Shown here one piece after another: positions 1 to 64,000 of a DNA stretch of 64,000 nt; position 1 is the stretch's first letter; every line of letters begins with the position of its first letter. Origin of the DNA: Alphaproteobacteria bacterium Ga0077535 (lineage in GTDB: Bacteria; Pseudomonadota; Alphaproteobacteria; Caulobacterales; Aquidulcibacteraceae); contig LNEK01000040.1 of NCBI GenBank assembly GCA_001464425.1, positions 1 to 64,000 of the forward strand, in the 5' to 3' direction. A model generated the notes under the pieces. The model worked only from the letters and a program-made list of their open reading frames with translations. It did not search any database and was not told the DNA's origin. The translations under genes and the position numbers were made by a program.

Positions 1-36
1 AAAAACGAACGGATGGTCGCAGATCGACTTCATGAG

Positions 37-92
37 GGGGTCAAAATTGGACGCCGATCCTCCCGTCTAAGGGGTCAAAATTGCATGCCGAT
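37..92. repeat. Two 22-bp direct repeats, possible IS21-type end remnant
   Basis: Two copies beginning GGGGTCAAAATTG lie at 37-58 and 71-92, 34 bp apart start to start. They differ at only two of 22 positions and both end in GCCGAT. Closely spaced short repeats of this kind are found at the ends of IS21-family elements, and from memory the wording resembles the istA-proximal end. No istA or istB gene is visible, so the element would lie to the left of the window or be lost. Confidence 0.4.
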
Positions 93-180
93 TCACAGGC
101 AGACCGAGCCGTTCTCTGAATTAGCCACCACTTCTTGCGATAACGCGGACGGGCGATTGTCCGCGCGGGATAGGAGGCAA

Positions 181-285
181 TTACGGCGTGTAAAGCGCAG
201 CGAGCATCAGCCACGCGACGAGCCACAATGCAACGAGCGCGAACGGCGTCCACCAAGGGGCGGGGGATCGGGCACGGTTAGACAA
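181..285 (-). CDS. Possible 34-aa single-span membrane protein
   Basis: A short minus-strand frame from a TTG at 285 to TAA at 181 encodes a basic N-terminus followed by one strongly hydrophobic, tryptophan-rich stretch of about 20 residues ending in LYTP. The layout suits a small inner-membrane peptide. The frame stays open upstream of the TTG, so it could instead be the tail of a broken longer gene. No clear ribosome binding site is seen. The product is not recognised. Confidence 0.25.
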   Translation of the reverse strand: MSNRARSPAPWWTPFALVALWLVAWLMLAALYTP

Positions 286-363
286 TGCTCCATCGAAAGA
301 GAATTGCGTGACACTTTGGTGAGACGTCGATGAACCAACTCCCCCGCAGCTATGCAGGAAGCT

Positions 364-816
364 CTACTCTTCGTGCCGTCGACGAAGGCTGCGCCACGCG
401 CGCCAACATTCTACGGCGATGAGGCCGCAACTCAGCACCGCTAACGTTCCAAACGCCAGTCGGCCTTGCCCCTCCGGTGCGTTGCCTTGCAACGTCGCTG
501 TAGCCGATCCTGACGTCAATTCGCGAGCGCCTTCACCGAAGGCGATCCACAAGAAAATTGCCGCGAGCGACGTCAGAAACGCAATCACGACGAGGTGGCG
601 GAGCGTGCTGAACCGCGTCGGCGCGGCATCGAGAGCGAGATAGGTGCCGCTCAGCAGGAATGTAACACCCGCAGAGCCAACGACCCAGGCCGGTGCATGC
701 AGCTCACCGCCAAGTAGAGGCGCTCGTCCCACTGCGATGCCGACCAGATAAAAGCCAACCGCGGCAAACACGGCAACGCCTGCTACCCGGGCCCAAATTG
801 GGATGGTATTGTCCAT
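364..816 (-). CDS. Hypothetical four-span membrane protein
   Basis: The product is about 150 aa with four hydrophobic segments (roughly residues 6-28, 40-60, 72-92 and 118-138) and a basic C-terminal tail, so it should be an inner-membrane protein. The ATG at 816 is preferred; a GTG at 831 would add five residues. Neither has a good Shine-Dalgarno sequence. I do not recognise the family and the neighbours give no functional hint. Confidence 0.55.
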   Translation of the reverse strand: MDNTIPIWARVAGVAVFAAVGFYLVGIAVGRAPLLGGELHAPAWVVGSAGVTFLLSGTYLALDAAPTRFSTLRHLVVIAFLTSLAAIFLWIAFGEGARELTSGSATATLQGNAPEGQGRLAFGTLAVLSCGLIAVECWRAWRSLRRRHEE

Positions 817-969
817 GTGTACACGTGCCACGTCGATGCAACTTTGGGAATCGCGATCAACGTGACCTCAAGCAAGCGAATGACGCATTCCGGCGAGATT
901 CGGCCGGCGCGAGCGCAACTGTGCCAGCGGCAGAAATGGATCGAGTGAGCCAGTTAGGCGTGCAGTCTG

Positions 970-1350
970 CTATTCGCCGTAAAGCCGAATGGTTGCGTGC
1001 ACTCCTCGCCGACGGGTGTTTGCCTCGTATGTCATGCTGACTGCAGTGATGTTGCGGTCATCGCCGACAAGATCGATTACGCGCGTGCACTCGCCGGGTT
1101 GGACGCGCGCGCGCACCGGCACGTCTTGATGGCCGCCATTGGCGAAGTGCACGTCCACATCGATGAAATGAACAGGCCGCTCATAGGCGCATAGACGGAT
1201 ACGTTCGAAGCTGCGTGTGCCCGGTAGAGAGATACTGTCGTGATCAACTCTATCACGCACATCGCGGGTGCCGAGCAGATCCCACGCAAAAGCTGGCGTC
1301 GCCAGCGCGGTTACAAAAGCAGCTGCCATGCAAAGAGTTCGCATATTCAT
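970..1350 (-). CDS. Small secreted protein, DUF2541-like
   Basis: This 126-aa protein has a clear signal peptide (positive start, hydrophobic core, cleavage after the AFA near residue 22), so it should be periplasmic. The mature part is predicted to be mostly beta-strand and carries a TRVIDL / GDDRNI pattern that recalls small DUF2541 (YaaI-type) proteins; that assignment is tentative. The ATG at 1350 has a GGGAG motif at suitable spacing. It stands alone, with gaps of about 140-230 bp on each side. Confidence 0.6.
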   Translation of the reverse strand: MNMRTLCMAAAFVTALATPAFAWDLLGTRDVRDRVDHDSISLPGTRSFERIRLCAYERPVHFIDVDVHFANGGHQDVPVRARVQPGECTRVIDLVGDDRNITAVSMTYEANTRRRGVHATIRLYGE

Positions 1351-1583
1351 CTTCGCTCTCCCGTATCGAGAATGTCTTTATGGATCACACCGGCGCTGAA
1401 TTGAATAGCCCGGCTTTGACCGCATTCGCCAACAAGCGACGAAAACCAAGTCAGGCCAGTGACCGGGTTCGGCGATTGTGAGCCGGTTTGTCGGCTTGCG
1501 CGCGAGCGTCCGGAGTGGAGCGCGCCCGCCGCTCTTCAAGCTGAATGAGGCCTTTGCGGCAACTCAGGTGACGATGCTAACCG

Positions 1584-2981
1584 TCACACCACCTCGGACA
1601 GGAGCTGCGACGTCTTCGCGGCTGCAAGACTGACGCTCGCCGCATAGCGCTGTAGGTGCATCATGGCTTCTTTGTCTTCAGGGCCGAGATTGCGAAGCTG
1701 CGCGGTGAAGCCGTCAAGGCGGGCGCTGGTGCGCCAATCGTCGAGCTGAGGCTCTTTGCTCCAGCGGTATCGGTTAGCAAACTCCACCGCCATCATGCGC
1801 AGCCAATCGAGAGGTTCTTGTGGTGTGGGCACGGGCGTGCAAAGGGCGTTCTTCTGCGCCTCGTCGTAACAAGCGGCTTCGATGTGCGCGATGAAGGCGG
1901 CGCTGAACGTGGGCGCGCAAAAGCGAACCCATTGCAGCACAATCCGATCGCCTTGAAACACAGGCTGGGGCGGGTTCGGGGGAATGCCGGGAGACGAACA
2001 ATCGATATGAAGCACTTTTGCGTTGGTGGGGATGGTTCCGTGCTGCAGCACGATCCTGTCGGCTTCTATGGACACCACGCGGCCGAGACGGACGATGTTT
2101 TTGATCCGCCGCAGCTGCTCCAGCTCGCCATCACTTACGATCGCACAATGATACGCGGACGGCGCAATAGCAGGATCAATCCGTCGCCATTCTCCACATG
2201 CCTCAAGCCGGGCGAACAAGTCGGGGACCGACGCCGCCATGTTCAGCGCTTCAGTTTGATTGGCGACACTTTTCGCAAAAGAGGCAAAAAACTCTTTGCC
2301 AGGCTGGAAGTTGGCGCGGTTCAAGAGCCAGGAATCGCGGGGCATGATCCATCGAATAGCGTCAGGATCAGCGCCATTCTCGAGCAACCAGCAACAGGCG
2401 TCGATCGCGGTCTTGCCCGCCCCAATGACGACGTACTCAGCCTCGGGATGCGCGACGCGGGGCAATTCGTTCAGCGGGACACAGGTCATGCCATCAGCGA
2501 TGGCGTACTGCGGCGGACGGCGCGAAGGAACGGTTGTCTTCGATTGCGTCGCGTCCACAATCTTTCGTGCTCGTACTGCACGTTTCTTGCCCGACAACAA
2601 TGAAGTGACGGCGCTATCATCATCATACGCGCTCATCGGAAAATACTGGACGCGACCGGAGGGCAGAAACCTTTCGCGCATCACAGCTTCAAAATAACTT
2701 ACGACCTCGGCGCCAGTGGCGAGTTCCGAGAACCCCTTATTCAGCCCGTGAGTGTCGATGCGGCCAGAGCCAAGCTCTCGCGAGTTGACGCCGTAGGTTG
2801 CGGACGGCTGATGCAGGCGCACGAACGGGTAAGCGTCGTTCCAATGGCCACCCGGACGATGATGTCGATCGACCAGTGCGATGGTCGCAGTCGTCTCCGT
2901 GAGAAGCGTGTCTGCGAAAGCCATGCCTACCGCGCCCGCGCCGACGATCAGATAGTCGGCTTCAATTGGCTGCATACTCAT
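1584..2981 (-). CDS. FAD/NAD(P)-binding oxidoreductase
   Basis: The 465-aa product begins with a Rossmann dinucleotide-binding motif (GAGAVGMAFA) followed by an RPGGHW segment like that of flavin-containing monooxygenases. A second nucleotide-binding motif (VIGAGKTAID) lies near the middle. It is probably a soluble flavoprotein oxidoreductase or monooxygenase with unknown substrate. The ATG at 2981 is chosen because GGGGG precedes it and it places the Rossmann motif about 10 residues from the N-terminus. The frame stays open to 3101, but that extension looks non-coding. It appears to be a single-gene unit. Confidence 0.75.
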   Translation of the reverse strand: MSMQPIEADYLIVGAGAVGMAFADTLLTETTATIALVDRHHRPGGHWNDAYPFVRLHQPSATYGVNSRELGSGRIDTHGLNKGFSELATGAEVVSYFEAVMRERFLPSGRVQYFPMSAYDDDSAVTSLLSGKKRAVRARKIVDATQSKTTVPSRRPPQYAIADGMTCVPLNELPRVAHPEAEYVVIGAGKTAIDACCWLLENGADPDAIRWIMPRDSWLLNRANFQPGKEFFASFAKSVANQTEALNMAASVPDLFARLEACGEWRRIDPAIAPSAYHCAIVSDGELEQLRRIKNIVRLGRVVSIEADRIVLQHGTIPTNAKVLHIDCSSPGIPPNPPQPVFQGDRIVLQWVRFCAPTFSAAFIAHIEAACYDEAQKNALCTPVPTPQEPLDWLRMMAVEFANRYRWSKEPQLDDWRTSARLDGFTAQLRNLGPEDKEAMMHLQRYAASVSLAAAKTSQLLSEVV

Positions 2982-3311
2982 TTGGACCCCCGCATCAGCC
3001 CAATGTGTACCTAGCGCTGCGCCAAGCCACCAGCCCAAGCCTCCAAATGACGAGTCAGCCGGTGAGTGCGAGCGGCTGATTTCGGCGAATTCCGGCCTCA
3101 TTACCAGTTCATGACCAACGGCAGGGATGTGCTCGATATCTTCCCTTAGCCCTGTGGTCGACGCCGCCGGCAGGCGTCGTCGACTTATGTGAGGGACGCC
3201 CCGCGGCCCGACGCTTTCACGTCAGCAATCGCGCGCAGTGCGGGTCAAGGGACGCGCGAAGCGCGGCGCGGGACGCGCTTGCCCTTGGCGCGCGCGAGCA
3301 CGATGGCACTC

Positions 3312-3656
3312 TCATGCCTGCTTACAATCGACACCAGAACCGTCGCCAATGGTTGCGGAGGGGGCAGGACGCGCCCGAGTGATGATCAAGTCCCAATCGT
3401 GGGCGACGATCGGATGGAGCGGACGGGTACATCGCTTGATCGTCCCGCTCAACGCTGTGATGTCGCCTTCTTGCAGCGTTTTCTCCAATCGATCAGCCAG
3501 ATTGGCATCGACGCAGAGACAGGGCGCGAAATGCAAGTCGTCAAAGCGTCTCCCGTAGAGGACGACATATGGGCACCGCAGAACCAGGTGCAGGCCATAA
3601 CGAGACCGCCTGATGACGCAGACGCATCCGGCGGCCGCCCAGATGCCCTTAGCCAT
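3312..3656 (-). CDS. Hypothetical protein, last gene of unknown operon
   Basis: A 114-aa frame starts at an ATG (3656) that overlaps the stop of the upstream gene by eight bases (ATGGCTAA), which suggests translational coupling. The protein has a short hydrophobic, Cys-containing N-terminus and a C-terminal half rich in charged residues. I recognise no domain. The overlap and the shared strand are the main arguments that it is real; the codon pattern is less convincing than that of its neighbours. Confidence 0.4.
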   Translation of the reverse strand: MAKGIWAAAGCVCVIRRSRYGLHLVLRCPYVVLYGRRFDDLHFAPCLCVDANLADRLEKTLQEGDITALSGTIKRCTRPLHPIVAHDWDLIITRARPAPSATIGDGSGVDCKQA

Positions 3657-4110
3657 CGCGCCGGATCGCACGCAGGTCTGAGATGACCGCCAACAATACG
3701 CGATGCGCAGCCGGATAGTCTTCCGGGTCGACGATTTCTGCCACAACGCTCAGCTTGGCGGCGGCGCTCACCGCGCTTGTGGCTGGAACAGATCGCAACC
3801 GCCGTACGATGCGCGCGCCTGCGCGTACGCATCGGTCGTATTCTTCATCGATCGCTTGGAGCAATGCCGCTTCCGGCACCGTCTTCTGATCAGCCTTGCT
3901 CAAGGCAAACCAATTACGGTTGTCCGCGAGCCACGCCTCGTGGTCACCCCAACGCCGCATAAGCCATTCCTGGCGGCGAATGAGATCGCCAAAATGCGCG
4001 CACAGAACAACTACTGGATCGGACTCGGCTGCCTTCGCGACTGCGCCGTCTGCGAGTAGTGGCGCAGACCCCAATGCGGCAACGATCTCGCGGCGTGAGA
4101 GGCGAGCCAT
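3649..4110 (-). CDS. Hypothetical protein with Tat-like leader (paralogue B)
   Basis: The product is 153 aa. Its start at 4110 overlaps the stop of the preceding membrane gene as TAATG. The N-terminus reads MARLSRREI and runs into a short hydrophobic stretch, a twin-arginine-type leader that implies export in folded form. The mature part is helical and resembles the product at 4355-4801: both have a NW...L motif, a P-E pair, an acidic helix, a KL segment and a closing AHR...L...LRA. The shared pattern suggests a duplicated family whose function I do not know. Confidence 0.6.
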   Translation of the reverse strand: MARLSRREIVAALGSAPLLADGAVAKAAESDPVVVLCAHFGDLIRRQEWLMRRWGDHEAWLADNRNWFALSKADQKTVPEAALLQAIDEEYDRCVRAGARIVRRLRSVPATSAVSAAAKLSVVAEIVDPEDYPAAHRVLLAVISDLRAIRRDG

Positions 4111-4352
4111 TAGCGCACCCATCGTAAGCTGCACCGCACCGTTTCAATGAGGCAGCCTGAGACGATCACGGCCGCAAGCATACCGGCGCCAACATTATTG
4201 AATAGAACGCTGACGAAGTGCCCGGCCACAATGGCGGCATAGGTTGGCGGACCCAGCGCGAGTAGAAGGATCAGCCAATACCAGAGAAGCCGCAGCACGA
4301 TGATCGCCATCGGGAGCAGGAGTGCAAAGCCGGCGAGCGAACCCCAGTCCAT
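4110..4352 (-). CDS. Small two- to three-span membrane protein
   Basis: This 80-aa product is almost entirely hydrophobic, with probable spans at about residues 5-23, 25-45 and 50-70 and a basic C-terminus. The ATG at 4352 lies two bases after the stop of the upstream Tat-leader gene, and its own stop overlaps the next start (TAATG). This makes it the middle member of a tightly coupled operon, sandwiched between two related exported proteins. It may anchor or export them (inference from context only). Confidence 0.6.
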   Translation of the reverse strand: MDWGSLAGFALLLPMAIIVLRLLWYWLILLLALGPPTYAAIVAGHFVSVLFNNVGAGMLAAVIVSGCLIETVRCSLRWVR

Positions 4353-4354
4353 CG

Positions 4355-4801
4355 TCAGCCGCCATGCAGCGCGCGATAGTCGCGCAAGATGCTAGCGATC
4401 AGGCGATGCGCTTCCTCGTTCTCCTCCGGACACACCTCGATAGCGGCGATAGCGAGCTTGCCGCAGATGCCGAGCGGCGAAGTTGCGGCGAGCGCCGGAA
4501 GCGACGCGAGCAGAATGCGGTTCTCCTCGTGCAAATCGTCCATCCGATCGTCGAGATCGTCCATCTCATGCTTCTCGGGGAAACGCTTGCGCTGCGCGCG
4601 GGTGAGACGTGACCAGTTGTGATCCCGAAAGAGCCGCGTCTCGATCTGCTGCCAGCGCTTGCCGAGGCGCTCATGCTCGGCATGACGCGAGAGCCAAGTC
4701 TTCGAAGCAAACGCCGCCCGATCCTCGGGCGGGAACGGCCCATTGCTGAGCAAGAGCGCAGCCGATGCACTGTTGATGAGATGGCGACGAGACACGGTCA
4801 T
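4355..4801 (-). CDS. Hypothetical protein with Tat-like leader (paralogue A)
   Basis: The 148-aa product opens with a twin-arginine-like leader (TVSRRHLINSASAALLL) and continues as a highly charged helical protein with an acidic DDLDDRMDDL stretch near residue 80. It shares the NW..L and AHR..AS..RDYRAL patterns with the product at 3649-4110. GGAGGT lies at good spacing before the ATG at 4801, making this the likely first gene of the operon running to 3312. It is divergent from the XRE regulator at 4937, which is the obvious candidate to control it. Confidence 0.65.
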   Translation of the reverse strand: MTVSRRHLINSASAALLLSNGPFPPEDRAAFASKTWLSRHAEHERLGKRWQQIETRLFRDHNWSRLTRAQRKRFPEKHEMDDLDDRMDDLHEENRILLASLPALAATSPLGICGKLAIAAIEVCPEENEEAHRLIASILRDYRALHGG

Positions 4802-4875
4802 GGGACCTCCGGCGCGAGCGCTGGGGACAGCCGTTTCGGGCTGGTGAGCGACTTTTAAGAGCTAGGTGTGCAATA

Positions 4876-4936
4876 GTGCGCACACAGCACCGACTAAGTC
4901 AACACGCTGTGCGCAAAAATCGGCACGAGGTGCGCA
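4876..4936. promoter_or_regulatory. Three GTGCGCA repeats, candidate operators
   Basis: The heptamer GTGCGCA occurs at 4876-4882 (there as the palindrome GTGCGCAC), 4909-4915 and 4930-4936, all on the same strand, within the 135-bp gap between the divergent operon (start 4801) and the XRE gene (start 4937). The third copy abuts the TTG start codon. Repeats placed between a small HTH gene and a divergent operon commonly bind that regulator. Binding by this protein is inferred. Confidence 0.5.
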
Positions 4937-5167
4937 TTGCTAGAACCCATTCAAGTGAAGCTGGCGCGAGTTGCGCTTGGCCTAGGCGTTCGCGAACTGG
5001 CGGAAGCTGCCAGCATCGCTCCTTCCACCATCACGCGTTTTGAATCAGGGAAAGGCGGGATGCAGGCTCGGACTCTGGACAAGATTCAGCGGGTGCTGGA
5101 GCGCGGCGGAGTCGAGTTCATCGATGCTGACACTGATGGCGGCGTGGGTGTCCGTTTGAAGCGCTGA
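4937..5167 (+). CDS. XRE-family transcriptional regulator
   Basis: This 76-aa protein is essentially one helix-turn-helix domain: an RELAEAASIAPSTITRFESG core fits the Cro/CI-type HTH, followed by a C-terminal segment (RVLERGGVEFID) common in short alphaproteobacterial XRE proteins. The TTG at 4937 gives the usual length for this group; an internal GTG lies six codons later. It sits directly behind three GTGCGCA repeats and is divergent from an unrecognised operon, so autoregulation and control of that operon are likely. Confidence 0.8.
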   Translation: MLEPIQVKLARVALGLGVRELAEAASIAPSTITRFESGKGGMQARTLDKIQRVLERGGVEFIDADTDGGVGVRLKR

Positions 5168-5614
5168 GACAGCGGCGCCCACTCATCGCGTCCACCATGT
5201 CGGGCCATTAGCGGTTCGCTTGTCGTGATCTCGCTCCGACCCGACTACCAAACAAATCGTGGCGGGCGTCCCGCTAATCAGTCGCTTGGGTAGCCCAAAC
5301 GGTGTCGAACGGAATGCGCTTCCCGCGGGAAGTTCCGGGTGGTTTGCCGAGCAATGTGCGTCCACATTATTTCTTTCCGCGACACATCGGTTTTTCTTGA
5401 GTGCGGACAACGCACTGACACGCACCGCAAGGTGCGCTTTATCTTGCCCTCGCTTCTCTTTCTCTGTTTTTCGGGTTTTTTGGCTCCAAACGAATCCAGC
5501 GCGAACTCGCCCCATGAATGCGCGGCCGAGCATCCTTCTCATTCGCGTGGCATTATGCATTCTGCGTTGAGAGACGCTTGTTGAGCATGCCTCGGACATT
5601 GGAGGCGCAACATT
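5168..5614. other. 447-bp stretch without a convincing gene, two small hairpins
   Basis: The frames here are short, overlap each other and look unlike coding sequence; composition is more AT-rich than in neighbouring genes, with pyrimidine-rich runs around 5445-5485. Two adjacent perfect hairpins are visible: 5401-5415 (GTGCG stem, 5-base loop) and 5421-5436 (CGCACC stem with a GCAA tetraloop), the second followed by TTTATCTT. The stems repeat the GTGCG core of the upstream operator-like repeats. The stretch could hold a terminator, a small RNA or further regulator sites. Confidence 0.4.
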
Positions 5615-6076
5615 ATGAGACGCCCGAAAGGTTCACGCGGTGCAGTCCAGCTTGGGCTGTTTGACGATCTGGTCGTCGCGCGCCCGAACGCTGTTGAGCG
5701 AGCACCACGCCCGTCCCGCGATCTGGAGACGCCGGCAGAGTCGTCAATCATTAGCATCCGAACCGATGATCTACCGCGCTATCCAAGCGAGGTGATCGAT
5801 CTCGTCGAGCGGTCACTGCAGAATCTTCCAAGCGATAGCTGCTGGTTTACTTACAAGGACATCAGACGCTGTTTCGGCGTATCGCGGGCGACAATCGCTC
5901 GAAGGCTCAAGGACGGCCTGGTGCCCGGTGTACGCTTCTGTGAAGGGCGCATGCTGGAAGATGGCGCAGTGCGGCGCTTGGACAGAGAACAACTACGCTG
6001 GCTTCTCTTGGCGGTCAGAGGTGCCGGTCAACGCGCGCGCCTTACTGCACACCGAAGCACTGCGCGCGCCCGCTGA
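5615..6076 (+). CDS. Hypothetical protein with HTH-like region
   Basis: A GGAGGCG motif precedes the ATG at 5615. The 153-aa product has a disordered, basic and proline-containing N-terminal third. This is followed by a compact segment (about residues 70-130) containing DIRRCFGVSRATIARRLKDGLVPG, which resembles a helix-turn-helix DNA-binding unit. The C-terminal tail is arginine-rich. It may be a small DNA-binding protein of an accessory element; the family is not recognised. Confidence 0.5.
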   Translation: MRRPKGSRGAVQLGLFDDLVVARPNAVERAPRPSRDLETPAESSIISIRTDDLPRYPSEVIDLVERSLQNLPSDSCWFTYKDIRRCFGVSRATIARRLKDGLVPGVRFCEGRMLEDGAVRRLDREQLRWLLLAVRGAGQRARLTAHRSTARAR

Positions 6077-6285
6077 CATTTCGCCCGATGGCGCGACCAT
6101 GCGCGAAACTGGCGATCTGAGACGATTTGAGCTACAAACGTTTGCTTCCCGCGCACGCTTTGCGAGGAACACTTTCAGCGTGTTGGGAATGTTGGGAAAT
6201 CGCGCGTTGCTTGACTTAGGCAACACGCGGAGAAGTCAGTGGATTTTTTATGCGCCCGAGTCACGTAGGCGCACCACTTTCCCGA

Positions 6286-7710
6286 TTAGCGGACTTCTTC
6301 GATCTCCACTTCGTCTGGGAGGTCGGCGTCGTGGCGCGCGCCCGTTTGCGGCGCGGTCAGCACCGCAGTTGGCAGCGCCAGCACTGGGCCAAGCGCGTCG
6401 TTTCCGCCGCGCTCCATGCGCGGGTGGATGAGTTGGCCGCCGTCACCGAAGACGTAAACCAAGCGCGCCCAATCGCTGTCGTCGTACATGAAGGCGGGGC
6501 CTTCCGGATCGAGGTCCGACCAATCGGCTTCGCGCGGCGCCGCTGCTGCTTGCGCCAGCCATGTGCGGGCGCCGTTCTCGTCGCCGCGACCGCGTGCGAC
6601 TTGCGCAAACAGGATGCAGATGCGCGAAGACGGGTTTTCGCGATACGCGTCCTCAAGAGCGGCTTGCGCGCCGCCCCAATCGCCGCGCTCCATGGCGAGT
6701 TCCGCCAGGATGATTTTGCTCTCGCGATGGTCACGGCGTCGTTCCGCGAACGTGCGCATGCGCTCGGCGCGCGCTTCGCGCGTTTCGCCGGGGACAAGAT
6801 CGCGATAGGCGTGGGCGAGCACGGGGTGCGGGCCGTTTTCCCACGCTTCTTCCATGATCGAGGCGGCGCGTTCGGCTTTGCCTTCGGCGACCAGCAGCCG
6901 AGCCGCCAGCGCGCCGGCGGGCACGAAGCCGGGAGCGATGCGGAAGGCCTTCTGCGCCATGTCGCAAGCTTTGTCCGCCCGGCGTTCGCGCTCAAGCTTC
7001 GCAGCTTGCGCGCTCATCAAAACCGCGCGGCGGCGCTTGGCGACTTTGTCTTCGACCTGCTTGCGCTTGTCGCCGATCTCGAGCGCTTCGATGGCGTTTT
7101 CCCAGTCGGCGGCCTGCACGGCGAGATCGAACGCGTATTGGAACGGCCATGTTGCTGTCTTCGAGGCTTTGAGCGCTGCTTCCGCGTGTGCGCGCGCCGC
7201 CGTGCGATCACCGCGCTTCAGTGCTGCCGCCATCAGGCCTTTGCGGCCGAGCACTTCGGTGTCTTCGTTCTGCAGCATGCCGGAATAGGCGCGCTCCGCG
7301 CCCGCAGTGTCGCCGCTGACCTCTGCAGCGCGCGCTTGCAGGAGCAAAGCGAGGCGTGGCTCGTCGATCAGGTCTTCTGCTTTATCCGCGTGCCGGCGCG
7401 CTTCTTCGAACTCGCCCGCTTCCGCCGCGATCAAACCAAGCGCCAGGGCTTCTTGCCCGCGGCGCACGCGTGCGCGTTGACTGTGTTTGCCGATGCGCCC
7501 CGGTGCATCCATCAGGAACATCACAAGGCGCAACAGCGGCAGCGCTACCGCGATCATCGCCACCAGGATCAGCAGCCCGAACAAAGCCGAGGTCGACACT
7601 TGCGTGCCAAACCACTCCACCTCAACCGTGCCGGGATCGGTGGTGACGATCTGCCAGGAGGCCAGCATCGCCATCACGGCGATGATCAGCAGGAAGGCGA
7701 GGCGCAACAT
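6286..7710 (-). CDS. hemY: HemY-domain membrane protein with tetratricopeptide-type repeats
   Basis: The 474-aa product begins with two membrane spans (about residues 1-20 and 38-62) around a short loop with the W-F-G-T signature of the HemY N-terminal domain. A long alpha-helical TPR-like cytoplasmic region follows. HemY of this type is associated with the haem synthesis operon; its biochemical role is unsettled and it is not protoporphyrinogen oxidase. The ATG at 7710 follows a GGAG motif and lies five bases after the mitofilin stop, so the two are co-transcribed. The frame is open to 7794, but that part overlaps mitofilin. Confidence 0.88.
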   Translation of the reverse strand: MLRLAFLLIIAVMAMLASWQIVTTDPGTVEVEWFGTQVSTSALFGLLILVAMIAVALPLLRLVMFLMDAPGRIGKHSQRARVRRGQEALALGLIAAEAGEFEEARRHADKAEDLIDEPRLALLLQARAAEVSGDTAGAERAYSGMLQNEDTEVLGRKGLMAAALKRGDRTAARAHAEAALKASKTATWPFQYAFDLAVQAADWENAIEALEIGDKRKQVEDKVAKRRRAVLMSAQAAKLERERRADKACDMAQKAFRIAPGFVPAGALAARLLVAEGKAERAASIMEEAWENGPHPVLAHAYRDLVPGETREARAERMRTFAERRRDHRESKIILAELAMERGDWGGAQAALEDAYRENPSSRICILFAQVARGRGDENGARTWLAQAAAAPREADWSDLDPEGPAFMYDDSDWARLVYVFGDGGQLIHPRMERGGNDALGPVLALPTAVLTAPQTGARHDADLPDEVEIEEVR

Positions 7711-7715
7711 CGGGC

Positions 7716-8708
7716 TTAGCTCCGCGACAATTCTTGTCGGATTGCCGCAATGCGCCGGTCGATTTCGAGCCGGCGCTGGGCGTCGTTGATCCAATCCTGC
7801 GCCGCACGCTTCGGCTGCGCGGGCAGGCGGTTGAGTTCTTGAATAGCGAGATCGAGGCGATCACCAGCGAGCGCTTCTTCGGCGCGCGCGACGATGCCTT
7901 CGGGTGTGTCACCCGCATCGGCGCGGCGGATGACGATCCATTGCGCCAGCGCGGCTTGGATGCGGCCCCAGAATCCGGCGCCGGCTTGGCTTTGCCGCGC
8001 AGCCCGGATGATCTCGTTGTCGAGCCGCTCGAAGCGGGCCAGCAGTTCGGAGCGTGTCGGTGCGCCGGTGCGTGAAAGCGGCTCAAGCGCTGCGACGTTC
8101 TCGTCGCCTGGCAACAAGGCTGCGAGCTGCGCATGCGCTTGCTCGAACGGGCCGGACGAGCGCGACGCTTCAGATGCGGCAACGATTGCGTACGATGCGC
8201 GCGCTGCGGTCGCCGCGGCGCGGGCTTCTTGCGCCACCGCCGGCAATTCTTCCTGCAGACGGCGCACTTCGGCGACCAGCGCTGAAACTTCTGCGCTCGA
8301 CGGCATTTGCGTCAGCCGTTGCTCGACATCGCGCAGGCCCGATTGCAACGCGAATACTCGCGCGGCCGTGTTGTCTTCACCTGGCGCGCCGCCCGCGGCT
8401 TCCGCCAACGGCGCATTGATCAGCGTCTCGATCTGATCGAGGCGGGCGTCGAGCGTTGCGGCCGTGTTGTCTGGGGTCTGACCTGCGACAGGCGCTGCCG
8501 GGGCGACGCTATCGAGAGCGGCGCTAAGCGCCGGCACGCGCGGCGCAATCGCGCCGCCGGCAGCGCCAACGCCAGCGGCTACGAGCGCCAGCATCAGGGC
8601 CGTGCCCATGCCTACGCCTGGCCCACCGCGAACCTCTTCGCGGTAGGGCTCGTACTCAACGTCGATCGGCTCGGCGCGTCCGCGCTCTGCGTCGTCGTCT
8701 CTACTCAT
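7716..8708 (-). CDS. Mitofilin-family inner-membrane protein
   Basis: The 330-aa product has a charged cytoplasmic N-terminus, one transmembrane span at about residues 35-55 and a long helical, probably coiled-coil periplasmic domain with a C-terminal mitofilin signature region. The family is the bacterial relative of mitochondrial Mic60, which in alphaproteobacteria shapes the inner membrane and contacts the outer membrane. The location between hemD and hemY is the usual alphaproteobacterial arrangement and supports the call. Confidence 0.85.
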   Translation of the reverse strand: MSRDDDAERGRAEPIDVEYEPYREEVRGGPGVGMGTALMLALVAAGVGAAGGAIAPRVPALSAALDSVAPAAPVAGQTPDNTAATLDARLDQIETLINAPLAEAAGGAPGEDNTAARVFALQSGLRDVEQRLTQMPSSAEVSALVAEVRRLQEELPAVAQEARAAATAARASYAIVAASEASRSSGPFEQAHAQLAALLPGDENVAALEPLSRTGAPTRSELLARFERLDNEIIRAARQSQAGAGFWGRIQAALAQWIVIRRADAGDTPEGIVARAEEALAGDRLDLAIQELNRLPAQPKRAAQDWINDAQRRLEIDRRIAAIRQELSRS

Positions 8709-8785
8709 CGGGACTCCCCAGTCTTTTCCGCGACTTCCGCATTTCGTGCGGGAAACGAGTCGCGGCTAGCGCGAGCCGAATCTAG

Positions 8786-8803
8786 GCCCCCCGGATGGGG
8801 GGC
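8786..8803 (-). terminator. Strong hairpin downstream of hemD
   Basis: A perfect 7-bp GC stem (GCCCCCC/GGGGGGC) with a four-base loop lies about 40 bp beyond the hemD stop on the minus strand. There is no long T-tract after it, so it may be a weak or factor-dependent terminator separating hemCD from mitofilin-hemY. Confidence 0.45.
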
Positions 8804-8841
8804 TCAAGCGATTGCGCCAGTAGGGATTGTCTCCCAGCGCT

Positions 8842-9516
8842 TCAGCCCTGGAGTAAAGCGGCCAGGAGTGCGTCTTCGCGTGGCGCGGGCGCCACGATGA
8901 CCGTTTTCCACGCTGTTTTCCGCGCCGCCTCTGCCACGGCCTCGCTGAGACAAGCCGCTGTGAGTTCCGCGGAGCGCGGCGCTCCTAGGCTCACGAACGT
9001 TACCGCCGCCCGCGCGCTGTGAAATAGGATGGCGTCGAGCGGCGCAGACAAGGCTTCTGGCAGGCTGGCTGCGGCTACGGAGGCGAACGCCAGTCGCCGC
9101 TCATAGTCGAACCCGGCCGCGGTCAGTTCGCCGCCGAGATCCCCGGCGACGTGATCGCCAGCGATGTGAATGAGTTTGCCGCCAGCTGGACGAAGCGAAT
9201 CTTTTATGAGTGCCGCGAGGGCGCGCACATCGCCATTGGCAGAATGCACCTCGAGGAAGCCTGCCTCGCGCGCGGCGGCCGCAGTCGCATCCCCGACAGC
9301 AAACACAGCGCGCGCGCGGGCGCCGTGCGCGTCTGGAAAAGAACGCACGCCGTTACTGCTGGTAAAGATGATCGCTTGCGCGCCCGCGGTGCTCGTGTCG
9401 AACCCGCACGGGACGATGGTCAGCAAAGGCGCAATGACGGCTTCGGCGCCAAGTGCGCGCACGCGTTCAGCTGTCTGCAGCGCTTCCGGCAGCGCGCGCG
9501 TGATCGCGACGCGCAT
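8842..9516 (-). CDS. hemD: Uroporphyrinogen-III synthase
   Basis: The 224-aa product is the normal length for HemD, the cytoplasmic enzyme that cyclises hydroxymethylbilane with inversion of ring D. It starts VAITRALPEA and contains the family-typical FTSSNGV segment near residue 65. Sequence in this family is poorly conserved, so position matters: its ATG at 9516 lies four bases after the hemC stop. The frame is open upstream to 9741, but that stretch is hemC in another frame. Confidence 0.9.
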   Translation of the reverse strand: MRVAITRALPEALQTAERVRALGAEAVIAPLLTIVPCGFDTSTAGAQAIIFTSSNGVRSFPDAHGARARAVFAVGDATAAAAREAGFLEVHSANGDVRALAALIKDSLRPAGGKLIHIAGDHVAGDLGGELTAAGFDYERRLAFASVAAASLPEALSAPLDAILFHSARAAVTFVSLGAPRSAELTAACLSEAVAEAARKTAWKTVIVAPAPREDALLAALLQG

Positions 9517-9520
9517 CACA

Positions 9521-10462
9521 TCACTGATCCAACACGATCGCGTCGCCGGCTTCTTCGCGGATCTCTCCGCCAAGGCGGGCGCCGAGCGCTTGCGCTTGTT
9601 TGGTTGCATCTGCGCCGAGCGCGATGCTCTCGCGCCGCCGCCAGCGCGCGCCGCCATCTGGCTGCAGCGTCTCGCCGAGGAAAGAAAGAGTTGTCCCGTC
9701 AAAGCGTGCGAGCGCGCCGATCGGCGTGCGGCATGATCCATCTAGCGCCGCTAAAAATGCGCGTTCTGCTTCGATTTCGACGCGCGCGCCGCGATTTTCA
9801 AAGGCCGACAAAGCGTCGCGAACGCGTGTGTCATCGCTGCGCGCTGTAATCGCCAGCGCACCTTGGCAGGCCGCCGGGGGCATGGCGTCGGGATCGAGCA
9901 GGCTGGTGGCGCGCGCCTCAAGGCCCATGCGCTTCAGCCCTGCGAGCGCCAAGAACGTCGCGTCAGCCTCACCAGCTTCGAGCTTCGTCAACCGGGTATC
10001 GACGTTACCGCGCAGCGTGGAAACACGCAGGTCATTGCGCGCGTAAAGAACCTGCGCCTGGCGGCGCAAACTAGCGGTGCCGACCACAGAGTTTGGCGCG
10101 AGCTCCTCCAGCGTTTTCGCTTTCAGGCTCACGAATGCATCGCGCGGATCTTCCCGCTCTGGAACGCATGCGAGATCGATCCCGTCCGGCAATTGCGTCG
10201 GGAGATCCTTCAGCGAATGCACGCCGATATCGATACGGCCGTCGAGCAGCGCGTCGTCGAGTTCTTTCGTGAACAGACCTTTGCCGCCAGACTCGATCAA
10301 GCGGCGGTCCTGAATGCGGTCGCCGCTGGTGATGATCGGCACGATTTCGAGTGCTTCTTCGGCCACGCCCAAAAGTGCGGCCCAGCGTGCGCGGGTTTGC
10401 CCGGTTTGCGTCAAGGAGAGCTTTGAGCCGCGCGCGCCAATACGGAAAAGTGGAGTGGTCAT
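9521..10462 (-). CDS. hemC: Hydroxymethylbilane synthase (porphobilinogen deaminase)
   Basis: The 313-aa enzyme polymerises four porphobilinogens into hydroxymethylbilane. It shows [11 protein letters not shown] at the N-terminus, [11 protein letters not shown] near residue 80 and [11 protein letters not shown] around residue 240, where the Cys carries the dipyrromethane cofactor. The length is standard for the family. The ATG at 10462 is chosen because it puts the conserved RGSxLA-type motif about 10 residues in. It is followed directly by hemD and is divergent from tsaD. Confidence 0.96.
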
Positions 10463-10565
10463 CGCGCTCTTATGGACTGCCTGGACATCGCCGGCCAAGT
10501 CTGGCGTCGTCCTGCGGTCCATATGCGCACTCGCGCTGCGGGGCGGCAGCCTCTATGTCCGGCGC

Positions 10566-11657
10566 ATGAGGCCGCTCACCGTCCTTGGCATCGAGACCAG
10601 CTGCGATGAAACCGCGGCGGCGGTCCTGCGCCTGGACGAAAATGGCCCGCGGGTGCTGTCGGACGTGGTGTTGGGGCAGGCGGTGCATCATGCGCCCTAC
10701 AAGGGCGTCGTCCCGGAAATTGCCGCTCGGGCGCACGTTGAGGGGCTGGACGGCGTGATCGCCGCCGCGATGCGCGATGCCGGGCTTGGCTATTCCGATC
10801 TCGACGGGGTCGCAGCGACAGCGGGGCCCGGCCTGATCGGTGGGGTGATGGTCGGGCTGTTGGCCGGCAAGGCGATCGCGCTGGCGCACGATAAGCCGCT
10901 GCTGGCAGTAAACCACCTGGAGGGCCACGCGCTCAGTCCGCGGCTGGCGCCTGGCGGGGCGACGTTTCCGTATCTCTTGCTGCTCGTTAGCGGCGGCCAT
11001 TGCCAGTTCATCTCGGTACTTGATGTTGGCGTCTATCGCCGGCTGGGCTCGACCATGGACGATGCCCTCGGCGAAGCGTTCGACAAGCTCGGCAAGCTGT
11101 TGGACCTCGGCTTCCCGGGCGGTCCTTATGTCGAAAAAGCCGCCAAAAGTGGCGATTCCAAGCGCTTTGCTTTGCCCCGGCCGTTGCTTGGCCGTGAAGG
11201 TTGCGACTTCTCTTTCGCCGGTTTGAAAACCGCCTGCGCCCGCGAAGCCGAACGGCTTGGCGTGATGACAGATCAAGATAAGGCCGATCTTTGCGCCAGC
11301 TTCGAAGCGGCTGTGCTGGATATCTTGGTGGACCGCACGCGCAATGCGATGCGCATGTTCGATCCGGTTTATGGTGCGAAGGGACGGTTGGTGGCCGCGG
11401 GCGGCGTTGCGGCCAATTCGGCGATCCGGGGCCGGCTGGAAGCTCTGGCGGCAGAGCGGGGCTACGATTTCGTCGCGCCGCCGCTGCGTTGGTGTACGGA
11501 CAATGCGGCGATGATCGCGCTGGCGGGCGCTGAAAGATTGCGCCTCGGATTCAGTGACGACCTGTCATTTCCGGCGCGGCCCCGCTGGCCGCTGGATGAC
11601 GAGGCCGCCCGGCTGCGCCCCAGCCATAAGCCGGGGCGCAAAGGGGCGAAGGCTTAA
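10566..11657 (+). CDS. tsaD: tRNA threonylcarbamoyladenosine transferase TsaD
   Basis: The 363-aa product is the ATPase-fold subunit that transfers threonylcarbamoyl to A37 of tRNAs reading ANN codons. It contains [10 protein letters not shown] at the N-terminus, the metal-binding NHLEGH motif near residue 110 and SGGHCQ, all diagnostic. The ATG at 10566 gives the usual start. The frame is open far upstream (to 10314), but that stretch overlaps hemC and is non-coding. The stop overlaps the stop of a small minus-strand gene. Confidence 0.96.
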
Positions 11658-11770
11658 GCGACGATGCGCGCAGCCGTGAACAACAGCGGCGCGAATGCGG
11701 TCGCGACCAGCGCCACAGCGATCACCAGGGACAGCGCCTTGGCGGTCGACGGCAGGTCTTGAGCGGACAT
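11654..11770 (-). CDS. 38-aa single-span membrane peptide
   Basis: The frame from ATG 11770 to TAA 11654 encodes a short polar start, one hydrophobic span ([17 protein letters not shown]) and the ending TAARIVA. A good GGGGAGAA ribosome binding site precedes the ATG. The stop overlaps the tsaD stop tail to tail. The peptide is matched by another 38-aa product at 12002-12118 with the same layout and a similar ending. Function is unknown; location in the inner membrane is predicted. Confidence 0.55.
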
Positions 11771-11930
11771 TCAAATTCTCCCCACGAAAGGTTCGATGTT
11801 GCACGTGCGAACATCGATGAGGGTGAAATGGACCCTTCTGAGCGCCTTTGCTAGGGCCGTTTTACCGTTGCAGTTATGCAGATTTGCAGCCCAAAGGTTA
11901 ATCCACCGCGCATATTCGCAGGCAAAGAGA

Positions 11931-11957
11931 AGGCGCGAAGGACTGGCCTTCGCGCCT
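11931..11957 (-). terminator. Intrinsic-type terminator after the second small gene
   Basis: A perfect 11-bp inverted repeat (AGGCGCGAAGG / CCTTCGCGCCT) with a five-base loop is followed on the minus strand by TCTCTTT. It lies 45 bp beyond the stop at 12002 and should end transcription of that small gene. Confidence 0.7.
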
Positions 11958-12001
11958 GCACAAGTCCTTTGGCGTGCTGGGAGCCGCGCCTCCGGCAGAT
12001 C

Positions 12002-12118
12002 TTAGAGGGCCACCATCGCGGCCGTTTGAAGAAACGGAGTTGCGGCCAAAGCGAACAGGCCGGCCGCGGCCAAAACGAAGCTGGTCATCAACAAGAAAGA
12101 GGGGCGGGCGGTTGTCAT
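12002..12118 (-). CDS. 38-aa single-span membrane peptide, second copy
   Basis: This frame (ATG 12118 to TAA 12002) is exactly as long as the one at 11654-11770. It has a short polar start, one hydrophobic span (LLMTSFVLAAAGLFALAA) and the ending TAAMVAL, close to the TAARIVA ending of the first. A GGAG motif lies upstream and a strong terminator-like hairpin follows at 11931-11957. The two look like diverged duplicates with separate transcription units. Function is unknown. Confidence 0.5.
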   Translation of the reverse strand: MTTARPSFLLMTSFVLAAAGLFALAATPFLQTAAMVAL

Positions 12119-12223
12119 TTCGGGCTCCAGGGCTCGTGGGCTGTCGATAACCAGAAACTAGCATCACCCCATTCGGTGATCAATGAATAAAACGAATTCT
12201 ATTCAATAATTGCGTAGCGCTTC

Positions 12224-12862
12224 TTACGCCTTGGCGTCGTGCTTTGCTCGTGTGGTGGGCTGGACCGCTTCGGTCGCCCGCGCATACAGTCCGTTCAGCA
12301 ACAAATTCATCACGCCGTCGAATTCGCGTTCGAGCTTCGGCAGCGTCAGTTTCGAGAACAATTGCGGGATGCCGAACTTCAAGGTCGCGGCCTGCATCAT
12401 TTCTGCGATGAAGTCGGCGTCGCCTTTGGCGAAGATTCCGGCCTCCATGCCCTCTTCGATCACCGCGATGATGCTGACCCGTTCGAGGGCGATCAGTTCA
12501 TTCATGAAGAGCGGGCGCTCGCGCGAGAGAACTTCCGCAACTTCCAGAATTTTGGCGCTTTCCGAGAACATTTGAAAGTTATCGCGCATGCGCCGCGCCA
12601 GCATTTCCCGGAGTTTGGCGTCCGGACGCAGGTCCTTGCGGCGCGCTGTGGCGGCAAGCCCGCCGTGCTCTTCAGCGTAGTGCTTGCGCGCCATGGCCTC
12701 GGCGATGTCGATCTTGGCTTCAAAGAAGCGATAGATGTTGCCGGGCGACATGTCGCAATCGGCCGCGATCTCGGCCATGGTTGTCTTGCCGTAGCCGTAG
12801 TGCTTGATGCGGTTGATGGCCGCTTCGAGAATACGGTCGCGGGTAGCGGATTTCTCGTCCAT
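12224..12862 (-). CDS. TetR-family transcriptional regulator
   Basis: The 212-aa product has the N-terminal TetR DNA-binding domain (RDRILEAAINRI ... TTMAEIAADCDMSPGNIYRFF, residues 8-55), followed by a divergent all-helical ligand-binding domain. Its gene is divergent from gpsA with only about 50 bp between the starts, so it may act on its own promoter or on gpsA. The effector is unknown. Confidence 0.88.
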   Translation of the reverse strand: MDEKSATRDRILEAAINRIKHYGYGKTTMAEIAADCDMSPGNIYRFFEAKIDIAEAMARKHYAEEHGGLAATARRKDLRPDAKLREMLARRMRDNFQMFSESAKILEVAEVLSRERPLFMNELIALERVSIIAVIEEGMEAGIFAKGDADFIAEMMQAATLKFGIPQLFSKLTLPKLEREFDGVMNLLLNGLYARATEAVQPTTRAKHDAKA

Positions 12863-12912
12863 CCCTACGAGTTAGCGGGTTTCTGCTAAACGTTCAATGA
12901 AGGATTCAGCCG

Positions 12913-13917
12913 TTGAGCCAGCCTTACGAGTCGGTGACGGTGATCGGGGCGGGGGCGTGGGGCACTGCGCTGGCCCAAGTCGCTGCCGCCGCAAAGCGGG
13001 GGGTCACGCTCTACGCCAGAGAGCCTGAAGTCGTGGAAGCGGTGAACCTGCGCCGCGAGAATGAACCCTTCCTCCCCGGCATCCGCCTCAACCCGGTAAT
13101 CCGCGCCACCGCCGATCTCGAGGAAGCGGCGGCTGCCGACCTGATCCTCGCGGTGCCGCCCGCCCAGCATATGCGGGCTACGCTGAGAGCGCTGAAGCCA
13201 TTGCTGGCGCCTGAGACGCCGGTGGTCCTCTGCGCCAAGGGGGTTGAGCGCGGCACGCTGGCGCTGATGACGGACGTGCTGCAGCAGGAAATGCCGGAAC
13301 GGACACCTGCCGTGCTCTCTGGACCGGGCTTTGCCAAGGATGTCGCGCGCGGGCTTCCAACCGCCACCACTATCGCCAGCCCCGATCAGGCGCTCGCGCA
13401 GCGCATCGTCGCCACGATCGGACTGCCGACATTCCGCCCTTACGTGGCGGACGATCTCATCGGCGCGGAGATTGGCGGCGCAGTCAAGAACGTTATCGCT
13501 ATTGCTTGCGGAGTAGCGGAGGGGCGCCAACTCGGCGACGGCGCGCGGGCTGCTTTGATCACCCGCGGCTTCGCAGAACTGACGCGCCTTGGACTCGCCA
13601 TGGGCGCGAAAGCGGAAACGCTATCGGGCCTGTGTGGGCTGGGCGATCTGGTGCTGACATGCGCCTCGCTCACCTCGCGCAATACCTCGCTTGGCGCAGC
13701 GCTCGGCGAAGGGCGCAAGCTTGCCGACATTTTGGCTGAGCGCCGATCCGTCGCCGAAGGCATGGAGAGTGCGCCGGCAGTGGTCGCATTGGCGCAAAAG
13801 TTTAGCGTGGATATGCCGATCTCAGCCGCCGTGGACGCGATCATCTCGGAGCGGATCAGCATTGACGACGCGATCACCGCGTTGCTCTCGCGCCCCTTCA
13901 AGGCGGAGGGCGTGTGA
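12913..13917 (+). CDS. gpsA: NAD(P)-dependent glycerol-3-phosphate dehydrogenase
   Basis: The 334-aa cytoplasmic enzyme reduces dihydroxyacetone phosphate to sn-glycerol-3-phosphate for phospholipid synthesis. It shows the Rossmann motif [10 protein letters not shown] (residues 11-20), KGVE, GPGFA and the catalytic-lysine region [15 protein letters not shown]. The start is a TTG at 12913, the first possible start before the Rossmann fold. Its stop overlaps the GTG start of the Rieske gene (GTGA), so the two are coupled. Confidence 0.95.
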
Positions 13918-14240
13918 CGCTCATTGCCCGCATCGCAGCAGTGCCGGATCGTGGCGCGATCATCGTGGAGCTTGAGCGCAACGGCGCGCGGCTATCGCTG
14001 ATCCTCACCCGCGCAGGCGACAAAATCGCCGCCTTTCGCAACAAATGTCCGCACGCGGGCTATCCGCTACAGCGCGCGGACGGCCGTGTTCTGTTGCAAG
14101 AGGGCCGCTACATGGTGTGCGGCGCGCATGGCGCTAGCTTTTCTCTGACTGACGGGGCGTGTGCCGGCGGACCTTGCAACGGCGACGGCCTTGAGCGCGT
14201 CGCCATTGATGTGCGCGACGGCGAGATTCTGCTCGTTTAG
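13914..14240 (+). CDS. Small Rieske [2Fe-2S] protein
   Basis: The 108-aa product is a stand-alone Rieske domain. CPH (with HAGYPL) and CGAH supply the two Cys and two His ligands of a [2Fe-2S] cluster, as in ferredoxin subunits of dioxygenases and NirD-like proteins. The start is a GTG overlapping the gpsA stop. No oxygenase partner is adjacent, so the electron acceptor is unknown. It is convergent with a lipoprotein gene whose original stop (14237) overlaps its own. Confidence 0.88.
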
Positions 14241-14370
14241 TTTTGGCGCCGTGGTGGTGCGCGCTCTCCAGCGGGCAACGAAAAGCTTTCTAGCCGTGCA
14301 CCGGTAGGATTTTCCGGATCGCCGATGGGCGTCAGCCGAAATGCATGGCCGGGAAAAGCGCCGTGCCGCA

Positions 14371-15033
14371 TCAGCGCGTTCCAGTTTGCGCGCAAGGGTG
14401 GCGCCGCCCGACAACACCATCTTGCGAGACGGTCAGGAAGAGATCGACGCCGCGCCGGTCAATGTTGCGAATTGTAAGTTGCTGCTGCAGCGGCGGTCCA
14501 AAATCTACAGCCTGCTCTTCGATAAATGGAATCGGCCCCGGCATGCCGCTTGCGTCGTATGGCACCAGAAGGCGCGGCGCTGTGGTGGTGTAAAGATCCA
14601 TGTACCGCGCTTGCCCGTCCTCCCAAAAGATGCAGACGACCTCCGCATCCGTCGTCGTCGTGCACCACTCGATTGGATCGAGGCCGGCATTCATGTTCAC
14701 AGCGTTTGGGTTGTACGTGCTTGAGACAAACAGCGTCAGTTGTTCGGCGCGCGCGAGCGAGCCCGCGGCGATTACTTTGCGGCCGCCATAGGCGCTTCGA
14801 TACTCTACCTCTTCTGCGATGATTGCCGTGCGCGCGTGCGTGACATCCAGCCGCGCCAGCACTGAGCCTTCAGCATGTTCGCCGTCATGGAAAGTCGCGG
14901 TCGCGCCGGGGGCCGCCATTAAGCCTGCGATCGGACCGCTCCACTCTAATGGCGGCGGCGTGCGCGGCGGACGATATGATGTGGCGCAGCCCGCGAGTGC
15001 GAGCGCAGCGAAAACCGTAACAGCTTGGCGCAT
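14371..15033 (-). CDS. Putative lipoprotein, C-terminus apparently frameshifted
   Basis: The 220-aa product has a lipoprotein signal ending LALAGCATS, so it should be lipid-anchored in the envelope; no known domain is recognised. The last ten or so residues look unnatural. Reading one base differently from a GGG run at 14407-14409 (minus strand) gives a further 50-60 residues of good codon use (APPLRANWNAL ... ENPTGARLESFSLPAGE) to TAA at 14237. The intact gene was therefore probably about 265 codons, spanning 14237-15033. Confidence 0.6.
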   Translation of the reverse strand: MRQAVTVFAALALAGCATSYRPPRTPPPLEWSGPIAGLMAAPGATATFHDGEHAEGSVLARLDVTHARTAIIAEEVEYRSAYGGRKVIAAGSLARAEQLTLFVSSTYNPNAVNMNAGLDPIEWCTTTTDAEVVCIFWEDGQARYMDLYTTTAPRLLVPYDASGMPGPIPFIEEQAVDFGPPLQQQLTIRNIDRRGVDLFLTVSQDGVVGRRHPCAQTGTR

Positions 15034-15078
15034 GGCGTATCCCCCCCGCGCCGGTTTATCCCGGCGCGGGGACGCGAT

Positions 15079-16062
15079 CTAGGCTTTGTCGTCTTCGTCG
15101 TCGTCGAAGTCGTCATCGCCGCGGCGGCGCATCAGCAGGAAACCCACGATCGCTAGGGCGACAACGCCAAGGGCGATCCATGGAAACCAGCCGGCAAGGC
15201 CGCCAAAATTCATCTGCGACTCGCCCTCTACCGCGGCCGGCTCCGCCAATGCGTTGGTCTCGACTGGCGCGACACCCGTCACGAGAGCGGGCACCGAATA
15301 GGCGGATACTGTATCGCTGGCCGCATCAAAATCGCGGTGACGCCGGCCTTGCGGGAACGTGAGCATGCCACGCAGCGTCGCTGCTGCGGCTTCGATTTGC
15401 GGCACTTGATCGGCGGCGCCAATGGTCGTGAGCCCGGCGACGCCATTACGGCCGAGCACTTTTTGCTCGTGACGGAGATCTTTCACACGCGCGGCCGGGG
15501 CCGCTGCGCGCTCCGCCCAGACCACGTACGGTGCTGCAGCGTCGAATCTCGGCGCTGCGAAGAAGCCTTCGAACGTGCGGTTTTGCTGCGTGCGCGCTTC
15601 ACGAACTTCGGTTTCGAAGTTTGCGTCGCTGAGGCCAGACGCTGTCGCTGGTTGCACGTAACCAATCTCATCATAGCTGACGATGCTCGCCCACGTGCCC
15701 GGCGCGCGCACATCGGCGCCGGCGCGCGCCACCATGCCGAGCGTTTCGCCGCTCGGTGCGGTGACGTTGTTGCGCTGCATGTAGGCGCGGGCTTCTTCTG
15801 CTGAATAGAAGCGATAATCGGCCGGCACATTGAGCGAGAGATTGTCGTTCAGCGGAATAACGCCATTGCGCCCTTGCGGCGCAGGCGTTGCTGCAGCCGG
15901 AGCAGGTGGCGCTGCTTGCTGAGCGCGCGGCGGCGTCGTCGGCTGCGCGCGAACCGGAGGGGCGGCAACATCCGGCCCGCCATCACCCGGCCCATCGGCG
16001 TGAGCGGCAGGCGCCACGATCAATGCCAGCGCAAATAGCGCACGCGTCAAATTCTTGCGCAT
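15079..16062 (-). CDS. DUF2167-family membrane-anchored protein
   Basis: The 327-aa product has a signal peptide, a long Pro/Ala/Gln-rich linker (about residues 25-65), a DUF2167-type periplasmic domain beginning GVIPL and a C-terminal transmembrane span (about residues 290-310) followed by an acidic tail. DUF2167 proteins (COG4714) are uncharacterised membrane-anchored proteins. It runs in the same direction as the lipoprotein at 14371 with a 45-bp gap. Confidence 0.78.
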   Translation of the reverse strand: MRKNLTRALFALALIVAPAAHADGPGDGGPDVAAPPVRAQPTTPPRAQQAAPPAPAAATPAPQGRNGVIPLNDNLSLNVPADYRFYSAEEARAYMQRNNVTAPSGETLGMVARAGADVRAPGTWASIVSYDEIGYVQPATASGLSDANFETEVREARTQQNRTFEGFFAAPRFDAAAPYVVWAERAAAPAARVKDLRHEQKVLGRNGVAGLTTIGAADQVPQIEAAAATLRGMLTFPQGRRHRDFDAASDTVSAYSVPALVTGVAPVETNALAEPAAVEGESQMNFGGLAGWFPWIALGVVALAIVGFLLMRRRGDDDFDDDEDDKA

Positions 16063-16141
16063 GAGTGATCTCCCTCGCTCGCCCGTTTTAGGCGTCCCAC
16101 GAATCGCAGGATTAGCGAAGAAAGCTAGGTTTGTCGCGCTT

Positions 16142-17038
16142 TCAGCGGTTGCAGGCTGTGCGGAGCTCTGCCGCGGCGGCTTGCATGGCCGCTTCGATGG
16201 CGGCGCGCCATTCGCCCATGTTTTTCGCGGTTTGCGCCGCCGCCGGGTACGTTACCGCACGAGAGGAACTCACAACCCCGCCCTCTAGACCTTGCTTGGT
16301 TGCAACAAATCCGGCCACGGCGTCAGCCGCGCTCGCCCCCTGCGCGCCGTAGCCAGGCACCAGGAACAGGGCGTTGGGCATGGCCTCTCGTAGGGTGCGT
16401 GCTTCGTCAGGATAGGTCGCTCCGGCGACGGCCATAAGGCCTGACCAGCCGCTCGCGCCCATCAGGTCTTGGGTTTCCGGCGCCAGCATTTCAGCCACGC
16501 GGCGCCACACCGGCGCGCCGCCCACCTGCAGATCCTGGAAATCGCCAGCACCCGGATTGGACGTACGCACCAAAACGGCCACGCCTTTGCCGAGTGCTTT
16601 CGCCGTGCTGACAAACGGGACCAGCGTATCTTTGCCCATGTACGGGTTCACGGTCACGCAATCAGCATCGAAACCGGGGCGTGCGCCTAATGTAGCGCGC
16701 GCGTAGCCTTCCGCGGTTGTGCCAATGTCGCCGCGCTTGGCGTCGAGCAGCACGATCATGCCAGCGGCGCGTCCGTACTCCACGAGCATGCGCGCCGCCG
16801 CATAACCCATTTCACCGAATTGTTCGAACAACCCGAGCTGCGGTTTCAGAACAGCGGCATGCTTCGCAGCGACGTCGATCACGCTCGTGCCGAACTTCAC
16901 CAACACTGCCGCCGGGTCTGCGCGCAGATCGCCGAACATCGCAGGCACTTTGTCAGCGAACGGATCGAGGCCGATGCAGAGCGGCGTGGCCTTGACGCGG
17001 ACGCTTTCAATTAGGCGGTCGGCGTAGGCGGTGCTCAT
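16142..17038 (-). CDS. pyrF: Orotidine-5'-phosphate decarboxylase, type 2
   Basis: The 298-aa product decarboxylates OMP to UMP, the last step of de novo pyrimidine synthesis. The active-site motif DAKRGDIGTTAEGYA and the length, greater than the usual 230 aa, place it in the type 2 (mycobacterial-like) subfamily. CIGLDP near the N-terminus fits the same family. Its ATG overlaps the stop of the upstream protease gene (ATGA). Confidence 0.94.
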   Translation of the reverse strand: MSTAYADRLIESVRVKATPLCIGLDPFADKVPAMFGDLRADPAAVLVKFGTSVIDVAAKHAAVLKPQLGLFEQFGEMGYAAARMLVEYGRAAGMIVLLDAKRGDIGTTAEGYARATLGARPGFDADCVTVNPYMGKDTLVPFVSTAKALGKGVAVLVRTSNPGAGDFQDLQVGGAPVWRRVAEMLAPETQDLMGASGWSGLMAVAGATYPDEARTLREAMPNALFLVPGYGAQGASAADAVAGFVATKQGLEGGVVSSSRAVTYPAAAQTAKNMGEWRAAIEAAMQAAAAELRTACNR

Positions 17039-17877
17039 CAGAACGGTCCATCACCAGGTGCAACACAAACCACCTGCGCCACTGCGAGCTGACGGCGCAG
17101 GTCGTCAGACTCCTGCCCGTAATTATCGGCTGTGAGACGCGGCGCTGGCGCACCGACGGCCTCGACTTGTTCGAGGCGCAAGAAGCGCATGATTGAGGAA
17201 GGTGCGGCTGTGTAGATGCGTCCGCGCCGCGCCGATTCAGCAACTGTAACGCCGATAACTTGGCCGTTTGCGCCGAAAGCCGGTCCGCCGCTAATTCCTG
17301 CAAGCGAGCCGCGCAATCCGGACGTACGGCCTTGTTCGGCCCATGCCAGCACTGGCTCTTCAAGATCGTAGCGCCCCCGCGCCACCAGCGTTTCACGGCC
17401 AATCAGGCGCGAATACGCTTCGCCAGGGCGCCCCTGCGGGAAGCCAACATGGAAAGCGCGCTGATTGATCTGGAACTGCCGCTCCGAGGTGTCGAGCGCT
17501 AGAGCCGACGGCGCTTGATCGGTGCGCAGCAGTGCAAGGTCAGCGAACAGCGCGCGTTTCACTTCGCGGACAGGCACCGCTGAACCGCGCGAAACGATGA
17601 GTCCGACATCCTGGCACCCGTCAACGACATGGCGCGCCGTCAACCACCAGCCATCGACAGAAATCGCGAAGGCCGTCCCCATGCCCGATGCAACCGGCCC
17701 GACTTCGACCAAGACTTCGGGGTCGTACATCGAAGGGGGCGGCAGGTAAGAGCCGGCCTCTGTCGCGCCAGGCAGCGCTTCCGGCGCATCGGCGCGTTGA
17801 TCCACCCGGAACAGCACGAACACCACCGCCGCGATGACGATGATGTAGAGCAGCCAGTCGGGGACGATGCGGAGCAA
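17038..17877 (-). CDS. Membrane-anchored trypsin-like serine protease
   Basis: The 279-aa product has one N-terminal membrane span (about residues 8-22) and a chymotrypsin/HtrA-type protease domain facing the periplasm. The triad is visible: His in TARHVVDG, Asp in FADLALLRTD and Ser in GISGGPAF. There is no PDZ domain. Substrate unknown. It is the middle gene of a DUF350-protease-pyrF run; the stop overlaps the pyrF start. Confidence 0.82.
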   Translation of the reverse strand: MLRIVPDWLLYIIVIAAVVFVLFRVDQRADAPEALPGATEAGSYLPPPSMYDPEVLVEVGPVASGMGTAFAISVDGWWLTARHVVDGCQDVGLIVSRGSAVPVREVKRALFADLALLRTDQAPSALALDTSERQFQINQRAFHVGFPQGRPGEAYSRLIGRETLVARGRYDLEEPVLAWAEQGRTSGLRGSLAGISGGPAFGANGQVIGVTVAESARRGRIYTAAPSSIMRFLRLEQVEAVGAPAPRLTADNYGQESDDLRRQLAVAQVVCVAPGDGPF

Positions 17878-17881
17878 GGTG

Positions 17882-18328
17882 TCAGAGGCCTCGGATCATC
17901 GAGACATTGGGATCGGCGACGGCGCCGGACAAGATGATGGCAAGGCCGATCTTCACGCTCATCAGAAACACCGCAGCGGCAACGTCGCCCTCCGCGATAC
18001 GGCGCGGAAGGCCGCGCAAGAACATGTCAGCGAAGCGGAAAGCGATGAGTTGGATGAGCAGCGTCACAACGCCCCAGATGATGAGGTCGAACACTCCAAA
18101 CGAATGTGCGAGGCAATTGCCCAACGGAATGGCAAGTCCAACCACAACGCCTGCAAAAGCGAGCGAGGCGGATGGGTTGCCGGCGCGGATTAGGGCGAGT
18201 TCCTTGTGCGGGGTCATCAGGACGTAGATGATGAGCGAGACAATGAAGAGACCCAGCGCGACACCGAGCTGGATAATAAAATCGGGAAAGCCCGCCACGA
18301 ACGCGTTGATGGGCGCTGTAAAGTCCAT
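17882..18328 (-). CDS. DUF350-family membrane protein
   Basis: The 148-aa product has four transmembrane spans and the internal-duplication look of DUF350 (YjfL-type) proteins: a conserved N-P-S-A-S segment after the second span and a D-x2-L-R-G motif before the last. The function of the family is unknown, though it often sits near envelope-stress or protease genes. It lies four bases upstream of the trypsin-like protease, so they share a transcript. Confidence 0.8.
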   Translation of the reverse strand: MDFTAPINAFVAGFPDFIIQLGVALGLFIVSLIIYVLMTPHKELALIRAGNPSASLAFAGVVVGLAIPLGNCLAHSFGVFDLIIWGVVTLLIQLIAFRFADMFLRGLPRRIAEGDVAAAVFLMSVKIGLAIILSGAVADPNVSMIRGL

Positions 18329-18432
18329 GCCGGGTCCCTCGCTCGCCGCCGACGGCTATATAGCGCCTGCGCTAGCGGTTCCGGGCTGAGGGCGCAAGAC
18401 AACGGCGCCACAAGAGCATGAAGGATACGCAG

Positions 18433-19215
18433 ATGAGTGTACGCAAAGCCGCCCTGGTGACGGGCTCAACCAGTGGCATCGGCCTCGCCGTCGCCACCGC
18501 CTTCGCCAAGGCGGGCATGGACGTGACGCTGAACGGCCTCGGCGACGCCGCCGAGATTGAGCGCATCCGTTCCGCCTTGGAGCGAGAGGCAGGCGTTTCG
18601 GTTCGTTACGACGGCGCAAACTTGATGAAAGCAGACGCCTGCGCCGGCATGGTCGAGAACGCCATCGCCGCGCACGGCCGGCTCGACGTTTTGGTCAATA
18701 ATGCGGGCATTCAGTTCGTGTCGCCGATCGAGGATTTTCCGGTCGAGAAGTACGACGCCATTATTGCGCTTAACCTCTCAGCGGTGTTTCACACCATCCG
18801 CGCCGCCATGCGCTCGATGAAGGCGCAGCGCTATGGCCGAATCATCAACATCGCTTCAGCGCATGCGCATGTCGCGTCGCCGTTCAAGTCAGCCTATGTA
18901 GCAGCGAAGCACGGTGTGCTCGGCATCACCAAAACGGTGGCGCTTGAGGGTGCGACGTTCAACGTGCGCTGCAACGCGATTTCACCCGGCTACGTGCTTA
19001 CTTCGCTCGTGGAGAACCAGATCCCCGACACGATGAAGGCGCGCGGGCTGACGCGCGAGCAGGTGATCAACGACGTGCTGCTCGCCGCGCAACCGACGAA
19101 AGAGTTTGTGAAGGTCGAAGACGTCGCCGGCGCAGCGCTCTTTTTGATCTCTCCCGCAGCAGACCAAATCAACGGGGCCGCGCTCAACATGGACGGCGGC
19201 TGGACCGCACAGTGA
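18433..19215 (+). CDS. bdhA: 3-hydroxybutyrate dehydrogenase
   Basis: This 260-aa short-chain dehydrogenase has TGSTSGIG for NAD binding, NNAG, a catalytic Tyr-x3-Lys in YVAAKHG and a LVENQIPD segment characteristic of D-3-hydroxybutyrate dehydrogenases, which interconvert 3-hydroxybutyrate and acetoacetate. The ATG at 18433 is preferred over 18418 because AAGGA sits at correct spacing before it. The stop overlaps the GTG start of the patatin gene. Confidence 0.88.
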   Translation: MSVRKAALVTGSTSGIGLAVATAFAKAGMDVTLNGLGDAAEIERIRSALEREAGVSVRYDGANLMKADACAGMVENAIAAHGRLDVLVNNAGIQFVSPIEDFPVEKYDAIIALNLSAVFHTIRAAMRSMKAQRYGRIINIASAHAHVASPFKSAYVAAKHGVLGITKTVALEGATFNVRCNAISPGYVLTSLVENQIPDTMKARGLTREQVINDVLLAAQPTKEFVKVEDVAGAALFLISPAADQINGAALNMDGGWTAQ

Positions 19216-20261
19216 AGAAAAAACCGATCTCATTGGCGCTGCAGGGCGGCGGCGCACTTGGCGCCTACACCTGGGGCGCGCTGGATCGCTTACTGGAGGA
19301 TGAGCGCCTCGAGATCAAAGCGGTCTCTGGTTCGTCCGCGGGCGCGATGTGCGCGGTGGTGCTGGCAGACGGGTTGCACGACGGGCCTGAAGCTGCGCGC
19401 GCGAAGCTACGGGCTTTCTGGGAAGGCGTTGCGCAAGCGGGGCGATCAAATCCGTATCGCCGCACGCCGCTGATGGCGTTCCTCAGCGCGTTCCAGCCTG
19501 CTTGGCTGCAGCAAAATTATGCTGCGCTGTGGGCGGGGATGACCAGCCAAGTGGCGTCCCCCTACGATCTCAACCCGCTCAATCTCAATCCCCTACGCGA
19601 GATGTTGGGAGAGCTGGTTGACTTCGAGCGCGTGCGTGCGTGCAACCAGCTTCAGCTCTTTATCGGTGCGACCAATGTCGAGACTGGGCGCATCCGCATT
19701 TTCCGCACCGATGAACTTACGGCTGACCACGTTATGGCGTCGGCATGCCTGCCGCAGATTTTTCACGCGGTGGAGATCGACGGCGTGCCGTACTGGGATG
19801 GCGGCTTCACTGGAAACCCGGCCTTGTTTCCGCTGTTCGATGTCCAAGAGACCTCCGACATCGTCATTGTGCAAATCCATCCGATCGAACGCAGCGGGAC
19901 GCCGCGCACCGCGGCCGACATTAGCGCTCGCGAAACAGAGATTACTTTCAACGCGAGCTTGCTTAGCGAACTCCGTGCAATCGACTTCGTGGCGCGCTTA
20001 ATGGATCAGCAAAAGCTGCCGGAAGGTCGCTATCGCAAAATGCTCATCCATAATTTGAGCGAAGGCACAGCACTTACGCCGCTCGGCACGGGCATTGACC
20101 TCAATACCGATCTGAACTTCTTCAACCAACTCTTCGAGACTGGACGCAGTGCCGCGGAAATTTGGCTGGGAAGCCATTTCGAGGCGATCGGCAAGCGCTC
20201 TACGGTGGATCTTGGTGCCATGTTTCGACGCGCTCCAGAGGGTGGCGAGCCGCTGCGATAA
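19212..20261 (+). CDS. Patatin-like phospholipase
   Basis: The 349-aa product shows the patatin catalytic features: oxyanion-hole motif GGGALGAY, nucleophile motif GSSAG (Ser near residue 43) and DGG with the catalytic Asp near residue 197. It should hydrolyse acyl esters. The GTG start overlaps the bdhA stop, so it is translationally coupled to 3-hydroxybutyrate dehydrogenase. A role in releasing or sensing lipid or polyhydroxybutyrate-derived acyl groups is a plausible but untested link. Confidence 0.88.
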   Translation: MKKKPISLALQGGGALGAYTWGALDRLLEDERLEIKAVSGSSAGAMCAVVLADGLHDGPEAARAKLRAFWEGVAQAGRSNPYRRTPLMAFLSAFQPAWLQQNYAALWAGMTSQVASPYDLNPLNLNPLREMLGELVDFERVRACNQLQLFIGATNVETGRIRIFRTDELTADHVMASACLPQIFHAVEIDGVPYWDGGFTGNPALFPLFDVQETSDIVIVQIHPIERSGTPRTAADISARETEITFNASLLSELRAIDFVARLMDQQKLPEGRYRKMLIHNLSEGTALTPLGTGIDLNTDLNFFNQLFETGRSAAEIWLGSHFEAIGKRSTVDLGAMFRRAPEGGEPLR

Positions 20262-20296
20262 CTATTCCTTAGCCGCATCGCGGCAGCGTCTGCCGT

Positions 20297-20746
20297 ATGC
20301 GTTTTCGCGCGCCTATTCTCGCCGCTCTGGTGCTTGCGACCCTTGCCGGGCCGGCGATGGCTGCTGGCGGCGGCAGTGGCGCCAGCGCGCAGCAGCCTGC
20401 GACCCGGCAAGATCGCCTGACCTCGGCTGAAACCTATGTGCCGGTGCCAACGCTGTCGGCGGGGGTGCTGCAGCGTATGTCGACGCAGGGCACCTTGGTT
20501 GTCGATATGGGACTCGATATTCCGGATGAAGAGTTGCGCTTGCGGGCGCGCCTCAACGGACCCCGTCTACGCGACACGTTGCGCACCGCCCTCGCGACAT
20601 ATGCTTCAACCTATTATCGCGATCGCACAGCGCCTGATCCAGACGAACTCACGCGCCTTATGCAGCAAGCGGTGGATCGCACCTTGGGTGCGGGCGGCGC
20701 GCGGGTGCTGATGGTCAACATCATCTACCAGCGCCGCCAGGGCTGA
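20297..20746 (+). CDS. Hypothetical periplasmic protein
   Basis: The 149-aa product has a signal peptide (cleavage after AMA near residue 23), a low-complexity Gly/Ser/Gln linker and a C-terminal alpha/beta segment of about 95 residues. Its tail (RTLGAGGARVLMVNIIYQR) loosely recalls FliL-type C-termini, but no firm family can be named. It starts 35 bp after the patatin gene and is convergent with the lipoprotein at 20747. Confidence 0.62.
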   Translation: MRFRAPILAALVLATLAGPAMAAGGGSGASAQQPATRQDRLTSAETYVPVPTLSAGVLQRMSTQGTLVVDMGLDIPDEELRLRARLNGPRLRDTLRTALATYASTYYRDRTAPDPDELTRLMQQAVDRTLGAGGARVLMVNIIYQRRQG

Positions 20747-21280
20747 TCAGCCGCCGCGGCAGGCGATCGGCAACACGATCGCGGTGATGCTGCCCGCGAC
20801 TGGCGCACGGTAGATTTGTGTCGGCTCATCGCGCGCGACCACAGTTTCGCCGGCGCCCATGATCTGGCGCTCCACCACGAAGAACTTCTGTTCGGTGCAA
20901 TCGAAGCGATAGTGCAGGCGCTGCGTTCTGTAGCGGACGGTGGTTTCCGTCGTGGCGTCTTCGATCTGATAGACTTGCTGTTGGCCGTGACGCACCTGCA
21001 CCCAGATATCAGCGGTCGAGCCGTCGGCGGCGCGCGTGATGGTGCGCTGGTTGAAGTGCACTTCGCCGAGGCACTCGCGGTCCTCGGTCGGCGTTTCGCC
21101 GCGGCAATCGCGCTGGCGCGCCACCAGGAGCCAGTCCGGTAGATTGCTGGTGCTGCCGAGCATGACGGATTCGCTGCCGCCCGATTCCGCCGCGCCTCCC
21201 GCCTGGTCTGCCGGCGCATTGGCCGGCTGGCCGCAGGCGGCGAGGGTGAAGATGCAGAAGAGGGCGGCGAGCTTGCGCAT
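20747..21280 (-). CDS. Putative lipoprotein
   Basis: The product has a short lipoprotein signal with lipobox LAAC, a Gly/Ala/Ser-rich linker and a globular part resembling surface-adhesin-E-like periplasmic domains (W-x-L-V-A start, Cys pairs, repeated beta-strands). Start 21280 is preferred to 21292 because AAGGA is 10 bases upstream of it, whereas it abuts the first ATG. The protein is probably anchored in the outer or inner membrane facing the periplasm. Function unknown. Confidence 0.62.
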   Translation of the reverse strand: MRKLAALFCIFTLAACGQPANAPADQAGGAAESGGSESVMLGSTSNLPDWLLVARQRDCRGETPTEDRECLGEVHFNQRTITRAADGSTADIWVQVRHGQQQVYQIEDATTETTVRYRTQRLHYRFDCTEQKFFVVERQIMGAGETVVARDEPTQIYRAPVAGSITAIVLPIACRGG

Positions 21281-21328
21281 CAGAGATTTCATCCTTGTTA
21301 TCTTGGGGCGCGTTCGCGGCCCGGCAAA

Positions 21329-22108
21329 TCACATAGCTGAGATGCCGCCATCTACCTTCAGTTCCGCGCCGGTGACGAAGCGGCTTTCGTCCGAGAGGAG
21401 ATAGATCGCCGCGGCGGCAATTTCCTCTGGCTTGCCGATACGGCCGAGAGGCACCTGGCGCCCCAGTTTAGCCTCCGCCTCATCCTTGCCGAACATATTG
21501 CGGATCGGATCGAGGATTGGGGTGTCGATGAAGGTGGGATGGATCGAGTTAGAGCGGACGTCGAGCCCCTTCTTGGCGCAATAGAGCGCGATGTTCTTAG
21601 AGAGCAGCCAGACAGCGGCCTTGCTGGCGTTGTAGCCCGGCGAGGTGTGGTTGGCGATCAGGCCCGCGATCGAGCTGATGTTGACGATCGAACCCGGCTG
21701 GTTCTTGGCGAGATACTTGATGCCGTGCTTGGCGCCGAGAAACACCGAATCGACGTTGACACTCATTAGCCGGCGGAAACCGTCGAGCGAGAGTTCCTCG
21801 ATGCCGCCTTCGCGCGATGAGATGCCTGCGTTGTTGACGAGACCCGAGATACCGCCCAACGCCGTGTTCGCGGCTTCGAGTGCGGCGATCCATTGGCCTT
21901 CATCCGTGACGTCGAGTTCGTAGGCAAAGGCCGTGTTTGCGCCGTAGCTGCTATTGAGCTCCTGGGCGAGTTTTTCGACGCCGACAAAGTTGATGTCGGC
22001 CAACGCGACTTTTGCGCCTTCCGCTGCGAGCCCTCGCGCCATGGCTGCGCCTAGCCCTTGCGCCGCGCCCGTGATGAACACCTTCTTGCCAGCAACGCGA
22101 CCCGCCAT
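21329..22108 (-). CDS. SDR-family oxidoreductase
   Basis: The 259-aa classical short-chain dehydrogenase has TGAAQGLG (cofactor binding), an acidic ADIN after beta-2 suggesting NAD preference, NNAGIS and the catalytic YNASK. Overall it resembles hydroxysteroid and cyclopentanol dehydrogenases, but the substrate cannot be assigned. It is divergent from the cytochrome bd operon with a 104-bp gap. Confidence 0.82.
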   Translation of the reverse strand: MAGRVAGKKVFITGAAQGLGAAMARGLAAEGAKVALADINFVGVEKLAQELNSSYGANTAFAYELDVTDEGQWIAALEAANTALGGISGLVNNAGISSREGGIEELSLDGFRRLMSVNVDSVFLGAKHGIKYLAKNQPGSIVNISSIAGLIANHTSPGYNASKAAVWLLSKNIALYCAKKGLDVRSNSIHPTFIDTPILDPIRNMFGKDEAEAKLGRQVPLGRIGKPEEIAAAAIYLLSDESRFVTGAELKVDGGISAM

Positions 22109-22212
22109 TTCCGCCTCCTCTTATGTCGCGCGACTCTGTGGCGCGGCGCGGCAATCCGCAAGCTTGCCCGAACGTTAGCATCGGCATAAGTGCGATGCAG
22201 CGAGGTAATTCC

Positions 22213-23592
22213 ATGGAATGGGACGCGCTGCTGCTGTCGCGATTGCAGTTCGCATTCACGATTGGCTTTCACATCATCTTCCCGGCCTTCACGATCGGGT
22301 TGGCCTCATTCCTGGCTGTGCTTGAGGGCCTCTGGCTCTTCACTAAGAAGCCGCTTTACAAGAACCTCTACCTCTTCTGGGTCAAAATCTTCGCGCTGTC
22401 GTTCGGCATGGGCGTCGTTTCCGGCGTGGTCATGTCGTACCAGTTCGGCACCAATTGGAGTGTGTTCTCAGCGCAAGTCGGCAGCGTGATTGGTCCGCTG
22501 CTCGCTTACGAAGTGCTGACCGCGTTTTTCCTTGAGGCCTCATTCCTTGGCATCATGCTGTTTGGCTGGAAGCGCGTCGGGCCGAAGCTTCACTTCTTCT
22601 CGACCATAATGGTCGCGGTCGGCACCCTGATGAGCGCGTTCTGGATTCTCGCCGCTAATTCTTGGATGCAAACGCCGCAAGGGTTTGCCTTCGCCGAAGA
22701 CGGCACGATGATCGCCACCAGCTTCGTCGAAGTGATCTTCAATCCATCGACCCCGTCTCGTTTCGCTCACATGGTTCTGGCGGCGTATTTGACGACGGCG
22801 ATGGCTGTCGCAGGCGCGAGCGCCTTTGCGCTGCTCAAGAATAAGGCGCTGCCAGAGAGCCGCACCGCTCTACGCATGGCGATTCTGATGATGGCGATTG
22901 TCGCGCCGCTGCAGGTGGTCGTCGGCCATGAGAGCGGAGTGGTCGCGCACGAATACCAGCCGGCCAAAGTCGCGGCGATGGAGGGCTGGTGGACGACGCA
23001 AAGCAATCAACCGACGCACTTGTTCGCGTGGCCCGATGAAGCGGCCGAGCGCAATCATTTCGAACTGAGCGTGCCCGGCATGGGCTCATGGTTCGTCGCG
23101 GGCGACGTGAACGCGGAGCTACAAGGGCTCGACGCGTTCGCGCCGGAGGATCGCCCGCCGGTGTGGATCGTGTTCTGGGCTTTCCGCATCATGGTGGCGA
23201 TGGGCCTGATCATGGTGGCGCTTGGAGTCTGGGGCGCTGCGTGGTGGGCGCTGAAGCGGCTCGATGGCGCGCGTTGGTATCATCGCTTCTTGGTGCTTGC
23301 GGCGCCTAGCGGCTTCATCGCCGTGCTGGCGGGATGGATATCAGCCGAAGTCGGCCGTCAGCCTTATGTCGTCTATGGCGTGTTGCGCACTGCCGACGCT
23401 GTCTCGCCTGTGAGCGCGACGTCGGTGGCGCTGTCGCTGCTCTTCTTCATCATCGTGTACGCCATCGTGTTCAGCGCTGGGGCGCTCTACATCTTGCGCT
23501 TAATCGCCAAAGGTCCGGAGAGTGACGAGCCGGCGCCGGAAACGGATCAACCGCCGGGCACGCCGCTTGGCATGGTCGAGGAGGCATCCTGA
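22213..23592 (+). CDS. cydA: Cytochrome bd ubiquinol oxidase subunit I, cyanide-insensitive type
   Basis: The 459-aa haem-bearing subunit transfers electrons from quinol to oxygen at low oxygen or in the presence of cyanide. It shows the N-terminal haem-ligand region (GFHIIFPAF), GHESGVVAHEYQPAKVAAMEG-like quinol and haem motifs and the GRQPYVVYG segment. The Q-loop is short, typical of the CioA/CydA-short group. The ATG at 22213 follows a GAGG motif; the upstream open frame to 22123 is not needed. The stop overlaps cydB (TGATG). Confidence 0.93.
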   Translation: MEWDALLLSRLQFAFTIGFHIIFPAFTIGLASFLAVLEGLWLFTKKPLYKNLYLFWVKIFALSFGMGVVSGVVMSYQFGTNWSVFSAQVGSVIGPLLAYEVLTAFFLEASFLGIMLFGWKRVGPKLHFFSTIMVAVGTLMSAFWILAANSWMQTPQGFAFAEDGTMIATSFVEVIFNPSTPSRFAHMVLAAYLTTAMAVAGASAFALLKNKALPESRTALRMAILMMAIVAPLQVVVGHESGVVAHEYQPAKVAAMEGWWTTQSNQPTHLFAWPDEAAERNHFELSVPGMGSWFVAGDVNAELQGLDAFAPEDRPPVWIVFWAFRIMVAMGLIMVALGVWGAAWWALKRLDGARWYHRFLVLAAPSGFIAVLAGWISAEVGRQPYVVYGVLRTADAVSPVSATSVALSLLFFIIVYAIVFSAGALYILRLIAKGPESDEPAPETDQPPGTPLGMVEEAS

Positions 23593-24620
23593 TGTTTGGC
23601 CTCGAACTTTCGATGATCTGGGCGGTGCTGATCGCCGTCGCAGTGTTTCTCTACGTGGCGCTGGATGGCTTCGACTTGGGCGTCGGCATCCTGTTTCCGT
23701 TCGCCAAGGACTCAAAGCAGCGCGATCAAATGCAGGCTGCCATCGCGCCGGTGTGGGATGGCAACGAGACGTGGCTCGTGCTTGGCGGCGGCGGTTTGTT
23801 CGCGGCGTTTCCGAAGGCGTACGCGGCGTTGATGCCGGCGCTTTATATTCCGATCATTCTTATGCTGCTGGCGCTTATCTTTCGCGGTGTTGCGTTCGAG
23901 TTTCGCCACCACGGGCGCGAGCGTGGGCGGAAATGGTGGACGGTGGCGTTTTCCGCCGGCTCGATCGTCGCGACTTTGGCGCAAGGCATGGTGCTGGGCG
24001 CTTTCATTCAGGGCGTGACGCTCGTTGACGGCGCATTCGCTGGCGGGCCGCTGGATTGGCTGACGCCGTTTACATTGCTGGTCTCGGTCGCGCTGCTTTC
24101 CGGCTACGCATTGCTCGGCGCGACCTGGCTTGTGTTCAAGACGCAGGGCGAATTGTTCGAGCGCGCCCGGTTTTGGGTGAAGCGCCTCGCCGTGCTCACG
24201 GCGCTGTCCCTTGGTGCTGTCAGTTTGGCGACGCTTGCAGTTGATCCGCGCGTTACTGCGCGTTGGGGCATCACCATGACCAGCGTCGATTGGGCTGTGT
24301 TCATCAAGGTTGCGCCGTTGCCGCTGCTGGCGGGCGTCGTGCTCTTCTTGCTTTGGCGCGGCGCCGATGCGCGCCGGCACCTTGCGCCGTATCTTTATAC
24401 GGTTGCCCTCTTTCTCGTGGGCTATCTTGGCCTCGCGGTCAGCTTGTGGCCCTACATCGTGCCGTTCGCGATGACGCCGGCGGATGCGGCCGCCGCGGAT
24501 AACGCGCTCTCGTTGATGCTGTGGGGCGCTATACCGATGCTGCCGATCATCCTCGGCTACACCGCGTATGTGTATTGGATCTTCCGCGCCAAAGTGGACG
24601 ACGATGCCGCCTATCATTGA
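23592..24620 (+). CDS. cydB: Cytochrome bd ubiquinol oxidase subunit II
   Basis: The 342-aa integral membrane subunit has eight or nine predicted spans and the family-typical ALDGFDLGVG segment in the first loop and WDGNETWLV near residue 55. It pairs with the CydA subunit encoded immediately upstream and starts inside the cydA stop (TGATG). The small DUF2474 gene begins within its last codons. Confidence 0.94.
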   Translation: MFGLELSMIWAVLIAVAVFLYVALDGFDLGVGILFPFAKDSKQRDQMQAAIAPVWDGNETWLVLGGGGLFAAFPKAYAALMPALYIPIILMLLALIFRGVAFEFRHHGRERGRKWWTVAFSAGSIVATLAQGMVLGAFIQGVTLVDGAFAGGPLDWLTPFTLLVSVALLSGYALLGATWLVFKTQGELFERARFWVKRLAVLTALSLGAVSLATLAVDPRVTARWGITMTSVDWAVFIKVAPLPLLAGVVLFLLWRGADARRHLAPYLYTVALFLVGYLGLAVSLWPYIVPFAMTPADAAAADNALSLMLWGAIPMLPIILGYTAYVYWIFRAKVDDDAAYH

Positions 24621-24750
24621 AGGTCCGCCGGAAGAGGGCGAGGCGCCGCGTCCGCTGGGCGTTAAGCTGTTGTGGTTCGTGGCGCTATGGGTCGGCGGGC
24701 TCGCTGCAGTTGCGGCGGCTGCCTACGCGCTGCGCGCGCTTATCCTTTAG
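24604..24750 (+). CDS. DUF2474-type small subunit of the bd oxidase
   Basis: The 48-aa product has a short acidic, Pro-rich N-terminus and one transmembrane span (LLWFVALWVGGLAAVAAAAYALRAL). Such DUF2474 peptides follow cyanide-insensitive bd oxidase genes and are thought to act like CydX, stabilising the oxidase. The ATG at 24604 overlaps the 3' end of cydB, indicating coupled translation. The frame upstream of this ATG belongs to cydB in another frame. Confidence 0.75.
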   Translation: MPPIIEGPPEEGEAPRPLGVKLLWFVALWVGGLAAVAAAAYALRALIL

Positions 24751-24753
24751 CGC

Positions 24754-25050
24754 TCAAACGACCTGAAACGCTGCTGCCGCTTGATCGATGAAGTGCGCCA
24801 GCGCGACGTCCAGATCCGTTACGCCGTCCGCGCTATGCGTCGTCAGCGTGACATCGACGCGGTTATAGACGTTGTGCCACTCCGGATGGTGATCGTGCTT
24901 TTCAGCGTACATCGCCACCCGCGTCATGAAGCCGAAGGCGGCGTTGAAGTCTTTGAAGCGGAACTCCTTGGTGATGGCGTCGCGATCCGTTGTGGCTTGC
25001 CAGCCTTCCAAGCGCCCTAGCGCCGCTTGCGCTCCGATCTTTTCCGTCAT
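24754..25050 (-). CDS. phhB: 4a-hydroxytetrahydrobiopterin dehydratase
   Basis: The 98-aa cytoplasmic enzyme (pterin-4a-carbinolamine dehydratase, PCD/DCoH) regenerates the pterin cofactor of aromatic amino acid hydroxylases. The diagnostic motif [14 protein letters not shown] with its catalytic histidines is present, followed by [13 protein letters not shown]. The ATG at 25050 has GAGGAG at good spacing. The long open frame upstream to 25710 lies opposite the permease and is not coding. No hydroxylase gene is in the window. Confidence 0.94.
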
Positions 25051-25112
25051 GCGTTTGCTCCTCAGCACCATAGATGCACCGACGCCGCGAAACGGCAATG
25101 CGCACAAAGCAA

Positions 25113-25138
25113 AACCGCCGACGTTTCCGCCGGCGGTT
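25113..25138 (-). terminator. Rho-independent terminator of the permease gene
   Basis: An 8-bp stem (AACCGCCG / CGGCGGTT) around a ten-base loop is followed on the minus strand by TTTTGCTTTG, 25 bp past the permease stop. This is a good intrinsic terminator. Confidence 0.75.
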
Positions 25139-25163
25139 CGCTTGGTTCGAGTTTTTAGGCAGC

Positions 25164-26762
25164 TTACTGGTTCGGTTGAACCGGGTTCGGCTGTTCGACG
25201 CCGGTGACAACCTCGCCTTTGGCCAGTTTCGAGTTCCACATGCCATAGGCGAAGTAGAGCACGAAGCCGCCGGCCAGATAGACCAAGAAGAAGTTGCGCG
25301 TCTCGTCGTGCGCCATCAGCGACAGCAGCAAGAAGATGCACATCAGTGCGCCGAGCAGCGGCGTGATCGGGAACAATGGCGTCTTGAACGGACGATTCAT
25401 TTTCGGCCGTGCGAAACGCAGGTAGATCACGGTCAAGCAGACGATCGAGAACGCGGCGAGGGTGCCGACGTTGGTGAGGTTCGCAAGGGAATCGAGGCTC
25501 ATGAAGCCGCCGAAGCCCATTGCCAGCAGACCCACCAGGATCGTGTTGATCCAAGGTGTCTTCAGCTTCGGGTGAACGTTGGCGAACACCTTCGGGATCA
25601 GTCCGTCCTTGGCCATTGTATAGAAAATGCGCGTCTGCCCGTAGAGCAGCACCAGCATAACCGACGAGAGGCCGGCAAAGGCGCCGAGCTTCACCACGAA
25701 CGCGAACCACGGCAGGCCGATTTGATCGACCGCGAGCGCGATCGGCGCCGGGTTGTTGAGTTGTTGGTAAGGCACGATGCCGACCAGCACGGCGCAGGTG
25801 AGGATGTAGAGAATGGTGCAGATGATGAGCGAGCCGAGGATGCCAATCGGCATATCGCGGCCGGGGTTCTTGGATTCGGCGCCGGCGGTGGAGACGGCCT
25901 CAAAGCCAATATAGGCAAAGAAGATCGTCGCAGCGCCGGTGATGAGGCCGGGTACGCCGTACTGGCCGGTGTCAGCGCCGGTGAGCACGCCGCCGAGTGC
26001 GCGCCCAATCTGCGCCCAGATGCTCATATCCGTTCCAGGCGGAGGCGCTGGAATTTGTTCGGGGATCAGTGGGCTCCAGAGATCGGTGTTCACATAGGAC
26101 GCGCCGATCACAATGAAAGCGATAACGACGCCAACTTTGATGAAGACGACGATGTTGTTGACCAGCGCCGATTCCGAAATGCCGACCACGAGAAGGCACG
26201 TCACAGCAATCAGGCCAATGATAGCGGGTAGGTTCACGATGCCGACGGCGATCTGCTGACCCGTGTCGTGATCAAGCACTGGCACCCCGGGCGCTGCGGT
26301 TAAGGCCGCGGGTATGTGTATGCCCAAATCTGCGAGCAAGCTGACGGTGTAGCCAGACCATCCGACCGCAACGGTCGACGCCGCAAGGCCGTATTCGAGG
26401 ACCAGCAAAAGTCCCATCACCCAGGCGACGATCTCGCCCATGGACGCGTAGGAATAAGAATAAGCTGAACCCGAAACCGGAATAGCGGACGCAAGCTCCG
26501 CGTACGACAGAGCCACCAGAGCGCAGAGTGTGCCGGTGATGACGAACGAAATCATGATGCCGGGGCCGGCGAATTCCGCGGCGGCGCGACCGGTTAGAAC
26601 GAAAATGCCGGTGCCGATGATGCAGCCGATCCCGAGAAGGACCAGATTGATCGGCCCAAGCGTTTTCTTGAGTTCGCCGTGCTCATGCTCGGCGTGCATC
26701 TGCTCAACCGATTTGCGGATGAACAGGCGGCCGAGGCCGCTCGGCTTGTTAGTGTTTGCCAC
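25164..26762 (-). CDS. APC-superfamily amino acid permease
   Basis: The 532-aa inner-membrane transporter has about 12 spans. The motif [15 protein letters not shown] in the first span is the substrate-binding signature of the amino acid-polyamine-organocation family. The following spans and the large size fit the YfnA/cationic-amino-acid-transporter group. Substrate is not predictable from sequence. It is a single-gene unit with its own terminator at 25113-25138. Confidence 0.88.
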
Positions 26763-26917
26763 GTTAGATCCCCTCCCTGGGCACTACGCGCCGGGACGCT
26801 AGACGACGGTTTTGCAGCTCACAAGCGGCTAGCGACGTATTGTGCCCGGGAGCGGCGCTGGGGCGGCAAAGTGTGCTCACCCGGCAGGCGAAGCGGGCAA
26901 GTCTTGCACGCGCGGCG

Positions 26918-27811
26918 TCAGTTCGCTGCGAGCGCTTCAGGCACAGTCCACCCCCGGCGTGCGCACGCCGCGAGCACGGTGTTGCGCAACAGGCAGGCGA
27001 TGGTCATCGGCCCGACCCCGCCCGGGGATGGCGTTACCGCTGCGGCGACCTCAATGGCTTCGGGGAAGCAAACGTCGCCGACGAGCTTGGTTTTGCCTTC
27101 ACCTTTCTCAGGCGCAGGGACTCGGTTGGTGCCGACATCAATGACGATGGCGCCGGGGCGCACCCAGTCGCCGCGCACCATCTCCGGCCGGCCCACCGCC
27201 GCGACCAGAATATCGGCGCTGCGGCAGACCATTTTCAGATCGCGCGTCTTTGAATGCGCGATGGTCACCGTCGCGTTTTGTTCGAGGAAGAGCAGGGCGG
27301 CTGGCTTGCCGACGAGGATCGAGCGGCCGATGACGACGACATTGGCGCCGGTGAGGTCTGGTCTCTCAGTCTTCGCCAAGATCACGCAGCCAACGGGCGT
27401 GCAGGGCCTAAGTCCGGGCTTTCCCAACACGAGTTTGCCGGCGCTGGCCTCCGTGAGGCCATCGACGTCCTTCATCGGATCGATCACCGCCAGCACTGCC
27501 GGTTCGGAAATGTGCTTTGGCAGCGGCAGTTGAACGAGAATGCCGTCAATTTCCGGATCGGCGGAAAGCGCAGCCACGCGCGCGATCAACTCGTCCTGGG
27601 TGGTTTCTTTCGGCAGCCGGATCTCCACCGAGCGCATGCCGACTTCGGTGGTCATTTTGCCTTTGGAAGCGACGTAAACTTGGCTTGCCGGATCATCGCC
27701 CACCAGCACAACCGCGAGTGCGGGTTGCGCAGGCAGCTGTTTCACGGCGGCCGCGACATCAGCGCGAACCCGTGCTGCAACAGCTTTCCCGTCAATGATG
27801 CGGCCGCTCAT
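26918..27811 (-). CDS. folD: Bifunctional methylenetetrahydrofolate dehydrogenase/cyclohydrolase
   Basis: The 297-aa cytoplasmic enzyme interconverts 5,10-methylene- and 10-formyl-tetrahydrofolate. It has [13 protein letters not shown] with the catalytic Lys, [10 protein letters not shown], the [11 protein letters not shown] nucleotide-binding motif and [11 protein letters not shown] near the C-terminus. The ATG at 27811 follows GAGGAAG located in the end of the DUF167 gene, so the two are co-transcribed with yggT. Confidence 0.96.
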
Positions 27812-27812
27812 T

Positions 27813-28139
27813 CTACGCTTCCTCAAACCCTGCCACGAACGCCGCGATCTCTGCCTCGCTCGCGCCTTCGATCTCTAACGTCTTCAAGCGCGCCGTTGCG
27901 CCGCGCGCAACTTTGACCTTGCCTTTAGCCACGCCGAACGCCTTGGCGATCAGCTTTTCCAGCGCTTGGTTCGCTTCGTTGTTCTCGGGCGCGGCGCGCA
28001 CGCGCGCTTTCAAAAATCTGTGCCCTTCAGCATCGGTCGCGCAGCCATCGATCCGGTCGGCGCCGCCCGAAGGCGTCAGCCTGACGCGTAGCTTGCTCAG
28101 AGCACCGGACCCGTTCCAGTCAGCACGCCGTGCAGCCAA
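27813..28139 (-). CDS. DUF167 (YggU) family protein
   Basis: A small alpha/beta protein with the DUF167 pattern: [31 protein letters not shown] and [21 protein letters not shown]. It is nearly always adjacent to yggT, as here. The start is unclear: no ATG or GTG lies near the conserved N-terminus. The TTG at 28139 is given. A CTG at 28100 that overlaps the yggT stop (CTGA) would give 95 residues and fits the conserved start better. Function of the family is unknown. Confidence 0.8.
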
Positions 28140-28420
28140 GGCAGCAGCTGGCGGAGCAGCTGAATAACAAGCAGCAGCACCAGGACCGAGAGATCGACGC
28201 CGGCGATCGGCGGGATGATGCGGCGAAGGGGGCGCAGTATGGGGTCGGTCACGCGCCGGCAGAATTCGTAGATTGAGGAAACGAAGCCGTTGCGCCGGCT
28301 GACGATGTCGAAGGCGTAGAGCCATGAAATGACGACAAAGACGATCAGCACCACGATCACGAGCGCAAGGATCGTGTCGATCAGGCCGAAAAGGATGGCG
28401 AGAAGCCCAGGGGATTGCAT
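28097..28420 (-). CDS. YggT-family membrane protein
   Basis: The 107-aa protein has two long hydrophobic regions (about residues 5-35 and 72-100) around the conserved loop FCRRVTDPILRPLRRIIPPIAGVDLS, which is diagnostic of YggT. These proteins are linked to division-site or osmotic functions in various bacteria. Its stop overlaps the start region of the DUF167 gene, and folD follows in the same run. Confidence 0.88.
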   Translation of the reverse strand: MQSPGLLAILFGLIDTILALVIVVLIVFVVISWLYAFDIVSRRNGFVSSIYEFCRRVTDPILRPLRRIIPPIAGVDLSVLVLLLVIQLLRQLLPWLHGVLTGTGPVL

Positions 28421-28534
28421 GCCACAGCGTCTAGCCCGCGCCGGGCAGATTCGGCAACTGGCGGTCAGTCAGGCCAGTTGACGCTCCTCCCGCCGCCGCC
28501 CTATATCCGCGCCTCCTAGTGTCCAGGCACTTGG

Positions 28535-28610
28535 GGGCCCGTAGCTCAGCTGGGAGAGCGCTGCGTTCGCAATGCAGAGGTCAGGAGTTCGATCCTCCTC
28601 GGGTCCACCA
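28535..28610 (+). tRNA. tRNA-Ala (CGC anticodon)
   Basis: The 76-nt cloverleaf has a 7-bp acceptor stem (GGGCCCG with CGGGTCC), a D-arm with AGCTCAGCTGGGAGAGC, an anticodon arm CTGCG-TTCGCAA-TGCAG with anticodon CGC reading GCG, and a T-arm with GTTCGATC. The CCA end is encoded (28608-28610). Confidence 0.97.
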
Positions 28611-28632
28611 TCCTACGCTGCGCGTAGGATGG
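28608..28632 (+). terminator. Terminator hairpin abutting the tRNA 3' end
   Basis: A perfect 10-bp stem (CCATCCTACG / CGTAGGATGG) with a five-base loop starts in the CCA of the tRNA and is followed by TTTAA. It should end the tRNA transcript. Confidence 0.7.
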
Positions 28633-28647
28633 TTTAACGGTCCCGGA

Positions 28648-29130
28648 CTAGCTCAGCGGCACGTCGGCGACCTTATCGCCGTATTCCTTCTTCGGGTCCT
28701 TGCCGAGCAGCATCTTGATGCCGGCGAAGACGCTATTCTCGTTCAGCCAGATGTGGGCGTGTTCCGGATCGAAGCGGATCAGCTGAATCTTCGGGTCATC
28801 CTTGCCGCCTTCGTACCAGGCGGCGACGAAGGGATTCCAGAGGCGATCAATAATCGCTCGATCGGTCGTCAAACTGAGTTCGCCCTGCAGCCCGGCGAAT
28901 AGGTCGTGCCCCTTGGAGGTGAAGTAGGCGACGCCCGCTTGGCCGGCGCCGACTTGCTGCACGAGTTCGGAATCGGTGGACGTGAAAAACCAAACCGGGC
29001 CGCCTTCATCACCTTCGATTTGCGCGGTCATCGGACGCGCTTCGCCGCTGCCTTCGACACCGAGCATAATGGTGCGGTCGGACTTGAGGTGCTTCCAGAA
29101 CTTTTGGACGATTTCAGTTTCGCTTGCCAT
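28648..29130 (-). CDS. Pyridoxamine 5'-phosphate oxidase-like (general stress) protein
   Basis: The 160-aa product has a split-barrel flavin-binding fold: RPMTAQIEG, GPVWFFTSTDSELV, YFTSKGHDLFAGLQGEL and a WNPFVAAWYEGGKDDP segment common in general-stress-protein-26-like members. It probably binds FMN or F420-like flavin in the cytoplasm; the reaction is unknown. The ATG at 29130 follows GGAGCCCC, and the upstream frame to 29262 is not needed. Confidence 0.85.
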   Translation of the reverse strand: MASETEIVQKFWKHLKSDRTIMLGVEGSGEARPMTAQIEGDEGGPVWFFTSTDSELVQQVGAGQAGVAYFTSKGHDLFAGLQGELSLTTDRAIIDRLWNPFVAAWYEGGKDDPKIQLIRFDPEHAHIWLNENSVFAGIKMLLGKDPKKEYGDKVADVPLS

Positions 29131-29171
29131 GGGGGGCTCCTTCGCTCCACCGGCAACGAGACGATACGTGT

Positions 29172-29336
29172 TTAGTTCCGGCCCGCGTCTGCGTCCGCCG
29201 CGAACTCGATGCGCCGATGCAGGCGCTGGCCTTCGTCGCGCGCGGGATCGTAGGCGCGCCACGTCACGCCGTCTTCGGACACCTGATAGCAGGCGATGTC
29301 CGGATCGTTTGAAGTGGCGGCATCCTGTTCGAGCAT
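29172..29336 (-). CDS. 54-aa hypothetical protein
   Basis: The frame from ATG 29336 to TAA 29172 encodes a small soluble protein (MLEQDAATSNDPDIACYQVS ... WRAYDP ... IEFAADADAGRN) with acidic ends and coding-like codon use. The ribosome binding site is weak. No family is recognised. It is in the same direction as the flavin protein at 28648, 41 bp upstream of it. Confidence 0.5.
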   Translation of the reverse strand: MLEQDAATSNDPDIACYQVSEDGVTWRAYDPARDEGQRLHRRIEFAADADAGRN

Positions 29337-29416
29337 GGCGCGATCAAACCTATTTCCGGGCCTAACGGTTCCAGTGTTAGGTTGCGGCCAGCACAGTACG
29401 GTCTCGAGGGCCCTTT

Positions 29417-29611
29417 ATGAAAACCTATCTCCTGGCGGGTGCGATCTTCGCGCTTACGGCGTGCGCCAGCGTTAACGACGAGGGCTGGACCGGCCAAAAT
29501 GCGCAGCCCTTTGATAGCGCCCGCGCCGCCTGTGAGATTGAAGCCCAGGCCCCGCGTGGCGCTGAGTTCGAGGCGTGCATGGCCAGCAAGGGCTGGACAC
29601 GGCCGCAATAG
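29417..29611 (+). CDS. Small putative lipoprotein
   Basis: The 64-aa product has a lipoprotein signal peptide ending LTACAS and a short mature part with two further cysteines (residues 39 and 54), which might form a disulphide in the periplasm. Function unknown. A two-part hairpin follows at 29616-29656, before the ABC-F gene. Confidence 0.6.
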   Translation: MKTYLLAGAIFALTACASVNDEGWTGQNAQPFDSARAACEIEAQAPRGAEFEACMASKGWTRPQ

Positions 29612-29615
29612 CGGA

Positions 29616-29656
29616 CAGGTGTCAGATTGCCGCCTGACAAAGGCGGCTCACACCTG
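29616..29656 (+). terminator. Two-part hairpin between small lipoprotein and ABC-F genes
   Basis: An outer CAGGTGT/ACACCTG stem encloses an inner GCCGCC/GGCGGC stem with a seven-base loop. There is no T-run after it. It may be a terminator for the lipoprotein gene or a leader structure in front of the ABC-F gene (start 29674). Confidence 0.4.
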
Positions 29657-29673
29657 ATACCTCACACCAACTC

Positions 29674-31440
29674 ATGCTCGAAATTTCCGATCTTACTTAC
29701 CGCATCGGCCGGCGGCCGTTGTTCGAGAACGCCAACGCGTTCATCGCCGAGGGCTGGAAGGTCGGCCTCGTCGGCCGCAACGGCACGGGTAAATCCACGC
29801 TGCTGAAATTGATCCGCGACGAAGTCGGCAAGACGGGCGCGTCGATCCGGGTGCGGCGCGGCGCGCGCATGGGGTTCGTGGCGCAAGAAGCGCCGCAGGT
29901 GGATACGCCGCTGCTTGATCTGGTGATGGCCGCTGACGAGGAAATGACGTCGCTGCTCGCCGAAGCGGAGACGGCTGAAGACCCCCAACGCATCGCCGAC
30001 ATTCATACGCGTCTCGCGGAGATCGACGGCTATTCCGGCGAAGCGCGCGCGAGCGCGATCATGGTCGGCCTCGGTTTCGAGCAAGACGATCTGCGGCGGC
30101 CTGCACGAGAATTCTCCGGCGGCTGGCGCATGCGGGCAGCGTTGGCCGGAGTGCTCTTTTCTGCGCCGGACCTGTTGATCCTCGACGAGCCGACGAATTA
30201 TCTCGATCTCGAAGGCGCAGCGTGGCTGGAAGAATATCTGCGCGACTACCCGCACACAGTGATCTGCGTCAGCCACGATCGCGAGATGCTGAACCGCTCG
30301 GTGACGCACATCCTGGCGCTGGACGATAAGAAGCTCGAAGTCTTCGTCGGCGGCTACGACGCGTATCTGAAAAAGAAGGCTGAGCGCATGTCGCTCGCCG
30401 TCGGAATGAAGGCCAAGCAGGACGCGCAAAAGGCCCACTTGCAGAAATTTATCGATCGGTTCCGCGCCAAGGCGTCAAAGGCCGCGCAGGCGCAGAGCCG
30501 GATCAAGCAGCTCGAAAAGATGCAAGACATCGCCGTGCCGCTCGAAGAGCGCACGATCCCGTTTCACTTCGAAGATCCGGTTGAGCTCGCATCGCCCTTG
30601 GTGGTGCTGGACGAAGCTGATCTGGGCTATGTCGAAGGCAAGCCGGTGCTGAAGAAAGTGTCGCTGCGCCTCGATCATGATGATCGCATCGTCGTCATCG
30701 GCCCGAACGGGCAGGGCAAGACGACTTTGGTGAAGTCTATCGCCGCGCGCTTGGCCCTATTGAACGGCAAGCGCGTTGCCTCCGGCAAAGCCAAGATGGG
30801 CTATTTCAGCCAGGACCAGCTCGACGAATTGCGCGAAGGCGAAACCGTGCTTGAGCACGTGCGCGATCTCGAACCCGATTGGGCGCCGCCGAAGCTGCGC
30901 TCGCTGGCGGCGCGGATGGGCTTTGGCGTCGATAAGATTGATACGAAAGTTCAGAACCTCAGCGGCGGCGAGAAAGTGCGCTTGCTGCTTGGTTTGATGG
31001 CGCATGCGAAGCCGCACGTGCTGATCCTCGATGAGCCGACCTCGCACTTGGACATTGATAGTCGCGAGGCGCTCATCCACGCGATCAATGAATACGAAGG
31101 CGCGGTTCTGCTGATCACGCACGACATCTATCTGGCCGAGGCCTGCGCGGATCGGCTCTGGCTCGTCTATCACGGCCGCGCGCGCCAATATGACGGCGAT
31201 CTGGAAGACTATCGCAAGCTCGTCGCGGCGGCTGATCGACCTGGAGATTTAGCTGGAGAGTCGCGCTCGACTTCGGCTGGACAAAGCCTGGACATCGCCG
31301 GAAATATACTCTACAACGTCGACTTGAAGCGGCGGAGACGGAGATCGAGCAAGCGCAAGCTGCGCTCACGCGCATTGACGCAGCGCTGGCCGACCCGGAG
31401 CTGTTCACGCGCGATCAAAAGCGCGGAGAGTCGCTGCTGA
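29674..31440 (+). CDS. ABC-F family ATPase (Uup-like), C-terminus frameshifted
   Basis: A cytoplasmic protein with two ABC domains and no membrane spans. Walker A motifs are GRNGTGKST and GPNGQGKTT; signature motifs are FSGGWRMR and LSGGEKVR; Walker B motifs are LLILDEPTNYLDLE and VLILDEPTSHLDID. A charged linker joins the halves. ABC-F proteins act on ribosomes. After about residue 520 the frame becomes Arg/Ser-rich and unnatural, while another frame encodes a proper C-terminal coiled coil (ETEIEQAQAALTRIDAAL ...) ending at 31520. A one-base loss near 31240-31330 is likely. Confidence 0.85.
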   Translation: MLEISDLTYRIGRRPLFENANAFIAEGWKVGLVGRNGTGKSTLLKLIRDEVGKTGASIRVRRGARMGFVAQEAPQVDTPLLDLVMAADEEMTSLLAEAETAEDPQRIADIHTRLAEIDGYSGEARASAIMVGLGFEQDDLRRPAREFSGGWRMRAALAGVLFSAPDLLILDEPTNYLDLEGAAWLEEYLRDYPHTVICVSHDREMLNRSVTHILALDDKKLEVFVGGYDAYLKKKAERMSLAVGMKAKQDAQKAHLQKFIDRFRAKASKAAQAQSRIKQLEKMQDIAVPLEERTIPFHFEDPVELASPLVVLDEADLGYVEGKPVLKKVSLRLDHDDRIVVIGPNGQGKTTLVKSIAARLALLNGKRVASGKAKMGYFSQDQLDELREGETVLEHVRDLEPDWAPPKLRSLAARMGFGVDKIDTKVQNLSGGEKVRLLLGLMAHAKPHVLILDEPTSHLDIDSREALIHAINEYEGAVLLITHDIYLAEACADRLWLVYHGRARQYDGDLEDYRKLVAAADRPGDLAGESRSTSAGQSLDIAGNILYNVDLKRRRRRSSKRKLRSRALTQRWPTRSCSRAIKSAESRC

Positions 31441-31567
31441 AAGAGCGCTCGCACGCGGCGACGGCGCTGGCGAAAGCCGAAGCGGCGTGGCTGGAGGCGA
31501 CTGAAGCGCTGGAGCACTGATCCTCACGCGACCGCGGCGCGTATGAACTCCCAACTCGGGAGGGATC

Positions 31568-31951
31568 ATGAAGATTCCGGCAGCTTTGATTTTGGCCGTG
31601 GCGCTTGGCGCGTGTGCGAGTGCGCAAGCGCAATCAGCGCAAGCGCCGGCTGATGCGCTAGGCGGCGCCTGGGTGGTCGATCTCTCCACCGATCCGGCGC
31701 AGCCCTATACGCGCCCGATGCAGCTGACGCTCGCGGCCGATGGTGGCGTCATCGGTTCATTCTACGAAAGCGACATCGAGGCCGGCCGCTGGAAGACCGA
31801 TCGCGGCCGTACCTGCGTGAGCTTCCGCACCAGTGATGGCGTTGGCCCGTATCACACCGCCGCGTGCCTCGTCGGCGATCGCGTTGAGGGGCAGACCTGG
31901 GCTGAGCACCGCGACTTCCTGTTCAACTGGAATGCGACGCGCGCTCAGTGA
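31568..31951 (+). CDS. Hypothetical secreted or lipid-anchored protein
   Basis: The 127-aa product has a signal sequence with a possible lipobox (ALGAC), a Gln/Ala-rich stretch and a beta-rich mature domain (WVVDLSTDPAQPYTRPMQL ...). GGGAGG precedes the ATG. Function unknown. It is convergent with the gene at 31945 and the two overlap by seven bases at their stops. Confidence 0.65.
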   Translation: MKIPAALILAVALGACASAQAQSAQAPADALGGAWVVDLSTDPAQPYTRPMQLTLAADGGVIGSFYESDIEAGRWKTDRGRTCVSFRTSDGVGPYHTAACLVGDRVEGQTWAEHRDFLFNWNATRAQ

Positions 31952-32853
31952 TAGCTGAAGTCGAACACGGCGGTTTCGGTGAAGTCGTTCGTGTAGAGTA
32001 CGTAGCCGCCGACATTGTAGCGGTTGATCACGAAGATCACCTCCGATTGCCCGTCGGCGTCGTAGTCGCCGGCGTCGAGGAAGCGCAAGCCTTCACCAAG
32101 GAGGCGCGCTTCGTTCTCCGGTGAGATCGCGAACGTTTGTTCGGCGTAGGCGCCTTCGACCGGGCCGTCGCAGGCATATTCGAGTAAGCGCGCCGTCGCG
32201 ATGCGCCAATTCGCGGGCGATGCGTAGGTTCGGCTGATTTGGATCTCGGCTGGCGCGTACGCGCGCGGTTGCGGCGCCGTCGTCGCGTTCGCACAATTGG
32301 CGACGTTGCTGAACTGCGCTTGAAAAGCTTGCCGCACCGCTTGCTCGTCTTCTTCCGTGAGCGGCCATTCCATCCAGCCAGCAGGATCGGCGAAGGCGCG
32401 GGGCGATGTTGCAATGAGCGGGCGGTGCAGCGGCGTTGCGGCGTCGGCGAAATCGTTGGAGCGTTCGCCGAGCGTTGGCGCGGTGGCGCCTTCTTCAAGT
32501 TCCTGCTGGCCGACATCGGCATAGAATGCCCAGGCCGCCGGCGTGGCGGCGGTGACTTCGCCCAGTTCGCGGCCGTTGTTCGAGATCGTCCAGGTCACGC
32601 GTTGCGGCGCGTTGGCGGGCGAGGAGCTGAGGCAGGCTTCGTCGCTGCAATTTGGATCGTAGGATTCCCAGCCCGTGCCTTCCTTGTGGAACAGCGCGCG
32701 CACGACATGGCGCGGCGCTTCGTCGGTATTGGCGCCTGGGCGCTCTTCGAGCACGCCGATGGTTGGCGCGGTCGCGAGCGATGCGGTTTCCGAAGCGGGC
32801 GTGCAGGCGGCGAGCAATGCGATCGCGGCGGCGGCCAAAAACTTATGCGACAT
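31945..32853 (-). CDS. Putative lipoprotein
   Basis: The 302-aa product has a lipoprotein signal with lipobox LLAAC and a Thr/Ala/Ser-rich linker. Its large globular domain ends with a DYDADGQSEVIFVINRYN segment, which resembles FG-GAP/calcium-loop-type repeats. The ATG at 32853 has GGGGGATC before it. Location is probably the periplasm-facing membrane. No family is recognised. Confidence 0.62.
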   Translation of the reverse strand: MSHKFLAAAAIALLAACTPASETASLATAPTIGVLEERPGANTDEAPRHVVRALFHKEGTGWESYDPNCSDEACLSSSPANAPQRVTWTISNNGRELGEVTAATPAAWAFYADVGQQELEEGATAPTLGERSNDFADAATPLHRPLIATSPRAFADPAGWMEWPLTEEDEQAVRQAFQAQFSNVANCANATTAPQPRAYAPAEIQISRTYASPANWRIATARLLEYACDGPVEGAYAEQTFAISPENEARLLGEGLRFLDAGDYDADGQSEVIFVINRYNVGGYVLYTNDFTETAVFDFSYH

Positions 32854-32924
32854 GTGATCCCCCAACGCCAGCGGCGCGTGCACCAAGCACGTTCCTCAAC
32901 GCGCAGCAATGTTACGGTAGCGCG

Positions 32925-33380
32925 CTAACCCACGGGCGCGAGCGGCGCGTCCTTGATGCGATCCAAGTTGCCGGCGCCAGGAATGAAGACGCCTTCGATG
33001 CGGATGCCGTCGGGGTCTTCGAACAGGGTGGAATAATAGCCGGGCGCCCAAGCGCCGTCCTCCGGCGCGCGAATGATGGCGGCGCCGAAATCGCGCATCG
33101 AGGCATGCAGCGCGTCGACGTCTTCGCGCGAACGCATGCGGAAGCAGAAATGATGCAGGCCGATGCGCCATTGATCGAACGGCGTGTCTTGATGTTCGGG
33201 CGCGGCGGGGCGGATCAGCACGCCGGTGCGCGCGCCGATGCAGTAAAAGACTTGGCCGGGCGCGTCGTATTGAATCGCCATGCCGAAGGTTTCGACGAGG
33301 AGGCGATGATAGAACGGGCGCGATGCGTCGACGTCGCGGACGGTGAGCTGAATGTGGGCGATGCCGTTTGGGGAGATCAT
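32925..33380 (-). CDS. VOC-family (glyoxalase/dioxygenase fold) protein
   Basis: The 151-aa product has two beta-alpha-beta-beta-beta modules: IAHIQLTVRDVDASRPFY at the start with a metal-type His, LHHFCFRM in the middle and YYSTLFEDPDGIRIE with the C-terminal Glu. This fits glyoxalase/bleomycin-resistance/dioxygenase superfamily enzymes; the substrate is unknown. The ATG at 33380 overlaps the upstream gene's stop (ATGA). Confidence 0.85.
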   Translation of the reverse strand: MISPNGIAHIQLTVRDVDASRPFYHRLLVETFGMAIQYDAPGQVFYCIGARTGVLIRPAAPEHQDTPFDQWRIGLHHFCFRMRSREDVDALHASMRDFGAAIIRAPEDGAWAPGYYSTLFEDPDGIRIEGVFIPGAGNLDRIKDAPLAPVG

Positions 33381-33922
33381 GGAGCAACCCGCACTGCATT
33401 TGTCTCGTTGAGCATCCATTGTTCGGACGGACTCAGGCGCACTGAGTAGTATTCAGGATCTGCCGAAAATACGGCGCCGATCGGTGCGGCTGCGGGCGGC
33501 ATGTAGCACATCGTCATTTGGTACCCAGGTGGCACGATGTGGTCCCAGCGAACTTCTCGTTGTCCGTAAGGGAGAACGTTGGTTGAAGTTCCGGGACGCC
33601 GCGCGCTCAATGCGACGTCCATACTCATCAGTGCTTCTGTTGAATCGTTGCGGACTATTAGAGCGAGCGGAAACATTTCAGTGCAGCCATGGGTGTTTTG
33701 CTCGGTCGTTAGAACCGCGACTACCGACACGGCGCGTGCCTGATCTCTACGTCGCTGGTCTTTTTGGTTTTCCAGGTAAGAGAAAACCACAATCAATCCT
33801 GCGCCAACCACTATGATTGTGAGCAAGATTCGAGAGAGATTGCCGAGCACACGGACAAGAGTCTGCGCCCAGTTTTCGTTGTCGCGCACTCGCGACCAGA
33901 ACCACGCCTTGATCCACCTCAT
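33377..33922 (-). CDS. Hypothetical single-span membrane protein
   Basis: The 181-aa product has one transmembrane span (about residues 32-52) after an amphipathic start, then a periplasmic, probably beta-rich domain with two Cys (residues near 80 and 142). Codon use is less GC-biased than in neighbouring genes. It is translationally coupled to the VOC gene. Function is not recognised. Confidence 0.6.
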   Translation of the reverse strand: MRWIKAWFWSRVRDNENWAQTLVRVLGNLSRILLTIIVVGAGLIVVFSYLENQKDQRRRDQARAVSVVAVLTTEQNTHGCTEMFPLALIVRNDSTEALMSMDVALSARRPGTSTNVLPYGQREVRWDHIVPPGYQMTMCYMPPAAAPIGAVFSADPEYYSVRLSPSEQWMLNETNAVRVAP

Positions 33923-34002
33923 GACGATGCCCCATTCCGCAGCGGCGGCACGTTAACACTCCCCGCGTTGCGAACAAAGGCGAAACACGGCAGCTTCGCG
34001 CG

Positions 34003-36024
34003 ATGTCGCGAATCATCAGCGCAGCTTTTGACGATTTGAACGCGGAGCAGCGGGCGGCGGTGGAGCATGGGCTTGCGCCATTGCTGGTGATTGCGGGCGC
34101 GGGGTCGGGGAAGACGAAGACGTTGTCGTGCCGCGTCGCGCACCTCGTTTCGCAGGGGGCCGATCCGTCGCGGATTCTTTTGCTGACGTTTTCGCGGCGC
34201 GCGGCGAGTGAGATGATTGCGCGCGTCGGCAAGGTGATGGCCGGCGATGTGCGCATTCCATGGGCCGGGACGTTTCACGCGATCGGCGCGCGGCTGTTGC
34301 GCGAATTGGCGCCGGTGATTGGCATCGATCCGGACTTCACCATCCACGATCGCAGCGATAGCGCCGATCTGATGGGCATGGTGCGCCAGGAGCTTGGCGT
34401 CGCGACGGGCGCCAAGCGCTTTCCGATGAAGGGCACGTGCCTCGCCATCTATTCGCGCGTTGTGAATGCCGATGAGAGCGTGGCCGATGCGTTGGCGGCG
34501 GCGTTCCCGTGGTGCCGCGAATGGGAAGCGGAGCTGAAGCGGCTGTTCGCGGCATATGTGGAGGCCAAGCAAAAGCAGAACGTGCTGGACTATGACGATC
34601 TGCTTTGGCTTTGGGCCGAGGCGATGAACGAGCCGGCTTTGGCGGAAGAAGTCGGCGCGCGCTTCGATCACGTGCTGGTCGATGAGTATCAGGACACCAA
34701 CAAACTGCAGGCGCGGATTCTGTTGGCTATGAAGCCGGATGGACGCGGTGTGACCGTGGTCGGCGATGACGCGCAATCGATCTATTCGTTCCGTGCCGCC
34801 GACGTGCGCAACATTCTGGAGTTTCCGAAAGCATTTGCGTGCGAGACGCGGCTGGTGACGCTGGAGCAGAATTATCGTTCGACCGCGCCGATCCTCGCCG
34901 CATCGAACGCGGTGATCGATTTGGCGCAGGAGCGCTTCACCAAAAACCTGCGCACCACCCGCAGCGGCGGCGCGGCGCCGAAGCTGGTCAGCGTGCGCGA
35001 CGAAGCGGGGCAGGCGGCGTACGTGGCCGAGTGCGTGCTGGAAGCGCGCGAACGTGGCGTGGCGCTGACGCAGCAAGCCATTCTCTTTCGCGCCGCGGAT
35101 TTTTCGGCGCCGGTGGAGTTGGAACTGGCCAAGCGCGACATTCCGTTCGTGAAGTTCGGCGGTTTGAAGTTTCTCGAAGCTGCGCATGTGAAGGATTTTC
35201 TGAGCGTGCTGCGCTGGGCGCAGAATGGCGGCGATCGCATTGCGGGTTTCCGCACGCTGCAGCTGATCCCGGGCGTTGGGCCGGCGCGCGCTGCGCGCAT
35301 TCTGGACGCAGTGGATGAGAACGGCGCTTATGGCGTCGTGCGCAACACCGCGCCGCCGGCGGGCGCGTCCGAGGCGTGGGAAGCGCTGAAGGATATGCTC
35401 GGTGCGATGGCGAAGGCACCGGCGTGGCCGAGCGATCTTGATCTCGCCGCGCGCTGGTACGCGCCGCTGATGCATGAGCGCCATGACGATGCGCGCGTGC
35501 GCATGGGCGATATTGAGCAGATGCAGCGCATCGGCTCGACGTTCGCTTCGCGCACCAGCTTCCTCACCGATCTCACACTCGATCCGCCGAACTCGACCAG
35601 CGATGAAAGCGGCCCGGCGTTTAAGGACGACGATTATCTGATCCTCTCCACCATCCATTCGGCCAAGGGGCAGGAGTGGAAGAACGTGTTCGTGCTCAAC
35701 GTCGTCGATGGCTGCATGCCGTCCGATCTTGGCGCGGGCTCGACGGCGGAGTTGGAGGAAGAGCGGCGGCTGCTCTATGTGGCGATGACGCGGGCGAAGG
35801 ACGAGCTGCATGTGATCACGCCGCAGCGTTTCTATCACACGCAACAGGGCAAGGGCGGCGATAAGCACGTCTATGCGATCCGCTCGCGCTTCCTGCCGTC
35901 GCATATTCTGCCGAAGTTCGAGGAGACGAGCTGGGCGGCGGGCGAAGGCGTCGGTGATTTTGCCTCGCGCGGGCCGTTGCCGAAGATTGATCTGGCGGCG
36001 AAGGCGCGGAGTAGGTTCAGCTAG
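34003..36024 (+). CDS. UvrD/Rep-family ATP-dependent DNA helicase
   Basis: The 673-aa superfamily 1A helicase has the Q-motif LNAEQRAAV, Walker A GAGSGKT, motif Ia LTFSRRAA, motif II DEYQDTN, motif III GDDAQSIYSFR, motif IV QNYRS, motif V STIHSAKGQEW and motif VI LLYVAMTRA. It lacks the C-terminal extension of full UvrD and is slightly shorter than UvrD/PcrA. A role in DNA repair or replication restart is expected. It overlaps the convergent DUF1295 gene by eight bases. Confidence 0.93.
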   Translation: MSRIISAAFDDLNAEQRAAVEHGLAPLLVIAGAGSGKTKTLSCRVAHLVSQGADPSRILLLTFSRRAASEMIARVGKVMAGDVRIPWAGTFHAIGARLLRELAPVIGIDPDFTIHDRSDSADLMGMVRQELGVATGAKRFPMKGTCLAIYSRVVNADESVADALAAAFPWCREWEAELKRLFAAYVEAKQKQNVLDYDDLLWLWAEAMNEPALAEEVGARFDHVLVDEYQDTNKLQARILLAMKPDGRGVTVVGDDAQSIYSFRAADVRNILEFPKAFACETRLVTLEQNYRSTAPILAASNAVIDLAQERFTKNLRTTRSGGAAPKLVSVRDEAGQAAYVAECVLEARERGVALTQQAILFRAADFSAPVELELAKRDIPFVKFGGLKFLEAAHVKDFLSVLRWAQNGGDRIAGFRTLQLIPGVGPARAARILDAVDENGAYGVVRNTAPPAGASEAWEALKDMLGAMAKAPAWPSDLDLAARWYAPLMHERHDDARVRMGDIEQMQRIGSTFASRTSFLTDLTLDPPNSTSDESGPAFKDDDYLILSTIHSAKGQEWKNVFVLNVVDGCMPSDLGAGSTAELEEERRLLYVAMTRAKDELHVITPQRFYHTQQGKGGDKHVYAIRSRFLPSHILPKFEETSWAAGEGVGDFASRGPLPKIDLAAKARSRFS

Positions 36025-36823
36025 ATTTCGGCGGCATCGGGATGAACGCACTCGTCCGCTTCTTGTATGCCTCATAGTCGGGGCGCGTTTTCTGCAGGTG
36101 CGGTTCTGTCGTCGGCGCGCCGCTGACGCGCGTGAGCAGGAACGTGATGAGGAGGGGGCCGGGCAAAGTCCAGAGGCCGGCGCCGGCGTCGACGGCAACA
36201 AGCCAGATCGCCCACCATGTGACGAGATCGCCGAAATAGTTCGGGTGCCGCGAATAGCGCCAGAGGCCGCGGTCCATTACTTTGCCTTCGTTCTCGCTCT
36301 GCGAGCGGAAGTGTGCGAGTTGCGCGTCAGCGATGCCCTCGAAGGCGATGCCGGCGAGGGCAAGCCAGATGCCGATATAGGCAAGCAGGCCAAGTTCGGA
36401 TTTGTCGCTGATCTGCGGCACGAGCACGGGCAGCGCGAGGATCAGCTGCAAGAACATTTGCGGGATGAACACCCAGAGCGCGGAGAACACCGCGAAGTTC
36501 ATGCCGTGCTTGGTGCGTGCGCGTTCGGCAAGCTTGGCGTAGCGGCGGTCGGCGCCGTGATTGCCCCAGCGCCAAAGCAAATAAATGCCAAGCCGCAGGC
36601 CCCAGGCCGAGCCGAGGAAGAGAAGCGCGGTGGCGTGCGGGCCCGGATCTACGATCTGCGCGTAGGTTGCCCACGCCAGAATGACGACGCCCAGGCCCCA
36701 GTATGAATCGACGTAGCTCGGGTCTTTGGTGCGTAGGCTTATGAGCCAAAGCACAAGGAAGCATGCTGCCGATACGACAAGCGCGGCCAGCATAACTGAA
36801 AAAGCGAGGATAGGATCGATCAT
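36017..36823 (-). CDS. DUF1295 (steroid 5-alpha-reductase-like) membrane protein
   Basis: The 268-aa protein has about seven transmembrane spans. The C-terminal signature GLWRYSRHPNYFGDLVTWW with nearby PLLITFLLTRVSG belongs to the isoprenylcysteine methyltransferase / 5-alpha-reductase-like fold, placing it in DUF1295. The reaction is unknown. It stands 38 bp downstream of the aminotransferase gene's end, on the other side of that gene's stop. Confidence 0.86.
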   Translation of the reverse strand: MIDPILAFSVMLAALVVSAACFLVLWLISLRTKDPSYVDSYWGLGVVILAWATYAQIVDPGPHATALLFLGSAWGLRLGIYLLWRWGNHGADRRYAKLAERARTKHGMNFAVFSALWVFIPQMFLQLILALPVLVPQISDKSELGLLAYIGIWLALAGIAFEGIADAQLAHFRSQSENEGKVMDRGLWRYSRHPNYFGDLVTWWAIWLVAVDAGAGLWTLPGPLLITFLLTRVSGAPTTEPHLQKTRPDYEAYKKRTSAFIPMPPKSS

Positions 36824-36861
36824 GAAGTCTCTATAACGCGCGTGAAGGCGAAGCGCTCCCC

Positions 36862-38175
36862 CTACGCCACTTGTTTCAGCGCGGTACGCACGGTTTCTGC
36901 GATCAGATCAATTTGCGCCTTCTCGATGATCAGCGGCGGAGAGAAAGCGAGGATGTCGCCGGTGACGCGGATGAGGACGCCAGCGTCGAAGCATGCGCGA
37001 AACACTTCGAGGCCGCGTTGCATCGGGGCGCCCGCGCGCGGTTCCAACTCGATGCCGCCGATCAGGCCGAGATTGCGGATGTCGATCACGTGCGGCGCGT
37101 CGCGCAGCGAATGCATTGCGTCTTCCCAATAGGGCGCGAGTTCGGCAGCGCGTTCGAATAGACGCTCGTCGCGATAAACATCGAGCGTGGCGAGGCCCGC
37201 GGCGCAGGCGAGAGGGTGGCCGCTCGTGGTGTAGCCGTGGAAGAGTTCGATCGGGGTTTCGCTGTTTGCGAGGATGGTCTCGTAGATCTCGCGCGAGCAG
37301 GCCACGGCGCCCATCGGCACGGCGGCGTTGGTGATGGCTTTCGCCATGGTGAGGATGTCGGGTTTCACGCCGAAATAGTCCGCGGCGAATGGCGCACCGA
37401 GGCGGCCGAAGCCGGTGATGACTTCATCGTAGATGAGCAGAATATCGTGCTTGGTACAGAGCTCGCGTAGGCGTTTGAGATAGCCTTTCGGCGGCACGAT
37501 AACGCCGGTCGAGCCGGCGACGGGTTCGACGATGACGGCGGCGATGGTGCTGGCGTCGTGGAGTTGAACGAGGCGTTCGAGTGCGTCGCCGAATTCAACG
37601 CCGTGTGGCGGCTCGCCGCGCGAGAAGGCGTTGCGGGCGATGTCGAGCGTGTGGGGGAGGTGATCGACGCCCGCCACCATTGGGCCGTAGGTCATGCGAT
37701 TGCGGACGATGCCGCCGACGCTGATGCCGCCAAAATTGGTGCCGTGATAGCCGCGCTCACGGCCGATGAGGCGATACTTGCCCGGCTTGCCGCGTGCTTT
37801 CTGATACGCGAGCGCGATCTTCAACGCTGTGTCGGCGCTTTCGCTGCCGGAGTTGGTGAAGAAGATGCGGTCGAGTTGATCGGGCAGGATTTCGCCGAGG
37901 CGATTGGCGAACTCGAATGCAGACGGTGAGCCGAGATTGAAGTTGGTGGCGTAGTCGAGTTCGCCCGCTGCTGCGCGGATCGCTTCGACGATGCGCGTGC
38001 GGCAGTGGCCGGCGGCGACGCACCAGAGGCCGGCAGTGGCGTCGAGAATGGCGCGCCCGTCCGGCGCATAATAATGCATGCCCTCGGCGCGCACGACCAT
38101 GCGCGGGTCTGCCTTGAATGCCCGGTTCGGCGTGAACGGCATCCAGAACGCGTCGAGTGAATTGGGGGTCGGCAT
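36862..38175 (-). CDS. Class III omega-amino acid:pyruvate aminotransferase
   Basis: The 437-aa PLP enzyme has FFTNSGSESADTALK, the RGYHGTNFGG motif, DEVITGFGRLG with the PLP-contacting Asp, and the catalytic Lys in LTMAKAITN. It resembles beta-alanine/omega-amino acid:pyruvate transaminases. The ATG at 38175 puts the conserved FWMPFT motif near residue 10. It follows the DUF465 gene in the same direction with a 44-bp gap containing a small hairpin (38202-38219). Confidence 0.9.
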   Translation of the reverse strand: MPTPNSLDAFWMPFTPNRAFKADPRMVVRAEGMHYYAPDGRAILDATAGLWCVAAGHCRTRIVEAIRAAAGELDYATNFNLGSPSAFEFANRLGEILPDQLDRIFFTNSGSESADTALKIALAYQKARGKPGKYRLIGRERGYHGTNFGGISVGGIVRNRMTYGPMVAGVDHLPHTLDIARNAFSRGEPPHGVEFGDALERLVQLHDASTIAAVIVEPVAGSTGVIVPPKGYLKRLRELCTKHDILLIYDEVITGFGRLGAPFAADYFGVKPDILTMAKAITNAAVPMGAVACSREIYETILANSETPIELFHGYTTSGHPLACAAGLATLDVYRDERLFERAAELAPYWEDAMHSLRDAPHVIDIRNLGLIGGIELEPRAGAPMQRGLEVFRACFDAGVLIRVTGDILAFSPPLIIEKAQIDLIAETVRTALKQVA

Positions 38176-38219
38176 GGGCGCATTGTGAGCCTGCGCCGCG
38201 CGCCGCCGCAAGAGGCGGC

Positions 38220-38471
38220 TTAGCGTTCCGCGTCGCCGACGAGCTTTGCGATATCGTCCAGAATATCGAGGCGCTGCTTTTCCAGCGATGTCAGGTACTC
38301 GTCCGACGCCGCCGTCACGCCGTTCTTGATGTTGTGAATTTCGCGCCAGATGTGATGGTTGTGCTCAAGTAGCGCTTTGAACGCGGGATCGGAGACCTTC
38401 AGCCGATGGATCGTTTCGGCGTGGCCTGAGAATTCTTGTTCGAGCGCGTGATCGAGGTGTTCGGTTTGCAT
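38220..38471 (-). CDS. DUF465 (YdcH-like) protein
   Basis: The 83-aa, mostly helical protein shows the DUF465 pattern: HRLKVSDPAFKALLEHNHHIWREI at the N-terminal half and LEKQRLDILDDIAKLV at the end. These small cytoplasmic proteins are widespread in Proteobacteria and their role is unknown. The frame upstream of ATG 38471 belongs to the penicillin acylase gene in another frame. Confidence 0.82.
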   Translation of the reverse strand: MQTEHLDHALEQEFSGHAETIHRLKVSDPAFKALLEHNHHIWREIHNIKNGVTAASDEYLTSLEKQRLDILDDIAKLVGDAER

Positions 38472-38481
38472 AGCCTCCACG

Positions 38482-40530
38482 CTAGCGGGATGTGGCCGGG
38501 CCGCCTTGATTTGGCGCAAGTGTCCGCCATTCGCGCCGGGCAAACATCTCGGATTGATCGTTGAAATGCGGGCTCTCGGGGCGGTCGCTCGCGCCCCATT
38601 GGTGGATGACGCGGGTTGAGAGCGTCCCGTCCGGCGCCCAGTCGATCACCATCATGAACCCATCGCCGAAATCGGCGTTGGCTCGGCCGTCTTCAGCATC
38701 AGCCCAGCGCAATGCACGCAGCACGTCCGGCGCGCCTTCGAGCGGCAGATCGACGTCGCCGCGGCGCAAGCGCAGCACATCGCCGAGTGGCGGGTCGATG
38801 CGGCCGAAATGTTGGCGCAGGCGCGTTGCTGCGGCGCGGGCGGCGTCGACCGGATCGGGCGGATCGGTTGCGGCGCGGCCGGCATTGTAGATCGGTTGGT
38901 AGATGAGGCCGGCGAGCGCGGCGGCGGGGCTATCGTTGGCGGCGCGGCGATCCCAGCTGCGCAGCAGGGTTTGGATTTCGGCGAGCTCGGCGTCGTTGCT
39001 TGAGTCGGCGGCGAGTACGGCGGTGATCGCCGCCATCGTTGCCGAGCGCTCGCTCGAGGTGAGATCGAACTTGGCTTCCAGCAATTGCGCGTCGCTGATG
39101 GTGCGCAGCGGCGAGAGAATTTCGACAGCGCGGTAGCCGCGATTGGTGACGTAGGTTTCGATGGCGGGCGCGGCGTCAGGGAAAGCGTCGGGGCCGATAT
39201 TGGCGCTCTCGTCAGTGATGTACCACGGCGCGCCATTGGTGCTGGCGAGCCAGCCGGAAGATGGATCGACCAATTCGGGCGCATCGACGCGATCGTCCAT
39301 GGCCCAGATAGTGGCGCTTGTGTCGCCGGGCACGCAGCCGGACCAATCGGGCCCTTCGGCGCGGCGCGGAATGATCGCGTTGTAGAGATAGCCGATGCGG
39401 CCGGTCTCATCCGCGTACATGAAATTGAACGAGGGAATGGCGCGCATCGCCATGGCTTCGCGCCATTCTTCGTAATTCTGCGCGCGGCCCATTCGGTAGA
39501 ATTGTTCGAGCGCGCGGAGTTCGCCTTCGCCAGCATAGCGTACCGCGACCCAGCCATCTGCGGTGTTGAAGGCGGGGCCGTGTTCGGTGAAGTGCAGCGT
39601 GCGCGGCACCGGGATGGTGAACCAGCCCATCTTCACCCAAAGCCAGATCGTACGCGTCTCGAACCGGCGCCATTCGCCGTCGATGAAATATTGGCCGCGA
39701 TGTTGGTCATCGGTGGTGAGCTGATAGATATCGGCGAGGTCCGGCAGGTTCACCGTCGCGGCAAAGCCGATGTGGCCGTTGGTGCCGAGCACAGGGAAGG
39801 GCGAGCCGGGGAAGAGGCCGCCGTGCATTTGCCAGCCTTCGTCGCTGGAGATGCCGGCTTCGTACCACGCGACCGGTCCGGCCCATGGCTGGTGCGAGTT
39901 GACGATGAGGCGCGTGTGGCCGTCATCGCTGCGGCGCGGGCTCACTGCGAAAGCGTTGGAGCCCCAGTCGATCGTTTCTGCCGTCGCTTCCGGCGCGGCG
40001 CAGGGATGGCCGTCCTCATTCGCAACAAGTCCAAGTGTGCGCTCGAAGCCCCAGAACAACGGCACTGTGATTGCCGAGCCGGCGATGACATCGCGGCCGG
40101 TGACATTGCGCGCGCCAGGTAGGACCTCATCCGGATGTTCGGCGGCGTAGGCGTTGAGGCCGGCGGCATAGGCTTCGACGATGGCGCGGAATTCGGGCGA
40201 GATATCGCTTTCGTAGCGCTCTTCGACAGAGCGCTGAATGCCGAGCAGGTGCCAAAGGAAGTCCGAGCGCGCGCCTTCTTCGCCGAGATGAGCGCCGAGC
40301 TTGCCGCGGCCGAGCAGCACCGTGATTTGGATGGTGGCGAAATTATCTTCGGCATGCGCGAGCGCCAAACCATAGGCGGCTTCGGCATCGGTGCGACCGT
40401 GCACGTGTGGGACGCCGTATTCGTCGCGGGTGATGGTGGGGTTGAAGGCTTGTGCTGGCGGTTGCGCCGGGGACGGCGCGCAGTTGCCGGCGAATGCGAG
40501 TGCAAAGAGAAGCGCAGCGAGCTTTTTCAT
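38482..40530 (-). CDS. Penicillin acylase family amidohydrolase
   Basis: The 682-aa precursor is exported (signal peptide with a possible lipobox near Cys 17). It has an N-terminal alpha region (ITRDEYGVPHVHG), a spacer and a beta chain whose nucleophile is the Ser of GSNAFAV, near residue 195, after autocleavage. This is the Ntn-hydrolase architecture of penicillin G and acylhomoserine lactone acylases, so the substrate may be an N-acyl amide; which one is not shown. GGGGGAT precedes the ATG at 40530. Confidence 0.9.
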   Translation of the reverse strand: MKKLAALLFALAFAGNCAPSPAQPPAQAFNPTITRDEYGVPHVHGRTDAEAAYGLALAHAEDNFATIQITVLLGRGKLGAHLGEEGARSDFLWHLLGIQRSVEERYESDISPEFRAIVEAYAAGLNAYAAEHPDEVLPGARNVTGRDVIAGSAITVPLFWGFERTLGLVANEDGHPCAAPEATAETIDWGSNAFAVSPRRSDDGHTRLIVNSHQPWAGPVAWYEAGISSDEGWQMHGGLFPGSPFPVLGTNGHIGFAATVNLPDLADIYQLTTDDQHRGQYFIDGEWRRFETRTIWLWVKMGWFTIPVPRTLHFTEHGPAFNTADGWVAVRYAGEGELRALEQFYRMGRAQNYEEWREAMAMRAIPSFNFMYADETGRIGYLYNAIIPRRAEGPDWSGCVPGDTSATIWAMDDRVDAPELVDPSSGWLASTNGAPWYITDESANIGPDAFPDAAPAIETYVTNRGYRAVEILSPLRTISDAQLLEAKFDLTSSERSATMAAITAVLAADSSNDAELAEIQTLLRSWDRRAANDSPAAALAGLIYQPIYNAGRAATDPPDPVDAARAAATRLRQHFGRIDPPLGDVLRLRRGDVDLPLEGAPDVLRALRWADAEDGRANADFGDGFMMVIDWAPDGTLSTRVIHQWGASDRPESPHFNDQSEMFARREWRTLAPNQGGPATSR

Positions 40531-40585
40531 GTAATCCCCCACGGCGCAGTGTGAGGGCAGGTCGACGCGTGTTCAAGCGCTGCGT

Positions 40586-40611
40586 CCGGGCCCGCGCGAT
40601 GGCGGGCCCGG
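40586..40611. terminator. GC-rich hairpin between autotransporter and acylase genes
   Basis: A perfect 10-bp stem (CCGGGCCCGC / GCGGGCCCGG) with a six-base loop lies in the 97-bp gap after the autotransporter stop and before the acylase start. There is no T-tract, so it may act as a pause or factor-dependent terminator. Confidence 0.4.
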
Positions 40612-40627
40612 GTAGCGTTGGGTCAAC

Positions 40628-43273
40628 TTACCAGGCGAGGCGGGCGCCGAGGCGTGCGCCGTGCTCTGTCTGATTTTCGCTGAAGTCGCCGCGATAGTGA
40701 GCGTAGAGCTCAAGCGTTTCGCTGAGCGATGCAACGAAGCCGAGGCCGGTCTCGAGACCAGTTTGGCCCGGATCGGAAGCGGCGGTGTTGAAGGTTGCGC
40801 CATGAAGCGTTGCATCCGCATCGGCGCCGCCGGCGTCGGCGAAGTGCACGACATAGGCTTGCGCGTAGGGGCGCAGGTTCATGCCGCCGGCTTGCACGTC
40901 GCGCCCATAGCGAGCGCCGAAGCGCAGGCGGGTGGTTTCATCTTCGGCGTCGGCGAAGCTGAGCGCCACGGTGGCGGCGCCGGATTCGTCGACGTTGTCG
41001 CGTGAGACTTCTTCCCACGATACGCCGGCGAGCATATCGACCTGGCCGCCAAGCGTGTGCAGCGTGCGGCCGAACTCGAAGTCGACAGCGATCGTGTCGC
41101 CGTCTGCCGACGCTGTGAGCGCCTCGACGCCGGTGTTCAGCGTAACGCTGCGGCTGATGTCGTAGCGATCTTCGCTGTAGGCGATGGCGCTGTTGGTGAA
41201 GAGCGAACCATCAGTCCAGCGCGCATACGCCATGGCTTGATAGGATTGCACCTCGGCGCGGCCGTCGCCGCGCGCCACGCCTTCTACGTAGGCGAATGCG
41301 CCGCCGACGTTCCAATTGCCGACCGGTGCGTCGAGGCCGACGACGAGACCGCCGCTGCGATAATCGTAGCCATTGGCGGTGCGGTCGTCGCTGACTTCGG
41401 CGTCCGTGCCGACGATTTCGCCCCACAGGTGGCGCGATGGCTGGGTTTCGCTGAGGCGCGAGCGGACAGCGTCGCGGCCGATGCGGCTGTTGCGGTGTGC
41501 GCCTTCGAGGCCGGTGGCGTGAATGTCGCCGGCGATTTGTTGGAAGGCGGCGGCAAGCTCAGCTTCGTCGAGGCCGATGAGGCTATCGAAGAATGCGCCC
41601 ACGTCTCCCGTGCCAGTTCCTGCATCGGGACGCACGCTTTGCAGCGCGGCGCCAGCCGAGCGTGCGTTGGCGAGGCCGCCGGTGAGCAAGCTGTAGTCGG
41701 ATGAGGTGACGGCGAGGACGATGGTGTTGGCGCCGTAGAGCACATCAAAGCGCGTGCCGGCGGCGAGGCCGCTGGTCGGCTGGGCGAGCGAATCGAAGGC
41801 GCCGGTGACGCCGCCTTGCGCGGTGACGATGGTGAAGGTGTCGCCGACAGTCGGGACGAAGGTGTTGTTGGCCGGGGCGGTAATGCCGCGGAGGATCGGC
41901 GCTAGCGTGCCGTCAGCGGTGTAAATGCTGCCGACGCCGGTCAGCACCAGCGTATCGTAGTGACCAGCGCCGTTGCCGATTGTGAGTCCGTCAATGTCGA
42001 CCTGCAGCGTCGAGCCTGGCATCTGCGTTACGCTGCCGGCGACAGTCAGCTGACCTGGCGAGTTGCCGGGCGAGAGCGTGCCGGAGACTTCGACGTCGCC
42101 AATGATCGTGCCGCTGCCGCTGATGAAGGCGCCAGCATCGACCCAGACGTTACCGGTGAAGGTCGAGTTGAAGGCCATCAACCCTTCTTCGACGCAGGCG
42201 CCGATGGCGTTGGAAGCGTTGGCGCGCAGATCGAGAACACCGAGACCCTGCTTATAGAGGCAGCCTGTGCCCGAGACTTCGCCGTTCAACGTCAGTGTGA
42301 AGTCTTCGCCGACATCGAAGGCGCCGCCGTGGTTCGAGGTGGTGACGATGTCGCGCTCGATGCTCATGGTTTGAGTCGGCGTGAACGTGCCGTGATGCAG
42401 GGTAAGCGCGACCCCGTCGGCGCCGAGTGCGGCGTCATCGCCGGCGCTTACGCCGGCGTGATCGACGATGAAGCCGGCATTGATGTTGACGCCGGTGAGG
42501 TTGACCGTGCCGTTGCCGACCACGGTGATGACGCCTTCGCCGGTGAAGTCACCTTCGAAGGTAGTGTCGGTCAAATTTGTATCGATGTAGCCGCCCGGTG
42601 CGTTTACGACAAAGTCGTTGCCGACTGGCGTGTCGTCAGTGATCAACAACGTGCCGCCTTCGAAGGCCAAATCCGCGTCGATGTCGAATTCATCGAGCGT
42701 GAACGTGACGCGGCTGGTGTCGATCGTTTGCGGACCGGCGCCGATAATGACCAGTTCGCCGTTCGAGCCGATGACGAAGGCGCCGGCGTTGATCATGTCA
42801 TCGGACGGCTCCCAGTTGACCGTGAAACTGGAGCCGGCGTTGTAGCCGAACGTGTAGGAGCCCGCGATCAGGTCCAGGAAGGTGACGTACTGGAAGGCGT
42901 AGATGTAGTGACCGTCGGGATCGCCAGTGAGTCCGCCGTTATAGTCAGGAAAGAAGTAGTTCACGCCCGGCGTGAGGCCCGGGGGCAGCGTTCCGTCCGG
43001 CACGCCGTCGAAGCCGGGGTAAAGCTGAAACGGATTGGTGCCGACGAGTGTACTCGTCGTGCTGTTGGTGAGGTCGAGTGAGCCTTCCGCGCCGCCGGTG
43101 CCGTTGTGCCATGAGCCGTAAAAGATATCGACGTTGTAGAGGCCCTGGCCGCTGCCTTGCGTGATGACGAAGCCTAGTGCGTCCGTGTGGGCGGCGGCGC
43201 TCGGCGCCATCATGTACGTCGCCATCAAAGCCGTTGATGCGTGCAGCGCCGTTTTGCGGAAATTGAATCTCAC
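40628..43273 (-). CDS. Autotransporter (type V secreted) protein
   Basis: The 881-aa product has an extended signal peptide (FRKTALHASTALMATYMMAPSAAAH), a repetitive beta-helical passenger rich in Gly, Asn, Thr and Asp, and an autotransporter-associated repeat region with GDVEVSGTLSPGNSPGQLTV. A C-terminal beta-barrel of about 280 residues ends in an aromatic residue (ARLAW) as needed for BAM insertion. The GTG at 43273 is preferred because the signal peptide begins there; an ATG/GTG at 43333 would add 20 residues. The passenger function is unknown. Confidence 0.88.
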   Translation of the reverse strand: MRFNFRKTALHASTALMATYMMAPSAAAHTDALGFVITQGSGQGLYNVDIFYGSWHNGTGGAEGSLDLTNSTTSTLVGTNPFQLYPGFDGVPDGTLPPGLTPGVNYFFPDYNGGLTGDPDGHYIYAFQYVTFLDLIAGSYTFGYNAGSSFTVNWEPSDDMINAGAFVIGSNGELVIIGAGPQTIDTSRVTFTLDEFDIDADLAFEGGTLLITDDTPVGNDFVVNAPGGYIDTNLTDTTFEGDFTGEGVITVVGNGTVNLTGVNINAGFIVDHAGVSAGDDAALGADGVALTLHHGTFTPTQTMSIERDIVTTSNHGGAFDVGEDFTLTLNGEVSGTGCLYKQGLGVLDLRANASNAIGACVEEGLMAFNSTFTGNVWVDAGAFISGSGTIIGDVEVSGTLSPGNSPGQLTVAGSVTQMPGSTLQVDIDGLTIGNGAGHYDTLVLTGVGSIYTADGTLAPILRGITAPANNTFVPTVGDTFTIVTAQGGVTGAFDSLAQPTSGLAAGTRFDVLYGANTIVLAVTSSDYSLLTGGLANARSAGAALQSVRPDAGTGTGDVGAFFDSLIGLDEAELAAAFQQIAGDIHATGLEGAHRNSRIGRDAVRSRLSETQPSRHLWGEIVGTDAEVSDDRTANGYDYRSGGLVVGLDAPVGNWNVGGAFAYVEGVARGDGRAEVQSYQAMAYARWTDGSLFTNSAIAYSEDRYDISRSVTLNTGVEALTASADGDTIAVDFEFGRTLHTLGGQVDMLAGVSWEEVSRDNVDESGAATVALSFADAEDETTRLRFGARYGRDVQAGGMNLRPYAQAYVVHFADAGGADADATLHGATFNTAASDPGQTGLETGLGFVASLSETLELYAHYRGDFSENQTEHGARLGARLAW

Positions 43274-43460
43274 GTGTGTTCCCACGATGCGTGGATCGAT
43301 GCGCGGGGAAATTGTGCGGACGCTGTTAACCAAGCGTGAATTGTGCTGTTATTTCAAATAGATAGAACCAAAGGCATAGGCCGAGTATAGGCCGCCCAGA
43401 GTGGGATGTTCAGTCCGTGCCAATTGTGCGCTAGCAGAGCGGCAAGAACCGCAACAACGG

Positions 43461-43790
43461 ATGTTCGAAATGGTAGGTGATGTCACTGTTCTGACCGGCC
43501 GCTCCGGCGCGCAGTATCAATTTACGATCTATCCGCGCCTGACGACGTTCACACCGAAGGGCGGCGTCTACGTCATGGGTCGCGCCGAGGCCGATAATCG
43601 CTACGCGTTCTGTTATGTCGGCCACACCGGAGATTTCTCGGTGCGACCGTTCGCGAAGGATAAGACTGCGTGCTTCGATCAATTCCGCGCCGATTCTATT
43701 TTCATTCTGGATGAAACCAGCGCGAACCGCCGCGTCGAGATCGCGCAAGACTTGATCTCCGCCTACGCTCCGACCTGCAATACGCTCTGA
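43461..43790 (+). CDS. GIY-YIG-like small protein
   Basis: The product is about 109 aa. GGVYVMGR, then YAFCYVGHTGD, then a closing E..LI.AY.PTCN pattern match the order of the GIY-YIG nuclease core (GIY, YIG, Arg helix, Glu, Asn). The canonical Y-I-G reads Y-V-G and the catalytic Arg position is uncertain, so it may be a non-nuclease relative. The start could also be 43401 or 43470. It lies just ahead of the polyamine cluster. Confidence 0.55.
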   Translation: MFEMVGDVTVLTGRSGAQYQFTIYPRLTTFTPKGGVYVMGRAEADNRYAFCYVGHTGDFSVRPFAKDKTACFDQFRADSIFILDETSANRRVEIAQDLISAYAPTCNTL

Positions 43791-43802
43791 GGTGCGCGCA
43801 CC

Positions 43803-45197
43803 GTGAGCAGAGAAAGCGCCACAATGAGCATCGCCGATCCGAAGGAAGCAAAAGCCTTCCTCGAAGCGCATCCTGAGATGCAGTTCTTCGAGATTCTGTA
43901 CACCGGCCTTTCCGGTGTGCCGCGCGGCAAGCGCTTGCGCCGCCATGAGCTCATGCCGCTTTATGAGAATGGCCGCTTTCTGCCGTCGTCCATGTTGGTG
44001 ACCGATATCACCGGCCGTGATGTTGAAGAGACGGGCTTCATTTGGGAGCAGGGCGACGCCGATCGCGTGGCTTGGCCTGTGCCCGGCCGTTTAGCGATGG
44101 CGCCTTGGCTTGGCGATGATGTCGCGCAAGTGCCAGTCTCAGTTTATGAGACCGACAAGACGCCGATTGATCTCGATCCCCGCCATGTGCTGCAGCGTGT
44201 GCTGGATCGCTTCGCTACTGACGGTCTTGTGCCCGTCGTTGCGTGCGAACTGGAGTTTTTCCTGCTTGATGCGCGCCGTGACGGCGGCGGCGTGCAGATT
44301 GCGCGTTTCCCGATGAGCGGACGGCGACCGACGCAGCACGATCAGTATTCCTTGGAGGAAATGGCGGAAGCTGCGCCATTGTTGCGCGAGCTGTGGGCCG
44401 CGGCGGATGCGATCGGTGTGCCGCTTGAAGGCGCCATCAGTGAATATGCGCCGGGGCAACTCGAGATCACGCTGAAGCACCACGCCGATGCGCTGCGGGC
44501 CGCCGACGATGCTGTGCTTTATAAGCGGGCGCTGAAGGGCGTTGCGCTGCGCCACGGCTGCGAGGCCACCTTCATGGCCAAGCCGTTTGCAGACATGGCG
44601 GGCTCAGGCATGCACATGCACGTCAGCGTCAACGATAAAGCCGGCAAGAACATTTTCGCGTCGGACAAGCCAGAGGGCGAGCCGGTGCTGGCGCATGCGA
44701 TTGGCGGGATGAAAGCGCTGCTGGCGGATTCGCTCGCGATCTTCGCGCCTAACGCCAACTCGTACCGGCGCTTTAAGGCCAATTCCTACGCGCCGGTCGC
44801 GCCCACCTGGGGCGTCAACAATCGCACCGTCTCGTTCCGCGTGCCTGCCGGCGCGCCGCACACGCGCCATATCGAGCACCGCGTGGCCGGAGCGGATTCA
44901 ACGCCGCCGCTGGCGCTTGCGGCGCTGCTGGCTGCGGTTCACTACGGCATCACCAACAAGGTCGATCCTGGCCCGGCGGTGGTTGGGGATGGCTATGCCA
45001 ACGCGGCAGAGACAGGTGAGCGCATACCGACAAACTGGTTCGCCGCGGTGGAGCGCTTCGCGCAGTCGGAAGTCCTAAAGGATTATCTGGGCGAACGGTT
45101 CGTGCGCACTTACTCGATCGTGAAGCAGGTTGAGCAAGATCGCTATCAGAGCGTCATTCCCAACACCGATTTCGACTGGTATCTGCGCGGCGCTTAA
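43803..45197 (+). CDS. puuA: Glutamine synthetase-like gamma-glutamylpolyamine synthetase, copy 1
   Basis: The 464-aa enzyme belongs to the glutamine synthetase superfamily. It has the ELEFFLLD glutamate/ATP motif, HADALRAADDAVLYKRA, the C-domain GSGMHMHVS, NSYRRF and an RVAGADSTPPLALAALLA tail. In this context it probably ligates glutamate to putrescine or another amine. GAGG is well spaced before the GTG at 43803; an ATG at 43824 is an alternative. A second, diverged copy lies at 52893. panD follows after 28 bp. Confidence 0.85.
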   Translation: MSRESATMSIADPKEAKAFLEAHPEMQFFEILYTGLSGVPRGKRLRRHELMPLYENGRFLPSSMLVTDITGRDVEETGFIWEQGDADRVAWPVPGRLAMAPWLGDDVAQVPVSVYETDKTPIDLDPRHVLQRVLDRFATDGLVPVVACELEFFLLDARRDGGGVQIARFPMSGRRPTQHDQYSLEEMAEAAPLLRELWAAADAIGVPLEGAISEYAPGQLEITLKHHADALRAADDAVLYKRALKGVALRHGCEATFMAKPFADMAGSGMHMHVSVNDKAGKNIFASDKPEGEPVLAHAIGGMKALLADSLAIFAPNANSYRRFKANSYAPVAPTWGVNNRTVSFRVPAGAPHTRHIEHRVAGADSTPPLALAALLAAVHYGITNKVDPGPAVVGDGYANAAETGERIPTNWFAAVERFAQSEVLKDYLGERFVRTYSIVKQVEQDRYQSVIPNTDFDWYLRGA

Positions 45198-45225
45198 AAG
45201 GGCAGGACGCCCTCGGGAAGAGACT

Positions 45226-45597
45226 ATGCGTTGGGTGCTGCGCTCCAAACTTCACAATGGCCGGGTGACCGACGCCAACCTCTCTTATGTCGGTTCGATC
45301 GAGATCGACGAGGATTTGGTCGAGGCGGTCGGGCTCTGGGTGGGTGAGCGCGTTCTGGTCGTGTCAAACACTTCGGGAGCGCGACTGGAGACTTATATTA
45401 TTGCTGGCAAGCGTGGTTCCGGCATGATCTCGATGAATGGCGCCGCCGCCCACCTGATCCAAGCTGGCGAGCAGATCATCGTCATGGGCTTTGAGCTCGC
45501 TGATCGGCCGCTGAAGCCGCAGGTTGTTCTCCTGGATGATGAGAACCGCATCGTCCGCTGGCTCGACGGCGAGCAGAATGAGCGCCCCGCGACCTGA
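45226..45597 (+). CDS. panD: Aspartate 1-decarboxylase
   Basis: The 123-aa proenzyme makes beta-alanine from aspartate. Key residues are all present: Lys and His in SKLHNGRVT, the Gly-Ser self-cleavage site in LSYVGSIEID (Ser becomes the pyruvoyl group), RLETY, and MNGAAAH. The size is normal. Unusually it sits inside the polyamine cluster, 28 bp after the gamma-glutamylpolyamine synthetase gene, not with panB/panC. The frame upstream of the ATG at 45226 is a shadow. Confidence 0.93.
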   Translation: MRWVLRSKLHNGRVTDANLSYVGSIEIDEDLVEAVGLWVGERVLVVSNTSGARLETYIIAGKRGSGMISMNGAAAHLIQAGEQIIVMGFELADRPLKPQVVLLDDENRIVRWLDGEQNERPAT

Positions 45598-45700
45598 GCG
45601 CAAAGCACGAAACGAGAACTGCGCTCTGGCGTATTGATCTTCCATCAGAATTGCGCGCTTCTTTCAGTCACCTCGGAACGGACGGAATGGAGCAGCGATC

Positions 45701-46795
45701 ATGGCCAAGGGAAAATATCTGAAGGGCGCGTCGCGCCGCTCCTTGCTGAAGCAATTCGGCGCTGCAGCAGTCGGCATTTCGTTCGCCGGCGGGCTGGCTG
45801 GCTGTAGCCGCGCCAGCAGCCGAACCGTCAACTTCCACAATTGGGCGACCTATATCGGCCCGACGACGCTGGATGATTTCCAGGAAGCGACAGGCATCAG
45901 CGTCAACTACACGAACTTCGCCAGCAACGATGAGCTGTTCGCCGCGCTGCGCGCCGGCAATCCCGGCTACGACGTGATCGTGCCGTCGAACGAGTACGTC
46001 ACGCGCATGGCGGATGCGCAGATGCTGATGGAGCTCGATCATTCGCTGATCCCGAACAAGGCCAATCTGCTCCCAGAATTTCAGGACGCCGGCTTTGACC
46101 CCGGCCGCCGCTATTCGATGCCTTACACTTGGCTTGTCGTTGGTGTCGGCTATCGCAAGAGCCGCATGCCGAGCCCTACATTCGTGCCGGATAGCTGGCG
46201 TTATCTGCTCGATTCAAATCAGTTCACTGGCCGCATCGCGGTGCTTGGTGATTCAGCCGATTTGATCCGCCTTTCGGCGAAGTACAAAGGCCATTCGGTC
46301 AATGGCGTTCCGGACGCCATGCTGAGCGAGATTGAGCAAATGCTCATCCGCCAGAAGCCGCACATCAAAGCGTTCCACGAAGACGATGGACAGGATCTCT
46401 TGCTGAGCGGCGAAGTCGATATCGTGATGGAATATAATGGCGACATCGCCCAATCGATCCGCGACGACGCCGATATCGCTTGGGTCATCCCGAGCGAGGG
46501 CACGCTGCAGAATCAAGATTGCCTCTGCATCCCGAACCAGGCGCCGCACCCGGAAGACGCGCACGCCTTCATCAATTATCTGCTCGATGGTCAGGCTGGC
46601 GCTGGCATCGCCGAAGAGATTCAGTACGCGACACCGAACTCCGCCGCACGCGATCTGATGCCTGAGGATTATAAGTCAAACACTATCGTCTATCCGACGC
46701 CGGCAGAGTTGGCGCGCTGCGAATACGGCGCGTTCGAAGGCGACGAGAAGGCGCGGCTCTACGAGGAAATCTTCACGCGGATCAGCGCGGCGTAA
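45701..46795 (+). CDS. potF: Polyamine ABC transporter substrate-binding protein
   Basis: The 364-aa protein has a twin-arginine leader (SRRSLLKQFG) and a lipobox-like LAGCS, so it is probably exported folded and lipid-anchored. The domain begins VNFHNWATYIGPTTLDDF and includes PSNEYVTRM and an IPSEGT motif, typical of spermidine/putrescine-binding PotD/PotF proteins. The permease pair and ATPase follow directly, forming a complete importer. Confidence 0.92.
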   Translation: MAKGKYLKGASRRSLLKQFGAAAVGISFAGGLAGCSRASSRTVNFHNWATYIGPTTLDDFQEATGISVNYTNFASNDELFAALRAGNPGYDVIVPSNEYVTRMADAQMLMELDHSLIPNKANLLPEFQDAGFDPGRRYSMPYTWLVVGVGYRKSRMPSPTFVPDSWRYLLDSNQFTGRIAVLGDSADLIRLSAKYKGHSVNGVPDAMLSEIEQMLIRQKPHIKAFHEDDGQDLLLSGEVDIVMEYNGDIAQSIRDDADIAWVIPSEGTLQNQDCLCIPNQAPHPEDAHAFINYLLDGQAGAGIAEEIQYATPNSAARDLMPEDYKSNTIVYPTPAELARCEYGAFEGDEKARLYEEIFTRISAA

Positions 46796-46819
46796 TCGCG
46801 TTTACGGCGGGGCGCGCAC

Positions 46820-47725
46820 ATGGAGCAGAGCTGGAAACAGGCGAAGGCGGCGTTTGCGGCGATAGCCGTGCCGCCTGTCGCTTGGCTCGTGCTCTTCTTC
46901 CTGGTCCCGCTCGCGGTGATCTGGGCCTACACGTTTGGCGAAAACGTTGGCCCGACGACGATCGATTTTACCGGCACGTTCGCAAATTATGCGCGCGCGC
47001 TAGAGCCGCTCTATCTCGATATTTTCGGCAAGAGCCTGATTATCGCGGGCTTGACGACGCTGCTGTGTTTGATCGTTGGCTTTCCAGTTGCGCTTGCTAT
47101 CGCGTTCGCGGGGCCGAAGCTTAAGTCCTGGCTGTTGCTTGCGATCATGCTGCCGTTCTGGACGAACCTGCTTATCCGCACGTTCGCGCTGATCGCGGTG
47201 CTGCGGGAGCAGGGCTATGTGAATTTTGCGCTGGAGTGGTTGTGGAATAACGCCAGCGGGTTCATGACGCTGATTGGGCTGCAGCCGCTCGGCGATTATG
47301 AGCCGCTGACTTTGCTCTACAACAACACCGCCGTTGTCGTTGGCTTGGTGTACGTGCACCTGCCGTTTATGGTGCTGCCGCTTTATTCGGCGCTCGACCG
47401 TATGGATCGCTCGCTGATGGAGGCGAGCCTTGATCTTGGCGCCGGCCACATGCGCACGATCTGGTCCGTCGTCGTGCCGCTCGCGGCGCCAGGTATCGCT
47501 TCCGGCATTCTGATCACGTTCATTCCGGCGCTTGGCGCTTACCTCACGCCCGATCTTCTCGGCGGCACCGATAGCCAGATGATCGCCAACGTCATCGAGC
47601 GCCAGTTCAAACGGGCCAATGATTGGCCGTTCGGCGCGGCGCTGTCGTTCCTGCTGATGTATCTGACATTTATCGCTATCGCTGCGCAGGCCTTTATCCA
47701 GCGCAAAGCTGAGCGGAGGGGCTGA
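46820..47725 (+). CDS. potH: Polyamine ABC transporter permease (PotB/PotH)
   Basis: The 301-aa inner-membrane protein has six predicted spans and the EAA loop MEASLDLGAGHMRTIWSVV, which contacts the ATPase. It pairs with the second permease encoded from 47725, whose start overlaps its stop as TGATG. Homology and operon position assign it to the putrescine/spermidine importer. Confidence 0.91.
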   Translation: MEQSWKQAKAAFAAIAVPPVAWLVLFFLVPLAVIWAYTFGENVGPTTIDFTGTFANYARALEPLYLDIFGKSLIIAGLTTLLCLIVGFPVALAIAFAGPKLKSWLLLAIMLPFWTNLLIRTFALIAVLREQGYVNFALEWLWNNASGFMTLIGLQPLGDYEPLTLLYNNTAVVVGLVYVHLPFMVLPLYSALDRMDRSLMEASLDLGAGHMRTIWSVVVPLAAPGIASGILITFIPALGAYLTPDLLGGTDSQMIANVIERQFKRANDWPFGAALSFLLMYLTFIAIAAQAFIQRKAERRG

Positions 47726-48576
47726 TGGCGTCGCCGTTCAAACGGGAAAAGCCCGGTCCGCTCGAATACATGCGCCAGTGGCCGCTGCGCCTGATCGTCG
47801 GCAGCACATTGGTGTTTCTCTATCTGCCGCTGATCACGCTGATGGTGTTCAGCTTCAACGACAGCCGCCGCAACATCGTCTGGCAAGGCTTCACGTTTAA
47901 ATATTACGAGAAGGCGCTGACCAACGACTCGCTGATCCAGGCGTTCGTGAACTCGCTGACGATTGCGTTCTTCTGCACGATCATATCCGTCATTCTCGGC
48001 GCCCTTGCCGCAGTGATGCTGTGGCGCTTTAGATTTCCGGGGAAGACAGCCGTCGAAGGCTCGATGGCACTGCCGATTGTGGTGCCGGAGATCTGCATGG
48101 GCGTGGCGATGTTGGTGTTCTTCGCCCGCGTGTTCCCGTGGCCGACCGGCCTGCCATGGCCGCTTAATCTGGGCGCCATCACGATCGCGCACATCTCGTT
48201 CGCGTTTCCGTTCGTGGCGACGGTGGTTCGCGCGCGGCTTTCTTCGTTCAATCGCGAACTAGAGGAGGCGGCCAAGGATTTGGGCGCGAGCGAATGGCGG
48301 ACGTTCTGGGACGTACTGGTGCCGCATATGAAGCCAGGCTTGATCGCGGGCGCGCTCTTGGCCTTCACCTTGTCGCTCGACGACTTCGTGATCACCTTCT
48401 TCACCGCTGGTCCCGATACGGTCACGTTCCCGGTCAAGGTCTATTCCATGTTGCGGTTTGCGGTGACGCCGGAGGTAAACGCTGCCTCCACGATCCTGAT
48501 CGTGGTGACGGTGGTGCTCACGGCCGTGGGCTTGCACCTGCAAAATCAAAACAATTCCAAAGAGAGCAAGGCTTGA
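47725..48576 (+). CDS. potI: Polyamine ABC transporter permease (PotC/PotI)
   Basis: The 283-aa protein has six predicted spans; MVFSFNDSRRNIVWQGFTF in the first periplasmic loop and the EAA loop LEEAAKDLGASEWRTFWDVL identify the second permease of PotABCD/PotFGHI importers. It is coupled to potH by a stop/start overlap and is followed one base later by the ATPase gene. Confidence 0.92.
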   Translation: MASPFKREKPGPLEYMRQWPLRLIVGSTLVFLYLPLITLMVFSFNDSRRNIVWQGFTFKYYEKALTNDSLIQAFVNSLTIAFFCTIISVILGALAAVMLWRFRFPGKTAVEGSMALPIVVPEICMGVAMLVFFARVFPWPTGLPWPLNLGAITIAHISFAFPFVATVVRARLSSFNRELEEAAKDLGASEWRTFWDVLVPHMKPGLIAGALLAFTLSLDDFVITFFTAGPDTVTFPVKVYSMLRFAVTPEVNAASTILIVVTVVLTAVGLHLQNQNNSKESKA

Positions 48577-48577
48577 G

Positions 48578-49747
48578 ATGACAGACGCATCTCCCACCCA
48601 AGCCACGAAACCGAACACGGTCGTGAAGCCGAATCCGATCATCAGCTTCGAGAAGATCACCAAGCGCTTTGGCAAGACCGTCGCGGTCGATAATGTCTCG
48701 TTGCAGATTCAGGAGGGCGAGTTCTTCGCGCTGCTTGGGCCGTCGGGTTGCGGCAAGACCACGTTGCTACGGATGCTGGCGGGCTTCGAAACGCCGAGTG
48801 AAGGCCGCATCCTGATCGACGGCAAGGACATCGCGCCGTTGCCGCCGAACAAGCGGCCGGTGAACATGGTGTTCCAGTCCTACGCCGTGTTTCCGCACAT
48901 GAAGGTGTCGGAGAATGTGGCGTATGGCCTGAAGATGGACGGCGTCGCCGGGAGCGAGATCAAAACGCGCGTGGCCGAGGCGCTCGAATTGGTGAAGCTC
49001 GACGGTTATGGCGACCGCATGCCGGACCAGCTCTCCGGTGGTCAGCGTCAACGCGTTGCGCTCGCCCGCGCGCTGGTGAAGCGGCCGCGCGTGCTGTTGC
49101 TGGACGAGCCGCTTTCGGCGCTGGATGCGAAGTTGCGTGATCAGATGCGTTCTGAGCTCACGTCGCTGCAGGAAAAGGTCGGCATCACTTTCATCATGGT
49201 GACGCACGACCAGGATGAGGCGCTCGCCATTGCCACGCGTTGTGCGGTGATGAACCGGGGCGTGCTGACGCAAGTCGCGACGCCTGCCGATCTTTATGAG
49301 TTTCCGAACTCGCGTTTCGTGGCCGATTTCGTCGGCAGTGTGAATATGTTCGAAGGTGTGCTGGAGAAGGACGAGCCGAACGAGGCGCAAGTGCGTTGCG
49401 CGGAGATCGCCGCGCCGGTTTATCTCGACCATGGCGTCACTGGCGCGCGCGGCTCTACGGTGTGGGTCGCGCTGCGGCCAGAGAAGATCGAGATGCACAA
49501 GCGTGGCGAGGGCTCTGAGGCGCCGAAGATGGAGGACGCGCCCGCCGGCGCCAATGTGGTGCCTGGGACGATCCGCGACATTGTCTATCTCGGCAGCGAG
49601 ACTATTTTTGAGATTGAACTTGAAGGCGGCCGCCGCGTGAAAACGTTCCGTTCCAATTTGACGCGTTATGACCAGGAAGATTTCACCTGGGATGAGCCCG
49701 TGTGGCTCGCTTGGCATGCGTGTTCGCCGGCGGTGCTGCTGTCGTGA
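48578..49747 (+). CDS. potG: Polyamine ABC transporter ATP-binding protein
   Basis: The 389-aa protein has Walker A GPSGCGKTT, Q-loop MVFQSYAVFPHM, signature LSGGQRQRVALARAL, Walker B LLLDEPLSALD, an H-loop MVTHDQDEA and a C-terminal TOBE-type regulatory region. It powers the PotHI permease. Its stop overlaps the GTG start of puuD. Confidence 0.94.
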   Translation: MTDASPTQATKPNTVVKPNPIISFEKITKRFGKTVAVDNVSLQIQEGEFFALLGPSGCGKTTLLRMLAGFETPSEGRILIDGKDIAPLPPNKRPVNMVFQSYAVFPHMKVSENVAYGLKMDGVAGSEIKTRVAEALELVKLDGYGDRMPDQLSGGQRQRVALARALVKRPRVLLLDEPLSALDAKLRDQMRSELTSLQEKVGITFIMVTHDQDEALAIATRCAVMNRGVLTQVATPADLYEFPNSRFVADFVGSVNMFEGVLEKDEPNEAQVRCAEIAAPVYLDHGVTGARGSTVWVALRPEKIEMHKRGEGSEAPKMEDAPAGANVVPGTIRDIVYLGSETIFEIELEGGRRVKTFRSNLTRYDQEDFTWDEPVWLAWHACSPAVLLS

Positions 49748-50502
49748 GCGAACCTCGCCCTGTACTTGGCGTCATCGCGTGTAATCGCGTTGTTGAGGGC
49801 CAATCCGCGCAAGCGGTGATGACGCGCTATCTGCACTCCGCATTGATTTTCGCCGACGCTGCGGCATTGCTGGTGCCGGCGATGCCGGAGCTGATGCACG
49901 CCAAGGAGATCGCGCCGCGACTCGATGGTCTGCTGCTCACCGGCACACCCTCAAATCTTGATCCGAAGCGCTACGGTGTGCTTGTCGATGATGCGCCTGG
50001 GCCGTTCGATCCGGGTCGCGATGAGATGACCGCGCACCTGATCGAAGCCATGCTCGAGATCGGTAAGCCGGTGTTTGGCATTTGCCGCGGCTTCCAGGAG
50101 CTGAACGTGGCGTTCGGCGGCACGCTGCGGCGCGATATGGCGGAGAACCCCGAGCTGATCCCGCACCACGCGCCGAATGATAAAAGCTTCAACGAGTATT
50201 TCGATCACATCCATCCAGTGACGCTGGAGGAGGGCGGCGTTTTAAAGCGGGCCTACGAGAGCGATGAACTCAAGGTCGTCAGCGTCCATTATCAGGGCGT
50301 CGATAAGCTTGGCGCTGGGCTCAATGTTGAAGCACGGGCGCCGGATGGCGTAGTCGAGGCGATTTCGGCGGAAGTGAATGGCGCGCAGGTTCTGGCCGTG
50401 CAATGGCATCCCGAGTGGAAGGCGCACGAGAACCCCGAAAGCCAAACCTTCTTTAAGCTTTTGGGCCGAGCTCTGCGCGGCCAGCCACTCGTCTCGCGCT
50501 AA
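49744..50502 (+). CDS. puuD: Gamma-glutamyl-GABA hydrolase (class I amidotransferase-like)
   Basis: The 252-aa enzyme hydrolyses gamma-glutamyl-GABA to glutamate and GABA, the last glutamylated step of putrescine breakdown. The nucleophile is in FGICRGFQELN, and HPEWKAHENPES carries the catalytic His and Glu; a LLLTGTPSNLDP segment fits the PuuD group. The GTG at 49744 overlaps the potG stop (GTGA). Confidence 0.92.
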   Translation: MSEPRPVLGVIACNRVVEGQSAQAVMTRYLHSALIFADAAALLVPAMPELMHAKEIAPRLDGLLLTGTPSNLDPKRYGVLVDDAPGPFDPGRDEMTAHLIEAMLEIGKPVFGICRGFQELNVAFGGTLRRDMAENPELIPHHAPNDKSFNEYFDHIHPVTLEEGGVLKRAYESDELKVVSVHYQGVDKLGAGLNVEARAPDGVVEAISAEVNGAQVLAVQWHPEWKAHENPESQTFFKLLGRALRGQPLVSR

Positions 50503-50538
50503 GGCTGAGACGCAGGAATTAAAACTCAGGTGTGAACC

Positions 50539-51918
50539 ATGCCCGCGCGCAATTACGATATTCCTGAACTCCGCCGCCTAGACGTCGCGCACCATCTGCC
50601 GGCGCAGGCGAACTATGGAGAGCTGCAGGCGAATGGCGGCAGCCGCATCATCGTGCGCGCTGAAGGGTCAACGATTTTCGATGGCGAGGGTAACGCGATC
50701 CTCGACGGCATGGCTGGGCTCTGGTGTGTGAATGTCGGCTATGGGCGCGAAGAACTTGTGCGCGCCGCAGCTGAGCAGATGCAAGAACTGCCGTTCTACA
50801 ACACCTTCTTCAAGACGGCGACGCCGCCCACCGTGATGCTGGCGACGAAGCTTGCTGAGAAGCTCGGCGGCAAGTTGCAGCACGTGTTCTTCAATTCGTC
50901 CGGCTCGGAAGCGAACGATACGGTGATGCGTATGGTGCGCCACTATTGGCGCGCCAAAGGCGAACCGAACCGCACCATCTTCATCAGCCGCACCAATGCT
51001 TACCACGGCTCCACCGTCGCCGGCGCAAGCCTTGGCGGCATGAAGCACATGCACGCTATGGGCGGCTTGCCGATTCCGGGCGTCGAGCACGTGATGCAAC
51101 CTTATCACTTCAACGAAGGCTTTGGCGAAGACGAGGAAGCGTTCGGCGCCCGCGCCGCGCAAGCGATTGAGGATCGCATCCTCAAGGTGGGCCCGGAGAA
51201 TGTCGCGGCGTTTATCGGTGAGCCGGTGCAGGGCGCAGGTGGCGTGATCATTCCGCCGAAGGGCTATTGGCAGCGCGTCGATGCCATCTGCAAAAAGTAC
51301 GGCATCCTTCTGGTGATGGACGAGGTCATTTGCGGGTTTGGCCGCTTGGGATCGTGGTTCGGCTTCCAGCATTTCGGTGTCGAGCCCGATCTCGTGCCGA
51401 TGGCGAAGGGCCTTTCATCGGGCTACCTGCCCATTTCTGCCGTTGGCGTTTCGGAAGAGGTTGTCGCTGTGCTGCGCGAGAAGGGCGGCGAGTTCGTGCA
51501 TGGCTACACGTATTCGGGCCACCCGGTTTCTGCGGCCGTGGCGTTGAAGAACATTGAGATCATTGAGCGCGAGGGTTTGGTCGAGCGCGTCAAGAATGAT
51601 GTCGGCCCGTACTTTGCCGAGGCGCTGAAGCGGCTGGAGAGTGATCCGCTCACCGGTGAAATCCGTTCGCTTGGTCTCATTGGTGCGATTGAGATCGTGG
51701 CGAAGAAGGGCACGAACGAGCGCTTCACCGGAACGGAAGGCAAAGCTGGGCCGATCGTGCGTGACGCGTGCATTCGCAACGGCCTGATGGTGCGCGGCAT
51801 CCGCGATTCCATCGTCATGTGCCCGCCGCTGATCATCACGCACGCCGAGATCGACCGCATGATCGATATTATCGGCCGCTCGTTGCGCGAAGTGGAGCCG
51901 GCGCTCCGGGCGCTTTAA
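50539..51918 (+). CDS. SpuC-like polyamine:pyruvate aminotransferase
   Basis: The 459-aa class III PLP aminotransferase has LDGMAGLWCVNVGYGR, FFNSSGSEANDTVMRMVRHYW, NAYHGSTVAGASLGG, EPVQGAGGVIIPP, DEVICGFGRLG and the PLP-binding Lys in PMAKGLSSGY, the SpuC/omega-transaminase pattern. It could deaminate putrescine directly or transaminate GABA or beta-alanine. The panD gene in the same cluster makes beta-alanine a candidate substrate. Confidence 0.88.
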   Translation: MPARNYDIPELRRLDVAHHLPAQANYGELQANGGSRIIVRAEGSTIFDGEGNAILDGMAGLWCVNVGYGREELVRAAAEQMQELPFYNTFFKTATPPTVMLATKLAEKLGGKLQHVFFNSSGSEANDTVMRMVRHYWRAKGEPNRTIFISRTNAYHGSTVAGASLGGMKHMHAMGGLPIPGVEHVMQPYHFNEGFGEDEEAFGARAAQAIEDRILKVGPENVAAFIGEPVQGAGGVIIPPKGYWQRVDAICKKYGILLVMDEVICGFGRLGSWFGFQHFGVEPDLVPMAKGLSSGYLPISAVGVSEEVVAVLREKGGEFVHGYTYSGHPVSAAVALKNIEIIEREGLVERVKNDVGPYFAEALKRLESDPLTGEIRSLGLIGAIEIVAKKGTNERFTGTEGKAGPIVRDACIRNGLMVRGIRDSIVMCPPLIITHAEIDRMIDIIGRSLREVEPALRAL

Positions 51919-51922
51919 GCGC

Positions 51923-52597
51923 TTAAACGCTTGGCCCATTTTCGTTGGTGAACCCGGTGCGGCCGATCAGGCCCATGCCTTCGGTGATATCGGCTGCGAT
52001 TGCGGCGCGCATGGCTTCGGGATCGCGCGTCTTGATCGCGTTAATCGCGGCGTGATGGTTCTCGTGCATGTCCGAGTTTGCGGCGCGGCTATAGAGCACC
52101 CTCATGAATGGCCCGAACTGCAGCCACAATGTTTCGATCAGCTGCACCAGCGTACGCCGGTTCTGCGCGCGATAGAGCAAGAAATGGAAGGCGTGGTTTG
52201 AGCGCATGTAGGCATCGGCGTCGCCGCCCGCGATCGCCGCATCCAGCTTTGCGTCTAGCTCGATCAGTTGCCGCACATGCGTGTCATCCAGGTGCGGAAT
52301 AGCCAATGCCGCCGCTTCCGGCTCAAGCAGCAATCGGCAGCGCAATAAATCTTCAAACCGTTCCGCCGTCATTGGCGGCACGCGGACGCGGCGCTTCGAT
52401 CGGATCGCGACAGCGCCTTCAGCCGCTAGCCGCGAGAGCGCGTCGCGCACCGGCGTCTGGCTCACACCCAGTTCCGCAGCGATAGAGCGCGTCGAAAGCT
52501 CGTGGCCCGGCGCCATGCGCCCCATCACGAGGCGCGTGCGCAATTCATTGTAAATGGCCGTGTTGAGGCCTTCCTCAGCGTCTTCAATTGTGATCAT
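51923..52597 (-). CDS. GntR-family regulator with FCD domain
   Basis: The 224-aa product has the winged HTH (LVMGRMAPGHELSTRSIAAELGVSQTPVRDALSRL) and a C-terminal all-helical FCD ligand domain with metal-binding-type His/Asp positions. Its start at 52597 is divergent from the second synthetase gene at 52893, and its stop faces the aminotransferase gene. It is the likely repressor of this polyamine island (inference). The frame upstream to 52693 is not needed. Confidence 0.87.
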   Translation of the reverse strand: MITIEDAEEGLNTAIYNELRTRLVMGRMAPGHELSTRSIAAELGVSQTPVRDALSRLAAEGAVAIRSKRRVRVPPMTAERFEDLLRCRLLLEPEAAALAIPHLDDTHVRQLIELDAKLDAAIAGGDADAYMRSNHAFHFLLYRAQNRRTLVQLIETLWLQFGPFMRVLYSRAANSDMHENHHAAINAIKTRDPEAMRAAIAADITEGMGLIGRTGFTNENGPSV

Positions 52598-52892
52598 GCG
52601 TGGGATCGTAGGCGAAAGAATGTGCGATTCCACACGAAATCGACGGGCGACTGTAGTTTCGCCCAGGCGGCGGGCGCGCTTGACTAGGTACAACGTGAAC
52701 GCACATTATAACGCATTAGGTGATTTATGCGCCCTCGTGGCCTTCTTCAGAAGGCGAATGGGCGCGGTTCGCGGGCAGCGCATCCAATCTTGCGCCATGG
52801 CTTCGCACCGCGTTCGTTTGATCGACAATCACTAGCGACAGACTGCGCCAGAACGGCGCACGGCGCCTGTCGGCGCGTGCAAACGGTGTGTC
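52598..52892. promoter_or_regulatory. Divergent control region between GntR and puuA copy 2
   Basis: This 295-bp gap has no convincing gene. It contains an AT-richer patch at 52690-52720 with a direct repeat of AACGCA (52698-52703 and 52710-52715) and TATAAC at 52707-52712, a reasonable -10 element. It is the natural place for the promoters and GntR operator of the two divergent units. Confidence 0.4.
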
Positions 52893-54254
52893 ATGGATAA
52901 GAACTTCGCAAGTTGGATTAAAGAGCGTGGCATCGGCGAGATCGAGTGCCTGATCCCCGACCTCAATGGCGTTATTCGCGGAAAGGTTTTTCCCGCGCAA
53001 AAATTCCTGCAGAGCGAGCGCGATGGCTCGCTGCGGATTCCGTCGAGCATCTATCTGCTCACCGTCACCGGCGAATACGCCGACGACGCGGATGAGGCGC
53101 TATCGATGCAAGATCCGGACGTGGTGCTGCGGCCCGACGTCAACACCATTTGCGTCGCGCCCGGCTACAAGACGCCGACGGCGTTCGTGTTCGCCGACGC
53201 GTATCATACCAGTGGTGAACCCTACGACATCGCGCCGCGCTATGTGCTGAAGCGTGTCGTCGATCTCTACACCAAGATGGGCATTCGCCCCGTGGTTGCG
53301 CCCGAGCTCGAATTTTACCTGACCCAGGTCAACACCGATCCCGATCTGCCGCTGCTGCCGCCCGCGGGCCGCTCGGGCCGTTCGGAAACGTCGCCGCAGC
53401 CATACGGCCTCGAAGCCATCACCGAGTATGAAGACCTGATCGAGACGATCTACGAGCACGCGGAAGCGGCTTCACTCCATCTCGATACAATGATCCACGA
53501 AAGCGGCACCGCGCAGCTCGAGATTAATTTCAATCACGGCGATCCGGTGCATGTTTCGGATCAGGTGCTGGTGTTCAAGCGCATCGTCCGCCAAGTCGCG
53601 CTGAAGCACGGCGTCTACGCCACCTTCATGGCCAAGCCGATGGAGAACCAGCCAGGCAGCGCGATGCACCTGCATGTCTCGCTCGTTGACGCCAAGAAGG
53701 GCGGCAATCTGTTCGGCGAAGCGATCGGCAACGGCGCCGATGGCAACACCGAGATGTTTCGCCACTTCGTTGGCGGTTTGCAGCGATACCTTGGCGACGT
53801 GACGCCGCTGTTCGCGCCGAACGTGAACTCGTTCCGCCGGATGCGGCCGGATTTCTCAGCGCCGGTGAATTTGCAGTGGGGTTACGACAACCGCTCATGC
53901 GGACTTCGCGTGCCGATTTCGCAGCCGGACAATCGCCGGATCGAAAATCGCTTGCCGGGCGCTGATGCGAATCCTTATCTCGCGTTGGCCGCGGTGCTTG
54001 TGTGCGGCTACATCGGCATTCGCGATAAGATCGAACCGGCCGAGATGGTGCAGGGGAGCGCCTACAAGTATCCGCGCACCTTGCCGCGCACGTTGCGCGA
54101 GGGCCTCGATCGCTTTGCCAAGTGCCAGCCTGTGATCGATCTGCTTGGCGCGCATTTCTGCAGAGCATTCGAAATGATCAAGGATCACGAGCTCGGCAAT
54201 TTCGAGGGCGTCATCAGCTCCTGGGAACGCGATCACTTGTTGCTCAAGGTCTAA
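52893..54254 (+). CDS. puuA: Gamma-glutamylputrescine synthetase-like protein, copy 2
   Basis: The 453-aa glutamine synthetase-family enzyme has IECLIPDLNGVIRGK, the PELEFYLTQ motif, SGTAQLEINFNHGDPV, GSAMHLHVS, NSFRRM and ENRLPGADANPYLALAA. It most resembles PuuA, which ATP-dependently ligates glutamate to putrescine. It differs from copy 1 at 43803, including an extra PPAGRSGRSE loop. The oxidase gene begins two bases after its stop. Confidence 0.9.
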   Translation: MDKNFASWIKERGIGEIECLIPDLNGVIRGKVFPAQKFLQSERDGSLRIPSSIYLLTVTGEYADDADEALSMQDPDVVLRPDVNTICVAPGYKTPTAFVFADAYHTSGEPYDIAPRYVLKRVVDLYTKMGIRPVVAPELEFYLTQVNTDPDLPLLPPAGRSGRSETSPQPYGLEAITEYEDLIETIYEHAEAASLHLDTMIHESGTAQLEINFNHGDPVHVSDQVLVFKRIVRQVALKHGVYATFMAKPMENQPGSAMHLHVSLVDAKKGGNLFGEAIGNGADGNTEMFRHFVGGLQRYLGDVTPLFAPNVNSFRRMRPDFSAPVNLQWGYDNRSCGLRVPISQPDNRRIENRLPGADANPYLALAAVLVCGYIGIRDKIEPAEMVQGSAYKYPRTLPRTLREGLDRFAKCQPVIDLLGAHFCRAFEMIKDHELGNFEGVISSWERDHLLLKV

Positions 54255-54255
54255 A

Positions 54256-55539
54256 GTGAGCTTCAATTCCGGCCTTGGCATGGAGCGATCGTACTATGTC
54301 GCGACGGCCAATCCGTTCGCGTCGGCGCCGAAGCTCGAAGGCGAGGTGACAGCGGACGTTGTCGTCATCGGCGGCGGCTATACCGGGCTTCACGCGGCGC
54401 TGAACGCGGTGGAGCGCGGTTATTCCGTTGTGCTGCTCGAAGCCGGCCGCATCGGCTGGGGCGCGTCGGGGCGCAATGGCGGACAGATTATTCCGGGCTG
54501 GCGCAAAGGCGCGTCAGAGCTGATCGCACGCTATGGCAAGGCGCAGGCGAAGGCGCTGTTTGAACTCGCGCTTAGCGCGCGTGCGCTCACGCTTGATCGC
54601 ATCGCCAAGCACAACATCCAATGCGATCTGCACGTGAACGGCCATATCACGCTCGCCGCAAAGCCCCGCGATCTGGATTGGATGCGTGCTGAATCCGATA
54701 CGCTAGCGGACGCGATGGATTATCCGCATGCTGCTGTTATCACTGCGGACGAAGCGCGCGCAAAGGTGAGCGCTGCCGGCTTTCATGGCGCTTTGCTCGA
54801 TCAGTGCGGCGGCCAACTGCATCCGCTTAACTACGCGCTTGGTCTTGCTGACGCCGCGCGCGCGGCGGGCGTTGCGCTTTATGAACACTCGCGCGTCACA
54901 CGGCTTGAGACGAACGAAGGCGTTGTTGCGTATATCGACGGCGGCGCAGTTCGCGCGCGTTATGGCGTGCTTGCGTGTGACGCGCTGCTCGAAGGCCTTG
55001 AGCCGCGCATCGCCGGGCGCATCATGCCGGTAGCGAATTATATCGTTGCCACTGCGCCGTTGCCGAATCCGGAAGAGCTTATCGCGGACCATCTTGCCGT
55101 CAGCGATAGTCGCTTCGTGGTCAATTATTTTCGTATGAGTGAGGATGGGCGCTTGTTGTTCGGCGGTGGTGAGCGCTACAGCCCCGATCCGCCAGCGGAC
55201 ATCGCTCAGTTTGTTCGTGGCCACATGGCGGGCGTCTTCCCGCAATTGCGTGATGTCGCCATCGACTATGCCTGGGGCGGCCTCGTTTCGATCACCATGT
55301 CGCGGCTCCCGCATATAGGCCGCCTCGGCGATCTCTTCTTTGCGCACGGCTATTCGGGGCAGGGCGTGCTGTTGCCTGCGCTTGCGGGCAAAGTGTTGGT
55401 TGAAGCGATGGCTGGCACAGCCGAGCGCTTTGATGTGCTCACGAGCCTTGCACCGCCGGAGTTTCCGGGCGGCGCCGCGTTGCGCTCACCGCTTTATGTG
55501 CTGGGCATGCTTTGGTATGCGCTGCGCGACCGGCTTTAG
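54256..55539 (+). CDS. puuB: Gamma-glutamylputrescine oxidase
   Basis: The 427-aa FAD-dependent oxidoreductase of the DAO family has the Rossmann motif VVVIGGGYTGLHAALN, WGASGRNGGQIIPGW and the C-terminal GYSGQGVLLPALAGKV flavin motif. It should oxidise gamma-glutamylputrescine to the aminoaldehyde. The GTG at 54256 lies immediately after the puuA copy 2 stop, so the two form one operon. Confidence 0.92.
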   Translation: MSFNSGLGMERSYYVATANPFASAPKLEGEVTADVVVIGGGYTGLHAALNAVERGYSVVLLEAGRIGWGASGRNGGQIIPGWRKGASELIARYGKAQAKALFELALSARALTLDRIAKHNIQCDLHVNGHITLAAKPRDLDWMRAESDTLADAMDYPHAAVITADEARAKVSAAGFHGALLDQCGGQLHPLNYALGLADAARAAGVALYEHSRVTRLETNEGVVAYIDGGAVRARYGVLACDALLEGLEPRIAGRIMPVANYIVATAPLPNPEELIADHLAVSDSRFVVNYFRMSEDGRLLFGGGERYSPDPPADIAQFVRGHMAGVFPQLRDVAIDYAWGGLVSITMSRLPHIGRLGDLFFAHGYSGQGVLLPALAGKVLVEAMAGTAERFDVLTSLAPPEFPGGAALRSPLYVLGMLWYALRDRL

Positions 55540-56168
55540 CGCAGCGCCGCTGCTTGCCGCGCTGCAGCTTCGATGCCGGCCCAGTCGCCCGAGCGGATCT
55601 TGTCTGCTGGGGCGATCCACGACCCGCCGACGCAGAGCACGTTGTCGAGCGCCAGATAGCCTGGCGCTTTCTCTGGCGTGATCGAGCCAGTCGGGCAGAA
55701 GCGGATGCTTGGGAACGGGCCAGCCAGCGCTTTCACGGCGCTGACTCCGCCCAATTGTTCGGCCGGGAAAAGTTTGAAGCAGCGATAGCCGAGTTGGAGG
55801 CCGCGCTGCACTTCGCTGGCGGTGGCGACGCCCGGAATGAACGGGATGTCCTGCTTGCGCGCCGCTTTCATCAGTTTCGACGTGCCGCCAGGTGAAAGTG
55901 CGTAGCGCGCGCCGGCGGCGATGGCGGCGTCGAGATCATCCGCTGTCAGCACCGTGCCGGCGCCGACGATCATCTCCGGCGCCTCCGTCGCGATGGCGCG
56001 GATGGCGTCGAGCGCCGCGGGCGTGCGCAGCGTGATCTCGATCGTCTTGACGCCGCCGGCCAGCAGCGTGCGCGCCAGCTGCACGGCGTGCGCGGCGTCA
56101 TCGATCACCACGACGGGCATCACGGGTGAGAGGCGCAGCACGTCTTCCGGCTGAAGCGCTTCGCTCAT
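55536..56168 (-). CDS. eda: 2-keto-3-deoxy-6-phosphogluconate aldolase
   Basis: The 210-aa class I aldolase splits KDPG to pyruvate and glyceraldehyde-3-phosphate. EITLRTPAA holds the catalytic Glu, GAGTVLT and CFKLFPAE hold the Schiff-base Lys, and FCPTGSIT binds phosphate. The ATG at 56168 overlaps the kdgK stop (ATGA); the frame open to 56801 is a shadow of kdgK. It serves both the uronate branch and the zwf/edd branch encoded nearby. Confidence 0.95.
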   Translation of the reverse strand: MSEALQPEDVLRLSPVMPVVVIDDAAHAVQLARTLLAGGVKTIEITLRTPAALDAIRAIATEAPEMIVGAGTVLTADDLDAAIAAGARYALSPGGTSKLMKAARKQDIPFIPGVATASEVQRGLQLGYRCFKLFPAEQLGGVSAVKALAGPFPSIRFCPTGSITPEKAPGYLALDNVLCVGGSWIAPADKIRSGDWAGIEAAARQAAALR

Positions 56169-57128
56169 CGGCGCACGTCCGAACCGGAATCGGAGAGATA
56201 GAAGTTCACGTCGGCCACCGTGGAAAGATTGAAGTCGCCAGGAATGTAGTGCTTCAGGCACGCGGCGGCGAGGGCGAAGTCGAGCATGCTCTGGTGGTCG
56301 GAACCGGAAGCAAGCCCATGTAGCAGCCCGGCTGCGAACGCGTCGCCGCCGCCGATGCGATCGACGATGCCGGTCACGGCGTGGGCGCGCGTGCGCGTGG
56401 CGCCGGTGCGTGTGATGCTGACGGCGCTGAGTTCGTGGTGATCGGCGCTGATCACTTTGCGTTCGGTATGCGCGATGCGCTGTAAGTTCGGGTAACGGGC
56501 GAAGGCGATTTGCGCGGCATCTTCGCTGGCGGTGACGCGATCGCCGGTGATGAAGGCAATGTCGCGCGCTTCGGCGAAGGCGAGATCGGCTTCGGCAAAG
56601 AGCGCGTCGAGGATCGGTCGTGGATCGTCGCCGCGTGCTTCCCACAATTTGGCGCGGAAGTTGGCGTCGTAGCTCACCTTCACACCGGCCGCGCGCGCAG
56701 CTTTCACGGCGCGCAGCGCTGCATCTGAACCGTTGGCGCCGATAGCGGGCGTGACGCCGGAGATGTGGAGCCAGTCTGCGCCTTGAAGGGCTGCGTCCCA
56801 ATCGATCGTCTCACAGCTCGCGTGCGCGAAGGCGGAGTACGCGCGGTCGTACAGCACATCGCTGGCGCGTTGCCCGGCGCCGGGCGTGAGAAAGTATAGG
56901 CCCATGCGGCCAGGCCCGAACATCATGTGCCGCGTGTCGACGTTCCAGCGGCGCAGTTCACCGAGCGCGCCCTGCGCGAGCGCATTGTTGGGCAGCACGC
57001 TGACGACGGCGGCGTCGTGCCCGAAGCGCGCCAGCGACACAGCGACGTTCGCCTCCGCGCCGCCTGAGTTCGCGGCCCGGCGCCGAGAGCCGGATCAGGA
57101 TTTCGCCGAAGCAGACAATGCGCGCCAC
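56165..57128 (-). pseudogene. kdgK: 2-keto-3-deoxygluconate kinase, N-terminus broken by a deletion
   Basis: A PfkB/ribokinase-family kinase that phosphorylates KDG to KDPG. The start (GTG 57128, after AAGGA) encodes ARIVCFGEILIRLSAPGRE, then the frame is lost. The continuation GGAEANVAVSLARFGHD lies one frame over and runs to 56165, including a GGGDAFAAG catalytic-Asp motif. About 10-12 residues of the substrate-binding lid, roughly 32-35 bases around 57066, are missing. A protein starting at the GTG at 57040 would lack the first 40 residues. It may be a true mutant or an assembly gap. Confidence 0.8.
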
Positions 57129-57148
57129 GTTCGATCCTTACGCCGCGC

Positions 57149-57907
57149 TCAGCGCGCGAGCCAGCCCCCGTCGACCGGAATGATCGCGCCGTGCACATAG
57201 TCGGACGCGGTGCTGGCGAGAAACACCGCTGCGCCGCCGAGGTCCGAGGCGTCGCCCCAGCGGCCGGCGGGAATGCGGTCCAGAATGGAAGCGTTGCGGG
57301 CTTTGTCAGCGCGCAGGGCTTCGGTGTTGTCGGTGGTCATGTAGCCTGGCGCGATGGCGTTGACGTTGACGCCCTTGGCCGCCCACTCGCACGCGAGCAG
57401 CCGCGTGATGCCGGCGAGGCCGCTCTTGCTGGCGGTGTAGGAGGGCACGCGGATGCCGCCCTGGAAGGAGAGCATCGAGGCGACGTTGATGATCTTGCCG
57501 CGTCCTTGCGCGAGCATGTGACGGCCAGCGGCTTGCGCCAGGAAGAACGCGGACTTCAGATTGGTGTCGATCACCGCGTCCCAGTCTTCTTCGCTGAAAT
57601 CGACCGAGTCGTTGCGACGGATGATGCCGGCATTGTTGACGAGGATGTCGACCTTGCCGAATTCGCTGACGGTGCGCTCGACGATGCCGGCGATCGGCGC
57701 GGTGGAGGAGAGGTCTGATTCGATCGAGAGAAATTTTCGGCCGAGCGCTTTTATCTGCGCGCCGGTCTCATCCGCTGGACGGCGACTAGTCGAGACAATA
57801 TCCGCGCCCGCTTGCGCCAAAGCAACGGCGATGGCTTGGCCGAGGCCAACATTGCCGCCGGTGACGATGGCGCTTTTGCCTTCGAGGCTGAACGGACCCG
57901 CGCTCAT
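57149..57907 (-). CDS. kduD: KduD-type 2-deoxy-D-gluconate / 2-keto-3-deoxygluconate 5-dehydrogenase
   Basis: The 252-aa short-chain dehydrogenase reduces 3-deoxy-glycero-2,5-hexodiulosonate to 2-keto-3-deoxygluconate. It shows TGGNVGLGQ, NNAGIIRRN, YTASKSG with the catalytic Tyr and Lys, and the PAGRWGDASDLGGAAVFLAS tail typical of KduD. Start and upstream stop overlap as TAATG with the isomerase gene, and kdgK follows after 20 bp. Confidence 0.93.
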   Translation of the reverse strand: MSAGPFSLEGKSAIVTGGNVGLGQAIAVALAQAGADIVSTSRRPADETGAQIKALGRKFLSIESDLSSTAPIAGIVERTVSEFGKVDILVNNAGIIRRNDSVDFSEEDWDAVIDTNLKSAFFLAQAAGRHMLAQGRGKIINVASMLSFQGGIRVPSYTASKSGLAGITRLLACEWAAKGVNVNAIAPGYMTTDNTEALRADKARNASILDRIPAGRWGDASDLGGAAVFLASTASDYVHGAIIPVDGGWLAR

Positions 57908-58548
57908 TACGACGCGCGCACGCGGCGGATGTAATCGGCGATTGTGGCGTCCTGCGCGTTGGCGAAGAACAGTTCTTCGAAGCGCTCACCGGCGATTGCG
58001 GCTTTCAGTAAATCCTGATCCACCGCCTTTAGCACCGTCAGCATGTCGTGGCACGACGCGGCTTTCAGCTCTTTCAGGATGCCGCGATTTTTCGCCATGA
58101 TCGCCGCGCGCTCTTTCGGGTACCCGAGACCGCGCTCCCCGTCGAAAAGCTTGCGATAGCAATCCTGCAGATTGAGCTCCGCCGCCCAACCAAAGCCTTT
58201 GGCGTACGGCATGGCGATGGCGTTGCCGTCATTGATTTGCCCGAACAGGAACGCATCCGTCGGGTCGGCGATGAGGCCGCAGAACACGCCGGGCATTGCG
58301 TTGCACGCCAGCATCGAACCCATGCCCGTGCCGCAGCCGGTGACGACAAAGTCTGCAGCTTTGGAGTTGAGCAGGATGCCAGCGAGCAGGCCGTTCATGA
58401 CGTAAGTGAGCGAGGCTTTATCCTCGGCCCCGTACATGCCGTAGTGATGGACTTGGTGGCCCAGCGGCTCCGCCACGGAGGTCAGCGCGTCATGAACGAT
58501 GCTGCTCTTCGCGGCTTGGCTGTTTTCGATGATGAGCGCGATTTTCAT
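57907..58548 (-). CDS. RpiB/LacA/LacB-family isomerase, probable uronate isomerase
   Basis: The 213-aa product has the RpiB fold with GCGTGMGSMLACNAMPGVFCGL around the active-site Cys and a long C-terminal helical part. It does not fit housekeeping RpiB well (no usual short length of about 150 aa). Located directly before kduD, it takes the place of KduI. RpiB-family isomerases called DhuI, acting on 4-deoxy-5-keto-uronate, are known from glycosaminoglycan-degrading streptococci. The same role here is an inference from context. Confidence 0.8.
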   Translation of the reverse strand: MKIALIIENSQAAKSSIVHDALTSVAEPLGHQVHHYGMYGAEDKASLTYVMNGLLAGILLNSKAADFVVTGCGTGMGSMLACNAMPGVFCGLIADPTDAFLFGQINDGNAIAMPYAKGFGWAAELNLQDCYRKLFDGERGLGYPKERAAIMAKNRGILKELKAASCHDMLTVLKAVDQDLLKAAIAGERFEELFFANAQDATIADYIRRVRAS

Positions 58549-58587
58549 GGCTCAGTCCCTATCTGGCTTCTCGACTTTGGCCCTCTA

Positions 58588-58601
58588 GGTAACCGGTGTC
58601 A
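58588..58601. promoter_or_regulatory. Candidate LacI-family operator before the uronate operon
   Basis: GGTAACCGGTGTCA, an imperfect palindrome centred on ACCGGT, lies 40 bp before the isomerase start and after the LacI stop. Centres of this CCGG type are common for LacI-family operators. Binding by the adjacent regulator is inferred. Confidence 0.4.
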
Positions 58602-58628
58602 GGTTGCGTTTCAAGCTGCTTAGCCCAG

Positions 58629-59702
58629 CTAGCGCGGCGCCGGGCCGGTGGAATCCCGAACAACCAGGGCGGGCGAGGTCGCTGGCGCGGCTTCGCGGGG
58701 GTTTTCGTCGTCGTCGTCGGCGTCGGTGGCGCCGATCAGTTTTTCTGCCGCCATGCGGCCGATCTCGCGCGTTGGCGTCCGCACCGTGGTCAGCGGCGGC
58801 CAGACGCTCGAGGCGATCTGGAAATCGTCGAAGCCGACCACCGATACATCCTCGGGGCACTTCAGCCCGGCGCGGCGGATCGCGTGCAGGACGCCGGCCG
58901 CCATTTCATCGTTGGCGGCGAAGATGGCGGTGGGCTGCGGCGAGAGCTTTAAGAGCTCCGTCCCGCAGGATACCCCGGACTCGAACGTGTAGGCGCCCTG
59001 CATGACGTAATCGTCGGGCAGCTTCAGCTTTCGGTCCTTCAGTTCTTCATCGAAGCCGCCGCGGCGCTCGTGCGAGGAGCGGAAGCTTGGCGGGCCGGAG
59101 ATGAAGCCGATCGTGGTGTGGCCAAGTTCGGCCAGGTGCCGCGCCGCCGCGCGCCCGCCCTGGCGATCGTTCGAGACGATGATGTGCGCCGGCTCATCCA
59201 CCGGCACCGAAGCGATGCGGATATAAGCGCAGCCGATTTCGTCGAGGATCACCTTCACCCGATCGTCTTCGGAGACGGACGGCGTCAGCACCACGCCGGA
59301 AAGTTTCTGGCGCTCGATAAAGCGACGGAAATCGGCGAGAAAGGTTGGATTGTTCCGGTTGCACGGATGGACGACGAGTTCGTAGCCAGAGCCGCGCATC
59401 GCATCGAGCATGCCTAGCTGCATGTTCACCACGTATTGCGGATTCGGGTTGTCGTAGACGAGGCCGATCAGGAATGAGCGCCGGAAGGCGAGGCCGCGCG
59501 CTTGGGGATCGGGCGAAAAGCCGATCTCGGCGATGATGCGGTTGATGTTCTCGCGCGTCTCTTCCTTGACGAACGGCGACTGGTTGATGACGCGCGACAC
59601 TGTCTTCTTCGACACGCCGGCTAAGCGCGCCACATCGTTGATGGTGGGCTTTTTTTCCCCGCCCAGCCCACGCCGGCGAGGCGGATTATCGTCATCGGTC
59701 AT
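58629..59702 (-). CDS. LacI-family transcriptional regulator
   Basis: The 357-aa product has a charged N-terminal extension, the LacI HTH with hinge (TINDVARLAGVSKKTVSRVINQ) and a periplasmic-binding-protein-like effector domain (GLVYDNPNPQYV, FAANDEMAAGVL, VVGFDDFQIAS). The ATG at 59702 is used; the frame runs to 59759 but that part overlaps the divergent control region. It lies between zwf (divergent) and the uronate operon (same strand), so it probably controls both. Confidence 0.9.
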   Translation of the reverse strand: MTDDDNPPRRRGLGGEKKPTINDVARLAGVSKKTVSRVINQSPFVKEETRENINRIIAEIGFSPDPQARGLAFRRSFLIGLVYDNPNPQYVVNMQLGMLDAMRGSGYELVVHPCNRNNPTFLADFRRFIERQKLSGVVLTPSVSEDDRVKVILDEIGCAYIRIASVPVDEPAHIIVSNDRQGGRAAARHLAELGHTTIGFISGPPSFRSSHERRGGFDEELKDRKLKLPDDYVMQGAYTFESGVSCGTELLKLSPQPTAIFAANDEMAAGVLHAIRRAGLKCPEDVSVVGFDDFQIASSVWPPLTTVRTPTREIGRMAAEKLIGATDADDDDENPREAAPATSPALVVRDSTGPAPR

Positions 59703-59744
59703 GCGCGCGGAACATAGGCGCCTGCCGCTTTGCTTGGCAACGTA

Positions 59745-59760
59745 ATTGTCGCGGGACAAT
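59745..59760. promoter_or_regulatory. Palindrome ATTGTCgcggGACAAT, candidate operator
   Basis: Two perfect 6-bp arms with a four-base spacer lie in the 122-bp gap between the divergent lacI-type gene (start 59702) and zwf (start 59825). Size and position fit an operator for autoregulation and zwf control. Confidence 0.5.
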
Positions 59761-59824
59761 GATGTGCGGCCAATTGCTTGCGCCCCTGTTTGCCAGCGGC
59801 GGCGAAACCTAGTTTGTAAGACGC

Positions 59825-61294
59825 ATGGCCGAGTTCATTCCTGTTCCCCCGTTCGACCTCGTCGTTTTCGGCGCCACCGGCGATTTGTCGTTGCGCAAGC
59901 TCTTCCCGTCGCTGCTGCACCGCTATCTCGATGGGCAGATCCCACCGCAATCGCGCATCATCGGCGCGGCGCGTTCCGATCTCGATACTGAAGCGTTCCG
60001 CAAGATGGTGCACGAAAGCCGCGGCAAGTTCGCGCCGGGCGCGTGCGTCGATGAAGCCAAGTGCGCCGAGTTCCTGAACCACGTGCACTATGCGCGCGTC
60101 GACGCGACGGCGCCGGCGGGCGAGTGGGGCGCGCTGAAGGATGCGCTCGCTGACGGCAACGGCAATGTGCGAATCTTTTATCTCAGCACTGCGCCGAGCC
60201 TCTTCGTCACCATCGCGCAGCGTTTGCAGGAAACTGAGCTCGCCACACCGAACTCGCGCATCGTTCTGGAAAAGCCGATCGGCCGCGATCTGGCGTCGTC
60301 GCGCGAAATCAACGATGGTGTCGGCAAGGTGTTTGATGAGCACCGCACCTTCCGCATCGATCACTATCTCGGCAAGGAGACGGTGCAGAATCTGCTCGTG
60401 CTGCGCTTTGCCAATATGCTGATCGAGCCAATCTGGTCGCGCGCGACGATCGATCACGTACAGATCACGGTGGCGGAAGAGCTCGGCGTCGAAGGCCGGG
60501 CCGAGTATTACGATAAATCCGGCGCGCTGCGGGACATGGTGCAGAACCACATGCTGCAGCTTTTGTGCCTGGTGGCGCTGGAATCGCCGAACAGCATGGA
60601 TGCCGACGCGATCCGCACAGAGAAGCTCAAGGTGCTATCGGCGTTGCGGCGTATCGATGCGAAGGATGCGGCGGCGAAGACGGTGCGCGGGCAGTACAAA
60701 GCCGGGCTGATTGGCGGCAAGCCGGCGCCGGCTTACGCCGACGAAGTTGGCAAGCCGACGAAGACCGAGACGTTCGTCGCCATCAAAGCCGAAGTGGACA
60801 ATTGGCGTTGGGCCGGCGTGCCGTTTTATCTGCGCACTGGCAAACGCATCGGTGCGCGGCGCAGCGAGATTGTCGTGCAGTTCAAGGATACGCCGGTGCC
60901 GATCTTCGGCGCGGGCGCCGGCGCGCCGAACAAATTGGTGCTGCGTTTGCAGCCGGACGAAGGCGTGAAGCTTTGGCTCAACATGAAGGAGCCGGGGCCT
61001 GGCGGCTTGCGCGTGAAAACAGCAGCGCTCGATCTGTCGTTCGCGGAGGAATTTGGCGGCGCGCGTTATCCTGACGCGTACGAGCGGCTGCTGATGGATA
61101 TCGTGCGCGGCAATTTGGCTTTGTTTATGCGCCGCGACGAAGTCGACGCGGCCTGGATGTGGGCCGATGCATTGCTCGCGGCCTGGGAGCAGGCCGGCGT
61201 TGAGCCCAATCTCTACGCCGCCGGCTCCAATGGCCCAACGCAATCAGCGCTGCTGCTCGACCGCGACGGCAGAGCTTGGTGGGATCCGGAATGA
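59825..61294 (+). CDS. zwf: Glucose-6-phosphate 1-dehydrogenase
   Basis: The 489-aa enzyme oxidises glucose-6-phosphate to 6-phosphogluconolactone with NAD(P). It has FGATGDLSLRKLFPSL for cofactor binding, the substrate and catalytic motif RIDHYLGKETVQN, and EKPIGRDL. The length is standard. It heads the zwf - membrane protein - edd run and is divergent from the LacI-type regulator. Its stop overlaps the next start (ATGA). Confidence 0.96.
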   Translation: MAEFIPVPPFDLVVFGATGDLSLRKLFPSLLHRYLDGQIPPQSRIIGAARSDLDTEAFRKMVHESRGKFAPGACVDEAKCAEFLNHVHYARVDATAPAGEWGALKDALADGNGNVRIFYLSTAPSLFVTIAQRLQETELATPNSRIVLEKPIGRDLASSREINDGVGKVFDEHRTFRIDHYLGKETVQNLLVLRFANMLIEPIWSRATIDHVQITVAEELGVEGRAEYYDKSGALRDMVQNHMLQLLCLVALESPNSMDADAIRTEKLKVLSALRRIDAKDAAAKTVRGQYKAGLIGGKPAPAYADEVGKPTKTETFVAIKAEVDNWRWAGVPFYLRTGKRIGARRSEIVVQFKDTPVPIFGAGAGAPNKLVLRLQPDEGVKLWLNMKEPGPGGLRVKTAALDLSFAEEFGGARYPDAYERLLMDIVRGNLALFMRRDEVDAAWMWADALLAAWEQAGVEPNLYAAGSNGPTQSALLLDRDGRAWWDPE

Positions 61295-61869
61295 TGGCGC
61301 GGCTGCCGGCCATTGCGGCGTTTGCAACGGCCGCGTTACAGCTTGCAGCGCTTGCTATTTTGGTCCTGCGTGGTGGAGCGACAACGCTCGAGCCGGCGAA
61401 AGTGGCGTTTCAGCTCTATTTGTGGCCGATACCACTAGCGACGGGTGCGGCGCTGTTGGGCGTTTTGGCGGTTCCGGTTCCGAAGCCCGCTCCGATTTGG
61501 ATCGGCGGGATTCTACTCGGTCTGTCTGCCTTCGTGCTGTGTCTGACGTCTTCAGTCGTGCTGTCAGTGTTCTCAGGCGAGAGCAGGCTTGAGGCAATGA
61601 TGATCTTGTTCATCGCGCCGTGGCCTGCATTGATACTTGCCGGTGCGGGGGTGGCAATGGTCGGCCACAAACTCGCGCCAGTGTTTGGCGCATCGGTGTG
61701 GTTTGGCGCTATCGGCTATATGATCATTGGGCTGGCTCTGGTCGCAGCTCTTTCGGCGCACACCTTCGTGTGGATGTTACCCTTGGCGTTACTCGTGCTC
61801 GCCGCCTGGTGGGGATGGCTAGGTGTCTTGCTGAGCAGAGCGCGGTCCGTGCAGACAAGCGTTGGTTAG
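61291..61869 (+). CDS. Hypothetical multi-span membrane protein between zwf and edd
   Basis: The 192-aa product has about six hydrophobic segments spread over its length and short polar loops, so it should be an inner-membrane protein. The ATG at 61291 overlaps the zwf stop (ATGATG; the second ATG is an alternative). It occupies the position where 6-phosphogluconolactonase (pgl) is often found, but shows no similarity to it. Codon use is somewhat less GC-rich than that of zwf. Function unknown. Confidence 0.65.
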   Translation: MMARLPAIAAFATAALQLAALAILVLRGGATTLEPAKVAFQLYLWPIPLATGAALLGVLAVPVPKPAPIWIGGILLGLSAFVLCLTSSVVLSVFSGESRLEAMMILFIAPWPALILAGAGVAMVGHKLAPVFGASVWFGAIGYMIIGLALVAALSAHTFVWMLPLALLVLAAWWGWLGVLLSRARSVQTSVG

Positions 61870-61878
61870 GTTTTCTCG

Positions 61879-63708
61879 ATGAGTAATCTCAATTCCACAA
61901 TCGAAGCTGTCACGGAGCGGATCCGTGTCCGCAGCGCTAAGCGCCGCCAGCGTTATCTCGATCTGATCTCCGCGCATGATGTGAGCAAGCCCGCGCGTTT
62001 GCGGCTTGCGGAAGCCAACCAGGCGCACACGGCTGCTGGCTGCGCCGTTCAGGACAAGATGCAGTTGCTCGGCGGAAAGTGGCCGTCGATCGGCATCGTT
62101 ACCGCCTACAACGATATGCTCTCGGCGCACGCGCCCTATGAGCGTTTCCCGGACATCATTCGCAAAGCGGCGCGCGAGCGCGGCGCCATCGCGCAGGTCG
62201 CGGGCGGTGTGCCGGCGATGTGCGACGGCGTCACGCAAGGCTTCGAGGGCATGGAGCTCTCACTCTTCTCGCGCGACGTGATCGCGCTTTCGACCGGTGT
62301 TTCGCTTTCGCACGCGACTTTCGATGCGACACTATTGCTGGGCATCTGCGATAAAATCGTACCTGGCCTGCTGATCGGTGCGTTGCGCTTCCCATGGCTG
62401 CCGGCGATCTTCGTGCCGGGCGGGCCGATGCCGTCGGGTTTGCCGAACAAGGAAAAGGCCGCGCGCCGGCAATTGTTCGCTGAAGGCAAGATCGGCCGCG
62501 AGGAGCTGCTGCAGGTCGAAGCGGAGAGTTATCACTCGCCGGGTACATGCACTTTCTATGGCACCGCGAACTCTAATCAGATGATGATGGAGCTGATGGG
62601 GTTGCATCTGCCCAATGCAGCTTTCGTCAATCCGAATACGCCGTTGCGTGATGCGCTTACGGTCGCAGCAACGCACCGTGCCGCTGAGATCACTGGATTG
62701 GGCGATGACTATCGCCCAATCGGCCACGTCGTCGATGAGCGCGCTATCGTCAACGCCATCGTGGGCCTGATGGCGACGGGTGGTTCGACCAATCACTTCA
62801 TCCATCTGCCGGCGATTGCGCTCGCGGCCGGCATAGAATTGCTCTGGGATGATTTCGGCGATGTTGCGCGGGTTACGCCGCTACTGGCGAAGATCTATCC
62901 CAATGGCGGCGCCGACGTGAACAATTTCCGCGATGCTGGCGGCATGGCGTTCGTGACGCGCGAGCTGCTCGGCGCCGGGCTTTTGCACGGCGATATCCTC
63001 ACCGTCTCGCGCGATGGCATGGATGGCCACACGCGCGACCCTGGGCTCGACGGCGATGCGTTGGTGTGGCGCGACGCGCCGTCGCTTCCAGGCGATGACA
63101 CGATCGTGCGGCCGATGTCCGATCCGTTCAGCGCCACGGGTGGACTCGTCGTGATGAGCGGCGGCCTTGGCCGCGGTTGCGCCAAGACATCCGCCGTGGG
63201 CGCGCCGTTTCTCACTGTCGAGGCGTCCGCCGCAGTTTTTGATTCACAAGCCGAGGTGCAAGCGGCGTTCCGCGCCGGCGATCTCGACCGTGATTGCGTC
63301 ATCGTCGTGCGCGGGCAGGGGCCGCGCGCTAATGGCATGCCGGAACTGCACAAATTGATGCCTTTGATGGGCGCATTGCAGGATCGCGGCTTCAAGGTGG
63401 CGTTGGTGACTGATGGGCGGATGTCAGGGGCTAGCGGCAAAGTGCTGGCGGCGATCCACGTGACTCCCGAGGCCGCTGAAGGCGGGCCGCTGGCGAAAGT
63501 GCGTGATGGGGATGTGATCCGTGTTGATGGCGAGCATGGCGCGCTGGACGTGGTGTCGCCCGCGGATTGGCGCGAGCGTGCGCCTGCGCAGCTCGATCTT
63601 GCCAGCAATGCGCGCGGCATGGGGCGAGAATTGTTCTCGCTTTTTCGGCTGCACGCTTGCAGCGCTGAACGCGGCGGCTCGGCCTTTCCGGATTACGATC
63701 CGATCTAG
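61879..63708 (+). CDS. edd: Phosphogluconate dehydratase
   Basis: The 609-aa IlvD/Edd-family [4Fe-4S] enzyme dehydrates 6-phosphogluconate to KDPG in the Entner-Doudoroff pathway. It has [10 protein letters not shown] and [13 protein letters not shown] with cluster-binding Cys, [15 protein letters not shown] and a [11 protein letters not shown] tail. It starts nine bases after the membrane protein gene. The product KDPG is the substrate of Eda encoded at 55536. Confidence 0.96.
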
Positions 63709-64000
63709 CGCTCGCTTCTTTGCCGCAAGCGCTCCTCGAACGCCGCATCGCGCGGCGCCGGGGCAAATCCTTCGCCGACCGAGATTTCCATCTCGCGGTT
63801 TACACCGCCGCCCAGAGGCACCGTCAGGTGCTCAACGGTTCGGAACACGCTGAAGTCGTCGGCCACGAACGGCAAGTAGCCGGGCTGCAAATGCACCACT
63901 AGGACGCGCCCGCCTTCTTCCGTGCGCATCGGATCGCTGGCTTCGGCTGAATTGTGCGCTTCGCCGCGGAGCAGCCACATCCGCACCGGAGGCAAGGGTG
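63705..64000 (-). CDS. Hypothetical protein, truncated at the window edge
   Basis: The C-terminal 97 or so residues of a minus-strand gene whose start lies beyond the window. The visible part is beta-rich ([54 protein letters not shown]) with an acidic tail. No family is recognised. Its stop overlaps the edd stop tail to tail. Confidence 0.5.

Follow-up and report, generated by a model that had tools for sequence, protein, structure and literature searches.

The entry-exclusion proteins TrbK, TraS, Eex and YddJ are lipoproteins or inner-membrane proteins; they are small envelope proteins without enzymatic motifs that are carried on conjugative elements, and in this they resemble the proteins described here. 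However, no sequence relation between the two groups was found, and the module that we describe differs in having a twin-arginine (Tat)-type leader together with an XRE partner.

A second comparison is offered by the QseC/QseM pair of Mesorhizobium integrative and conjugative elements (ICEs). In PMC8627217, the HTH protein QseC, encoded next door, is reported to control qseM, and qseM/qseC to be duplicated, rearranged and chimaeric among ICEs, while PMC10359603 presents QseM as an antiactivator composed of a lone DUF2285 domain. In both cases a small HTH regulator (here the product of a divergent XRE gene, present at 60 of 66 loci) has its gene beside that of a small helical protein, the setting is an ICE, and duplications and chimaeras occur. 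QseM, as far as it is described there, has no leader; the protein of our module has one of the Tat type, its predicted fold is another one, and 23 of 66 loci carry a paralogue next to it.

A member of the same family is encoded on the Phenylobacterium zucineum conjugative plasmid NC_011143.1 (127467-128364), where WP_012520361.1 (leader protein, E 6e-45 with a profile made here) and WP_012520362.1 (XRE, E 2e-36, likewise) stand in the same divergent arrangement. In contrast to the locus studied here, that pair comprises a single leader gene, with no g2 or g4 annotated beside it.

Results

The window, as we call the whole stretch of DNA that was analysed, comprises 64,000 nucleotides of contig LNEK01000040.1 of Alphaproteobacteria bacterium Ga0077535. 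The original prediction, made from the letters of the window, placed in it a four-gene operon in which two related leader proteins surround a tiny membrane protein. The features are these:

4355..4801, minus strand: g1, 148-aa leader protein, paralogue 1; leader at about residues 1-25, predicted helical bundle from residue 28
4110..4352, minus strand: g2, 80-aa hydrophobic membrane protein between the two leader paralogues
3649..4110, minus strand: g3, 153-aa leader protein, paralogue 2
3312..3656, minus strand: g4, 114-aa protein, diverged from g4 of relatives
4937..5167, plus strand: XRE (HTH_3) regulator, 76 aa, TTG start, divergent from the operon
4802..4936, no strand: intergenic region with both start sites inside, holding a candidate operator repeat
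3147..3310, minus strand: structured noncoding element directly 3' of g4

All four reading frames are indeed found on the minus strand, and their junctions are, in g1-g4 order, a 2-bp gap, a TAATG overlap and a ATGGCTAA overlap. The small XRE gene, which had been said to face the operon, was given the wrong orientation; it lies back to back with it. In g2, 19-residue hydrophobic windows (Kyte-Doolittle mean of at least 1.6) extend across residues 1-44 and 46-76. The g4 of the window is merely 25-29% identical to g4 of four relatives, and its structure model is not good enough for use (pLDDT 43). The median pairwise dN/dS values of 0.13 for g1 (7 loci), 0.29 for g2 (9 loci), 0.13 for g3 (8 loci) and 0.14 for g4 (8 relatives, the window g4 left out) indicate purifying selection.

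No named family was identified for the four genes: nothing convincing was found for g1-g4 in Pfam, NCBIfam, PHROGs or PADLOC, the last of which gave no model at E 0.01. The matches of g1 to DUF4880 (E 0.006) and of g3 to Reovirus_L2_MT1 (E 0.011) both lie far under the curated cut-offs and were rejected. There was no match among 50,697 phage records, 21 pattern matches in viral contigs included no confirmed relative, and of 72,556 plasmid records one matched g1 and none g3. The open-licence literature yielded no description of the module. For this module, which is frequently carried by self-transmissible DNA of environmental bacteria, we found no family name, and its function is a matter of guesswork.

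The homology of g1 and g3, and with it the proposed internal duplication, is borne out by a search within the organism's own genome, in which g3 as query retrieved g1 at E 2.4e-11; the outcome that had been named as refuting the duplication, a lack of homology between the two leader proteins, was not observed. In a tree of 88 members, 25 g1-type and 19 g3-type rows form two clades that are split by one branch (97/92; 200/200 bootstrap trees; few columns). Since the second leader genes of L066 and L067, loci from another family, group with g3 in this tree, the duplication is either older than the genus or was transferred between families.

Both proteins begin with an S-R-R leader, in line with the twin-arginine-type leaders that had been predicted, and both pass a rule of our own making that asks for an R-R motif followed by an uncharged hydrophobic 12-mer. 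The same rule is passed by 76 of 89 sequences, and the R-R motif taken by itself occurs in 80 of 89. Among the 88 members, eight match Pfam TAT_signal (PF10518) at E <=0.1 and two match TIGR01409, in rows trimmed at the domain edges, which may have cost matches; neither model matches g1 or g3. Judged from these leaders, g1 and g3 are probably exported via the Tat pathway. Some family members have no hydrophobic leader. In f19, a family of another alphaproteobacterial order, leaderless relatives occur with the divergent XRE gene retained (an XRE match adjoins four of eight aligned leaderless relatives, seven of the eight being from genome G312 and one from G444), so that the family as a whole cannot depend on export.

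The columns conserved at >=90% in the 88 rows are only R5, R6, L46, W50, E54 and L66, that is, the two arginines and four core residues; no catalytic set is therefore visible, which argues against an enzyme. An AlphaFold2 model of g1 built from 17 sequences (mean pLDDT 85.2, pTM 0.74) predicts four helices after the leader (28-61, 75-103, 109-121 and 129-146), including a long hairpin. With this model as query, Foldseek reached a best E of 1.0 against the PDB, and VIA a best Z of 8.9, within the range that the tool flags as uncertain for helical bundles; the STAT coiled-coil domains that head the VIA list (Z 8.9, rmsd 4.6) were dismissed as a common helical arrangement. The 88-member profile, run against PDB sequences, gave chance-like coiled-coil matches only; the best of them (E 3.4e-5) aligns 21 positions with a lectin neck, and no stretch passes alone.

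We then compared 66 loci, namely the window, five further loci of its own genome and 60 regions around order-wide profile matches; eight match places were left out (G036, G053, G068, G070:C9, G091, G097:C2, G200:C1:1629951 and G254:C5:20581). As random controls, 40 stretches of 16 kb were drawn from these genomes, of which 39 remained once one that overlapped another had been dropped. The open reading frames of the 66 loci include the leader family in 66, the XRE family in 63, g2 in 18 and g4 in 14; in the controls, an XRE-family match occurs in 2 of 39 and a leader-family match in none. A divergent XRE/leader pair at most 420 bp apart is present in 60 of the 66 loci, 59 of these having 110-170 bp between domain ends. 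Tandem leader genes were seen in 23 loci, and g2 is bound to the duplication (17 of 18 g2 loci have two leader genes; six of the 23 two-leader loci have no recognisable g2), while g4 is confined to two-leader loci (14 of 14). As to whether the set travels together, the genes do co-occur in other genomes, but the four-gene set is not the conserved unit, which is smaller and consists of one leader protein and a divergent small XRE regulator.

The loci without the divergent pair are L069, L072, L074, L081, L083 and L100. All of these but L100 group in a single clade (99/90) and have leaders that fail the leader rule, so that regulator and leader were seemingly lost together, probably once. L078 fails the rule yet retains its XRE gene.

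Within its own genome, the g3 query gave ten matches at six places, on contigs C40 (the window), C4, C15, C12, C18 and C7. The six best XRE matches (E <=1.5e-6) are exactly those beside leader genes, whereas the three weaker ones, at E 0.027-0.099, are found in other places; g2 is recognisable at three of the six modules, with a fourth match (E 0.045) away from any module, and g3 is truncated or absent in the C12 and C18 modules. Across the order, a profile built from nine proteins of the organism's own genome has matches at E 0.001 in at least 43 of 299 genomes and at least 11 of 54 genera, a lower bound with at most 12 candidates scored per genome. L238 and L244 add two further, more distant XRE/leader pairs. 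In the class, 7 of 385 genomes match, the organism's own included; four of these belong to f19 and hold as many as eight to ten matches apiece. Of five genomes examined from the order that includes G312, four match. The matches of G421 and G637 in the class-wide scan look like chance. A contig scan returned 10 named loci, all Hyphomonadaceae, Hyphomonas, Terricaulis or Alphaproteobacteria.

The regulator matches Pfam HTH_3 over the cut-off (E 5.5e-7). A candidate operator in the intergenic region is the inverted repeat GTGTGC-N8-GCACAC (4866-4885); it is also present in L113, and this is not independent evidence, since the intergenic regions of the window and L113 are 94-95% identical anyway.

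A mosaic test, in which eight aligned operons were compared per 100 bp, showed an abrupt change of relationship along the operon. From 5150 to 4751 the window is 79-95% identical to L113, as against only 29-59% of compared columns to L009, L010, L104, L108 and L111; from 4650 to 4051 it is 76-94% identical to all six. L114, the seventh relative, is lower in g1 (65-73%). The jump in identity shows that a single block comprising the regulator, the promoter region and the g1 leader has been exchanged, its junction lying near the start of mature g1. The XRE protein of the window is moreover 60-76% identical to regulators whose leader proteins are 17-52% identical to g1 (L113 excepted). The distances of XRE and leader proteins are partially correlated (Mantel r 0.34; none of 2000 permutations as high). 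Different copies carry different regulators, as would be expected if each element answered to its own switch.

A relaxase, TraG, integrase or serine recombinase lies near 40 of the 66 loci and near none of 39 random loci (Fisher p 1e-11), the mobility reference proteins having been drawn from the module loci themselves, the loci not being independent and the stretches at contig ends being short. A relaxase or TraG alone is found at 31 loci and in no control. Pfam assigned DUF3363 with Relaxase, T4SS-DNA_transf, Phage_integrase and Recombinase to the references. From the difference between loci and controls we infer that the module is mainly accessory DNA of conjugative or integrative elements. 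At 26 loci no mobility gene was found within the stretch read, and the first 16 kb of the window, the left end of which is the contig end, hold none; the window copy looks like a remnant. A tRNA attachment site was sought: the sole tRNA of the window, at 28535, is far off, and none was seen in 11 other loci scanned. The DNA 3' of hemY in 24 stretches from relatives gave no empty site, none of them matching the left flank of the window (1-3080).

Several neighbouring genes may be recorded here. On the 3' side of hemY (the side of window position 6286), gene content varies from one relative to another, as is seen at insertion hotspots. At 5615-6076, in the interval separating the module from hemY, the window encodes a 153-aa HTH-like protein that matches AbiEi_4 under the cut-off (E 2e-4) and mad1 at E 3.6e-7. 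In L113, a SIR2 short-Argonaute-associated defence protein (5186-7042; PADLOC E 1e-177) adjoins the XRE gene.

Directly 3' of g4 lies the structured element of about 165 nt. All 16 aligned copies form a sharply bounded conserved island with mostly unrelated flanks, the copies of the window and L102 sharing some 60 bp more than the island. The predicted base pairs covary across 31 copies: both sides have changed in 34 cells, as against 9.1 in shuffles, of which none of 500 gave so high a value, and 4 to 6 after sliding. The number of further pair types is unremarkable, being reached in 37 of the 500 shuffles, and the fold predicted from one sequence by itself does not surpass that of shuffled sequences (z -1.06). 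Of the 66 module loci, 15 have the element on the 3' side of the operon and oriented like it, and two more, L109 and L115, have it on the opposite side. With model R1 the window copy scores 172 bits; this copy and the other module-locus copies, 17 in all, belong to the R1 training set, so that their scores are no test. None of the 39 controls reaches E 0.1 with the element model, and no Rfam family matches the element.

By BLAST the element occurs in 32 of 299 genomes, some of them without the module. Its six copies in the organism's own genome (window 3147-3310; L009 11118-11281; L010 6770-6933; C12:97327-97497; C18:37939-38094; C22:63122-63262) differ in their distance from a module, which is at most 1 kb for three and about 13 kb for two, the sixth having no module. 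Among the matches listed, 23 of 37 copies show a relaxase or TraG, which is on the same (5') side in 23 of 23. The element may mark a mobile-element boundary, with an RNA, an attachment site or a transfer site as candidates.

In L237, L238, L242, L244 and L246 the element stands directly 3' of a relaxase gene or about 1 kb away, with varied genes beyond. By eye, some genes beyond the L239 copy resemble type I-C cas genes, and beyond that of L238 a KAP-type NTPase.

Discussion

The Tat leader and the mobile origin are better supported than the role of the module, for which we can offer the following model. The operon would be an accessory module of an ICE or IME in Caulobacterales-type bacteria. 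The XRE regulator and the operon share the divergent promoter region, and the regulator would most likely keep both repressed up to the point at which the element moves or comes under stress. The operon encodes two helical-bundle proteins, paralogous and non-enzymatic, that are probably exported by the Tat pathway, and the small membrane protein g2, which could hold both bundles at the inner membrane. Such a complex would serve the element at the envelope, the most specific guess being entry exclusion, i.e. the blocking of a second like element. A separate switch for each copy, the exchange of switches, the mobile context and a putatively exported non-enzymatic pair with a membrane protein all fit an envelope device of this kind. 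No known exclusion or conjugation family matches the module, and we put forward the repressed, exported inner-membrane complex only tentatively, with the chances somewhat against it. Its most extended form, in which an exchangeable block of XRE switch, operator and leader, placed before Tat-exported paired helical proteins, lets like elements coexist while excluding or policing each other, and in which the ~165-nt element, placed at one boundary of the same elements, may be a second undescribed part, is unlikely.

Alternatively, the module could be cargo that benefits the host, its exported bundles acting in envelope stress or in the manner of chaperones and playing no part in transfer. In P. 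zucineum the plasmid-borne pair has clpB on one side and glk on the other, and lies in an island of stress proteins that also includes dnaK, grpE, Hsp20, DnaJ and YfdX; in L010 the neighbours on one side look by eye like a metal-efflux cluster, and the loci at which mobility genes were not found would be in keeping with such a function. However, most copies with a clear neighbourhood lie near a relaxase, TraG or an integrase and not beside one kind of cargo, and we regard this explanation as possible, if doubtful.

In a transfer switch of the QseC/QseM kind, the XRE protein would govern the neighbouring gene, whose small product would block an intracellular activator, and the leader would be a vestige or a membrane tether. 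The likeness of layout, the duplications, rearrangements and chimaeras recounted above from PMC8627217, and the leaderless relatives with a divergent XRE gene in another order all speak for it. Yet most members keep the Tat-type leader, and the lone DUF2285 domain ascribed to QseM has no counterpart in g1 or g3, neither of which matches PF10074 at E 1. PF10074 is also absent from the best 25 of 37 families at E 0.1 in the scan of 88 members; a search of the organism's own genome gave no match either, and proves nothing, as it was equally silent in all 14 control genomes. We consider such a switch rather improbable, yet, like the host cargo, a serious competitor of the envelope device.

A defence or immunity cargo, directed against phage or conferring immunity to an envelope-acting toxin, is suggested by the SIR2 protein beside the L113 regulator and by the weak mad1 match next to the window module. 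Defence genes are the usual cargo of ICEs, so that a defence neighbourhood is weak evidence, and g1-g4 themselves drew no PADLOC model; this explanation, too, seems to us improbable. That the tight linkage of a small XRE protein to a small protein on mobile DNA reflects an addiction pair with the XRE protein as antitoxin is very improbable, as the two genes are divergent and not in one operon, no toxin family matches, and six copies with several regulator types are found together in one genome.

Taken together, these findings describe a widespread module without a family name, which is carried on conjugative elements of one bacterial order in up to six copies per genome. If the reading as exclusion or transfer control is true, the coexistence of many related elements in a single cell would find an explanation, and the exchangeable block that holds the regulator would offer a natural test of that reading. 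The structured element, for its part, is a possible marker for finding the boundaries of these elements.
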